From Bacteroidales bacterium (GTDB taxonomy: Bacteria; Bacteroidota; Bacteroidia; Bacteroidales; UBA932), in contig JAFROX010000011.1 in the NCBI GenBank assembly GCA_017429475.1, positions 1 through 45,272 on the forward strand: a DNA stretch of 45,272 nt, in the 5' to 3' direction. Under the pieces are notes generated by a model. That model was given only the letters and a program-made list of their open reading frames with translations. It did no database searches and had not been told where the DNA came from. Shown here piece after piece: positions 1-45,272 of the stretch. The number at the start of each line of letters is the position of its first letter. Position 1 is the first letter of the stretch. The position numbers and the translations under genes were made by a program.

Positions 1-35
1 GCCGTACCGGAAGGTGTGGCTGGAACACCTCCTTT
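1..35 (+). rRNA. rrs: 16S ribosomal RNA, 3' end (partial)
   Basis: The first bases match the conserved 3' terminus of bacterial 16S rRNA in its Bacteroidota form: GGCTGGAACACCTCC, including the anti-Shine-Dalgarno CCTCC, followed by T residues. Only the terminal 35 or so bases lie in the window. The mature end is placed by homology and could be off by 1-2 bases. Two tRNA genes follow, as in a normal internal transcribed spacer. Confidence 0.93.
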
Positions 36-53
36 TTGGAGTTTGATTCCGTT

Positions 54-81
54 CTGCTTTCACGCAGCTCTTGTCTTCCAT
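54..81 (+). other. 16S rRNA trailer with hairpin and possible processing-stem strand
   Basis: A short hairpin (CTGC, loop TTTCAC, GCAG) is followed by AGCTCTT (66-72) and TCTTCCAT (74-81). Both segments are exactly complementary, in the right antiparallel order, to AAGAGCT (45252-45258) and ATGGAAGA (45207-45214) in the leader at the right end of the window. In bacteria the 16S leader and trailer pair into a stem that RNase III cuts. The pairing is seen in the sequence. That it reflects a pre-16S stem of another rRNA copy is inference. Confidence 0.45.
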
Positions 82-90
82 TTATTATAT

Positions 91-164
91 AGGATCGTAG
101 CTCAGTTGGTTAGAGCGCTACACTGATAATGTAGAGGTCCGCGGTTCAACTCCGCGCGGTCCTA
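91..164 (+). tRNA. ileT: tRNA-Ile (GAT)
   Basis: This is a full cloverleaf. The acceptor AGGATCG pairs with CGGTCCT and the discriminator is A. The D-arm begins GCTCAGTTGG. The anticodon stem CTACA/TGTAG encloses the loop CTGATAA with anticodon GAT. The T-arm carries GGTTCAACTCC. CCA is not encoded. It lies in the 16S spacer next to tRNA-Ala, the usual Bacteroidales arrangement. Confidence 0.97.
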
Positions 165-178
165 CTCTCAAGCACAAT

Positions 179-252
179 GGGGGATTAGCTCAGTTGGCTA
201 GAGCACCTGCCTTGCAAGCAGGGGGTCAAGGGTTCGACTCCCTTATTCTCCA
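179..252 (+). tRNA. alaT: tRNA-Ala (TGC)
   Basis: This is a full cloverleaf. The acceptor GGGGGAT pairs with ATTCTCC, including the G3-U70 pair that identifies alanine tRNA. The anticodon stem CCTGC/GCAGG encloses the loop CTTGCAA with anticodon TGC. The T-loop is TTCGACT and the discriminator A is base 252. CCA is not encoded. A terminator stem starts immediately after the 3' end, so this tRNA ends the transcript. Confidence 0.97.
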
Positions 253-253
253 C

Positions 254-293
254 AAAAAAAAGACTCATCGCTTTCAGCGGTGAGTCTTTTTTT
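254..293 (+). terminator. Rho-independent terminator after tRNA-Ala
   Basis: An A-run precedes the stem GACTCATCGC and its complement GCGGTGAGTC (one T-G pair, loop TTTCA), and seven T residues follow. The flanking A-run and T-run can extend the stem, even to CCAC/GTGG at the tRNA 3' end. It sits where a 23S rRNA gene would normally follow, so the transcript is 16S-tRNA-Ile-tRNA-Ala only. Confidence 0.9.
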
Positions 294-561
294 GTGGGAA
301 TACCTCACCCCTTGTCGCTATCGCGACATCCCCCTCAAGGGGGACATGCCGGAACCTGTCTTCGCTGTCGCTCAGCCAGAACCCGGGTGGCTCCGTGGCT
401 CGTGTCCTTCGGACACATCCCACACTCCGCCACGGCGCTGATGCGCCCTGTTAATCGTTTTAGGGCCATCGGTCGGGATTCGTGCCTATTTTCCGACCGA
501 GATGAACTTTCGGAGCATCTCGGCCACGTTTTAGGCCTTATTTCCGTCCGAGATCAGAATC

Positions 562-602
562 CGAAATGTACAAGGTCTGCAAAATTGCGACAGACCTTGC
601 AC
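562..602 (+). repeat. 41-nt palindromic repeat, copy 1
   Basis: This is an imperfect hairpin with arms AAGGTCTG and CAGACCTT around an 11-nt A/T-rich loop. The whole 41-nt unit is the exact reverse complement of 23434-23474, about 23 kb away. A relative with the same outer arm logic (GTACAAGGT/ACCTTGTAC) lies at 652-686. An intergenic location plus a stable hairpin suggests a REP-like or MITE-like family. No transposase is visible in the window. Confidence 0.8.
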
Positions 603-651
603 ACTTCTTTTTTGTATCTCCCTAAATCCTAATGATTTACAATTTTGTGGT

Positions 652-686
652 GTACAAGGTATGCGCTGTTTTAGCACACCTTGTAC
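652..686 (+). repeat. Hairpin related to the 41-nt repeat
   Basis: A nine-base perfect stem (GTACAAGGT with ACCTTGTAC) has an inner TGC/GCA stem. It shares the TACAAGGT-type arm with the 41-nt unit at 562-602. It lies about 70 bases upstream of hicB, so it could act as a transcription or RNA-stability boundary. That role is inference. Confidence 0.6.
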
Positions 687-758
687 GCTTGAGTACCTTT
701 TTTGCCTTATGAACGCAATATTTGATATATTTTTATATATCTTTATGACGTATATGAT

Positions 759-1181
759 ATGAAAACAGTGAAGTTTAAGAAACAGGTAATTATCAACGTG
801 GATTGGGCTGATAAAATTTTCGGTGCCGCTCCTGCAAACGAGAAAGTTGCGTGCGTGGCTACCGGAAAAGATATCGAGGAGGTTGAGAAAAATATAGTAG
901 AAGCCATCAAGTTCCATATTGAAGGAATGAAAAAGTATGGCGAGGAAATCCCTGAAGAGTTTGTAGGGGAGTGGGAACCTGTATTTAAACTTACCGCGCG
1001 GGCGCAGATAAGATACTCGGATAACTATATTACCAGGAAGGCACTTGCAAAGGAAACTGGTATAGCAGAGCAGCAGTTAAGTCATTATGCGAACGGACAA
1101 AGAAAACCGAAGCCCGCAACCCAGCAGAAAATCGTAGCCGGAATATTGGCTATCAGCAAGCGATTGATGTTTGTTTCCTGA
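759..1181 (+). CDS. hicB: HicB-family antitoxin with C-terminal helix-turn-helix (no HicA partner seen)
   Basis: The 140-residue protein starts with a partial RNase H-like fold typical of HicB: strands, then a helix EEVEKNIVEAIKFHIEGM. It ends in a DNA-binding domain (residues about 85-135) with the segment ALAKETGIAEQQLSHYANGQRKP. HicB normally neutralises the small mRNA-cleaving toxin HicA and represses their shared promoter. No HicA-like frame lies in the 126 bases upstream or before the next gene, so this is an orphan or relies on a distant partner. It is AT-richer than genes further right. The ATG at 759 starts at the expected domain boundary. Family assignment is fairly sure; activity as an antitoxin is unproven. 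Confidence 0.75.
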   Translation: MKTVKFKKQVIINVDWADKIFGAAPANEKVACVATGKDIEEVEKNIVEAIKFHIEGMKKYGEEIPEEFVGEWEPVFKLTARAQIRYSDNYITRKALAKETGIAEQQLSHYANGQRKPKPATQQKIVAGILAISKRLMFVS

Positions 1182-1229
1182 TAGTGAAAGTACTTTTTGC
1201 GCAAATTATCTCATTAATTAAAAAAAATT

Positions 1230-1261
1230 GTTACTACCAAGCAGTCTTTTTCTCCGTTGTA
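1230..1261 (+). promoter_or_regulatory. Possible ECF-type (autoregulatory) promoter
   Basis: GTTAC (1230-1234) and CGTTGTA (1255-1261) lie 20 nt apart. This resembles the AAC-like -35 and CGT-like -10 arrangement of ECF-sigma-dependent promoters. Transcription would begin near 1268, which suits an ATG start at 1285 and excludes the TTG at 1228. That the neighbouring sigma protein uses this promoter is inference. Confidence 0.35.
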
Positions 1262-1284
1262 GGACTATATATTATAGAGACGGT

Positions 1285-2994
1285 ATGTTTACGATGGAGA
1301 TAACAAGGCTGATTGAAAGGTGCAGACAGGGGGACGCGGATGCCCTCGGCGAATTGTACAAGGCATACGCCCAACAGATGAGGAGCGTATGCCGACGTTA
1401 TATCAACGACGAGCAGACGGTGGAGGATGTGCTGCACGATGCTTTCGTCATTATCTTCACTTCGTTCGACAGGCTGCGCGACGTGCGGCGGGCAGAATAT
1501 TGGATGACGGCTATCACAAGAAACGTAGCGTTGAAATGTAAAGATCATTTGGAGGCATTACCAAGAGTTTCGCTTGAAGAGAAGAGTCAGGCTGAGATAA
1601 TTGCCCCAGAGGACGAGGAGAGAAACGTGAAAGGGGTGCCGCTGTGTGCGGTGGTGAGAATGATAGACAATTTGCCGGAGGGCTACGGGCAAGTGTTCCG
1701 AATGTCGGTGTTTGAGGGTATGACGCACAAGGAGATTGCCGACATGCTGGGCATCGAGCCTCATTCGTCATCATCGCAGTTGTCGCGGGCAAAGAAGATG
1801 CTGCGCAAGATGATGCAGCAGTACTGGGTTGCCGGGCTTCTGTTGCTGCTTATTCCTGCTACATTCTTTCTGCTTAGGAAAGGAGATACAACTGTCATGG
1901 ATGAAAAATCAGTTGTGGCGGAGCAGATAGAGGCACATGATGAATTACCGCAAGATTCTAGGACGGAAGAACCACAGGAATCGGTAATCGTCATATTACC
2001 AGTTCATCATACAACAGTCGTTGCTGCAGACACCCTGCAGTCAGCAATGGCTCAAGTTGTCGATTCTGTCGCGTCTGATACCTTATCTATCATACTACAG
2101 GGGCAGACAATCCCTGATAGTACAGCAACTGACTCGACCAAGGCTATACGCAACGTGACGATACCGCATTATGACATTGCCGATATATCCCCTGGCAATC
2201 CAGCCAAAGGCACAAGTCGTCAGCAAAAGTGGTCGGTGGAGATAGCTTACGTTGGAGGTTTTGGTGAACAGTATTATAACCGTCCATACAGTTTTAGCGA
2301 AATACCTATGGAAAGTCCGACTGGAGAGCCACCTTCGCCTGTCACCTTCGAGAACTGGAGTGATTATGCCACCTATCTGTCCGAACTTCCGGCTGATGCC
2401 ATCAGCGCCACCCGTAGTGTCGTTATGAATATCGCCCTAAATAATGTTGGCGATGCCGTAGGTAAAGGCGCAGATAAGATTGTGCGCAAGAGCCACCACT
2501 ATATTCCAGTTAACATCTCCCTGGCATTAAAATATAAATTGAATAATCGCTTCGGATTGGAGACTGGATTGAGCTATAGTCGTATGAGGTCTGAATTTGA
2601 GATGGGGTCAAACGGCAATACCATCAACGAGAAGCAGACGATCCATTACCTTGGAATCCCCGTAAAGGGCATCTATAATATGTACATAGGCAAAGCGTGG
2701 ACTCTGTATGGCAGTCTCGGTGTGTCTACAGAAATCCCTGTCTATTCACCGCTCAACACTAGTTATTACTTGCATGGCGCATTGAAGGCTACTGATAATT
2801 CTACTATCCACTCACCTTGGCAGTTATCAGTTGGTACGGGTCTCGGATTGCAGTATAGCATCACGCCTACAATCAACTTGTTTGCCGAGCCAAGTTTGCA
2901 ATACTACCTCCCGACAGGCGGTGGCGTTGAGACATATCGCACTGAATATCCGTTTACGTTCTCTTTGCCAATGGGCATCAGATTTACGTGGTAA
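1285..2994 (+). CDS. ECF sigma factor fused to a membrane helix and an outer-membrane beta-barrel
   Basis: Counting from ATG 1285 (569 residues; ATG 1294 is also possible), the protein has four parts. Residues about 20-90 are sigma-70 region 2, with YINDEQTVEDVLHDAFVIIF and the -10-binding helix around RRAEYWMTAITRN. Residues about 119-177 are region 4, an HTH with FEGMTHKEIADMLGIEP and QLSRAKKMLRK. Residues 180-198 form one hydrophobic helix starting YWVAGLLLLLIP. Residues about 200-315 are a Ser/Thr/Asp-rich linker. Residues about 316-569 look like an OMP_b-brl/PorT-type barrel with alternating strands, ending in an aromatic residue (FTW), as barrels recognised by BAM do. If the frame is genuine, one protein would span cytoplasm, inner membrane, periplasm and outer membrane. 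The usual Bacteroidota layout is a separate sigma gene plus an anti-sigma/barrel gene. The frame is open throughout, with no sign of a frameshift. Confidence 0.85.
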   Translation: MFTMEITRLIERCRQGDADALGELYKAYAQQMRSVCRRYINDEQTVEDVLHDAFVIIFTSFDRLRDVRRAEYWMTAITRNVALKCKDHLEALPRVSLEEKSQAEIIAPEDEERNVKGVPLCAVVRMIDNLPEGYGQVFRMSVFEGMTHKEIADMLGIEPHSSSSQLSRAKKMLRKMMQQYWVAGLLLLLIPATFFLLRKGDTTVMDEKSVVAEQIEAHDELPQDSRTEEPQESVIVILPVHHTTVVAADTLQSAMAQVVDSVASDTLSIILQGQTIPDSTATDSTKAIRNVTIPHYDIADISPGNPAKGTSRQQKWSVEIAYVGGFGEQYYNRPYSFSEIPMESPTGEPPSPVTFENWSDYATYLSELPADAISATRSVVMNIALNNVGDAVGKGADKIVRKSHHYIPVNISLALKYKLNNRFGLETGLSYSRMRSEFEMGSNGNTINEKQTIHYLGIPVKGIYNMYIGKAWTLYGSLGVSTEIPVYSPLNTSYYLHGALKATDNSTIHSPWQLSVGTGLGLQYSITPTINLFAEPSLQYYLPTGGGVETYRTEYPFTFSLPMGIRFTW

Positions 2995-3097
2995 GGATGC
3001 GGTCTTCTCACATTTAGAAATTGAAGAAAAACGCTTGCCTCATGCAGTCATTCGCTGCAGTTACAGACTTTATAAGTAGAAACTGCAACGAATTATT

Positions 3098-4153
3098 ATG
3101 TATAAGATTTACGATTATGCCTACAACGGCTACCTCTATCTAAATAACATAATGCGGCCATGCCATAAGCAACTGTCGCAATTGATGATTTACTCAACAA
3201 CTGCCTGCCAGTCGCGCTGCAAGCATTGCAACATCTGGCAGAAACGGGTGGAACATCTATCTCTTGACGACATCCGCCTAATTATGCAAAGTAAGTGTAT
3301 CACTAGGCAGACAACCGTAGGACTAGAGGGTGGTGAGTTTATCCTGCATCCTCAGGCTGTTGAAATTATGGCGTGGTTCCGCAAACATCACCCAAATTAC
3401 ACACTGCTTTCTAATTGCCTCGCGCCCCGTCGTGTTATTGATGCCGTCCGTCTCTATCAGCCCCGGCACTTATACGTCTCTCTCGACGGAGGTCGCGATA
3501 CTTACCAGCGTATGCGTGGGTGCGACGGCTATGACCGCGTAATTCAGGTGGTGGAGGAGCTGAAGGACGAAGTGCCGCTATCGCTGATGTTTTGCCTTTC
3601 TCCTTGGAACAACTTCGATGATATGGCCTTTGTCATCGGCATTGCCAGGCAATATGGGGTGGACGTGCGCATTGGTATTTATGGGACGATGGCCTTTTTC
3701 GATACGACTAGCGAACTGCTGACGGCTTCCGACTTCATCAGTCAGATTCCAGCTGGTATCCACCAGACGCAAGAAAATTTCGACTTTGTTGCACTCTACG
3801 ACCAATGGCGTAATGGCCATTTGCGAATGCGTTGCAAAAGCATCATGAGTAGTCTTGTCATCCATAGTAACGGTGACGTACCACTCTGCCAGAATCTCGC
3901 CGTCACTCTTGGCAACATCCACAGCCAATCGCTCGACGAGATTTTCAACAGCGCAGCATCCTGCCAGATGCAGTGCTATTACTCAAAGAACTGCAACGAC
4001 TGCTGGATCAACTTTCATCGCAAGTACGACATCATTCTTCTGCGAAACTTAGAGCGCTTTCTGCCAAAACGGATCATAGAGAAGTTCTATGGTTCATATC
4101 AGTGGACTGAAGATCCACGCACTACTTATCGTCAATACTTTAATAACTTATGA
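3098..4153 (+). CDS. Radical SAM protein with C-terminal SPASM-like cysteines
   Basis: The 351-residue enzyme has the radical SAM 4Fe-4S motif CxxxCxxC as C37, C41 and C44 (ACQSRCKHCNIW). A GGE-type SAM-binding segment (LEGGEF) follows, then a TIM-barrel-like body with LYVSLDGG. The C-terminal region carries further cysteines (MRCKSI, DVPLCQNL, CQMQCYYSKNCNDCW) like the auxiliary cluster of SPASM or twitch enzymes such as MoaA, PqqE and sugar-modifying radical SAM proteins. The sequence GDVPLCQNLAVTLGNIHSQSLDEIF matches the SPASM pattern in which a cysteine follows 'dG'. The substrate is unknown. It is 103 nt downstream of the sigma-barrel gene and overlaps the next gene at ATGA, so it is probably co-translated with it. 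Confidence 0.87.
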   Translation: MYKIYDYAYNGYLYLNNIMRPCHKQLSQLMIYSTTACQSRCKHCNIWQKRVEHLSLDDIRLIMQSKCITRQTTVGLEGGEFILHPQAVEIMAWFRKHHPNYTLLSNCLAPRRVIDAVRLYQPRHLYVSLDGGRDTYQRMRGCDGYDRVIQVVEELKDEVPLSLMFCLSPWNNFDDMAFVIGIARQYGVDVRIGIYGTMAFFDTTSELLTASDFISQIPAGIHQTQENFDFVALYDQWRNGHLRMRCKSIMSSLVIHSNGDVPLCQNLAVTLGNIHSQSLDEIFNSAASCQMQCYYSKNCNDCWINFHRKYDIILLRNLERFLPKRIIEKFYGSYQWTEDPRTTYRQYFNNL

Positions 4154-5187
4154 TAGATCAATTGATAGCACGTTACAAACGTATTCGTACTGAGTGTTTA
4201 CTTGCTCAAACATACCATTGTTTTTATGCCTTTGTAGGTATGGGGCAACATTCGCTCACCAACCTCTATCCTGTGCTCCACTACCTTGGTGTGCCTCTGA
4301 AATACATTTGCGTCACTTCTGAGAAGAAAGCCAGACTGATAGAACGGAAGTTTCCTCATGTAAAGACCACAACATCTCTAGTTGATATTCTCAGCGACGA
4401 AACAATCAAAGGTGTTTTCGTCTCCGCATCACCCACCGCACATTTCTCCATCGCCTCGCGAATTCTGCAAAGTGGCAAGTCGCTCTTCATAGAAAAACCG
4501 CCGTGTCAGACGCTGCAGGAACTTGATGCCCTCATTGACAAGCGGCGAATGTATGGCTCGCCTGTCACTATGATTGGACTGCAGAAACGCTATGCACCTG
4601 CCGTGCAAATCCTTAAACAACGTCTGAGTAAAGAGATTCTTATCAATTACGATCTCCATTACCTCACTGGCAAATATCCGGAAGGAAATGCTTTACTCGA
4701 CCTTTACATCCATCCTATTGACCTCGTTACTCATATCTTTGGCAAGCCAGAAATCATAGCCTGCCAGCAAATAATCCCAGCATCCTATATACTCATGCTC
4801 AGACATCCACATATCGTCGGCACCCTGGAACTCTCCTCCTCCTATACCTGGACTACATCCGAAGAATCTCTCAAAATCTGCACGTCAAAAGGTGTCTACC
4901 GTCTTTCACAGATGGATGAATTGACCTACGAGCCAAAACCCTCTGCTATCCTGGGCATTCCCTGCGAGAAAGTTCACGCTTACAAACAAGTTGTAGAATA
5001 TCTCTATGCACGAAACAACCACTTGTCTATACTTCCTAACAACCAAATCTATTCGCAAGGCTACTTCAGCGAGGTACAATCCTTCATAACATCAGTTGAA
5101 CATAACCATTCATTTGTCCTCACGGATATTGCTACAGTTAGGCCGACTTACGAAGTCTTGAGGAGCATATGCAGGCTTTCTTCATGA
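4150..5187 (+). CDS. Gfo/Idh/MocA-family oxidoreductase
   Basis: The 345-residue protein has a Rossmann NAD(P)-binding half (residues about 25-125: FVGMGQHS, a beta-alpha-beta with LVDILSDETIKGVFVSASPTAH, then the family EKP signature as FIEKPP). The C-terminal alpha/beta half includes a conserved-looking LYIHPIDLVTHIFG. Family members are sugar or inositol dehydrogenases and related enzymes. The initial glycine motif is less standard than usual. The start overlaps the radical SAM stop by 4 nt (ATGA). Radical SAM plus Gfo/Idh/MocA pairs occur in sugar-modification clusters, so a carbohydrate or glycolipid substrate is a reasonable inference. Base composition is clearly AT-richer than the genes beyond 5240. 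Confidence 0.85.
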   Translation: MIDQLIARYKRIRTECLLAQTYHCFYAFVGMGQHSLTNLYPVLHYLGVPLKYICVTSEKKARLIERKFPHVKTTTSLVDILSDETIKGVFVSASPTAHFSIASRILQSGKSLFIEKPPCQTLQELDALIDKRRMYGSPVTMIGLQKRYAPAVQILKQRLSKEILINYDLHYLTGKYPEGNALLDLYIHPIDLVTHIFGKPEIIACQQIIPASYILMLRHPHIVGTLELSSSYTWTTSEESLKICTSKGVYRLSQMDELTYEPKPSAILGIPCEKVHAYKQVVEYLYARNNHLSILPNNQIYSQGYFSEVQSFITSVEHNHSFVLTDIATVRPTYEVLRSICRLSS

Positions 5188-5239
5188 TATAGTGAAAATT
5201 TGCAAGCGATTACTAAGTCGATACTGCTCCTGAATTTTG

Positions 5240-7510
5240 CTACATAGCTGTAAATCTAACTGAGGCGGAGTGGCCGTTGGCGTCGATGAGGGTGAGGGTG
5301 TGGGGGCCGTGCTCGGGGATGATCTTGAGCTTGTGCTCTCCGTGGGAGGTTTCGCCGAGATATGTGCCGTCAAGATGCCAGTATATGGTGGCCTGCGGAT
5401 CGCTGTGGGCTGCCGAGCAGACTATGCCCTGGCTGCGGGCATCAAGTGCTACCGGGGCTGCGACCTGCATTCCTTCCTGAGGGTAGATGATCTCGATGAC
5501 TCCGGAAGCCCGTGAACCTGTATAATTCGGATGGTAGGGTGGCAGGGGATGGTAGTCGCTGTGGCTCTTCATATAGTACCATTCCTGGGCCGGGGACAGC
5601 ACGAAGCGGGATACATTCTGTATTTCGGATACCGGCCAGCAGTCGCTGTCTACCTGATATTTCCCGTCAGGACTGAGGTGCACAAGTTTGTGATATGGGC
5701 AGAGAGCAGGCCTCTGGGGAGCATTGGGGGCGAGGACTGCAACTGTGCCGTCGGCCTCGCACAGGTCTGTCGCCGGATGGCCGCTCAGGCTGCAGCATAT
5801 CACTTCTTCCAGCGAATCGTCGGGCTGCTCAAACCAGCTGGTGGAAGGCAGCAGGCCGAAAAGGTCGAACATCAGAGGAGCCGCATAACCGACTCCCGTG
5901 AGCAGGGGACGGCCCTCACCGTTGCAGTTGCCCACCCATACCGCCACCACATAGTCGGGTGTGGCTCCGACTGCCCAGGCATCACGGTTTCCATAGCTCG
6001 TGCCGGTTTTCCAGGCAATCTGCCGGCTGGCGTGGAAGGTGTGCCAGTCTCCTTCCTCTTCCGGGCGGTTGACCTCAGTCAGGGTGTCGAAAGTGCACCA
6101 GATCGCCCCGCGCGAGAGAGGACTGACCTTAGCGGTCTGTGTATCCTGCAGTGCATTGGACATCCTGGCATAGGCCGTGGCAAGATCCCATAGCTTGATC
6201 TCAGCTCCTCCCAGGATGAGGGACAGACCGTAAGTGTCTGCACCTCGGGTGATTGTGGTGAACCCGGCTTGCTGCAGCAGCCGGATGAACTTCTCGACAC
6301 CGTATTCGTGCAGCATACGTACAGAAGGAACGTTGAGAGAGCGCCTAATCACATCCGCTGCCGGCACAGCTCCGTCGAATGTATGGTTGAAGTTGCTTGG
6401 TGTGAAATCTTTATAGTGAAAAGGAATGTCCGAAACCAGCGTCTGTGGCAGGATCAGCCCTTCGTCGAGCATCGCTCCGTAGAGCAGGGGCTTTAGGGTG
6501 CTGCCGCTGCTGCGGGGAGCCTGCACCACGTCGACATTGTCTCCGTGGATTCCCGATTCGTGACCGATATTGCCGCAATATGCAATTGGTTTGCCGCTGT
6601 GCACATCCAGGATTACTGCGGCGGCATTGAACACTTCGTTGGTGGCGAAGACTTCTCCGTGACGCTGCAGCACTGCTTCGGCCCGTTGCTGAAGGCTGAA
6701 GTCGATATCGCTCTCTATTCGAGTGTCACCGAGTGACTTGCGCTGAGTCTCAAGGTAGTGGTAGGCTAGTTCAGGAAGGGGATGGGGCTTGTCGGGCAGA
6801 GGCTCGTCCTTGGCCAGTTCGCAGGAGAGGGAGTCGATGTCCCCAGATGCGCACAGCTGGTCGAGCAGGAAATTGCGCTTGGCAAGCAGTGCGTCGCGGC
6901 TCCTGCCGGGATGGATCATTGCCGGTGCGTTCGGGAGTACCGCCAGCGTGGCGCTCTCAGCCCAGGACAGCTGGTCCGCAGGCATACCGAAGTAGCGCCA
7001 GGCGGCAGCCTCGATTCCTACGACATTTCCTCCGAACGGCGCATTTGACGCATACATTGCGAGGATATCCTTCTTGCTGGTATAAAGTTCGAGCCTGAGC
7101 GCGAGGACCATCTCCCACAATTTCTCCACTACGGTGCGGGGCGGATTGCTGCGGCTCAACCTGATTGTCTGCATCGTGATGGTGCTTCCGCCGCTTCGGA
7201 CTTCGCCGCTGCTCAGGTTGAGCTTCATAGCCCTTGCCAGAGCCAGAGGGTCTACGCCCGGGTGGTGCCAGAAGCGCTTGTCTTCAAACCGGACTATAGC
7301 ACGCGCGAACTTTTCGGGAACCGTGTCGGCGGCTGGGAATCTCCACTGCCCATCGGCGGCGATGCGTGCGCTCAGCAGACGCCCGTCGCTGCTCTCCAGC
7401 ACTGCGCTGACCGGATTGTTGAAAAGCGGCCTTGGCCGAAGCGCCAGCGCCAGCAGGGCTACTGCCGCGACTATGCCGATCAGTATGTGAATATTCTTGC
7501 GCAAGGACAA
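5240..7510 (-). CDS. pbpC: Penicillin-binding protein 1C (bifunctional peptidoglycan synthase)
   Basis: Read from TTG 7510, this is a 756-residue protein close in length to E. coli PbpC (770). An N-terminal membrane helix (HILIGIVAAVALLALAL) is followed by a GT51 glycosyltransferase with FEDKRFWHHPGVD (Glu at about 76) and GGSTITMQ. The transpeptidase has the SxxK site STLK (S337, K340), SLN and KTGTSYG. The C-terminal 85 residues match the BiPBP_C domain typical of PbpC. The frame is open to an ATG at 7657, but that extra part is antisense to the macroglobulin signal peptide and lies upstream of the likely promoter. Another TTG at 7504 is also possible. Divergence from an alpha-2-macroglobulin gene fits the known PbpC/macroglobulin pairing. 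Confidence 0.93.
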   Translation of the reverse strand: MSLRKNIHILIGIVAAVALLALALRPRPLFNNPVSAVLESSDGRLLSARIAADGQWRFPAADTVPEKFARAIVRFEDKRFWHHPGVDPLALARAMKLNLSSGEVRSGGSTITMQTIRLSRSNPPRTVVEKLWEMVLALRLELYTSKKDILAMYASNAPFGGNVVGIEAAAWRYFGMPADQLSWAESATLAVLPNAPAMIHPGRSRDALLAKRNFLLDQLCASGDIDSLSCELAKDEPLPDKPHPLPELAYHYLETQRKSLGDTRIESDIDFSLQQRAEAVLQRHGEVFATNEVFNAAAVILDVHSGKPIAYCGNIGHESGIHGDNVDVVQAPRSSGSTLKPLLYGAMLDEGLILPQTLVSDIPFHYKDFTPSNFNHTFDGAVPAADVIRRSLNVPSVRMLHEYGVEKFIRLLQQAGFTTITRGADTYGLSLILGGAEIKLWDLATAYARMSNALQDTQTAKVSPLSRGAIWCTFDTLTEVNRPEEEGDWHTFHASRQIAWKTGTSYGNRDAWAVGATPDYVVAVWVGNCNGEGRPLLTGVGYAAPLMFDLFGLLPSTSWFEQPDDSLEEVICCSLSGHPATDLCEADGTVAVLAPNAPQRPALCPYHKLVHLSPDGKYQVDSDCWPVSEIQNVSRFVLSPAQEWYYMKSHSDYHPLPPYHPNYTGSRASGVIEIIYPQEGMQVAAPVALDARSQGIVCSAAHSDPQATIYWHLDGTYLGETSHGEHKLKIIPEHGPHTLTLIDANGHSASVRFTAM

Positions 7511-7540
7511 TGAAATTTTCGCTACATTAGTATACCTAAA

Positions 7541-7548
7541 CAAAAATA
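7541..7548 (-). promoter_or_regulatory. -7 promoter element for pbpC
   Basis: On the minus strand this reads TATTTTTG, matching the Bacteroidota TAnnTTTG consensus. A second TATTTTTG-like run lies at 7551-7558. Transcription would begin close to the TTG start codons at 7510 and 7504, so the transcript would be nearly leaderless. No clear -33 TTTG is seen. Confidence 0.4.
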
Positions 7549-7568
7549 GCCAAAAATATATAGTCGAT

Positions 7569-10500
7569 ATGAAAAAGATTTTAGTTGCACTGAGTCTTGT
7601 ACTGTCATCAGTTATACTTGTGTCCTGCGGCAGCAAAGCTGACTGTGTCGCCGACATTTCGAAGGAGATCCGTGTGGACGATCCCGTGACCGTACGCCTG
7701 TTTGACGCTTATGTCCTCAAGGACAGCGACCAGACAATCCAGGCGGCCAAGAAGGCTATCTCGATCGTGCCTAAGGTAGATTTCAATGTCCAGATCGTTG
7801 ACAACCAGACACTCTGCATCGTTCCGGTCCAGCCTCTGGAATACAATACCACATATAAGGTGACAGCCGATTTCGGAGCCATAGCCGGCACTTCTGCATG
7901 CAGGAAGAGTTTCGAAGTGAAGACTCTAGCACCGGTGCTGCTGTTCGACTACAGCAAGCTTACCTGCTATTCCGGGGTAGAAGACCGCTATCACGTCGAC
8001 CTTGAAATAACTTCGCCTGAAGCCCTTGACGGCAAGTACCTCGAGAACGGATTTTCAGTGAAGGGTGCCGCCGCCCAGCTGGCGTGGGTGCATTCCGAAG
8101 ACGGTCGCACGCACACGGTGACTGTCGGTGACATTCAGGCCACAGAGAAGAAGGGCAAGGTGGAGCTGGTGTACAGCTGGCCTAAATATGCTGCTGAAGG
8201 CTCGCGAAGCTTCGCAGTGCCGGTCAAGGGTGTCTTCGAAGTGGTCGACAGCGAGGTTCAGTCCGATCCTTATGGCGTGGAGTTGGCTTTCTCGGCCTCT
8301 CTGGATACCAAGCAGGATTTCAGCAGTCTGGTGTCTATGCCTGGCGCCGGCCGCCTCTCCTTCATAGCAGTGGAAAATGTCCTGAGGATAATCCCTGCCG
8401 TCCAGGCTGAAGACCGTCAGTTCATTTCGGTGAGCAAAGGCATACGCAGCGAGAAAGGCAGTAAACTGGATGCTGACTTCGAGCGCTGGCTCGAGATACC
8501 GAGCGGCGAGCCTATGGTGAAATTCCTGTCGAAGGGTGTGGTAATTCCTTCATCAGGCGAAATGAACATTCCTTTCCAGGCCATCAATTACAGCAAGGTA
8601 AGGGTACGTGTAAAACAGATATACGAGAATAACGTGCTGCAGTTCCTGCAGGGCAACAAGCTTGGCGATGCCTGGAGCTATACAGACAATGTAGCAAGAG
8701 TGATTCTGGACACCACACTAGTTCTAGGCGAGGCTAATTCGGCCCGGCTGCGCAATCTCAGCACCTACGGCCTGCACGTGGCAGACCTTGTGAGGGTTCA
8801 GAGGGGTGCAATCTACAAGCTTGAGATACGCGGAGTGGATCCTCTCAAGGAATTCGATGACGATCACTACGAGAGCGATTACTATTTCGGAAGCTATAAT
8901 GACTACTCCAACCGCGTGCGCAACATCCTCGTTTCAGACCTTGCTGTCATAGGCAAGGGGTCGGACAAGGGAGAGTATACTGTCTTCGTGACGGACATCC
9001 GTTCTGCGCAGCCCGTTTCCGGCGCTAAAGTGACACTCTACAACTCAGTCAACCAGGTGATAGGAGAGGGTACGACCGGCACAGGAGGACGTTTCACCTG
9101 CTCTGTCAAGGATGACCAGGCACTTACTGCCGTCATCACCAAGGGAGAGGACAAGAGCTATCTCTCTATGGCGGCTGGAAGTTCTATTTCAATGAGTGGA
9201 TTTGATGTGGACGGCAACGCTTCCCGCAAGGGACAGAAAGGTTACATATTCGGAGAACGCGGCGTCTGGCGTCCAGGTGACGAGATCCACCTTACTTTCA
9301 TTTCCATGCTTGACGATGGAGTTCTTCCTGCCGGCCATCCCGTTACTGCAACACTCAGCAACCCGCAGGGTCAGGTGATAAGCACTCTGGTGAACAATTC
9401 CGGACACGACGGAATGTACAGCTTTACGTTCAAAACTCCCGACGACGCTCCTACAGGCAACTGGGAGGCAGCCGTGACAGCCGGCGGCATCACCTGGTAC
9501 AAGACGGTCAAGATAGAGACCGTGAAGCCCAACAATATCGTCATAGATCTGAAACTCAATGACAAGCCTGTCCTCGAAAGCAGGGACATCCGCGGTGACA
9601 TCGACGCCCGCTGGCTCGTCGGCCACCCTGCCGTGGATCTCGAGACCCGCGTAGAGGTTGCCCTTACCAGGGGAAAGACAGCCTTCGACAGCTACAAGGA
9701 TTATGTGTTCGAAGACCGCTCGCGCAGTTTCTCATCGCAGGAGAAGGAGATTTTCAGAGGAAAGACCAATGACAGCGGCCATACTTCCTTCAATACGTCT
9801 TTAAAGGCAGAAGGTGACGCGCCGGGTATGATCACCGCAACTTTCACTTCCCGCGTGTTCGAGAAGAGCGGCGATTTCAGCATCGACCGTTACACTACGA
9901 CACTTTCGCCTTACGATACCTATATCGGACTGAACGTTCCCGAACAGGAAGACGAATGGGGTGAGAGTTATCTCGACAAGGACCGCAGCCATACCTTCCG
10001 TCTGGTAGCAGTGGACGGGAAGGGCAATCCTGCCAGAGGCAACGTCAAGGTAAATGTGGAAGTCTACAAGATGGGCTGGAGCTGGTGGTGGAGTTCATCG
10101 TCAGACGGCCTTGCTTCATACGCGAAAGACTCGTACAATCAGCCGAGCAACGAGTTCGCGGTGACATTGACAGGCGGAACTGGAGAGTTCAAGATGGACT
10201 TTGCCCGTGAGGACAGCGGTTTCTGGTTCATAAGGGTGACCGACCCCAATGGAGGCCACGCTGCTTCTGCCGTTACGATGGTCCGCAACAGTTACGAGTC
10301 AGCAGGTGCCGGCAGCTCGGATGCCGCCATCCGACTGGCGATGTCTATCAACAAGGAGCGCTTCAATGTCGGTGAGACCGCGCAGCTGAGCATACCTTCA
10401 GCCAGCGGTGCACGTGCACTTGTGTCAATAGAAAAAGGCCAGCGCGTCCTCAAGAGCTTCTGGGTTGAATGCAAGGGAGAGAAGACCGATATCTCCATTC

Positions 10501-12899
10501 CCATCGAAGCTGGTATGGCTCCCAACGTATATGCGACAGTGACGCTTGTCCAGCCTTACAACAATACGGAGAATGACGCACCTATCCGTCTATTCGGCGT
10601 GCAGCGCATCCTCGTGGAGGAGCCTGCCACCCATCTGAATCCTGTCATCGACATTGCTGCCGAAGTCCAGCCTGAGAAGGAAGTATCCTTCACCGTTAAG
10701 GAGAAGGACGGCCGGCCGATGAGCTATGTCGTGGCACTGGTCGATGAGGGCCTTCTCAGCCTCACGCGCTTCAAGACTCCTGATCCCTGGAAGAGTTTCT
10801 ACGCTACGGAAGCGTTGGGAGTCCGCACCTGGGATCTTTACGATCTGATTCTCGGAGCATATGGCGCAAGGATGGAACAGCTCTTCGCAATCGGCGGTGA
10901 CGCTGAAGGAGATGTGGCCATCACACCCAACAGCAAGGCTGACCGCTTCAAACCGGTATCGCTCTTCATCGGACCATTTACCATCAAGGCAAAAGGCTCG
11001 GGAAGGCATACGGTGAAACTGCCTCAGTATATCGGCAATATGCGAGTTATGGTAATCGCCACTGACGGCGCTGCAATGGGCTCGGCCGACAAGAGCGTCC
11101 TTGTGACGAAACCCGTTATGGTAAAGGCCACCCTGCCCAGGGTAATCGGCACCGATGAGGAGGTCGTACTTCCCGTGACTGTCTTTGCCAATAAAGACGG
11201 GGTGGGTTCTGTGACAGTTGAACTGAAGGCTGACGGAGCGCTCTCAGTCGCCGGCAGCAACACGGCTACGGTCAACCTGCCCAAGGCCGGAGAAGCGCTT
11301 GCCTACTTTACCCTGAAGGCTGATGCATCCACAGGAATCGGTACGATCCACACTGTGGCGAAGGGCGGAGGCGACAGTTCTGCGGAAGACCTTGAAATAG
11401 ATGTGCGCGACCCCAACCCGGTGACTGCCAATTCCATTGTGAAACTTGTTGAAGGCAGCCAAAGCTTGAAGATACCGTTCACACTTGCCGGACGCGCGGG
11501 TACCAACTTTGTGGCTGTAGAAGCATCTACGATACCTCCCGTCGACCTGGACTACCGTCTGTCTTATCTGACGACATATCCTCACGGCTGTCTGGAACAG
11601 ACTGTATCCGCCGCATTCCCTCAGCTCTATCTGGGTGATCTGGTGGATCTTGAGAGCAGGGAGATCAATACTACCGCGGACAATGTCAAGGCAGCATTGA
11701 ACAGGCTCAGTTCATTCGCAATTTCTTCTGGCGGTATGACGACCTGGCCCGGAACTTCATCATATTCCGGAGCAAATGTCTGGGCTACAGTCTATGCAAC
11801 GCACTTTATGATTGAGGCTCAGAAGGCCGGCTATGCTGTTCCTGCGGCACTGCGTAAATCCAATCTGTCCTATCTGCGTACGGTGGCCTCCAGCGGAAGT
11901 TACAATGCAGAATCCCGTGCGTACGCTCTATATGTGCTCGCCCTTGCCGGTTCTGCAGACCGTGGCGGTATGAACAGACTCCGCGAGGATCTGGCCAAGC
12001 TGCCGGAATCTTGCAGACTTCTGCTCTCGGGCGCTTATGTGCTCGACGGCAAGAAGGATGTGGCTCGCAAGATACTGCAGGAAACCAAGGCCGGCAGTGA
12101 ATCATACAACCGTTTCTCCGACAATTATGACAGTGAAGAGCGAGAGCAGGCAATCGCCGCTATGGTCTATACTGCACTTGGCGACAAGACTGCCGCCTTC
12201 CAGTGCATTGAGAAGCTCTCAGGCTGGCTCAACGACCGTGGGCATTTCATGAGCACCCAGAGTACTGCCTGGTCACTGCGCGCCGTAGCCGACTATATGA
12301 AGAACAATTCCGTCGACGGCCTGAACGTGAACTTCAGGACGGCATTCGGCGGGACGACTCTGAAGACTTCCAAGGCGATTGCACAAGGCTCCCTTGATGC
12401 GGGTGTCGGCAGGTCGCTCGATGTCGAAGTATCCAACAATTCCAAGGCGCCTGTTTATGTTGTCCTGAGTTCTACCGGCATTCCTGAGAAAGGAGAGGAG
12501 ATTTCCCGCGCAGACGGAATGCAGTTGACGGTTACCTACTCTTTGCCTGACGGCACAAGGGTGGATCCTGCATCCCTGCCTCAGGGTACCGATTTTGTCG
12601 TGACGGCGACCGTGACAAACACGAGTGCGACGACGGACTATACCAACGTGGCGCTGACTCAGATCTTCCCGTCAGGCTGGGAGATTCACGCAGAGCGTAC
12701 CGATGCGATGTACCAGGATTTCCGCGATGACCGCGTTTACTCATACCTCAATCTCAGACGAGGCACAAGCGTCACTGTCACAACACGGATGACAGCAACC
12801 TACAAGGGCCGCTTCTACCGTCCGGCCACCGTTTGCGAGGCGATGTATGATGCAAGGATAGGCGCGTCCGTCCCCGGAGGATGGTGCGAGGTAAAATAG
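7569..12899 (+). CDS. Bacterial alpha-2-macroglobulin lipoprotein
   Basis: The start at ATG 7569 gives 1776 residues with a lipoprotein signal (MKKILVALSLVLSSVILVSC, lipobox LVSC). A series of macroglobulin beta-domains follows, including an Ig-like N-terminal part, the MG1-MG10 region and a bait-like stretch. The thioester motif GCLEQ has Cys at about residue 1341. It is followed by the alpha/alpha-toroid (repeats such as TTWPGTSSYSGANVWATVYATHFM) and a C-terminal receptor-like beta-domain. The family traps proteases that breach the envelope and commonly pairs with PbpC, which then repairs the wall. An in-frame TTG at 7497 would add 24 residues before the signal peptide and is rejected. Length and motifs are as in intact family members. 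Confidence 0.94.
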   Translation: MKKILVALSLVLSSVILVSCGSKADCVADISKEIRVDDPVTVRLFDAYVLKDSDQTIQAAKKAISIVPKVDFNVQIVDNQTLCIVPVQPLEYNTTYKVTADFGAIAGTSACRKSFEVKTLAPVLLFDYSKLTCYSGVEDRYHVDLEITSPEALDGKYLENGFSVKGAAAQLAWVHSEDGRTHTVTVGDIQATEKKGKVELVYSWPKYAAEGSRSFAVPVKGVFEVVDSEVQSDPYGVELAFSASLDTKQDFSSLVSMPGAGRLSFIAVENVLRIIPAVQAEDRQFISVSKGIRSEKGSKLDADFERWLEIPSGEPMVKFLSKGVVIPSSGEMNIPFQAINYSKVRVRVKQIYENNVLQFLQGNKLGDAWSYTDNVARVILDTTLVLGEANSARLRNLSTYGLHVADLVRVQRGAIYKLEIRGVDPLKEFDDDHYESDYYFGSYNDYSNRVRNILVSDLAVIGKGSDKGEYTVFVTDIRSAQPVSGAKVTLYNSVNQVIGEGTTGTGGRFTCSVKDDQALTAVITKGEDKSYLSMAAGSSISMSGFDVDGNASRKGQKGYIFGERGVWRPGDEIHLTFISMLDDGVLPAGHPVTATLSNPQGQVISTLVNNSGHDGMYSFTFKTPDDAPTGNWEAAVTAGGITWYKTVKIETVKPNNIVIDLKLNDKPVLESRDIRGDIDARWLVGHPAVDLETRVEVALTRGKTAFDSYKDYVFEDRSRSFSSQEKEIFRGKTNDSGHTSFNTSLKAEGDAPGMITATFTSRVFEKSGDFSIDRYTTTLSPYDTYIGLNVPEQEDEWGESYLDKDRSHTFRLVAVDGKGNPARGNVKVNVEVYKMGWSWWWSSSSDGLASYAKDSYNQPSNEFAVTLTGGTGEFKMDFAREDSGFWFIRVTDPNGGHAASAVTMVRNSYESAGAGSSDAAIRLAMSINKERFNVGETAQLSIPSASGARALVSIEKGQRVLKSFWVECKGEKTDISIPIEAGMAPNVYATVTLVQPYNNTENDAPIRLFGVQRILVEEPATHLNPVIDIAAEVQPEKEVSFTVKEKDGRPMSYVVALVDEGLLSLTRFKTPDPWKSFYATEALGVRTWDLYDLILGAYGARMEQLFAIGGDAEGDVAITPNSKADRFKPVSLFIGPFTIKAKGSGRHTVKLPQYIGNMRVMVIATDGAAMGSADKSVLVTKPVMVKATLPRVIGTDEEVVLPVTVFANKDGVGSVTVELKADGALSVAGSNTATVNLPKAGEALAYFTLKADASTGIGTIHTVAKGGGDSSAEDLEIDVRDPNPVTANSIVKLVEGSQSLKIPFTLAGRAGTNFVAVEASTIPPVDLDYRLSYLTTYPHGCLEQTVSAAFPQLYLGDLVDLESREINTTADNVKAALNRLSSFAISSGGMTTWPGTSSYSGANVWATVYATHFMIEAQKAGYAVPAALRKSNLSYLRTVASSGSYNAESRAYALYVLALAGSADRGGMNRLREDLAKLPESCRLLLSGAYVLDGKKDVARKILQETKAGSESYNRFSDNYDSEEREQAIAAMVYTALGDKTAAFQCIEKLSGWLNDRGHFMSTQSTAWSLRAVADYMKNNSVDGLNVNFRTAFGGTTLKTSKAIAQGSLDAGVGRSLDVEVSNNSKAPVYVVLSSTGIPEKGEEISRADGMQLTVTYSLPDGTRVDPASLPQGTDFVVTATVTNTSATTDYTNVALTQIFPSGWEIHAERTDAMYQDFRDDRVYSYLNLRRGTSVTVTTRMTATYKGRFYRPATVCEAMYDARIGASVPGGWCEVK

Positions 12900-12914
12900 G
12901 CTGGGCAGTCTCGC

Positions 12915-14807
12915 TCAGAGTGTCGGCTTGACGGGTACTATCGTTCCGTCAGGATTGAAGTACATCGGGTCGATGCAGATTTCGCGGTTGTAGCCTCCGG
13001 AGAGTCCCATCTTGATGCCTTCCGGACGGGTGAAACGGTGATAGACCATATACCATTTGTCGGTGCCGGGTATGTTCAGGACTGAATTGTGCCCGGTGCC
13101 GAAAATCTGCAGCGAGGGGTCCTGCTGCAGGATGATCTGCTCCTCGACCTTTGCCGGCTGCCCGTTGCGGACGAACTCGACAGGAGAGTCAGAAATCAGG
13201 TATCTGATGCAGTATCGGGCAGAACGCGTGATGTTTTCCGACCACATAAAGTAATACAGTCCATTCCGCTCGAAGACGTAGGTTCCTTCCAGATAATGGT
13301 ATTCTCCGATTCTTGAACGGGGGATGAGTTCGTGCATTGTGCCCGGGACGAGTGAAGTCATATCGTCGGCCAGTTCCGCCATCCAGAGATATGAATTGCC
13401 CCAGTAGAGGTAATACTTTCCCGTAGCCGGGTCGCGGAAGACGTCAGGATCGATTACCTGGTTGGGTGCTCCGATCTCTTCCTGAGAGAGCAGGGCGTGT
13501 CCGAGAGCATCGCGGTAAGGCCCTTCCGGCCGGTCAGCCACCGCTACGCCGACGCTCTTGTTGGCGACGAAATAATAGTAGTATCTGTATCCGTCACCGA
13601 CCTTTTTCTCTATGATGCAGGGTGCCCAGGCATATTCCTTTCCCCAGTCCAGGTCCTGAAGGTCGAGGATGACGCCTTCATCCTTCCAGTTCACCAGGTC
13701 CTCGGAGCTGAAGCATTTGAAATCGTGGTTGTGCCAGCCGAAAGCGCCGTCGGTGGTAGGGTAGATGTAATATTTGCCGGTCTGCTCGCTGTACAGCACT
13801 TCAGGGTCTGCGTGCAGTCCGGGGAAGACAGGGTTGTGGACAGACTGTGCAAGATGCTCCGGCTCTGCGGCGTCGCTCCAAGCCTGCAGTCTGTTGTACT
13901 CTGCTTCGCTCAAACGCAGGAATGTTCCCTTGTCAGGCCCGTAAACACCCTCCAGGTATTGCGGCCGCCTCATTTGGGTGAACCTTTCGTCGGCTGTGCA
14001 GATGCGGTATCTGCCCGTGGCACCGCCTTCAGGATCGACATATCCTACCTGCCAGCCCTGAGTTCCGGCGAGACGGAAGGCTGCGGGGCTTTCTATGGCC
14101 TTGTTTCCGTCAGGGGCGAATTCTGCAGGAACAGACCAGGGACCGGCCAGCGTTTTTGACTTTGAGGCAAGTATCGAGTGCATTCCTTCTTCCTGGAACA
14201 GGATGCTGAATCCTCCTTCAGGATCAGGATATATGCTGGCATCCCTGATGCCGAATCCCCAGTCTGCAAGCGGTCTGGGCCTTGACCAGCGTGTCATGTT
14301 CAGGTTGGAGTGAACTCCAAACAGGCTAAGGTGAGAGCTCCTTGCCGAATTGAGCATCGGGAAATACACCAGCCAGCCTCCTTTCGATCCATAGTTGTCG
14401 TCCCAGATGATTCCGGGATCTCCGACCAGGTTGCCTTTGGGCATATTCAGCGTAGTGACACGGGTCCAGTCCAAAAGATCGTCGCTTCGGAATATATCGA
14501 TTCTTGAATCGCCTGAACGGGCTGCCATCAGGAAGCTTCCGTCCTGCGTCCTGCACAGGAAAGGCCTGTTCCCTTTGACAATGTCGACGGCATCGTCGGG
14601 AAAAACAGAATCACCGCACAGCAGGTCGTGGAAATGGATGCCGTCCTGCGACATCGCATAGGCAGTCCAGCCGCCGTGGGCTGATTCGTGGCAGTACAGA
14701 TATCCGTACGTTTCGTCATCAGTGAGTTCGGGATTGCCGGAAATGGATTGCGCCGTCAATGACAGGCCAGCTGCAATCAGAAGTAGGGAAGTGATAATGC
14801 GTTTCAT
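12915..14807 (-). CDS. Two-domain GH43 family glycosidase
   Basis: The 630-residue secreted protein has signal peptide MKRIITSLLLIAAGLSLTAQ. The N-terminal half (about 25-310) is a GH43/GH32-like five-bladed propeller. The C-terminal half (about 325-630) is a second propeller carrying the GH43 catalytic set: HADPEVLY (general base Asp), DPDVFRDP (pKa-modulating Asp) and YLEGTYVFE (acid Glu). GH43 enzymes remove arabinofuranose or xylose from arabinan, arabinoxylan and similar chains; which one cannot be told here. The N-terminal domain lacks an obvious full triad and may be structural or accessory. It is followed on the same strand by no close gene, and the MATE gene lies 52 nt upstream. Confidence 0.9.
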   Translation of the reverse strand: MKRIITSLLLIAAGLSLTAQSISGNPELTDDETYGYLYCHESAHGGWTAYAMSQDGIHFHDLLCGDSVFPDDAVDIVKGNRPFLCRTQDGSFLMAARSGDSRIDIFRSDDLLDWTRVTTLNMPKGNLVGDPGIIWDDNYGSKGGWLVYFPMLNSARSSHLSLFGVHSNLNMTRWSRPRPLADWGFGIRDASIYPDPEGGFSILFQEEGMHSILASKSKTLAGPWSVPAEFAPDGNKAIESPAAFRLAGTQGWQVGYVDPEGGATGRYRICTADERFTQMRRPQYLEGVYGPDKGTFLRLSEAEYNRLQAWSDAAEPEHLAQSVHNPVFPGLHADPEVLYSEQTGKYYIYPTTDGAFGWHNHDFKCFSSEDLVNWKDEGVILDLQDLDWGKEYAWAPCIIEKKVGDGYRYYYYFVANKSVGVAVADRPEGPYRDALGHALLSQEEIGAPNQVIDPDVFRDPATGKYYLYWGNSYLWMAELADDMTSLVPGTMHELIPRSRIGEYHYLEGTYVFERNGLYYFMWSENITRSARYCIRYLISDSPVEFVRNGQPAKVEEQIILQQDPSLQIFGTGHNSVLNIPGTDKWYMVYHRFTRPEGIKMGLSGGYNREICIDPMYFNPDGTIVPVKPTL

Positions 14808-14830
14808 AGCAGGAAGGGGCTTCTGTCTAT

Positions 14831-14838
14831 CAAAGGTA
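14831..14838 (-). promoter_or_regulatory. -7 promoter element for the GH43 gene
   Basis: On the minus strand this reads TACCTTTG, an exact TAnnTTTG match, 23 nt before the ATG at 14807. The -33 region shows no clear TTTG. It lies just beyond the end of the MATE gene, indicating independent transcription of the GH43 gene. Confidence 0.5.
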
Positions 14839-14859
14839 GCAAACTTTGGCGTTACCCTG

Positions 14860-16194
14860 CTAATAGTAGTGATACTTGCTTCTGAATCTGACGATGAAGA
14901 ACCCTGTCAGCAGCAATGCGACCGCTTCAGCCACCAGCACGGCAAGCCATATCCCCTGTATGCCAAGTACTTTGGGCAGGAGCAGCACTGCGCCCACTTC
15001 GCAGACCATCGTGCGGAAGAAGGCGATTCCGGCCGAAACCGGGGCATTGCCGAGGGCGGTGAACAGCGAACTGCCGAAAATGTTGAATCCGCAGATCAGG
15101 AATGAGATGCTGTAAATGCGGAACGCACCGGCAGTCAAGTCGAGGAGCTCTTGGTCGTATCCGACGAAAACCCGTGCAAGAGGATAGGGGAAGAGTTCTG
15201 CGAGTATTGTGACGATGACGGAGAACACTCCGACCATTGCCGCACTCTTGCGCAGCAGGTTCTTCAGCTCGGTATAGTTGCAGGCTCCGTAATGATAGCC
15301 GAAGAGGGGAGCTGTTCCGATGCCGTATCCGATGAAGCACGATATGAAGACGAAGCTGACGTACATCAGGACTCCGTACGCTGCGACTCCGTCCTCGCCG
15401 ATATATCTCATCAGCTGCCAGTTGTACAATGTCATCACCAATGACATCGACACGTTGGAGAGCAGTTCAGAAGATCCGTTGGCAAGCGTATGCAGCAATG
15501 CCTTCCTGTCGTGGGTGAACGGAGTCACCCTGAGCAGGCTGCTGTTGTCCCTGAGGAAATAAACGAGCGGAACGATGCCTCCTATGCACTGGCCTATGAC
15601 GGTGGCTGCGGCAGCTCCTACGACTCCCCAGCGAAGCAGGCCGATGAAAAGTGCATCCAGCACCATATTGGCTATGCCGGCCGCCAGTGTGATGTGGAAG
15701 CCCATCCTGGGTCTCTCGGCGGTCACAAGGAAGGTCTGGAACTCCACCTGCAGCATTGCTATTGGAAGTACGGGAAACATAATGCTTCCGTAAAGCATCG
15801 ACTGCGACAGCAGTTCTCCTTCGACACCCATCCACACCAGCAGCGGCTTGAGCAGCAGGAGTCCCGTGATGGCGATCAGGATTCCGGCGGCGACTGTAAC
15901 CCACAGCAGCATCGAAAACACCTCATTGGCTTTTTTGTCATTCTTCTGCCCGAGGAGCCTCGAAATGATGGCGTTGCCGCCGGTTCCCAGCATAAAGCCG
16001 AGAGTCTGCAGGATCATGAATATCGGCCATATGAGATTGACAGCCGCGAAAGGCACCTTGCCGGCAAAGTTCGACACGAACACCCCGTCCACCACACCGT
16101 AGAGTGAAGTGAACACCATCATTCCAATCGACGGCAAGGTAAACCGTATCAGTTTGCCGTAGGTGAAATGGTCTGAGAGATGTATCTGAGACAT
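14860..16194 (-). CDS. MATE-family multidrug/metabolite exporter
   Basis: The 444-residue integral membrane protein has about 12 hydrophobic segments in two similar halves, as in MatE/NorM transporters. These export cationic drugs or metabolites in exchange for Na+ or H+. Helix 1 begins LIRFTLPSIGMMVFTSLYGVVDGVFVS, matching the MATE start (P..i.....y..vD..fvg); SRLLGQKNDKKANEVF is the conserved loop after helix 2. The substrate is unknown. It sits between glycosidase genes but has no evident mechanistic link to them. A weak -7-like TATATTCG lies at 16217-16224 on the minus strand. Confidence 0.9.
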   Translation of the reverse strand: MSQIHLSDHFTYGKLIRFTLPSIGMMVFTSLYGVVDGVFVSNFAGKVPFAAVNLIWPIFMILQTLGFMLGTGGNAIISRLLGQKNDKKANEVFSMLLWVTVAAGILIAITGLLLLKPLLVWMGVEGELLSQSMLYGSIMFPVLPIAMLQVEFQTFLVTAERPRMGFHITLAAGIANMVLDALFIGLLRWGVVGAAAATVIGQCIGGIVPLVYFLRDNSSLLRVTPFTHDRKALLHTLANGSSELLSNVSMSLVMTLYNWQLMRYIGEDGVAAYGVLMYVSFVFISCFIGYGIGTAPLFGYHYGACNYTELKNLLRKSAAMVGVFSVIVTILAELFPYPLARVFVGYDQELLDLTAGAFRIYSISFLICGFNIFGSSLFTALGNAPVSAGIAFFRTMVCEVGAVLLLPKVLGIQGIWLAVLVAEAVALLLTGFFIVRFRSKYHYY

Positions 16195-16239
16195 GCGGAC
16201 TGAGATTTTCAGGCCGCGAATATAGTGCTTTTTGGATAA

Positions 16240-18834
16240 CTATTCGATTATCCGCAGAGGGATGATCCTCACCGCGCCGTTGAGTCCGGAGGGGACGGGG
16301 GCCCACCAGTCATATTTGGTGTGCTGGTAGTTGAGGTCCACCAGGTTGATCTCCTTGAACTTGCGCCATTCCACCCCTTTCCGGTCAAGATCGGCTATAC
16401 GGTTGGCAGGAAGGTTTGTCACGTCGATTTCGATAGTGTTTTCTCCTTTCCGGAGCCATTGGCCTATCCTCAGGGTGAAAGGCACTGCCCACACGGTCCC
16501 GGCTTCTTCACCGTTGATTCTCACGACAGCGCTTTCGCGCACGTCGCCCAGGTCGAGCAACCATTCGTCAGCTGCGTCAGCATCAATCGTGAAGGTGTTC
16601 GAGTACCGTCCGGTGGCCATAGTGACTTTCGCCGCAGGAACTGGCAAATCTGTCCACGAGCCTGGCTTGTCGATGCTGAATGTGCCCTCTACGGCAGGCT
16701 CGCTTGCCGTGAAAGTCAGTTTCCACCCTCTGTCAAGCTCAACCGGCTGTGTTTTCGAGTCCTTCTCGTAATACTTCCATTCTTCAGTATCTGCAAGAGT
16801 GTGGTCGAAAGTCTGGATGATGACGCTTTCTCCCGAACGAAGCTGAAGGAACACCTCGGTGTAGCCGTCTGCGGTCTTGAAAGGCACTCGGCCTTTTTTT
16901 GCAGTCATCGGGTCGAAGAGCATCACATCTTCGGCGGGAACGGCCAGTTTCACCCAGCCTTCATATCCGTCGTGCTGGAGTACGGAAATGAAATAGTGAT
17001 GGCCGTCATCGTTGGAACGGCGGATGAAGCTGAGACCAAGATTGCCCATTTCTTCAGAGAGAATGCCGCACAGGGCTATGGCGGAAGCATAGTCACTGCC
17101 GGTTATTATCCTTCCCCTGTGATACTTTGATGCGGCTGACTGACCGTCGGAGAGGACAGGGAGTTTGCGGATAATCCTTGCCAGTTTTTTCTCGCGCTTC
17201 TCAAGCTTACCGTAGCCGGGAACGGTCTGCGGATAGCCGCCTACGAATACGACCGTGGCCCCTTTCCTTGCCAGTTTCTCTATCCGTGCCATCACATCTA
17301 CAGGGATGTGTCTCACCTGAGGTATGACCAGCGCCTTGTATTCGGTGCCTGCCGAAACCACCTTGCCTCGCACTACCCTGCATTGCTTTAGATACCGGTC
17401 AGAAATATAGTCCGTATCGTGCCCGATGGCAAGGATGTCCTCCACAGCCTTCTTGAAGGCGGGGGTATACCCGGCGGTCTTTTGCTGTTCGAATGCAAGA
17501 TATGTCCCGGGCACGTCATTCCAGACGTCGTAGATAGGGTAGTATGTCAGCAGGTCGTTGTCGGGCTTTCCCATCTGCAGGAAGGACTGGCAGCGGGTGA
17601 TGTAGTCAAACATTGCAGAAGCATCCTTCCAGATGGAATTGGTAGGAGACATATCGATGCTTGCATAGAATTTCCAGCCCGGCCACGGGTCGTCAACTGG
17701 AGAATAAGCAGTGCCGTGGAAGAATACGTGGTTCACTCCGGAAAGGAAGAGAAGGTCGATGTCCGGCTTGCACTGCGACAGCGAGGTTCGGAAATGTTCC
17801 GTCAGCCAGGTCATGCTCTCCGAAGATACAAGGGACTTGCCCGTTACGTGGGCGGCGGAAGAAGAGTACTTCATAAAGGTGCGGTCGCACTGGTTCTCCT
17901 TGACCAGCGAATCCACCCTGAGGCCGTCGATGCCGAAGAACGACAGGCCGAATCCTTCGCATTCGGGTATGTCCACAGCCGCATAGATATCCAGAAGGTT
18001 GGCGGGAGAGCCGTGCGCCTGGTTGCGGGTTTTTGAGCCCATCTCGTGAGCCCAGGCTGTCCACTGCTCCGTGAAGTTCTCGAGCAGAAGGTCGCTCATC
18101 GTCTCCCGGTAGTCGCTCACTATGCGTGAAGTGACGTCATCCCGTTCTTCGCTGTAAAACTCTGTCAGGTGGTCCTCCAGCCTGTACCCGCGCCTGCGTG
18201 CGAACTCGTCGAACATCGCTGGAGTCCAGTCGGCACCGTATACTTCATACGAGTCGTTGAAGAAATTGAAAGGAACCCTCGCTCCGCTCTCCCTGAACGC
18301 CTGTGTAAACTTGTCCAGATAATGTTTGACGGCAGTCCTGTTGAAATGGTCGATGACAAGGCCTTCTCCGCCGGGGGCTGCCCGTTTCACCATCTGTCCG
18401 GTCTTGCCGGCTGTGACGGTGATCTTTTGCTGGTCATCGGGGGATGTTTGAACGACTGCTTTCGTCGCAGCCTCTTCCTCAGTGACCTCGGGGCCGCCGA
18501 AGGGCCATCCGGTGCCCGTGTTCATATCTATGCGGATTCCGACCCGGTCTCCGATTGCGTTGCATACCTGCAGTACGTGCATCCATTCGGGCGAGAGGAA
18601 GTCGATGTCCTCAGCCTCGTTGCCCTGCACTCCGTAGATCGGCGTTATCTCAAGCTCGGTTATGCCTGCGGCGGCATATTCGCTCATCAGGGCGTCGAGA
18701 TTGACAGAATCTACGGCGCTTCCCAGCCACCACCAGCGGGATGCAGGGTGCATCTCGGGCTTGACGGCAGGCCAGTCCTGAGCGCAGACGACTACCGAAG
18801 CGCATAGCAGAAGTAATGAGGACAGGAATTTCAT
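16240..18834 (-). CDS. GH106-like alpha-L-rhamnosidase
   Basis: The start at ATG 18834 gives 864 residues with signal peptide MKFLSSLLLLCASVVVCAQ; an ATG 39 nt further upstream would place extra residues before the signal. The N-terminal part has the GH106 opening PEMHPASRWWWLGSAVD, then a TIM-barrel with ITELEITPIYG, RIDMNTGTGWPFGGPEV, FNFFNDSYEVYGADW and VSSESMTWLTEHFR. The C-terminal part (about 700-864) is a beta-sandwich with WLLDLGDVRESAVVRINGEEAGTVW, as in GH2/GH106 jelly-roll domains. GH106 enzymes release alpha-L-rhamnose from pectic or other glycans. It is periplasmic or secreted. Assignment at family level is confident. Confidence 0.88.
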   Translation of the reverse strand: MKFLSSLLLLCASVVVCAQDWPAVKPEMHPASRWWWLGSAVDSVNLDALMSEYAAAGITELEITPIYGVQGNEAEDIDFLSPEWMHVLQVCNAIGDRVGIRIDMNTGTGWPFGGPEVTEEEAATKAVVQTSPDDQQKITVTAGKTGQMVKRAAPGGEGLVIDHFNRTAVKHYLDKFTQAFRESGARVPFNFFNDSYEVYGADWTPAMFDEFARRRGYRLEDHLTEFYSEERDDVTSRIVSDYRETMSDLLLENFTEQWTAWAHEMGSKTRNQAHGSPANLLDIYAAVDIPECEGFGLSFFGIDGLRVDSLVKENQCDRTFMKYSSSAAHVTGKSLVSSESMTWLTEHFRTSLSQCKPDIDLLFLSGVNHVFFHGTAYSPVDDPWPGWKFYASIDMSPTNSIWKDASAMFDYITRCQSFLQMGKPDNDLLTYYPIYDVWNDVPGTYLAFEQQKTAGYTPAFKKAVEDILAIGHDTDYISDRYLKQCRVVRGKVVSAGTEYKALVIPQVRHIPVDVMARIEKLARKGATVVFVGGYPQTVPGYGKLEKREKKLARIIRKLPVLSDGQSAASKYHRGRIITGSDYASAIALCGILSEEMGNLGLSFIRRSNDDGHHYFISVLQHDGYEGWVKLAVPAEDVMLFDPMTAKKGRVPFKTADGYTEVFLQLRSGESVIIQTFDHTLADTEEWKYYEKDSKTQPVELDRGWKLTFTASEPAVEGTFSIDKPGSWTDLPVPAAKVTMATGRYSNTFTIDADAADEWLLDLGDVRESAVVRINGEEAGTVWAVPFTLRIGQWLRKGENTIEIDVTNLPANRIADLDRKGVEWRKFKEINLVDLNYQHTKYDWWAPVPSGLNGAVRIIPLRIIE

Positions 18835-18840
18835 ATATAA

Positions 18841-18848
18841 CAAAGATA
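18841..18848 (-). promoter_or_regulatory. -7 promoter element for GH106, fused to the upstream terminator tail
   Basis: On the minus strand this reads TATCTTTG, an exact TAnnTTTG match, only 6 nt before the ATG at 18834. It begins within the T-rich tail of the GH3 terminator (18857-18886). The transcript would be leaderless or nearly so. There is no clear -33 element. Confidence 0.5.
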
Positions 18849-18856
18849 AAAAGAAA

Positions 18857-18886
18857 AGTCCTGTCTGCTTCACGGCAGACAGGACT
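18857..18886 (-). terminator. Rho-independent terminator of the GH3 gene
   Basis: A perfect 12-bp stem (AGTCCTGTCTGC with GCAGACAGGACT, 6-nt loop) is followed on the minus strand by TTTCTTTTTATC. It lies 22 nt after the GH3 stop. Confidence 0.88.
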
Positions 18887-18908
18887 ATATTCTTCGAAAA
18901 ATGTAAGA

Positions 18909-21245
18909 CTATTTTACTGAAATCTCAGCAAGGGTCTTGGTAGGGGCGAGCACGTTGTTTACTTTCCAGGTCTGTGCTTTCTTGAGGTTGTAAACGGCTT
19001 TTGCGCGTACATCCTTGATAGAAGCTGAGAAGGCTACGGTATAGTTGCCGGCAGCGGCTTCCCACTGTGACTTGGCCTCGTTGAATGAAGCGAGAGAGTA
19101 GTTGTCAACGGTCATTGTGACGGTCTGGCTCTCACCGGGTGCGAGTTCGCGGGTCTTTGCGAATGCCTTGAGCTCTTTAGCGGGTTTGTCAAGGCCTCCT
19201 GCAGGTGCGGTTACATAGAGCTGTACGGCTTCGCGGCCGGCAACCTTACCGGTGTTCTTCACGGTGATGGTAGCGGTGAAACCGTTTGCAGTAGCCTTCA
19301 CTACGGGCTTGCTGTACTCGAAAGTAGTGTATGAAAGACCGAAGCCGAACGGATAAGAAACATCAATTCCTGCTGTCTCAAAGAAGCGGTAACCTACCCA
19401 GATGCCTTCGTTATAGTCGGTATAATCTACGTCCTTGACGGGCTGAGGCTGCTGGTTGCCTCTTCCGAATGCGTTGGCAGGCTGTGCGTTGCGGGTATAG
19501 TTGTAAGGGAAGTTGAAAGAAGACGGGCTGTCGAAGAAGTTCAGCGGGAAAGTGGTGGCAATCTTGCCTGAAGGGTTGGCCTTTCCGCAGAGTACGTCAG
19601 CGATAGAAGCACCGGCTTCCATACCGGGCTGCCATGCGAGCAGGATGGCATCGGGCATATGTTTCCATGAAGCGGTCTCGATCACACCGCCGATGTTGAG
19701 CACGACGATGACTTTCTTGCCTGCAGCGTGGAAACTGTTGCAGAGAGCCTCGATGTTCTGGCGCTCGGCATCTGTGAGAGCCCAGTCGCCGGCAACAGCT
19801 TTGCGGTCTGCGCCTTCACCTGAGTTGCGGCCGATGGTGATGACTGCTACGTCGCTGTTTGCAACTTCGCGGGTCACGTAATTCTCAGGAACTTCCATTT
19901 CTGCCAGAGGAGCGCGGCCCCACATTCCGCCGCCACCTGCGGTGCGCAGCTGGAGTGCGTTCTGGAAGTCTACATATTTGGCATAGAGGTTGGCGAGGTC
20001 TGCGTCAACTTTGAAACCGTCCATCTCGAGACCTTCCTTGAGGCTTCGGACATATTTTTTGTTGACAGCTCCCGAACCGGTACCGCCGGGGATCATATCG
20101 TATGAAGTCAGACCAAAGAGGGCTACGGTCTCAGTGCCTTTGAGAGGCAGGGCGCCATTGTCGTTCTTGAGGAGGACCATGGTTTGCGGAGCGGCTTTGC
20201 GTACGAGCGCCTCGTGCGCTGCAAGGTCAGGCTTGTTTGAGAACTTGTAGCCTGCAAAGCGGGGAGTGCGTACGATGTACTCGAGCATGTTGCGTACGTT
20301 GCGGTCGAGGTCGGCCTGTGAGATTGTGCCGTCCTGAACGCCCTTGACGATGCGCTCGATCTCATTCTCTGCACCGGGTTCCATCAGGTCATTCTGTGCG
20401 ATGACAGCTTTCACAGTACCTTCCTTGTTGCCCCAGTCAGTCATTACGATTCCGTCGAAACCCCATTCATCGCGGAGGACGGTGGTGAGAAGTTCGCGGT
20501 TCTGCTGGGTGAACTGGCCGTTCATCTGGTTGTAAGATGACATCACGGTCCAGGGCTTGCCTTCCTTCACTGCGATTTCGAAGTTCTTCAGGTAGATCTC
20601 GCGGAGAGCCCTCTGACCGATGATGGCATCGTTCATATTACGGTTGGTCTCCTGGTTGTTGGCCATGAAGTGTTTGATTGAAGTGCCGACACCGTTGCTC
20701 TGGATGCCGCGTACATATGCAGCAGCCATCTTGCCGCTTACCAGCGGATCTTCTGAGAAATACTCGAAGTTACGGCCGCAGAGGATACTGCGGTGGATGT
20801 TCATGCCGGGAGCAAGGAGCACGTCGACACCATATTCTCTCACCTCATTTCCCATAGCTGTGGTAAGTTCCTCTACCAGGGCGATGTCCCAGCTGGAGGC
20901 CATTGATGTTCCTACAGGGAATGCTGTGCAGTAGAAAGTCTCGGTAGTGCCTTCACGGGTAGGGCTGATACGGAGACCGGCAGGGCCGTCGGCAAGAACT
21001 GTGGCGGGAATGCCGAGGCGGTCGATGGCGCGTGTGCGGCCTGCAGCACCCTGAACGAGTGAAGTGGTGCCGGATGTGACGCCGTTTACGATTGCGGCGC
21101 GGCCTCCGCCGACCAGCAGGGTGGCTTTCTCCTGCAAGGTCATAGCCTTGAGGACTTCGTCAATGTTGTCCTTGGTCAGTTTGGGCTGAGCAAAGACAGT
21201 GGCAGTTGTAAGAAGGGCAGCTGCGAATAATAGTATTTTCTTCAT
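18909..21245 (-). CDS. GH3 family beta-glycosidase
   Basis: The 778-residue protein has signal peptide MKKILLFAAALLTTATVFAQ. Domain 1 is a TIM-barrel-like fold with KHFMANNQET at 191-200 and the nucleophile in IVMTDWGN (D270). An alpha/beta sandwich follows, with GRNSGEGADR supplying the likely acid/base region. The C-terminal FnIII-like domain includes FGFGLSYTTFEYS and GREAVQLYVTAP. The layout matches periplasmic BglX-type beta-glucosidases and beta-xylosidases. The exact sugar is unknown. It has its own terminator, so it is probably monocistronic. The upstream minus strand holds TATCTTTA, a near match to the -7 consensus. Confidence 0.92.
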   Translation of the reverse strand: MKKILLFAAALLTTATVFAQPKLTKDNIDEVLKAMTLQEKATLLVGGGRAAIVNGVTSGTTSLVQGAAGRTRAIDRLGIPATVLADGPAGLRISPTREGTTETFYCTAFPVGTSMASSWDIALVEELTTAMGNEVREYGVDVLLAPGMNIHRSILCGRNFEYFSEDPLVSGKMAAAYVRGIQSNGVGTSIKHFMANNQETNRNMNDAIIGQRALREIYLKNFEIAVKEGKPWTVMSSYNQMNGQFTQQNRELLTTVLRDEWGFDGIVMTDWGNKEGTVKAVIAQNDLMEPGAENEIERIVKGVQDGTISQADLDRNVRNMLEYIVRTPRFAGYKFSNKPDLAAHEALVRKAAPQTMVLLKNDNGALPLKGTETVALFGLTSYDMIPGGTGSGAVNKKYVRSLKEGLEMDGFKVDADLANLYAKYVDFQNALQLRTAGGGGMWGRAPLAEMEVPENYVTREVANSDVAVITIGRNSGEGADRKAVAGDWALTDAERQNIEALCNSFHAAGKKVIVVLNIGGVIETASWKHMPDAILLAWQPGMEAGASIADVLCGKANPSGKIATTFPLNFFDSPSSFNFPYNYTRNAQPANAFGRGNQQPQPVKDVDYTDYNEGIWVGYRFFETAGIDVSYPFGFGLSYTTFEYSKPVVKATANGFTATITVKNTGKVAGREAVQLYVTAPAGGLDKPAKELKAFAKTRELAPGESQTVTMTVDNYSLASFNEAKSQWEAAAGNYTVAFSASIKDVRAKAVYNLKKAQTWKVNNVLAPTKTLAEISVK

Positions 21246-21301
21246 TATTGTGGGATTATTGATATAGTTTTTTCAACTTATAAAGATATGCAATAATTAT
21301 A

Positions 21302-21309
21302 TAAATTTG
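21302..21309 (+). promoter_or_regulatory. -7 promoter element for the GH5-like gene
   Basis: TAAATTTG matches TAnnTTTG exactly and lies 23 nt before ATG 21333, giving a short leader. No clear -33 element is seen. Confidence 0.45.
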
Positions 21310-21332
21310 TAAAAGCCCTTATCTCCTATACT

Positions 21333-22535
21333 ATGAAATCCTTCAAATTTTTTATTCTTGCCATAGCCGGCATTGCCGCCGTGGCAGCCTGCAGCACTCC
21401 TGCGCCCAAGACTGACAAATATGCCGTCGACTGCACACAGATCCGCGGTTTCAACTATACTCCCGCTTATGTGGCCGAGCCCAGGCACCATATCGACACC
21501 TGGGTGAACTACGATCCTGAAGAGACTGCGTTCAACCTCGACCTTGCCCAGGGGCTGAAACTGAATATGGCCCGAGTGTTCGTTCCCTACCAGTGTTTCA
21601 CCGAACTTGGCGACGAACTGACACCAAGACTTCAGGATTTTGCGCGCCAATGCAACGAACGCGGTATCGGAATGGTGCCTGTTGTCGGAAGCGGCCGCTG
21701 GACCCGGGACACGACTCTTAGAAGCCAGGCCCGCGAATGGGTGGAATTCCTTGTCTCCGCACTGAAGGACGAGCCTAATCTGATGATGTGGGACCTGATG
21801 AACGAGCCGGACCTCAACAGGCGGATGAAGGAGAGCAACTTCGAGAACTGCAAGCTTATGTACGGTCTCTTCAAGGAGTTGGATCCCGCCACTCCTCTGA
21901 CCATCGGAATGGAGAAGGTATCGTGTATGATCGAAATGGCCGACTATGCCGACATCCTGCAGTTCCACAACTATTCTGAGACGCGCGATGAAGTTCGCGA
22001 CACAATTGCCCGCGCCCAGGCTTTCGCCGACAAGGTGGGCAAGAAGGTTTTCAATGGCGAGATGGGCTGCGTGGCCCGCGCCAATCCCTATGACGTCACG
22101 CTTGAAGAGCATATGAAAGCCGGAATGGGCTGGTGCATCTGGGAACTTATGATCGTCGAGAAAGGCTGGGGTACTGTCCACGGCGTCTTCTATGGTGACG
22201 GAACTGTCCGCGATCCGTCCATTCCTGCGGCTATCCTCGGCTATTTCCGCAACCGCAGCAATCCTTTCCCTGAGTTCCCGGACCGTGAGGACAAGATCGG
22301 CAGCGTGCTCAGTCGTACCGAAGCCTGGAAGAAGGCAGGAGGGAAGGACTTCGAGGAGGGTATCCACATCGCCGAAGTCGGTGCCAATATGCTCGAGTCA
22401 GCTCAGCTGGCTCCGATGCACGACGCTCCTAACGCGCAGGTTGAACGCGTCCGCAAGAGTCAGGACCTGAAAGAGCTCAGAGCCCTGCTCGACAGACAGT
22501 ACGCCCTGCTGAAGCCCTATAAGAAAGCACAATAG
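21333..22535 (+). CDS. Clan GH-A (GH5-like) glycoside hydrolase lipoprotein
   Basis: The 400-residue protein has a lipoprotein signal ending AAVAAC (Cys20). The (beta/alpha)8 barrel shows the clan GH-A pair: acid/base Glu158 in MWDLMNEPD and likely nucleophile Glu243 in VFNGEMGC. RGFNYTP near residue 38 and HNYS near 212 are further GH5/GH2-type signatures. It resembles cellulase-like or mannanase-like GH5 proteins, and the substrate cannot be named from sequence. The barrel seems to end near residue 325, and the rest is a helical tail. The next gene starts 7 nt later on the same strand. Confidence 0.85.
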   Translation: MKSFKFFILAIAGIAAVAACSTPAPKTDKYAVDCTQIRGFNYTPAYVAEPRHHIDTWVNYDPEETAFNLDLAQGLKLNMARVFVPYQCFTELGDELTPRLQDFARQCNERGIGMVPVVGSGRWTRDTTLRSQAREWVEFLVSALKDEPNLMMWDLMNEPDLNRRMKESNFENCKLMYGLFKELDPATPLTIGMEKVSCMIEMADYADILQFHNYSETRDEVRDTIARAQAFADKVGKKVFNGEMGCVARANPYDVTLEEHMKAGMGWCIWELMIVEKGWGTVHGVFYGDGTVRDPSIPAAILGYFRNRSNPFPEFPDREDKIGSVLSRTEAWKKAGGKDFEEGIHIAEVGANMLESAQLAPMHDAPNAQVERVRKSQDLKELRALLDRQYALLKPYKKAQ

Positions 22536-22542
22536 CCGTCCG

Positions 22543-22998
22543 GTGAGATTCAAACATACAGACAGACCCGGATTCTGGTTCGGCTTCATCGATTTCTTCA
22601 CGGCCGGAATGTTCTTCCTGTTCTATATGCCGTTGTGCGGACTGCAAGATGAACTGGATTGCATTCTCGGTCGCAGAACTCAGCGTTATTGGGTGGCCTA
22701 CCTGCTCGGAATTCCTACGCTGTTCATCTATCCTTTGATATGGATGGCAAGAATAGCCGAAGAACTTAAGGCAATAGCGATAGGGAAGGGCATCGAAGGT
22801 CCATATACTTCCTGGTTGCATATGTTCGGATGGAACACCCTCGGCCTGCTGCTGATGGGCCCCGCCATCGCCACCAAGCGCTTCTTCGACACCCTGAACC
22901 GTATCGAGCGAAATATGAATGCGGAGGCTGCGGCTGATACTGGGAATGGCGCAGGGCAAGCGGCTTGGAGGGCTCAAAGACGCTCGGGCGGCGTCTAG
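22543..22998 (+). CDS. Small membrane protein, DUF4234-like
   Basis: The 151-residue frame starts with GTG 7 nt after the GH5-like stop. Three or four hydrophobic segments are visible (FWFGFIDFFTAGMFFLFYMPLCGL, YWVAYLLGIPTLFIYPLIW, WNTLGLLLMGPAIATKRFF). The pattern of short cytoplasmic start, paired helices and final FFDTLNRIERNMN resembles DUF4234 proteins, whose function is unknown. The last 25 or so residues run into palindrome-rich DNA, look unlike protein and may have replaced an earlier stop. It is probably co-transcribed with the GH5-like gene, but no shared function is apparent. Confidence 0.65.
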   Translation: MRFKHTDRPGFWFGFIDFFTAGMFFLFYMPLCGLQDELDCILGRRTQRYWVAYLLGIPTLFIYPLIWMARIAEELKAIAIGKGIEGPYTSWLHMFGWNTLGLLLMGPAIATKRFFDTLNRIERNMNAEAAADTGNGAGQAAWRAQRRSGGV

Positions 22999-23252
22999 CG
23001 CTGCGTCCGCCTGTCGCGACGAACTCGCCCTTATCGTCTGCATCTTTCGTTGTCGGCAGATTATTGTCCGCTAACGCGGCCAAATCTGCCTCCACCTCAA
23101 TCTGCGCCGAACGTGGCTCAGACAGCGTCGCTCCCGGGCGGCGGACTCCGCTCAGACGCTTTCTCGTCCTCGCGCCAGTGCCCTTTACGCCGCTGCCCTG
23201 ACGCCAAACGCCCAGCCGCTTCTGGATGTCCCTGTAATTATGCTCATTTCCG

Positions 23253-23390
23253 CCAAAGTGTGGAAGGCTGAACCCTTCTATAGGTATCTGCAGGGCCTTT
23301 GTTCCTTCCACACTGGCCTTAGTACGGGCACTGTGGAAGGACAACCGGCCTCCTACGCTTTCTGGGCCACATTATGCTTCCACACTTTGG
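23253..23390. repeat. Nested inverted-repeat element (138 nt)
   Basis: The outer arms CCAAAGTGTGGAAG (23253-23266) and CTTCCACACTTTGG (23377-23390) are perfect 14-nt inverted repeats. Inside them, CCTTCCACA (23304-23312) and TGTGGAAGG (23332-23340) form a second inverted pair built from the same core. The arms can fold as one long hairpin or as two smaller ones. Its size and terminal repeats resemble a MITE. No target-site duplication was recognised. Confidence 0.7.
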
Positions 23391-23433
23391 TGAAAAACAC
23401 CAGGATCGGCTTCGCCCATAGCGCATTCTCAGC

Positions 23434-23474
23434 GTGCAAGGTCTGTCGCAATTTTGCAGACCTTGTACATTTCG
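23434..23474 (-). repeat. 41-nt palindromic repeat, copy 2 (inverted)
   Basis: This is the exact reverse complement of 562-602. Directly after it, CACCCGGGTTCTG (23475-23487) is the reverse complement of 377-389. In the left-hand copy these two blocks are 172 nt apart, so the two loci share modules with one insertion or deletion between them. Confidence 0.82.
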
Positions 23475-23552
23475 CACCCGGGTTCTGTGAAGCGGTGGGG
23501 GAATGGTTACGGGGGTATTATCGCGAAATAAAAAAGAGGAAGGGACACAATT

Positions 23553-23569
23553 GGTTCCCTGAGGGAACC
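23553..23569. repeat. Short perfect hairpin
   Basis: GGTTCCC and GGGAACC flank a 3-nt loop. A second one, GGATGC-TTT-GCATCC, lies at 23594-23608. Neither has a T-run, so they are not ordinary terminators. They continue the palindromic character of the gap. Confidence 0.55.
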
Positions 23570-23611
23570 TTTAAAGGAGGGGTCAGAAAAGGAGGATGCT
23601 TTGCATCCGAC

Positions 23612-23667
23612 GCACCCACAAAAATAAAAAACCGATGGGCGACCATCGGTTTTATTTTTGTGGGTGC
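23612..23667 (-). terminator. Terminator of tRNA-His, stem extending into the tRNA 3' end
   Basis: The core stem ACCGATGG/CCATCGGT (loop GCGA) is flanked by A/T runs on both sides, so it can terminate in both directions. Pairing continues outward: 23612-23638 and 23643-23667 form a 25-bp inverted repeat with a 2-nt bulge. Its right arm includes the last 5 nt of tRNA-His. Confidence 0.85.
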
Positions 23668-23737
23668 CAGGTGGGACTCGAACCCACGACATTCAGAACC
23701 ACAATCTGACGCTCTAACCAACTGAACTACGGGCACC
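23663..23737 (-). tRNA. hisT: tRNA-His (GTG)
   Basis: On the minus strand the gene includes the extra G(-1) typical of tRNA-His facing discriminator C73. The anticodon stem TCAGA/TCTGA encloses the loop TTGTGGT with anticodon GTG. The T-arm is GTGGG-TTCGAGT-CCCAC. The acceptor GTGCCCG pairs with CTGGCAC except for one C-T mismatch at positions 6-67. CCA is not encoded. Confidence 0.95.
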
Positions 23738-23806
23738 ATATTTGGAGGCCGAATCGGCTTCCGGCGTCAAAGGTAATAATCTTTTCCATTTTGGAAAAAC
23801 AATTTT

Positions 23807-23814
23807 TATATTTG
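23807..23814 (+). promoter_or_regulatory. -7 promoter element for the PycB/OadA gene
   Basis: TATATTTG matches TAnnTTTG exactly, 44 nt before ATG 23859. A TTTT-rich stretch lies around the -33 position without a clean TTTG at the right spacing. Confidence 0.5.
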
Positions 23815-23858
23815 TCCGAATTTCCCGCAAAATTGAAATTTACAACAAATAACAGCAT

Positions 23859-25643
23859 ATGGCAAAAGAAATAAAGTTCTCTCTGGTTTACAGAGATATG
23901 TGGCAATCGTCCGGCAAATACACCGCCCGTGCCGATCAACTCGAGGAAATCGCTCCCGTAATCATCGATATGGGATGCTTCGACCGCGTTGAAACCAACG
24001 GCGGCGCATTCGAGCAGGTGCAGCTGCTTTACGGACAGAACCCCAACAAGGCCGTGCGTGCCTTCACGGCTCCGCTCCACAAGGCTGGCATCCAGACCCA
24101 CATGCTCGACCGCGGCTTGAACGCGCTCCGTATGTATCCCTGCCCCGTCGACGTGCGCAAACTTATGTATAAGGTAAAACACGCGCAGGGTGTGGACATC
24201 ACCCGTATCTTCGACGGCCTGAATGACGCCAACAACATCATCCCTTCAATCAAATATGCCATTGAAGGCGGTATGATTCCTCAGGCATCCCTCTGTATCA
24301 CCTATTCTCCGATCCACACAGTAGAATATTACACCAACCTCGCTGACAAGCTTATCGAAGCTGGTGCACAGGAAATCGCCCTCAAGGATATGGCCGGTAT
24401 CGGACGTCCCTGGTCTCTCGGCCAGATTGTCGCCGGCATCAAGAAGAAACATCCTGAGATCCTTATCCAGTATCACGGCCACAGCGGTCCAGGCTTCTCA
24501 GTAGCATCTATGCTCGAAGTTGCCAAGGCTGGCTGCGACGTGCTTGACGTGGCCATCGAGCCGCTCTCTTGGGGTAAGATCCATCCCGATGTAATCACCA
24601 TCCGCGCGATGCTCAAAGACGCAGGCTTCAAGGTGAAGGACATCAATATGAAAGCCTATATGGAGGCCCGCGCCCTCACCCAGAAATTCATCGACGACTT
24701 CCTGGGCTACTTCATCGAGCCGACCAACCATCACCTCACTTCACTGCTCGTAGGTTGCGGCCTTCCCGGCGGTATGATGGGCTCTATGATGGCTGACCTC
24801 AAAGCCGTTCATCCGGCAGTCAATATGTACCTGCGCAACAATGGCAAACCCGAAGTCTCTCTCGACGACCTGGTTGTGAAACTCTTCGACGAGGTTGAAT
24901 ATGTATGGCCTAAGGTCGGTTATCCGCCCCTCGTAACCCCGTTCAGCCAGTATGTGAAGAACATCGCCCTGATGAACATCATGGCAGAGGCACAGGGCAA
25001 GCCCCGCTACAGCCTGCTCACCGACAAGAGCATCTGGGGTATGATCCTCGGCCGCAGCGGCGTCCTTCCCGGTCCCGTTGCTCCCGAAATCAAGGAACTC
25101 GCAGAGAAGCAGGGTATGGAATTCTTCACCGGTGACGTACAGGCTCTCTATCCGGACGATATGGACCAGTACCGCAAGGAAATGGCCGACAACGGCTGGG
25201 AACTCGGTGAGGACGACGAAGAGCTCTTCGAGCTTGCAATGCACCCCACTCAGTACCGCGACTACAAGAACGGTCTGGCCGCAGAACGTTTCAACAAGGA
25301 TCTCGAGGCTGCAAAGGCAAAGGCCGGCGCTCCGATCGTTGTGACACGTCCCGTTGTAGAAGTTCCGAAGAACGACGCTCCCAAGTTCCAGGAAGAGCAC
25401 CCGAAGGCACACGCCGTTCAGGCTGAGGCAGAAGGTCAGGTCATCTGGGAGTATGACGTTGTCGACAAGTCTATGGCTCCGCGCGTAGGCAAGGCCGTCA
25501 AGGCCGGCGACGTGATCTGCCGCATCCAGACTCCTTACGCTCTCGAAGACGTGAAGGCCGCATACGCAGGCAAGATCGTCGCTGTTTATCCCAAACAGGG
25601 TGACAAGGTTGCCAAGAACGAGATCATCGCTTTCGTGGAGTAA
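23859..25643 (+). CDS. PycB/OadA-type carboxyltransferase with a degenerate biotin-carrier domain
   Basis: The 594-residue protein has the HMGL-like TIM barrel of pyruvate carboxylase subunit B and oxaloacetate/methylmalonyl-CoA decarboxylase alpha. Visible signatures are LVYRDMWQSSGKY near the start, ALKDMAG (carbamylated Lys region) and QYHGHSG (metal-binding His). A PYC_OADA domain follows, then a Pro/Ala linker. The C-terminal residues about 525-594 align without gaps to biotinyl carrier domains (AGDVICRI, AAYAGKIVAVYPKQGDKV, EIIAFVE). The MKM biotinylation motif, however, is replaced by PYA (residues about 559-561), so the acceptor lysine is absent. The enzyme must use another carrier protein or differ in activity. 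A terminator follows at 25667-25692. Confidence 0.88.
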   Translation: MAKEIKFSLVYRDMWQSSGKYTARADQLEEIAPVIIDMGCFDRVETNGGAFEQVQLLYGQNPNKAVRAFTAPLHKAGIQTHMLDRGLNALRMYPCPVDVRKLMYKVKHAQGVDITRIFDGLNDANNIIPSIKYAIEGGMIPQASLCITYSPIHTVEYYTNLADKLIEAGAQEIALKDMAGIGRPWSLGQIVAGIKKKHPEILIQYHGHSGPGFSVASMLEVAKAGCDVLDVAIEPLSWGKIHPDVITIRAMLKDAGFKVKDINMKAYMEARALTQKFIDDFLGYFIEPTNHHLTSLLVGCGLPGGMMGSMMADLKAVHPAVNMYLRNNGKPEVSLDDLVVKLFDEVEYVWPKVGYPPLVTPFSQYVKNIALMNIMAEAQGKPRYSLLTDKSIWGMILGRSGVLPGPVAPEIKELAEKQGMEFFTGDVQALYPDDMDQYRKEMADNGWELGEDDEELFELAMHPTQYRDYKNGLAAERFNKDLEAAKAKAGAPIVVTRPVVEVPKNDAPKFQEEHPKAHAVQAEAEGQVIWEYDVVDKSMAPRVGKAVKAGDVICRIQTPYALEDVKAAYAGKIVAVYPKQGDKVAKNEIIAFVE

Positions 25644-25666
25644 TTCACGGATTATATAGAAACAAT

Positions 25667-25692
25667 AAAGGCTGCACGAAAATGCAGCCTTT
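25667..25692. terminator. Bidirectional terminator between the PycB/OadA and GH95 genes
   Basis: The stem AAAGGCTGCA/TGCAGCCTTT has loop CGAAAA. It is followed by GTTGTTTT on the plus strand, and A-rich sequence precedes it so the minus strand also ends in T/A. It serves the converging genes ending at 25643 (plus) and 25713 (minus). Confidence 0.85.
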
Positions 25693-25712
25693 GTTGTTTT
25701 ATGGCAGTCCCG

Positions 25713-28157
25713 CTACTTTGCGGCGGTCACATTGTATGTCTTGCCGGCCTTTGTGTCGAGGTCGTATTCGTATACTTTCTGAAGTTCCGGCATCGGAGCG
25801 TCAAATCCTTCGGCAATAAGCGGAGTGGCGATGTCGGCGCTCTCCATCAGTTTGTTGGGGTTGCTGCCCGAAGCTTCTGTGAGGCCTGCGCCCTGAAGGG
25901 GAACATAAGAGCGTATCCGAACCTTACCGCCGATGAGCGACTTGATGGAAGCCTCGGCGAGCCTGGCGTTGTCCCACTTGATGGCCACTTCAAATCCTCC
26001 GCGGGCCTTGAGACCTTCCACGCTGCCCTTTGCCCAGGCGTCGGGAAGAGCAGGAAGCAGATGTAGGGCACCGTCGTGGCTCTGAAGCAGCATCTCGGCT
26101 ACACCTGCTGTGAGACCGAAGTTACCGTCGATCTGGAACGGAGGATGGGCGTCGAACAGGTTGGGATAGGTCCTTCCGTTAGCGCGTCCCCAGCCGTCAC
26201 GTTGCTGCAGGGTGAGCATATTGTTGATGATCTTGAGGGCGTGGTTTCCGTCGAGAAGCCTTGCCCAGAGATTGACTTTCCATCCGATTGACCAGCCTGT
26301 CGCCATATCGCCGCGGTAGATTAGGCTCTGCTTGGCAGCCTGGAACAGCTGGGGGTTCTTGTAGGGAGAAACCTGGTTGCCAGGGTAGAGGCCGTAGAGG
26401 TGAGATACGTGACGATGCTCGTTCTTCGGATCGTCAACGTCTTCGAGCCATTCCTGAAGCTGGCCCAGGTGGCCGATCTGCATAGGGGGAAGCTGAGCCA
26501 TCGTCTTCTTCAGCAGGGCGATGTACTCAGTATCTTCGGGATGGACCATTTCGGTGGCGGCAATGGAATTAGTGAATACGTCGTGGAGCAGCTGTATGTC
26601 CATCGTGCAGCCGGCAACTATCATGCTTCCCCAGCCGGGAGGCCCCTGTTCGGGAGAGGTGGAAGGAGCTGTGACTAGCCATCCGTACTTGGGATGCGGG
26701 ATGAGGTAGTCGATATAGAAATCAGAAAGGCCCTTGAAGAGTTCGTAGTTCTCGGCGATGAAGCTCTCGTCGCCGCTGTAGAGATAATGCTGCCAGAGCT
26801 GCTGGCTGAGCCAGGCTCCGCCCATAGGCCATACATAGTCTCCGAAGTCCACGGGACCGGTGATGCGCCAGATGTCGGTGTTGTGGTGCACTACCCATCC
26901 GTCGCAGTCGTAAAGCGTCCTTGCGGTTCCGCGTCCTGTGACTGAGAGGTCCTTCACCATCTGGATCATAGGCTCTGAAGTCTCCACGAGGTTGGTGACT
27001 TCAGAAGGCCAGTAGTTCATCTCGGCATTGATGTTCACGGTGTACTTGCCGTCCCAGGGGGCCAGCAGACTCTGGTTCCATATGCCCTGGAGTCCTGCGG
27101 CCTGACCGCCGGGCTGTGATGAGCAGATGAGAAGATACCTTCCGTATTGGAACATCAGTGCAACGAGAGCCTGGTCTCCGCCTTCGTTGAACTTGCTCAC
27201 GCGGAGATGTGTCTGCTCGTCGGAGCCTTTGCCGAGGTCGAGTTTCACGCGGTCGAACTGTTTTGCGAACAGCTTGTAGCTGGCTTTGTACTCGCGCTTG
27301 AAATTCTGCTTTGAGGCCTTGTTCATCAAGGCTGCGCTGCGGGCCATCTCGTCGGCGCTGATGTCATTGTAGTTGACGAAGTTGGTGGCGGCGGTAATGA
27401 ATATGGTGACGCTGTTGGCACCCTTGACCTCAATGCTGTCATTGTTGACGGTGACCTTTCCGCCCTTGGCTTTCACCCTGGTGCGGTTGGCGAAGCGTAC
27501 CTTGCCGGGTATGCCTTCGTGGTCGGAAGTGGTTGCGGTCAGGAGCAGGTCCTTGCCTTCGGCAAAAACCGAATACTCTTTGAAGGGAGTCTCATATCTG
27601 GCCTTGAAACTCAGGGCTCCGCGTTTGCTGGCGGTAAGCTTTACATAGACTCCGTTGTTGCGGAAAGAGGTGAAGTACTCCCTTGTGTATGTCACGTCCC
27701 CGACTTTGTAGCGAACGGTAGCCTTGGCCTTCTCTATGTCAAGGTCACGGTAGTAGTCGCTTGCCTGGTCGTGGCCTTCGAAATCGAGCATCAGGCTTCC
27801 GATGGTCTGGTAGGGCATACCGTGGATGCCGGTCATGAAGTTTTCCTCAAGGAGCTGTGAGGCAAGACGGCCTTCGCCTGCGAAGATGGCTTCACGGACG
27901 GCAGGCAGGGCTGCCAGAGCCTTGGGACTGTCGTTGCGGTGGGGACTGCCTCCCCAGATGGTTTCTTCATTGAGCTGGATCTGCTCGGTAGCGGTGCCTC
28001 CGAAAATCATCGCACCCATCTTGGAGTTGCCTAAAGGCAGGGCTTCAACCCACATTTCAGCAGGCTGGGCGTACCACAGCTTGAGATTGTCGTCTGCCTG
28101 ACAGATTATGCTGCCGAGGCAGAACAGGCACAAAACGGCCGATAAAAAGCGTTTCAT
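25713..28157 (-). CDS. GH95 alpha-L-fucosidase/galactosidase-like enzyme
   Basis: The start at ATG 28157 gives 814 residues with a signal peptide ([21 protein letters not shown]). An N-terminal beta domain contains [15 protein letters not shown] and [10 protein letters not shown]. The (alpha/alpha)6 catalytic domain has [15 protein letters not shown] (N375 and N377), TSPEQGPPG (acid Glu503) and FQIDGNFG (Asp677). These correspond to the residues defined in the Bifidobacterium GH95 fucosidase. Family members cleave terminal alpha-1,2-fucose or, in some subfamilies, L-galactose. The gene starts 4 nt after the namZ stop, so it is the last gene of the ampG-namZ operon, an unusual partner for a fucosidase. 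An ATG at 28208 would overlap namZ and precede the signal peptide. Confidence 0.92.
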
Positions 28158-28161
28158 AGTT

Positions 28162-29412
28162 TTAGTAGAGATAGTATTTAGAGGATGCCGCCCTGAAAGA
28201 GGCTTCATCCTTTCGCCAGTAATCTTTTATGTCGTCGAAGCGGTAGTTCTTGCGGAAAGTCTCGCGGATGCGGTTGCTGCCGAGCACTTTGTCGAACATC
28301 GAGAATTTAGAAGCGTCGGTGCTGTCCAGCGGTTTGTGGGAAGGGTAGAGGCGGGCGACCACCTGCATCACGTGGAACTGGATTTCGGTGAGCCTTGCCA
28401 CGGCGTAGTCCGTGAAGAATATCTGCACTCCTCCGACTGTCTTGCCTGCGGAAGAACCTGAGGTGGGCTGGTAATAGGTAGGACGGAAACTTACGCCGGG
28501 AAGTTCGAGTGCGTTAAGGGCGGCTGCAAATTTATCCGCGTCTGTAATCCAGGTTGCACCGAAGCATTCGAAGGGAAGGGTATATCCCACTCCTATGTTG
28601 AGGTATCCGCCAAGCTCACCTATGATGCCTGAGGCTGGATAGCAGAATGCAGTCTGGGGATGAGGAATGTTGGGAGATGTGGGCACCCAGGGGAGACCGG
28701 TGTCGGGGAAGGTCATGTCGCGCTCCCATCCTTCCATCGGCACGACTGTCAGTTTGCACTTTTTGGCTGTCTCCCTGCCATTCTGTCCGCGGACCATCCC
28801 TTCTTCGTTCAGCATATATGCCAACTCGCCGACTGTCAGCCCGTAGATGTAAGGAATCTCGTACATGCTCACGAAAGAGAAATATCCGGGCTCTACGAAG
28901 CTTCCTTCGACCTTGCGGCCACCGAGAGGATTCGGCCTGTCAAGCACGATGACCTCGATGCCGAGGTCGGCGCAGGCCTGCATCACAAGCCCGAGTGTGC
29001 TGATGAATGTGTATGAGCGGCAGCCGTTGTCCTGTATGTCATAGACCACTGCGTCCAGTCCCTTGAGCATATTTGCAGTGGGCTTGCGTGTGCTTCCGTA
29101 GAGTGAGTAAATGGGAAGGCCGGTCTTCTTGTCGGTGCTCTGTGCCACATAGCCGCCGGCCTGGATGTCTCCGCGGACTCCGTGCTCAGGGCCGAAGAGG
29201 GCCACCAGCTTCACGTCCGGAGCAGCATACAGGATGTCGACAGTGCTGTTGAGGTTGCGGTCCACTCCGGTCGGGTTGGTGACGAGTCCGACACGCTTGC
29301 CCTGCAGTACTGAGAAATTGCTTTCCACCAGCACTTCGAGGCCTGTCTTGACAGTGGCAGAAGAACTCAGCGCTGCTGCCAGGAATATCATTATGGATAG
29401 AAGTCTCTTCAT
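28162..29412 (-). CDS. namZ: Exo-beta-N-acetylmuramidase NamZ (GH171, DUF1343)
   Basis: The 416-residue protein has a signal peptide ([19 protein letters not shown]). DUF1343 hallmarks follow in order: [75 protein letters not shown] and [13 protein letters not shown]. NamZ enzymes release MurNAc from the non-reducing end of peptidoglycan fragments. It is 4 nt downstream of ampG and 4 nt upstream of GH95, so all three are almost certainly one operon. That places it in cell-wall turnover or recycling in the periplasm. Confidence 0.92.
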
Positions 29413-29416
29413 CTCA

Positions 29417-30709
29417 TCAGTCTTTTTTCTGCCCGAACTCAGCAGGAAGCTTTTCCCTCACAAGGAACGACGCCACTATTCCGGGGATTGTGCAGATGCA
29501 TACCCAGACAAAGAACAGAGGATATCCTACGCTGTCGGCTATCCATCCTGCCACCATGCCGGGCAGCATCATTCCGAGGGCCATGAATCCGGTGCCGATG
29601 GCGTAGTGTGCCGTCTTGTGCTCTCCCTTTGCTATGTATATCAGGAACATCGTGTAGGCAGTAAAGCCAAAACCGTACCCGAATTGTTCGAGGAATACGA
29701 AAGAAGAAATCAGCGCCACGCTTCTGGTTCCACAAAGTGACATTATCACATATACAAGATCGGGCAGGTTGATGGCCAGGGCCATTGGAATCAGCCATTT
29801 GCGGAATCCTCCACGGCTGATGACCATTCCGCTGAGCATACCTCCAAGCAGCAGCGCAATGACTCCAAGGGTGCCGTAGATTCCACCGACGGTGGCTGTC
29901 GCCAGTTCGAGGCCTCCGGCCTGAGTGCTGTCAAGCATAAAGGGCTGGGCAATCTTCACCAATTGGCTCTCTCCCAGACGGTAAGTAAGCAGGAAGAAGA
30001 AGATCAGCCCCATATGGTCTTTCTTGAAGAAAGTCACGAAGGTGACGACAAACTCCTTCCAGATGGTTTTTGCAGATATGTCGCTGCGGGGGGCGTCGCT
30101 CTCTGGCTTAGGCAGCATGAAGCGGTGCCAAAGCATAAGTGCGATGAATATGGCGGCCAGGAGATAGAAACTCAGGCTCCAGGAAAGCGCGATGTTGCCG
30201 TTCGCTTTCGGGAAGAGTTTTCCCTGCTCGATCCATCCGGCGAACATCACCAGCAGGCCCTGGCCGAAAACCATCGCGATACGGTAGAAGATATTGCGGA
30301 TTCCGGCGAAGAAGCTCTGTCCGCCTTCGTCGAGGCCGTGCATATAGAAGCCGTCGGCTGCGATGTCGTGAGTGGCCGAAGCAAATGCCAGCAGCCAGAA
30401 AAACGCCAGCGTTATCTGCACGTAATGGTCGGCGGGAATGAAGAATGCAACTCCGGCGAAAGCCGCGGCCATCAGGGTCTGCATCGCGTTGATCCACCAG
30501 CGCTTGGTCTTGATGAGGTCGACGAAGGGACTCCAAAGGGGCTTGATGACCCAGGGTAGATAAAGCCACGAAGTATAGAGTGCTATTTCAGTGTTGGACA
30601 GCCCGAGCTTCTTGTACATCACCACGGCAACCGTCATCACGGCGACATAGGGAAGACCCTCTGCGAAGTAGAGGGTGGGTATCCATTTCCAGCCTTTTGA
30701 GAGTTTCAT
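29417..30709 (-). CDS. ampG: AmpG-like MFS muropeptide permease
   Basis: The 430-residue MFS protein has about 12 hydrophobic segments. The start resembles AmpG: WIPTLYFAEGLPYVAVMTVAVVMYKKLGLSNTEIALYTSWLYLPWVIKPLWSPFVD. AFASATHDIAADGFYM is a further AmpG-type signature. AmpG imports anhydromuropeptides for recycling. The pairing with namZ supports a role in wall-fragment uptake. A 6-bp hairpin CCGATT/AATCGG (30713-30729) ends 3 nt before the ATG and may affect translation. Confidence 0.9.
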   Translation of the reverse strand: MKLSKGWKWIPTLYFAEGLPYVAVMTVAVVMYKKLGLSNTEIALYTSWLYLPWVIKPLWSPFVDLIKTKRWWINAMQTLMAAAFAGVAFFIPADHYVQITLAFFWLLAFASATHDIAADGFYMHGLDEGGQSFFAGIRNIFYRIAMVFGQGLLVMFAGWIEQGKLFPKANGNIALSWSLSFYLLAAIFIALMLWHRFMLPKPESDAPRSDISAKTIWKEFVVTFVTFFKKDHMGLIFFFLLTYRLGESQLVKIAQPFMLDSTQAGGLELATATVGGIYGTLGVIALLLGGMLSGMVISRGGFRKWLIPMALAINLPDLVYVIMSLCGTRSVALISSFVFLEQFGYGFGFTAYTMFLIYIAKGEHKTAHYAIGTGFMALGMMLPGMVAGWIADSVGYPLFFVWVCICTIPGIVASFLVREKLPAEFGQKKD

Positions 30710-30712
30710 TTC

Positions 30713-30729
30713 CGATTGAGCAAATCGGC
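30713..30729 (-). other. Hairpin directly before the ampG start codon
   Basis: On the minus strand CCGATT, loop TGCTC, AATCGG ends 3 nt before ATG. It has no T-tail, so it is not a terminator. It would fold over the ribosome entry site. Confidence 0.4.
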
Positions 30730-30731
30730 TT

Positions 30732-30762
30732 ACAAGATAGTAAAAAAAACGCTACACCACAA
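30732..30762 (-). promoter_or_regulatory. Possible promoter for ampG-namZ-GH95
   Basis: On the minus strand TTG (30762-30760), 20 nt, then TATCTTGT (30739-30732) approximates the Bacteroidota TTTG-N19/21-TAnnTTTG promoter. It overlaps the umuC stop. This would let ampG be expressed separately from umuDC. Confidence 0.4.
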
Positions 30763-32011
30763 CCTCCATCAGCTCATCCCAGCGGGTGGTGTACCGTTTG
30801 GACACGCGGGTGCGGGTGGAGAACTGGTCCATCTCTCCGTTGGATGCTATCCTCACGGTGGAATTCCCATTTACCGCGTTTATGCTGTCAATGACCTTCA
30901 TCAGGCGATCCTGCTTCTCGTGGTCCACGGTGTCGAAGAATACCCCCTGCACCTTGTCGCTGTCCACGAGGTCGGTCACCATCACGCCGGCCCTCTTGTA
31001 GCCGAAACCTTTCTTGTAGATGGCTTTCAGCGCTGCGGCGGCAGCCTCCGACATCTCGATCGTGCTGTTGGTGGCAACCTCGAAACCCGTAGTCCGGATG
31101 CTGTAGTCCTGAGGGTGTTCGTCACGGTGCCTGTTGGTGAGTATGAAGACGTGCAGAACGGAAGCTTTCAGATTCTGCCTGCGCAGTTTCTCTGCCACTT
31201 TTCCGGTGAACGTGGCAATGGCGGCATCGAGCTGGCCGAGGTCATATACGTCGTGGGCAAAGGAACGGGATACGCACAGGGTCTGCCTGTCCTGAGGCAC
31301 GTCGTCGAATCCTATGCAGGGCTCTCCGTGCAGTTCCAGCCACGTCTTGACTCCTGTGACGCTCATCATCCGGCTTACTTCGGCCCTTGGAAGTGAACAG
31401 AAGTCCCAGGCCGTGGTCACGCCCATCTGCTCGAGTTTGCGGCGGTATTTGCGGCCGATGCCCCAGACATCCCCGACGGGGAACTTGCGGAGCACCTTTT
31501 CAATGTCCTGAGGGCGGTGCATCAGACAACAGCCTTTAAGTTTAGGGTATTGCTTGCATAACTTGCTGGCAATCTTGGCCAGCGTCTTGGTGGGTGCGAT
31601 GCCGATGCTGACAGTAATGCCGGTGTCCTTCCTGATTCTTGCAGAAAGATCTCTGCCCTTCTGCTGCAGACCGTCCAGCGGCAGGCCTTCGAGATTGAGA
31701 AACGCTTCGTCGATGGAGTACACTTCAATGGAAGGAACCGTCTCCTTTAGTATGGATATCACCCGGTTGCTCATATCTCCGTAGAGTTGGTAGTTCGACG
31801 AGAAGACGGCGACGCCGTTTTTCTCTATGACGTCCCTGGCCTGGAACAGGGGAGTTCCCATCTTAATTCCCAGCGCCTTGGCCTCGTTGCTGCGTGCAAT
31901 GATGCATCCGTCGTTGTTGGAAAGAACGACGACCGGCTTTCCGTCCAGGTCCGGACGGAAAACTCTCTCGCAGCTTGCGAAGAAATTGTTGCAGTCGCAA
32001 AGGCCGACCAT
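30752..32011 (-). CDS. umuC: UmuC-like Y-family DNA polymerase (pol V catalytic subunit)
   Basis: The start at ATG 32011 gives 419 residues, the usual UmuC length. The longer open frame to 32197 runs across umuD and is rejected. Catalytic acidic residues are visible: D6 in MVGLCDCNNFFASCE and D101/E102 in YSIDEAFLNLEG. PVVVLSNNDGCIIARSNEAKALGI and SIGIAPTKTLAKIASKLCK are family signatures. The helix-hairpin-helix region VGDVWGIGRKYRRKLEQMGV and the C-terminal little-finger domain are present. It performs error-prone bypass of damaged DNA with cleaved UmuD. It begins 14 nt after the umuD stop. Confidence 0.95.
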   Translation of the reverse strand: MVGLCDCNNFFASCERVFRPDLDGKPVVVLSNNDGCIIARSNEAKALGIKMGTPLFQARDVIEKNGVAVFSSNYQLYGDMSNRVISILKETVPSIEVYSIDEAFLNLEGLPLDGLQQKGRDLSARIRKDTGITVSIGIAPTKTLAKIASKLCKQYPKLKGCCLMHRPQDIEKVLRKFPVGDVWGIGRKYRRKLEQMGVTTAWDFCSLPRAEVSRMMSVTGVKTWLELHGEPCIGFDDVPQDRQTLCVSRSFAHDVYDLGQLDAAIATFTGKVAEKLRRQNLKASVLHVFILTNRHRDEHPQDYSIRTTGFEVATNSTIEMSEAAAAALKAIYKKGFGYKRAGVMVTDLVDSDKVQGVFFDTVDHEKQDRLMKVIDSINAVNGNSTVRIASNGEMDQFSTRTRVSKRYTTRWDELMEVVV

Positions 32012-32025
32012 AGGCTTGGAAACAG

Positions 32026-32406
32026 CTACATCTTCTTGATCAGATACTTGACTACGCCCCAGATAGCGAACTGATTGTTTTCGTCGACCCGGATGGGCTG
32101 GAATTTCTTGTTGGCCGGCATCAGCAGGGCATATTCGCCCATACTTTTGTATTTCTTGAGAGTGAACTCGCCGTCGATGAAGCATACTGCCAGGCACCCG
32201 TCGTACGGCTCCGCACTCTTGTCGATGATCAGCAGGTCTCCGTCGTCCACTCCGTCGTCGATCATTGAAAGTCCCCTGACCCTTGCGAAGAACGTAGAGG
32301 CCGGGTTGTGGACCAGAACCTTGTTGAGGTCCAGCGCCACGTCCATGAAATCCTCGGCCGGAGAGGGGAACCCAGCATTTATAAGGGCAATCTTATCTTC
32401 ATCCAT
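32026..32406 (-). CDS. umuD: UmuD-like S24 self-cleaving pol V subunit
   Basis: The start at ATG 32406 gives 126 residues, against 139 in E. coli. The cleavage site is A11-G12 (INAGFPSPAEDF). The catalytic dyad is S47 (RGLSMIDDG) and K84 (FTLKKY). The spacings A11-S47 and S47-K84 equal those of E. coli UmuD (36 and 37 residues). The N-terminal arm is shorter than in E. coli. RecA-stimulated self-cleavage produces the form that activates UmuC. A longer frame up to 32568 is antisense to the GH115 start and is rejected. No recognisable SOS operator was found in the 61-nt divergent gap. Confidence 0.93.
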   Translation of the reverse strand: MDEDKIALINAGFPSPAEDFMDVALDLNKVLVHNPASTFFARVRGLSMIDDGVDDGDLLIIDKSAEPYDGCLAVCFIDGEFTLKKYKSMGEYALLMPANKKFQPIRVDENNQFAIWGVVKYLIKKM

Positions 32407-32455
32407 CTGTACTGATTTTATCAACGCAAATTTACAAAACTGGATTTTTTTGTGG

Positions 32456-32463
32456 TAACTTTG
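32456..32463 (+). promoter_or_regulatory. -7 promoter element 4 nt before the GH115 start
   Basis: TAACTTTG is an exact TAnnTTTG match ending 4 nt before ATG 32468. If used, transcription starts at about the first base of the codon, giving a leaderless mRNA. There is no clear -33 box. Confidence 0.45.
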
Positions 32464-32467
32464 GTTT

Positions 32468-34891
32468 ATGAGAAAAAGCGGATTTGCGACAATAATCGCA
32501 GCTCTGGCCTTTCTGGCCGCCGGCTGCAGTGGACAGCAGACCGATGCGGCACTGTTCCAGCAGGACAAGGATACATATTGTTACATCGACAGCAGCGAGC
32601 CTCAGGTAGTCTTCGCTGCGTTTGATATGCTCAGCGGCGATGTCAGCCGCGTTTTCGGCTCGAAACTGCTGCTCACCGACCGCCGCAGGGATGCGGACAT
32701 CGTGGTGGGTGCTTCCCGCAGCCTTAAGGGCAGGTGGGAGACCTTCTGCTACAAGACCGGCGGCGGCAGGCTGACGGTGATGGGAAGCGATGCCCGCGGC
32801 AAGGCTTATGGTCTGCTTGAGCTTTCGCGTATGATTGGAGTGTCTCCATGGGAATGGTGGGCTGACGTGGCTCCTCAGCGCCGCGAAGCCTTTATGCTCT
32901 CGGAAGTCGATACCCGTCAGCAGGTGCCTTCGGTGCAGTACCGAGGCATATTCCTGAACGACGAAGACTGGGGTATCAACCCCTGGGCTACGGCGAACTA
33001 TGGCTTCGAGCTGGTCGACGGAGTGTCAATGAGCGACAATCCGCGCTGGAAAGGAGCTCTGGGGCCGCAGGTGTATGAAAAAATATTCCAGTTGCTGCTG
33101 AGGCTGCGCGCCAACGCCATCTGGCCGGCAATGCACGAATGCACCGTGCCTTTCTATTTCGTGCAAGGCAACAGGACTATGGCTGAGAAATACGCCATAG
33201 TGGTCGGTACCTCCCACTGCGAGCCGCTGATGCGCAATTCTGCCACCGAATGGGATGTGGCCGGTGACGGCGATTACAATTTCATTACGAATTCCGAAAG
33301 AGTGCTGGACTACTGGTCGCAGCGCCTGGCCGAACTCGACAATTCCGACAATATCTTCACCATAGGAATGCGCGGTAAGCACGACGGAATGATGGAGGGC
33401 GTCCGTACCCAGGAAGAGCATATGGCGGCTTTGACAGAAATCATCCCTGCCCAACAGAAACTGCTGACGAAATACATCGACCCCGACATCACAAAGATTC
33501 CACAGGCTTTCATCCCCTATAAGGAAGTGCTGGAGGTGTACGACGCCGGCCTTGAGATTCCTGACTATGTGACTCTGGTGTGGTGCGACGACAATTATGG
33601 ATATATCCGCAGGCTTTCCGACGAGGCCGAGAGGCAGCGCAGCGGCGGCAGCGGAGTCTATTACCACGTGTCTTACTGGGGCCGGCCTCACGATTACCTC
33701 TGGATTTCATCCACTTCGCCGGCTTTGATTTACAGCGAGATGAAGCGGGCATATGACTATAATGCCCGCAAGCTGTGGATACTCAATGTGGGAGATATAA
33801 AGCCGGCTGAATATGCTACAGAGTTTTTTATGGATATAGCCTGGAATATAAACTCTGTGGACCCCGCCGATCCCTTCGCTCATCTGCGAACTTGGGCCGC
33901 CCGGGAGTTTGGTGAAGAAAACGCCGCGGAGGTGGAAGCCGTGATGGAAGAGTACTACCGACTGGCGAACTTCCGCAAGCCCGAGCACACCGGCTGGAGC
34001 AGAGTGGAGGAGAATGCGCTGTATCCCGCCACCAGAGGTACTTCGCCAGTCTTCAGAAGCGAATACAACCAGAATGCCGGCGGGGAATTGCGCCGCAGGA
34101 TTGACGACTGCCGCAGGCTTGCCGGCCGTGTGAATGCTCTGTCCGGCCGCATACCTGCAGAAAAGCGCAGTGCTTTTTACGAACTTGTGGAATATCCGGT
34201 TCTCGGCCAGTCTGCCATCAACGTAAAGTGGCTGGGGCATCAGATGGCTTCAGAGGCCACTCTCAGCAGGGCGGAAGCAGCTGCTTGGCAGAAAGTGAGC
34301 CTGGAGGCATACGAAGAGATACAGACTCTTACCGAACGCTACAATGCCCTCGAGAACGGCAAGTGGAACGGCATTATGTCGGCCGCTCCCCGAAACCTGC
34401 CGGTGTTCGCAAAACCCGCTGCACCTGAAAAATACGTCCCGGCTCCTGCGCCCGACTATGCAGTGGCATACAATGCCGCAGATGCGGAAGGCTTCGCCGG
34501 CAAGGGCCTGCCCGGCCTGGGACACAGCTTCAAGGCGGTCCCGCTCGGCAAAGGACAGACGATGGATTTCAGCTTCACAGTTCCGAAAGGGGGCCGTTAT
34601 ACACTGCTCATCGGCACCCTGCCGAATCACGATGTAGATGGGCAGGGAATGAAGATTGCAGTGCGTCGCGATGGCAGCCGGATTGCTGAGCTGGACTACA
34701 GTGTAGAGGGACGCAGCGAACAGTGGAAGCTCAATGTGCTCCGCGGCCAGGCGCTAAGCTCCGTAGAGATAGACGCAGAAAGTGCCTGTGAGGTTAATAT
34801 AACCCTTGAGGCAGTTACTGACAACGTAATCGTCGACCAGGTGATGCTTATGTCTGGAAAAATGGATTTCTATGAGTTCCCGGTTTTGTAA
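32468..34891 (+). CDS. GH115 family alpha-glucuronidase lipoprotein
   Basis: The 807-residue protein has a lipoprotein signal (AALAFLAAGC, Cys20). GH115 features follow: the N-terminal domain DADIVVGASRSLKG and GKAYGLLELSRMIGVSPWEWW. The catalytic TIM barrel includes VQYRGIFLNDEDWGINPWA, LRANAIWPAMHE, TIGMRGKHDGMMEG, TLVWCDDNYGYIRRL and GVYYHVSYWGRPHDYLW. A helical domain and a C-terminal beta-sandwich (about 650-807) follow. GH115 removes 4-O-methyl-glucuronic or glucuronic acid from xylan or other heteropolysaccharides, outside the cytoplasm. It is transcribed divergently from umuD. Confidence 0.92.
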   Translation: MRKSGFATIIAALAFLAAGCSGQQTDAALFQQDKDTYCYIDSSEPQVVFAAFDMLSGDVSRVFGSKLLLTDRRRDADIVVGASRSLKGRWETFCYKTGGGRLTVMGSDARGKAYGLLELSRMIGVSPWEWWADVAPQRREAFMLSEVDTRQQVPSVQYRGIFLNDEDWGINPWATANYGFELVDGVSMSDNPRWKGALGPQVYEKIFQLLLRLRANAIWPAMHECTVPFYFVQGNRTMAEKYAIVVGTSHCEPLMRNSATEWDVAGDGDYNFITNSERVLDYWSQRLAELDNSDNIFTIGMRGKHDGMMEGVRTQEEHMAALTEIIPAQQKLLTKYIDPDITKIPQAFIPYKEVLEVYDAGLEIPDYVTLVWCDDNYGYIRRLSDEAERQRSGGSGVYYHVSYWGRPHDYLWISSTSPALIYSEMKRAYDYNARKLWILNVGDIKPAEYATEFFMDIAWNINSVDPADPFAHLRTWAAREFGEENAAEVEAVMEEYYRLANFRKPEHTGWSRVEENALYPATRGTSPVFRSEYNQNAGGELRRRIDDCRRLAGRVNALSGRIPAEKRSAFYELVEYPVLGQSAINVKWLGHQMASEATLSRAEAAAWQKVSLEAYEEIQTLTERYNALENGKWNGIMSAAPRNLPVFAKPAAPEKYVPAPAPDYAVAYNAADAEGFAGKGLPGLGHSFKAVPLGKGQTMDFSFTVPKGGRYTLLIGTLPNHDVDGQGMKIAVRRDGSRIAELDYSVEGRSEQWKLNVLRGQALSSVEIDAESACEVNITLEAVTDNVIVDQVMLMSGKMDFYEFPVL

Positions 34892-34896
34892 TATAA

Positions 34897-34928
34897 TTGC
34901 TTATTTTATAAATAAATGCTTACATTTG
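34897..34928 (+). promoter_or_regulatory. Promoter of ppdK (Bacteroidota type)
   Basis: TTG (34897-34899), then 21 nt, then TACATTTG (34921-34928) is an almost ideal TTTG/TAnnTTTG promoter. It gives a leader of roughly 40 nt before ATG 34974. Confidence 0.65.
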
Positions 34929-34973
34929 CGCCCATTCTAAGACGTTTAAATTAATAATTATCACTGACCTGTT

Positions 34974-37706
34974 ATGACAACTAAACGAGTTTATTTGTTC
35001 GGTGGCAAGAAAGCCGAAGGCAACGGCTCAATGCGGAATTTGTTGGGCGGCAAGGGTGCTAACCTTGCCGAAATGTGTACACTTGGAATGCCTGTTCCCG
35101 CAGGTTTTACCATCACTACCGAGTGCTGCACCGAGTATTTCAATCTGGGTGGTCAGTTTCCCGCAGGGCTTGAGGCCGATGTGAAGGCAGCCCTTGCAGC
35201 CACTGAAAAAACTATGGGCAAGAAGTTCGGAGACGTCAAGGATCCTCTGCTCGTTTCTTGCCGTTCCGGCGCCAGAAGTTCAATGCCGGGTATGATGGAC
35301 ACCGTCCTCAACATCGGCTTGTGCACCGCCACAATCCCCGGTCTTATTGCCAAGACCAAGAATCCGAGGTTCGTTTACGACGCTTACCGCCGTCTGATTA
35401 TGATGTACTCAGACGTCGTTATGGAGAAAGCAGAGGGCATTGAGCCTGCAGACGGACAAGGAATTCGCGAACAGCTTGAAAATATGCTGGCCGACCTTAA
35501 GGCCAAGAAAGGATACAAGAGTGATACCGACCTCAAGGAAAAGGATCTCATCGACCTTTGCGAGGCATTCAAGAAGAAAATCAAGGAAGTTCTTCACGTT
35601 GAATTCCCTGACAATGCCCACGATCAGCTCTGGGGTGGTATCGGAGCCGTTTTCAAATCTTGGAACGGAAAGCGCGCCGTTGCATACCGCCGCATCGAGG
35701 GTATTCCCGACAGCTGGGGTACTGCAGTGAACGTGCAGTCAATGGTATTCGGAAATATGGGTGACACTTCAGCTACAGGTGTGGCTTTCTCACGCAACCC
35801 GGCTACCGGAGACAACAACTTCTATGGTGAGTGGCTCATCAACGCCCAGGGCGAAGACGTGGTTGCAGGTATCCGTACCCCCAACCCTCTGAACGAGGCC
35901 ACCAAGAATGCTCACAACAAGCACCTGAAGTCACTGGAAGTTGCAATGCCTGATGTCTACAAGGAACTCGACGACATCCGTCAGAGACTCGAGAACCACT
36001 TCAAGGATATGCAGGATATAGAGTTCACAATTCAGGAAGGCAAGCTTTGGATGCTCCAGTGCCGTGTCGGCAAACGCACAGGTCTGGCTGCCCTGAATAT
36101 GGCTATGGATATGATCGAGGAAGGACTCATCAATGACAAGACTGCCGTTCTGCGTGTCAGCCCGAGTCAGCTAGAAGAGTTGCTTCACCCGATTCTGAAT
36201 CCCACCTCAGAAAAGAATGCAGCAGTGATCGCTCACGGTCTTCCCGCAGGTCCCGGCGGTGCTGTCGGCAAGATAGTCTTCACTCCGGCCGAGGCTGTTG
36301 CAGCCGCCGCCCGCAAGGAAGACGTCATCCTCGTCCGTGAAGATACATCTCCTGAGGACGTGGAAGGTATGAGGGTAGCCGTAGGTCTGCTTACCGCACG
36401 CGGAGGTATGACTTCACACGCCGCCCTGGTAGCCCGTGGATGGGGCAAGTGCTGCATCGTAGGATGCGAAGCCATCACCTTCACCACCGGTGCCAAAGGC
36501 GAGAAGATACTGAACATCGCCGGCAAGCAGTATCACGAGGGCGACATATTCTCGCTCAACGGTACAAAGGGTCTTGTATATGATTCTGCAGTCAGCACCA
36601 TCGATGCTACTGAGAACGTACGTTATATGAAATTCATGCAGATCGTCGACAAATACCGTCGTCTCAGCGTGCGTACCAACGCCGACAATCCTGAGGATGC
36701 CCAGAAGGCCATCGAATTCGGTGCCGAGGGTATCGGTCTGTTCCGTATCGAGCATATGTTCTACGGAAAGAACTCTGAAGAACCTCTTGCCAAACTCCGC
36801 AAGGTAATCTTCACCGCTACTGAAAAAGAACGCGCTGCTGCTGTGAACGAGCTTGAACCTTACGTAAAGGCAGCTGCCAAGAACACGATGCGCGTGATGA
36901 GCGCCAAGTCAGTTACCTTCCGTCTGCTCGATCCCCCGTTGCACGAGTTCGTGCCTCAGACCCGCAACAAACAGGAAGAACTGGCCAAGGAGCTTGGCGT
37001 TTCCGTAGCCGAAATCAAGAAACGCGGCAAAGCCCTCCACGAGATCAACCCTATGATGGGACACCGCGGAGTGCGTCTGGGTATCACCTTCCCGACTCTG
37101 AACGAAATGCAGTTCAAGGCTATTTTCGAAGCTGCCGCTGAACTTATCCTCGAAGGATTCGATCCTCATCCCGAGATCATGATTCCTGTCACCATTTCAG
37201 TAAACGAGCTGAACTTCGAGAAACGCATCTGCGAAAGGGTACACAAGGAAGTTGAAGAGAAGTTCGATATGGACATCCCGTATATGTTCGGTACTATGAT
37301 CGAGATCCCGCGTGCCGCTCTGCTCGCCGACCGTATGGCCCGCACCGCACAGTTCTTCTCATTCGGTACCAACGACCTTACCCAGATGACATACGGCTTC
37401 AGCCGCGACGACATCGGTTCATTCATGAATGATTATCTTGACAACAAGATTCTCCCGTTCGATCCGTTCCAGAGCATCGACCAGGAGTCTGTCGGCCGTC
37501 TTATAAAGATGGGTATCGACGGTGGCCGTTCAACCCGCAAGAACCTCAAGGTCGGTATCTGCGGTGAGCACGGTGGTGATGCCGCTTCAGTGGAATTCTG
37601 CCACAAGATCGGTATGAACTACGTGTCTTGCTCTCCTTTCAGGGTGCCCATCGCACGCCTCGCAGCCGCACAGGCCGCCCTCAAGGAAGAACTCGAGAAG
37701 AAATAG
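34974..37706 (+). CDS. ppdK: Pyruvate, phosphate dikinase
   Basis: The 910-residue protein is of full family length. The ATP-grasp N-terminal domain begins KRVYLFGGKKAEGNGSM and LLGGKGANLAEM, with SCRSGARSSMPGMMDTVLNIG. The swivelling phosphohistidine domain has GGMTSHAALVARGWGK (His482). The C-terminal PEP-binding TIM barrel ends with CGEHGGD (Cys863). It interconverts ATP + Pi + pyruvate and AMP + PPi + PEP, linking glycolysis and gluconeogenesis in anaerobes. It has its own promoter and is probably monocistronic. The stop is 11 nt from the converging spoIID-like gene, without a visible terminator. Confidence 0.97.
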   Translation: MTTKRVYLFGGKKAEGNGSMRNLLGGKGANLAEMCTLGMPVPAGFTITTECCTEYFNLGGQFPAGLEADVKAALAATEKTMGKKFGDVKDPLLVSCRSGARSSMPGMMDTVLNIGLCTATIPGLIAKTKNPRFVYDAYRRLIMMYSDVVMEKAEGIEPADGQGIREQLENMLADLKAKKGYKSDTDLKEKDLIDLCEAFKKKIKEVLHVEFPDNAHDQLWGGIGAVFKSWNGKRAVAYRRIEGIPDSWGTAVNVQSMVFGNMGDTSATGVAFSRNPATGDNNFYGEWLINAQGEDVVAGIRTPNPLNEATKNAHNKHLKSLEVAMPDVYKELDDIRQRLENHFKDMQDIEFTIQEGKLWMLQCRVGKRTGLAALNMAMDMIEEGLINDKTAVLRVSPSQLEELLHPILNPTSEKNAAVIAHGLPAGPGGAVGKIVFTPAEAVAAAARKEDVILVREDTSPEDVEGMRVAVGLLTARGGMTSHAALVARGWGKCCIVGCEAITFTTGAKGEKILNIAGKQYHEGDIFSLNGTKGLVYDSAVSTIDATENVRYMKFMQIVDKYRRLSVRTNADNPEDAQKAIEFGAEGIGLFRIEHMFYGKNSEEPLAKLRKVIFTATEKERAAAVNELEPYVKAAAKNTMRVMSAKSVTFRLLDPPLHEFVPQTRNKQEELAKELGVSVAEIKKRGKALHEINPMMGHRGVRLGITFPTLNEMQFKAIFEAAAELILEGFDPHPEIMIPVTISVNELNFEKRICERVHKEVEEKFDMDIPYMFGTMIEIPRAALLADRMARTAQFFSFGTNDLTQMTYGFSRDDIGSFMNDYLDNKILPFDPFQSIDQESVGRLIKMGIDGGRSTRKNLKVGICGEHGGDAASVEFCHKIGMNYVSCSPFRVPIARLAAAQAALKEELEKK

Positions 37707-37717
37707 AGAGATTCTGA

Positions 37718-38938
37718 TTAGATAGAAAGACTGTCCTCCTGTACGATTTCCGCCCCGCGGTAATAGTACAGGAGGATATCTTTATACAGATATCCAAGAT
37801 GTCCCATCACGGCGGCGCCGATCTGGCACATTCCCACGCCGTGGCCCCAGCCTTTCCCGTGGAGGATGAACCCTTCGGGGGTTTTCTCCACTTCGAACGC
37901 CGAGCTGTAGAGATGGCTGCGCGAAAGAGTGCGGCGGATTTCCAGCTCCTTGCCGATGATGCGGGACTTGCGGCTGCCGACTATCTTGAGTTTCTTGATC
38001 CTGCCCGAAGGCCCTCTCTCAATAGGTCGCAGGTCCACGATCTTGCCGTAGTTCATTCCGGTGCGTTCGCGGACTATGTTTGATAGTTCGGCGAAGGTGT
38101 AGCGCACTTCCCATCTGTAGAAATCCCTGGTCTCCTGGTCGAAGTTGGGAAGTACGTTGGCGAGGATGGCGGCATCTTCTGTGTCGCAGAACTTGTCCTT
38201 GAAAGAACGCAGGTACGGCACGTCCCTGTCTTCCCAGCAGGTTGAGAAGATTTCGGTCTTGCCGCCGCAGCACTTGCTGAAGCGGGCGTCACAGATCTGG
38301 CCGTCATATGCGAGTACTTCACCCCAGGTGGCTTCTATGGCTTCACGGGCAGTCTTGGTGCTGACCTTTGTGATGCCCTGATAGCGTTGGCAGTGATCGT
38401 CGGCACATACGTCGAAGAATTCGTGGTCCTCGTGGTCCTGCCAGTTGATCAACTCCTTGGGCGTGTCTTTCTTGCCTTGGCCTGTGGCTTGTTTCGGACC
38501 GCCGATCTGAGCCAGCAGCCAGGAACGTGAAATCACTGCGTGAGCTTTCAAAAACTCCAGAGGGGCTTCCGCGCTCATTTCCGAGGATATGACGCAGGTG
38601 AGGTAATCCTCTATGCCGATGTCGTTTATGACGATTATTCCTTCAGGCTTCGCAAGCAGTATCAGATTGCCCTTGAAACTCTGGTTTTCCCTGCGCTCCC
38701 AATGGAAGTCGACTCCTATGGTGACGTCTTTCAGGGTGAAGAAGGAGTCTTCGTCAGAGGCCTCGAACCGGAATGATTCAGAGCATCGGCCATCGCATTC
38801 CACCTTGCCGTCTTTCAGGACGGCGGTCATCTGTCCAGAGACGGGCTTGCCTTCGCATCCATAACTGCCGTTCAGGGTGAATTCCACCCTGTCGGCGGTG
38901 AGTATGCCCACAGAAATGTGACGTTGAGGCTTGTTCAT
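37718..38938 (-). CDS. SpoIID/LytB-domain protein without an evident signal peptide
   Basis: The 406-residue protein has the SpoIID core at about 85-390: [32 protein letters not shown] with the likely catalytic Glu120, [18 protein letters not shown], a Cys-rich insert [18 protein letters not shown], and the closing [31 protein letters not shown]. SpoIID and LytB relatives are lytic transglycosylases or amidase enhancers acting on peptidoglycan. The N-terminus ([18 protein letters not shown]) shows no signal sequence or membrane helix, which is odd for a wall enzyme. Its start overlaps the glycosyltransferase stop by 4 nt, making it the last gene of the sir2-GT2-spoIID operon. Confidence 0.88.
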
Positions 38939-40335
38939 CGTTTGTTGGCTGCTATCCTTGCAGCAAGTTCCCAGCTGCGGATGCGGTCCTTGTATGTGTT
39001 GTTAAGGTTGACTTTCTCGATGTCGAGGTCTGCGTCGCTGTTGCCTTCCCAGCGCCTGCAGCAGTACATCACGTCGTAGATGCGGCCTATCCGGTATTCA
39101 CGGCTTATGCGGAGGGCGACAGCATAGTCCTCACCGTACTTTGTGGTGGGGAAGTTGAGCTTGCGGACCAGGGGTGTCCAGAATCCTCGCGGAGCTCCGA
39201 GCCCGTTGATGCGCAGGGCGTTGTTGCGGCCGTTTTCTTCGGTCCACTCGCGGTGGTCTATGATGCCGGGCGGCATGGGGTTGCCTTCAAAGTCGGTCAT
39301 ACGGTAGGTGCCGATAACCATTGCGCAGCGGAACAACCTGAATGCATCCACGAACTTCTGCACCGTATTCTCGTCGCTGTAGATGTCGTCGCTGTCGAGC
39401 TGCAACGCGAAACGGCCGCAGTCAGGATGGTGGAGCGCGGCGTTCCAGTTGCCGCCGATGGCGTGCCAGGTGGGGTCCTGGGCTATATAGACAAGCCTGC
39501 TGTCGGAAGCGTACCTGCGTATTATATCAACCGTGCCGTCTGTGGAGTTGTCGTCCACCACAAACACGTTATACTTGAAATCTGTCTTCTGGCTGAGGGC
39601 TGATTTGATGGCGTCTTCTATCGTACGGACCCTGTTGCGGCAGGGAATGATTACGGAAGCCTCGTATTTGAAATGGCCTTCGTCGATATCGATATCCTTG
39701 AACTCCGGGGCGAGCCAGCCTCCGATGGCTTTCAGATGCTCGGTGCAGGCTTTCTCCATCTCGATCTGCACCTCCCGGTTCTTCGGGTCCACATAGTCGA
39801 ACTGCTTTTCTCCGCTCTTGCGCGAGTCTGTCTCAACCTCGTAGTAGAGATACTCGTTGATATGTTCCAGCCTGCCGAGGCGTGAAACCTTGAGACGAAG
39901 GTCATACAGGCCTGCGAACTGATAGTTTTCGGTCATCGTCGCGGCAGCGGTCTTGAGCACGTCAGTGCGGAACAGGAGTACGCTTCCGAAGTCGAAGTCA
40001 TCACGGAGAGAGCCGCTCTGGCAGTCGATGACAGGTGCATTGCGAACCTCGCCTTCTATCTTTATGAAATGGTCGGAGTAGACCATCGCGGCTCCGGTGT
40101 CCCTTGCCACCTGGACCATCCTTTCCAGCGACCAGTGAACCCAGTCGAGACGGAACGATTTCGTGTAGACCAGGGTGAACTCAGTAGACGCGTCGTCAGC
40201 GATCCTGCGGATGGCGACTGATGACTTGAGGCTATCTGTTATGTACACATCGCCCACAAGGGGGCATTTGAGGAGATTCTCACGGGTGGCTGCCGCGTCG
40301 GCGCCTTGCAGGATGAAGCAGGTTACGGTTTTCAT
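38935..40335 (-). CDS. Family 2 glycosyltransferase with a degenerate N-terminal domain
   Basis: The 466-residue protein appears to have two GT-A-like halves. Residues 1-220 contain YSDHF and a nucleotide-sugar-like fold without the full motif set. Residues 225-450 are a complete GT2 domain: [22 protein letters not shown] (261-264), the DxD-like LQLDSDD (314-317), and [12 protein letters not shown] supplying the acidic catalytic region. No transmembrane segments are evident. Donor and acceptor are unknown. It overlaps its neighbours by 4 nt on both sides, so its production is coupled to the sirtuin upstream and the SpoIID-like protein downstream. Confidence 0.88.
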
Positions 40336-41033
40336 CGGCTGGATTTGCTGGCATATGGCGCTACCATCTCCGCGAATCTGGCAACACCTTTAGTTGCGAC
40401 GTCCTGGATCTGGGTGTAACGGTCGTAGTGCAGGTTCATCGGAGTCGGATCCACAAGATAGATGGGAGTGCCCGGAGTGATATATTGTATCAGTCCGGCT
40501 GCAGGGTAGACGTTGAGCGATGTTCCTACGACAAGCAGGATGTCGGCCTTCTCCACGATGCGGATCGCCGGCTCTATCATCGGCACGGCTTCGCCGAACC
40601 AGACGATATGGGGGCGCAGCTGGTCGCCGGTGGGGGCAAGGTCTCCCAGATGGATGTCCTTGTATCCTATGTCGTAAATCTTGTTCTCGTGGTTTTCTCC
40701 GCGGGCCTGGGTGATGAGTCCGTGAAGGTGGATGACCTTAGTGCTGCCTGCGCGCTCGTGGAGATTGTCGATGTTCTGGGTGATGATGTCCACATCCCAG
40801 TCCTTCTCCATCTGTGCCAGGACCTTGTGGGCCTCGTTCGGCTCAGTGTGCTCGATCTGACGGCGGCGTTCATTGTAGAATTTCAACATCAGGGCCTTGT
40901 TGCGATACCATCCTTCGATGGATGCGACTTCCTGTGCGGAGTAGTTCTCCCACAGCCCGTCACTGTCCCTGAAAGTGCTCAGGCCGCTCTCCTTGCTGAT
41001 GCCTGCTCCTGAAAGTACTGCGAGTTTCTTCAT
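40332..41033 (-). CDS. Sirtuin (NAD-dependent protein deacylase) lacking zinc cysteines
   Basis: The 233-residue protein has Sir2 motifs: [15 protein letters not shown] (9-23), [12 protein letters not shown] (85-96), catalytic His104 in IHLHG, and VWFGEAVP and GTSLNVYPA further on. Residues Y53 and R56 form the Y-x-x-R signature of SIRT5/CobB-type desuccinylases and demalonylases. The four zinc-binding cysteines usually found after the catalytic His are absent; that stretch reads [12 protein letters not shown] ... [11 protein letters not shown]. It is the first gene of the operon. The -7 element TAAATTTG lies only 4 nt before its ATG. Confidence 0.92.
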
Positions 41034-41037
41034 ATGG

Positions 41038-41045
41038 CAAATTTA
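41038..41045 (-). promoter_or_regulatory. -7 promoter element 4 nt before the sirtuin start
   Basis: On the minus strand this reads TAAATTTG, an exact consensus match. The gap to ATG 41033 is 4 nt, the same as at the GH115 gene, which implies a leaderless transcript. Confidence 0.45.
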
Positions 41046-41057
41046 ACTTTTTTGTGC

Positions 41058-41065
41058 TATATTTG
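41058..41065 (+). promoter_or_regulatory. -7 promoter element for the DUF308-OPT-pepT operon
   Basis: TATATTTG is an exact TAnnTTTG match, 25 nt before ATG 41091. It is divergent from the sirtuin promoter only 12 nt away. Confidence 0.5.
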
Positions 41066-41090
41066 GAATCCTTACGCTAATTATTGAACT

Positions 41091-41771
41091 ATGAAATTCT
41101 CAAGTCTATTCAATCCTACATACGGTATTATCCGCAGTCTGATCGCATTGCTGCTCGGCCTTGCCATAGTCATCTGGCCGAGTGTGGCCGTAGATGCTTT
41201 CGTACGTGTCCTCGGTGCTGCAATGATCCTTGTCGGAGGCGTTTCCCTCGGCATCAATTTCCTGGGCAAGGAAAGGCTTGGCTTTATGTTCGCCTTTTCG
41301 GGCATAATAGCCGTCGTTTTCGGAATCATCCTTCTGGTTTTCCCGGATTTCTTCGTGAACCTGCTGTCATACCTGTTCGGCATCCTGATGCTGTTCTTCA
41401 GCATAGGGGAGATAGCCACGCTGCTTTCCGCCGGCAAGTATACCAAAGTCAAATTCGCTTTCTATATAATTCCCATCCTCATATTCCTCGGCGGAATATT
41501 TATGATTGTCAACCCTGTTGAAGCCATCAAGACCGTGTTCATCATATTCGGCATCGCCCTGATACTGTATGCCGTCTGTGAGTTCATAATGGCCATTCGG
41601 TTCAAGAAGGTCTTCAAGGCGGCTGAGGAGCAGGCTGCATTCGAAGCAGCCAAGGCTGACGCCATAGAGGCCGAGGTCATAGAGAGCAAACCTCTCCCTG
41701 AAGATGCGGATGTGGATGATCCTGCCGTGCCTGAGGAGATTCCAGGCCACTCCGACCATCCGGACGACTAA
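41091..41771 (+). CDS. DUF308 (HdeD-like) membrane protein
   Basis: The 226-residue protein has six hydrophobic segments between residues about 10 and 170, in three pairs (IIRSLIALLLGLAIVIWPSVAV; AAMILVGGVSLGINFLG; MFAFSGIIAVVFGIILLVFPDFFV; and so on). This is the repeated pattern of DUF308/HdeD proteins, whose role is poorly defined (acid stress in some bacteria). The last 55 residues are charged and acidic (EAAKADAIEAEVIESKPLPED ending HPDD) and probably cytoplasmic. It is followed after 18 nt by the OPT transporter, so likely co-transcribed. Confidence 0.85.
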   Translation: MKFSSLFNPTYGIIRSLIALLLGLAIVIWPSVAVDAFVRVLGAAMILVGGVSLGINFLGKERLGFMFAFSGIIAVVFGIILLVFPDFFVNLLSYLFGILMLFFSIGEIATLLSAGKYTKVKFAFYIIPILIFLGGIFMIVNPVEAIKTVFIIFGIALILYAVCEFIMAIRFKKVFKAAEEQAAFEAAKADAIEAEVIESKPLPEDADVDDPAVPEEIPGHSDHPDD

Positions 41772-41789
41772 GCGACAATTACTTTTATT

Positions 41790-43790
41790 ATGGAAGATAA
41801 AGAAATGCAACCCAAGGGCTTGCCGGAGAACGCGTACCGGAAGCTCAAGGAGGGGGAGAGTTATGAGCCTGTCCTTTCTCCTAAGAAGAAGTATCCCGAG
41901 GCCAATGTGTGGAGTGTGACCATCGGTGTGCTGATGACGATAATCTTTTCCGCCGCAGCGGCTTATCTGGGCCTCAAGGTGGGACAGGTGTTCGAAGCAG
42001 CGATTCCCATCGCAATCATAGCAGTAGGTCTGTCAAGCGCCTGCAAGCGCAAGAACGCACTGTCGGAGAATGTCATCATCCAGTCAATCGGCGCCTGCAG
42101 CGGTTCTATCGTGGCAGGAGCCATATTCACCCTTCCGGCGCTGTACATCCTTCAGGCCAAGTTCCCTGAGCTGACCGTGGATTTCGGCAAGGTGTTCTTC
42201 AGCTCCCTGCTCGGAGGCGTGCTCGGCATACTGTTCCTCATTCCTTTCAGAAAATACTTTGTAAAAGATATGCACGGGGAGTATCCCTTCCCGGAGGCGA
42301 CGGCTACCACCCAGGTGCTCGTCAGCGGCCAGAACGGCGGCAAGGACGCCAAACTGCTGCTCGTCAGCGGCCTGATCGGAGGTGTCTACGACTTCATCGT
42401 TTCAACCTTCGGCTGGTGGGCTGAGACCATTTCGACCAAGGTTCTGCCCTGGGGCGCTGCCGTGGCCGACAAGGCAAAACTGGTGCTCAAACTCAATGTG
42501 GGCGCTGCAGTCGCAGGCCTCGGCTACATCGTCGGTCTCAAATACGCTTTCATCATCTGCTGCGGTTCGTTCCTCGTATGGCTTGTCATCATCCCTCTGA
42601 TGAACCTCATCTGGGGTCCGGATGTGCTTAACATCGTCAGCAATGTGACTCAGACTGTCGGCTCGATGTCTCCCGAGACCATCTTTACGACCTATGCAAG
42701 GCATATCGGCATCGGCGGTATCGCCACTGCCGGCATTATCGGCATCATCAAGTCGGCCGGTGTCATCAAGAGTGCCGTGGGGCTGGCTGCAAAGGAAATA
42801 AAGAGCAAGAAAGGCAGCGTGGATGCCGAGGTTCAGCGCACTCAGCGCGACCTCTCGATGAAGGTTGTCGTCATCGGCATCCTTCTGGCCCTGCTGGTGA
42901 CCTTCTTGTTCTTCATCTTCGGAGTTGTCGGCAACATCTGGCACGCCGTCATCGCCCTGCTGGTTGTCGGAATCATTGCATTCCTCTTCACGACCGTTGC
43001 GGCACAGGCCATTGCCCTTGTGGGTACCAACCCGGTCAGCGGAATGACCCTGATGACACTTATCCTCACTTCTGTTATCCTCGTAGCAGCCGGCCTGAAC
43101 GGCACTGCTGGAATGACGGCAGCCCTGATCATCGGCGGCGTTGTCTGCACCGCCCTTTCAGTGGCAGGTGCCTTCATCACCGACTTGAAGATTGGTTATT
43201 GGATTGGTACGACTCCGAAAGTGCAGGAAACCTGGAAGTTCCTCGGAACCCTCGTGGCTGCCGCTACTGTAGGCGGTGTGATCATCGTTCTCAACAAGAC
43301 ATATGGCTTCACAGGTGAGAATGCCCTTGTGGCTCCGCAGGCCAACGCTATGGCTGCCGTCATCGAGCCTCTGATGTCAGGAGGCGGCGCACCCTGGCTG
43401 CTGTACGGCATAGGTGCCGTCATCGCAATTATCCTAACCATATTCAAGGTGCCTGCCCTGGCATTCTCTCTTGGTATGTTCATCCCGATGGAACTTAACC
43501 TCCCGCTGCTCGTGGGCGGTGCAGTTTCGTGGTATGTGAGCACCCGCAGCAAGGATGAAAAACTCAACAACGCACGCAAGGAGCGCGGAACCCTGCTCGC
43601 CAGCGGTTTCATCGCCGGCGGTGCATTGATGGGCGTGGTGAGCGCAATACTCCGTTTCGCCGGAATCAACGTGCTCAACGTGGAATGGCAGAACTCATCT
43701 GCAGCGCAGGGCATCGCGCTGGTTGCATACATCGCCATTATCGCCTATATGATATTCAAGTGCCTTCAGATTAAAAAAGTGGAGGAATAA
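41790..43790 (+). CDS. OPT-family oligopeptide transporter
   Basis: The 666-residue integral membrane protein has about 15 hydrophobic segments. OPT signatures include FSAAAAYLGLKVGQVFEAAIPIAI near the start, NVIIQSIGACSGSIVAGAIFTLPALYI, GEYPFPEATATTQVL, and GTNPVSGMTLMTLILTS (the NPxSGMT motif). Bacterial OPT members take up peptides or metal-chelates, driven by protons. It lies 3 nt before pepT, which suggests imported peptides are cleaved by that enzyme. Confidence 0.93.
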   Translation: MEDKEMQPKGLPENAYRKLKEGESYEPVLSPKKKYPEANVWSVTIGVLMTIIFSAAAAYLGLKVGQVFEAAIPIAIIAVGLSSACKRKNALSENVIIQSIGACSGSIVAGAIFTLPALYILQAKFPELTVDFGKVFFSSLLGGVLGILFLIPFRKYFVKDMHGEYPFPEATATTQVLVSGQNGGKDAKLLLVSGLIGGVYDFIVSTFGWWAETISTKVLPWGAAVADKAKLVLKLNVGAAVAGLGYIVGLKYAFIICCGSFLVWLVIIPLMNLIWGPDVLNIVSNVTQTVGSMSPETIFTTYARHIGIGGIATAGIIGIIKSAGVIKSAVGLAAKEIKSKKGSVDAEVQRTQRDLSMKVVVIGILLALLVTFLFFIFGVVGNIWHAVIALLVVGIIAFLFTTVAAQAIALVGTNPVSGMTLMTLILTSVILVAAGLNGTAGMTAALIIGGVVCTALSVAGAFITDLKIGYWIGTTPKVQETWKFLGTLVAAATVGGVIIVLNKTYGFTGENALVAPQANAMAAVIEPLMSGGGAPWLLYGIGAVIAIILTIFKVPALAFSLGMFIPMELNLPLLVGGAVSWYVSTRSKDEKLNNARKERGTLLASGFIAGGALMGVVSAILRFAGINVLNVEWQNSSAAQGIALVAYIAIIAYMIFKCLQIKKVEE

Positions 43791-43793
43791 TAT

Positions 43794-45017
43794 ATGGAGA
43801 AGATAACAGACAAATTCCTGAGATACGTTTCGTATGACACTCAGTCGGACGAGAACAGCGAGAGCCAGCCGTCTACAAACAAGCAGCTCGTTCTTCTGAG
43901 ACAGCTCGTGGACGAGCTCCACGCTATGGGCATCGCCAATGCCGAAATGGACAAGGACGGCTATGTGATGGCTTCCATCGATTCTAACGTGGAAGGCAAG
44001 GTGCCGGCCATCGGTTTCATAGCGCACGTGGACACAAGTCCGGATGCTCCGGGCAACGACATCCATCCCCAGTTCGTCAATGACTACGACGGTTCTGACA
44101 TCGTGCTCGGCGAAGGCCGCGTGCTGACTGTCGCTGAATTCCCGGAGTTGCTCAACTACAAAGGACAGACGATCATAACGACGGACGGAAGCACTCTTCT
44201 GGGTGCTGACGACAAGGCTGGCGTAGCTGAGATAATGTGTGCCGCCGAGTATATTATGACTCATCCTGAATTCAAGCACGGACCTGTGAAGATAGCCTTT
44301 ACTCCGGACGAGGAAATCGGTCGCGGTGTCGTGGCTTTCGACGTCAGGAAGTTCGGCGCTGACTTCGCCTATACGATGGACGGAGGAATGGTGGGCGAAC
44401 TGGAATATGAGAATTTCAACGCCGCTTCTGCCAAGATCCATATCCAGGGACGCAACATACACCCGGGTTACGCCAAGAACAAGATGATCAACTCGATGCT
44501 TGTGGCTATGGAGTTGAACGCGATGCTTCCTGTGGAGCAGCGTCCGGAATATACTGAAGGATACGAAGGCTTCATACACCTGATATCTTTTAAAGGTACG
44601 GTGGAGGAGTCCGACATAGCCTATATCATCCGCGACCACGATGCCGCTCTCTTCGAGCGCAAGAAGGAGATGGTGCAGCAGTGCGTCGATTTCATCAATT
44701 GCAAATACGGAAACGTCGCAACGGCTGAAATCAAAAACCAATATCGCAATATGAGGGAGATGGTGGAGCCTCATTTCGAGGTTGTGGAAACTGCCATCGA
44801 GGCCCTTAAGATGGCTGGCGTGCAGCCTAAGGTGCAGCCGATCCGCGGTGGTACCGACGGTGCCAACCTGTCTTTCATGGGGTTGCCTTGCCCCAACATC
44901 TTTGCCGGAGGCCACAATTTCCACGGCAGACTTGAATTCGTGCCGGTGGAAAGTATGGAGAAGGCCACACAGGTAATTTTAAATATTTTGAAGATTTTTT
45001 CAAAAAAATCCGAATAA
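43794..45017 (+). CDS. pepT: Peptidase T (tripeptide aminopeptidase)
   Basis: The 407-residue M20-family enzyme has metal ligands as in E. coli PepT: H78 and D80 in GFIAHVDTSPD, D140 in LLGADDKAG, and E173/E174 in TPDEEIGRG. VRPTR-like RIH sequences form the lid domain (HIQGRNIHPGYAKNKM), and the C-terminal His is in IFAGGHNFHGRLEFVPVESM. It removes the N-terminal residue from tripeptides in the cytoplasm. It is coupled to the OPT transporter by a 3-nt gap. The A/T-rich inverted repeat GATTTTTT/AAAAAATC at its end may help termination. Confidence 0.96.
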   Translation: MEKITDKFLRYVSYDTQSDENSESQPSTNKQLVLLRQLVDELHAMGIANAEMDKDGYVMASIDSNVEGKVPAIGFIAHVDTSPDAPGNDIHPQFVNDYDGSDIVLGEGRVLTVAEFPELLNYKGQTIITTDGSTLLGADDKAGVAEIMCAAEYIMTHPEFKHGPVKIAFTPDEEIGRGVVAFDVRKFGADFAYTMDGGMVGELEYENFNAASAKIHIQGRNIHPGYAKNKMINSMLVAMELNAMLPVEQRPEYTEGYEGFIHLISFKGTVEESDIAYIIRDHDAALFERKKEMVQQCVDFINCKYGNVATAEIKNQYRNMREMVEPHFEVVETAIEALKMAGVQPKVQPIRGGTDGANLSFMGLPCPNIFAGGHNFHGRLEFVPVESMEKATQVILNILKIFSKKSE

Positions 45018-45019
45018 AA

Positions 45020-45050
45020 TTTGTCGGAAAGAAAAAGGTTTATATCTTTG
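45020..45050 (+). promoter_or_regulatory. Canonical strong Bacteroidota promoter (probably rRNA)
   Basis: TTTG (45020-45023), 19 nt, then TATCTTTG (45043-45050) is a perfect match to the Bacteroidota primary-sigma promoter. It is the best promoter in the window. Transcription should begin near 45055. Confidence 0.85.
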
Positions 45051-45054
45051 CGGT

Positions 45055-45272
45055 CCCTTTGGGAATCAGCCGAGGGTTGATTGAGAAAGGGAGAAAGTTC
45101 ATTGACTTAATGAGAGAGATAACGAGGTAAAGAAAATTTACTGTAGAAGAAATAGAAAGTCTGTAATTCTAGAAAGGATTAGGGACTGCAATTTCAAAGA
45201 GAACACATGGAAGATGAAAGTCTGAAATGGTTCACGAAAGCGTTACAGAAGAAGAGCTAGAACAGTAAGATA
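45055..45272 (+). ncRNA. Non-coding purine-rich leader, probably pre-rRNA (partial)
   Basis: No reading frame of note is present. The RNA would begin with a hairpin CCCTTT...AAAGGG (45055-45091, inner AATCA/TGATT). A boxA-like GTTCATTGACTTAA (45098-45111) and a long A/G-rich stretch follow. ATGGAAGA (45207-45214) and AAGAGCT (45252-45258) are complementary to the 16S trailer at 66-81. These are features of a Bacteroidota 16S rRNA leader. The rRNA gene itself would lie beyond the window. Confidence 0.65.

Follow-up and report, generated by a model that had tools for sequence, protein, structure and literature searches.

A single-chain sigma factor and outer-membrane barrel in Bacteroidales: layout, family and a proposed mode of control

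How could an ECF sigma factor be kept in check when it is built into the same polypeptide as an outer-membrane barrel? The question is raised by an open frame on the forward strand (1285-2994, ATG to TAA, 569 aa; a second ATG, also conserved, at 1294) of the window, that is the whole stretch of 45,272 nucleotides of a Bacteroidales contig analysed here. The first-pass annotation had read in this frame ECF regions 2 and 4, a transmembrane (TM) helix, a linker and a barrel; Pfam, an AlphaFold model and the homologues all agree, and the one-chain layout of sigma factor, TM helix, linker and barrel is real and confirmed.

All parts of the chain lie on the forward strand. Region 2 covers residues 1-91 (1285-1557) and region 4 residues 120-181 (1642-1827); the corresponding Pfam matches are Sigma70_r2 at 24-83 (1.6e-9) and Sigma70_r4_2 at 123-173 (1.2e-13), and both families (PF04542, PF08281) are found in 59 of 59 aligned members. 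The TM helix (residues 182-199, 1828-1881) is placed by the hydropathy of 100 fused frames and by the AlphaFold model. It is followed by a disordered, presumably periplasmic linker (residues 200-315, 1882-2229), with a pLDDT below 50 at residues 198-311; the 116 aa up to the first strand agree with the roughly 115 residues given earlier and compare with 97-136 aa across 59 homologues. The OmpA-like barrel (residues 316-569, 2230-2991), with eight strands counted by eye and a C-terminal Trp, matches OMP_b-brl_2 at 404-540 (2.8e-11) and is present in the AlphaFold model, on which the annotation had made its reading depend; ten-residue pLDDT means are 59-86 from residue 316 until residue 400, then mostly above 90. 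Its long first loop (residues 324-399, 2254-2481) carries two helices and would lie on the surface side. The aromatic end that had been noticed is shared by most relatives, the last residue of 100 distinct fused frames being W in 90, F in 8 and L in 2. The sigma and barrel folds were confirmed with Foldseek and VIA-align. In NCBIfam the best match of the whole protein is TIGR02985, under its own cut-off, and the 50 viral matches listed are named as sigma factors or outer-membrane proteins, none of these 50 as both. The predicted membrane topology follows from the Lys/Arg-rich cytosolic side of the TM helix, and from the outer-membrane barrel that comes after it.

The claim that the TM helix starts a few residues past region 4 is borne out by the AlphaFold model, in which one helix (159-198) runs from the last part of region 4 through the TM segment, at modest confidence (pTM 0.45; mean pLDDT 63 at 181-190 and 50 at 191-200), so that in the model no spacer is left between sigma factor and anchor. 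In the family consensus, the conserved stretch of region 4 reads SSSSQLARAKKMLRK...YW and the junction HSSSSQLARAKKMLRKMMQQYW, and a short TM helix follows. Trp181 is kept in 54 of 59 rows and Pro191 in 57 of 59; a proline lies within the TM core of 96 of 100 fused proteins as against 20 of 57 split ones, i.e., relatives encoded by two genes (three of the 60 split barrels, which have no clear TM window, were left out of this count). In the fused frames (n = 100) the TM window lies 17-25 residues (median 21) past the start of the region 4 serine motif, and in the split partners (60 barrels, counted from the first Met) it is preceded by a cytosolic segment with a median of 47.5 aa. A profile built from half of these split N-terminal segments and tried on the other half, with the near-copies L079 and L187 dropped, finds 25 of 28 held-out split proteins at E 1e-3 and none of the 100 fused frames (best E 2.5). 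As judged by this profile, the fused proteins have no counterpart of the anti-sigma segment seen in the two-gene relatives, as the annotation had supposed for the stretch between region 4 and the helix. The known tethered sigma factor IutY has a FecR-like periplasmic anti-sigma domain; no such domain was found in the window protein with Pfam at E 1. The anchor is left as the sole visible restraint, since no anti-sigma segment was found. A separate sigma gene had been taken as the usual arrangement, and the genome of the window itself holds three such two-gene versions, each with a sigma factor and a partner made of cytosolic segment, TM helix, linker and barrel.

A joined frame of this kind could result from a sequencing or assembly error, or from a decaying gene with a chance loss of its stop codon. 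The window does lie at the start of its contig, in a genome that is 80.3% complete, and within the genus the fused gene is found in one of 26 genomes only, the window's own (match at E 1e-28). The same junction, however, recurs in 100 distinct frames (59 of them aligned), and the gene is under purifying selection; the artefact reading is refuted by homologues that keep the junction, and an error of this kind is close to negligible as an explanation. Regarding selection, in 12 gene pairs dN is lower than dS for sigma factor, TM helix, linker and barrel, bar two comparisons (one of the TM helix without any change and one of the barrel with saturated dS), and in 8 of the 12 dN is highest for the linker. 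Column conservation peaks at 3.66 bits in region 4, with 3.56 in the last strand and 3.44 in region 2, and is lowest at 1.99 in the link between sigma2 and sigma4, with 2.02 in one three-residue turn and 2.10 in the linker. Three residues of the first barrel loop, W358, Y361 and N387, are nearly invariant among homologues.

The homologues are not consistently split at the junction. Among the named loci (best 80 of 480 relatives), the fusion is uninterrupted in 74; of the other six, L111 has a broken frame and five are cut by a contig edge. Most of these best 80 named records are metagenome-assembled genomes whose submitters labelled them Prevotella, Prevotellaceae, Bacteroidaceae or Bacteroidales, with ruminants in many of the titles; two are called Muribaculaceae. 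The 58 named loci in alignment A2 have 34-76% identity to the window protein. Up to three or four candidates per genome were scored in the scans of the same family, of family f59, of the order and of the phylum, and the counts from these scans are therefore lower bounds. In the same family, at least 12 further genomes of 398 have fused homologues with 27-31% identity, each a single frame. In f59 a match spanning sigma factor to barrel is found in at least 60 of 301 genomes, two of which show one in-frame stop each, with at least 11 more partial matches (counted by hand). Besides f1, fused frames are present in families f5, f25, f59 and f111. At least 318 of 393 genomes in the order-wide sample pass E 1e-30, the matches listed being mostly of sigma factor or barrel alone; at least 3 of 395 genomes in the phylum sample pass E 1e-58, namely the window's own and two of f59, G455 among them, all three from this order in a sample where other orders are thinly represented. 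The copy in G455 (L162/L194; L194:4422-5914) consists of two overlapping frames, one for sigma factor and TM helix and one for the barrel, which meet just after the TM helix; it is either a natural split or a frame error. Candidate fused copies in three genomes of the window's genus (G004, G011, G007) were discarded, as open reading frame listing and translation gave two separate genes in each.

In a tree of the sigma domain, a single branch with an SH-aLRT of 100 separates 40 fused rows, picked by hand, from 60 two-gene rows. The fused rows comprise 39 single frames and L162 (a split frame labelled as fused), L111 and L194 having been left out; the tree was made by a quick method with SH-aLRT as its sole support and midpoint rooting. 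The split set was drawn from the best sigma matches to the fused protein and is therefore no random sample of two-gene systems. Because two-gene forms are widely spread, we infer that two genes are ancestral and that the fused form is derived.

The fused gene is flanked by a gene for a small HTH protein (759-1181) upstream and a radical SAM gene downstream, the sigma factor itself lying within the chain. The HTH protein shows a weak similarity to HicB-like antitoxins. By Pfam, the downstream genes, both on the forward strand, encode a radical SAM/SPASM protein (3098-4153) and a Gfo/Idh/MocA oxidoreductase (4150-5187); among the NCBIfam models listed for 3098-5187, none matches either protein above its cut-off. 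As counted with a crude longest-frame script over 82 fused loci that include near-copies, the radical SAM gene lies at most five frames downstream in 45, the oxidoreductase gene in 39 and the gene of a lipoprotein of about 185 aa (cluster c2) in 42, and at least one of the three lies downstream in 64; in 7 further loci the lipoprotein appears as an antisense frame alone (antisense judged by eye). Radical SAM/SPASM and Gfo/Idh genes travel as a pair beside the fused regulator in many genomes. This pair is present in the cassette of the window, where the lipoprotein was not seen. Pfam shows no family common to any two of 32 lipoprotein members (best E 0.023), and the fold gave no PDB match at E 0.001; an example is L084:7175-7735 (alignment A3), whose model is confident from about residue 61.

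The cassette lies in a segment (454-5239, no strand assigned) without counterpart in the same-genus genome G019, probably an acquired island. In G019, about 1.46 kb separates the flanks 178-453 (94%; a short match that sits at the end of the G019 contig) and 5240-12007 (88%). Next to the segment, within 5240-12899, a PBP1C-like gene on the reverse strand adjoins a forward frame of 1800 aa that presumably resembles an alpha-2-macroglobulin lipoprotein. The PBP1C gene has 96% identity to that of G019 and 92% to that of G005, both of the same genus, from which it follows that the contig belongs to this lineage; mis-binning was considered and ruled out on these grounds. Eight genomes with fused homologues, hand-chosen from the best 80 loci, were also searched for PBP1C: six have fused proteins with 68-76% identity, one has 50% (L131) and one is contig-cut with 87% over 194 residues (L143). 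Partial PBP1C matches of 31-33% turned up in five of the eight, and the other three had none at E 1e-20; for the six with the closer fused proteins, the figures are 31-33% in five and none at E 1e-20 in one. Since fused proteins are close in genomes whose PBP1C is distant, and G019 shows the opposite (PBP1C 96%, no fused gene), the cassette in the window genome was probably gained horizontally.

Upstream of the fused gene lies a promoter-like element (1241-1266, forward strand) of the form GCAGTCTTTT-N9..11-GGAC(T), with GCAGTCTTTT at 1241-1250 and GGACT at 1262-1266, 44 nt ahead of the gene. A variant, GCAGTCATTC...CAGACT, precedes the radical SAM gene (3044-3069, forward strand), and variants are also found before the radical SAM genes of relatives. 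In an alignment of 46 fused upstream regions picked by hand, TGCAGTCTTTT is followed by a gap, GGACT and then ATAGAGA near the start codon. GCAGTCTTTT is found in 71 of 100 fused versus none of 61 split upstream windows, and GCAGT[CA]TTT in 87 of 100 versus 12 of 61; shuffled fused windows give mean fractions of 0.000 and 0.001, respectively. The loosest form of the element is present in 88 of the 100 fused windows (12 are without it), and in 80 of these 88 it begins 41-44 nt before the model start. Genome-wide, the exact pattern is found in 17 of 21 fused-gene genomes, chosen among close relatives (26 sites), versus none of 22 genomes in which no fused gene was found; a reversed control pattern gave one match across the 43 genomes. 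By coordinates, 24 of the 26 exact sites flank the fused gene, the contig-cut copy L143 included, and the other two lie before a truncated second copy and, by eye, before a radical-SAM-like ORF start.

Other genes of the locus also carry the element. With up to two changes it precedes 45 of 77 fused, 35 of 41 lipoprotein (c2) and 17 of 44 radical SAM genes, as compared with none of 39 Gfo/Idh genes and 5 of 557 other genes; with one change allowed in GGAC, the counts are 56 of 77, 38 of 41, 37 of 44, 0 of 39 and 23 of 557. In one clade, it stands ahead of the lipoprotein gene that precedes the fused gene (5 of 6 members), and in divergent clades GCAGT[CA]TTT is mostly kept and the downstream part differs. 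Within the window, a search that kept the gap at 10 and tolerated three mismatches at most gave 4 matches versus 3.65 expected, a setting under which the real site, with its gap of 11, itself scores as three mismatches. Position and co-occurrence suggest that the fused sigma factor reads the GCAGTCTTTT element and, because the element recurs, with changes, before the neighbouring lipoprotein and radical-SAM genes, it probably serves its own locus. Fused genes are not alone in having the -35 part, as a GCAGTATTT form is found in 12 of 61 split windows, i.e., 11 loci (L002 and L008 are one locus counted twice). A related GCAGTATTT element was observed upstream of the split sigma genes L164, L165, L167, L176, L177 and others. 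That 11 two-gene sigma loci carry it suggests a promoter class shared by the wider group of fused and two-gene systems. No word starting with GCAG occurs in the available portions of the texts of PMC13114119 and PMC12596196.

The reading preferred here, to which a probability of roughly 0.6 is given, is that of a one-chain regulator spanning the envelope, whose sigma factor would be silent while anchored and freed by proteolysis. Most simply, a Das/Dma (ECF21-type) pair of sigma and anti-sigma genes would have merged in a single, ancient event in which the anti-sigma domain was lost. The sigma factor would then be tethered at the inner membrane by the region 4 helix running into the TM helix, the disordered linker would span the periplasm and the OmpA-like barrel would sit in the outer membrane. 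While anchored, the sigma factor would be unable to form a working holoenzyme. A surface signal or a failed barrel assembly may lead a periplasmic protease to cut the linker, upon which an RseP-type protease could cut the TM helix near the conserved proline and free the sigma factor. Once free, it would act at GCAGTCTTTT-N9..11-GGAC-like promoters to transcribe the gene that encodes it as well as the lipoprotein and radical SAM/Gfo-Idh genes next to that gene. In this scheme we infer the silence while anchored, the proteolysis and the signal, candidates for the latter being an unassembled barrel or a partner that binds the conserved first loop. Release of a tethered sigma factor by proteolysis is plausible by analogy, with IutY as a precedent. 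An RseP-type M50 protease is encoded in the window genome, and the same search matches 14 of 14 control genomes, so that its presence says little. The broader proposal, that a widespread Bacteroidales family wholly devoid of an anti-sigma domain holds an entire surface-to-promoter pathway in one polypeptide, silenced by anchoring alone through the continuity of the region 4 and membrane helices and serving a small local regulon marked by GCAGTCTTTT-N9..11-GGAC, is tentative and stands at slightly under even odds.

Three other modes of control have to be weighed against this scheme. The barrel might act purely as a reporter of assembly: left unassembled, it would offer its aromatic C-terminus to a protease of the periplasm and free the sigma factor without any ligand. 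The last residue, W or F in 98 of 100 fused frames, would fit, but outer-membrane barrels commonly have an aromatic residue at this position. For the split relative EcfO-Reo, a response to outer-membrane or envelope stress is proposed in the parts of the reports available (PMC9308784, PMC13114119), which also favors a reporter of assembly; against it, the near-invariance of W358, Y361 and N387 makes the long first loop look more like a binding site, and release without a ligand is rather unlikely. It can also be imagined that the sigma factor works while anchored, as a membrane-bound regulator whose conformation or position is altered by the barrel with no cut at all. The absence of a matching anti-sigma segment, the conservation of regions 2 and 4 among the best-kept parts and the closeness of the promoter-like element to the fused gene are what this would lead one to expect. 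However, region 4 and the TM segment share one helix in the model, with no spacer, and IutY, the closest experimental precedent of a tethered sigma factor, needs RseP according to the portion of the report available (PMC5411451); activity in the anchored state is thus considered distinctly unlikely.

Finally, a separate anti-sigma protein or the neighbouring lipoprotein could hold the sigma factor inactive, the fusion merely localising it. The lipoprotein would be the natural candidate, being encoded at most five frames downstream in 42 of 82 loci with the promoter-like element ahead of 35 of 41 of its genes. Against this, it has a lipobox, from which a location outside the cytoplasm would follow, it has neither a shared Pfam family nor a PDB fold match at the thresholds given above, and it was not seen in the cassette of the window; a separate inhibitor is considered unlikely. 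To our knowledge, no sigma factor is known to be inhibited by anchoring alone, and such anchoring, if true, would be a new regulatory principle for sigma factors. With the helix, the proline, the promoter-like element and a few candidate target genes now named for laboratory work, whether an event at the outer membrane can reach a promoter through a single protein has become a directly testable question.

How the fused protein compares with described systems can be stated for two-gene regulators, for tethered sigma factors and for Dma3. Dma1/Das1, Dma2/Das2 and EcfO-Reo share with it the TM helix, the long disordered tether and the C-terminal barrel; as far as their descriptions go, they differ in having a separate sigma factor and a partner with a cytosolic anti-sigma domain, neither of which applies to the window protein. 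According to the part of the source available, Dma proteins consist of an N-terminal anti-sigma domain, a TM helix, a disordered tether and a barrel, the targets of Dma1 and Dma2 being sigma factors of the ECF21 family (PMC13088901). In the two-gene loci of the present analysis, the sigma and barrel domains are related to the fused ones, and 11 of these loci carry a similar GCAGTATTT element. IutY from Pseudomonas putida (ECF243) likewise combines a sigma domain, a TM segment and a periplasmic part in one chain; the cytosolic sigma domain is tethered by this TM segment and released through Prc and RseP, as the accessible text has it (PMC8999054, PMC5411451). The latter source, as far as available, places an anti-sigma domain in the periplasm and describes IutA as a distinct receptor in the outer membrane, in contrast to the barrel within the chain of the window protein (PMC5411451). 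In the model of the latter, the linker is disordered and the barrel belongs to the chain, which sets it apart from the IutY type. We know of no outer-membrane barrel in ECF48, ECF52 or ECF53. These sigma factors of Actinobacteria share with the window protein a C-terminal TM extension and an expected proteolytic regulation but, in the available part of the review, carry zinc-finger, anti-sigma-like extensions, unlike the window protein, which is without an anti-sigma segment (PMC8999054).

The supposition that no regulator with this layout had been described did not hold: Dma3 of B. thetaiotaomicron is described with a sigma domain at its own N-terminus, and the layout is therefore already in print, for a kind that is almost unstudied. 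Among the literature covered, mostly as titles and the beginnings of abstracts, PMC13088901 alone mentions it. In the part of that source available, very little is known about Dma3; its locus is raised in dma1 and dma2 mutants, and the tests reported gave no vesicle-production phenotype (PMC13088901). Another partially available report gives BT2778, labelled as a sigma factor gene, a ratio of about 2.3 in its iron-dependence tables (PMC10434189). The present results define a family for the Dma3-like kind, its members found here being without an anti-sigma segment. Dma3 (bt_2778-2779), as known from its description, and the window protein both combine a sigma factor and a barrel in one chain with no cognate sigma gene adjoining (PMC13088901).
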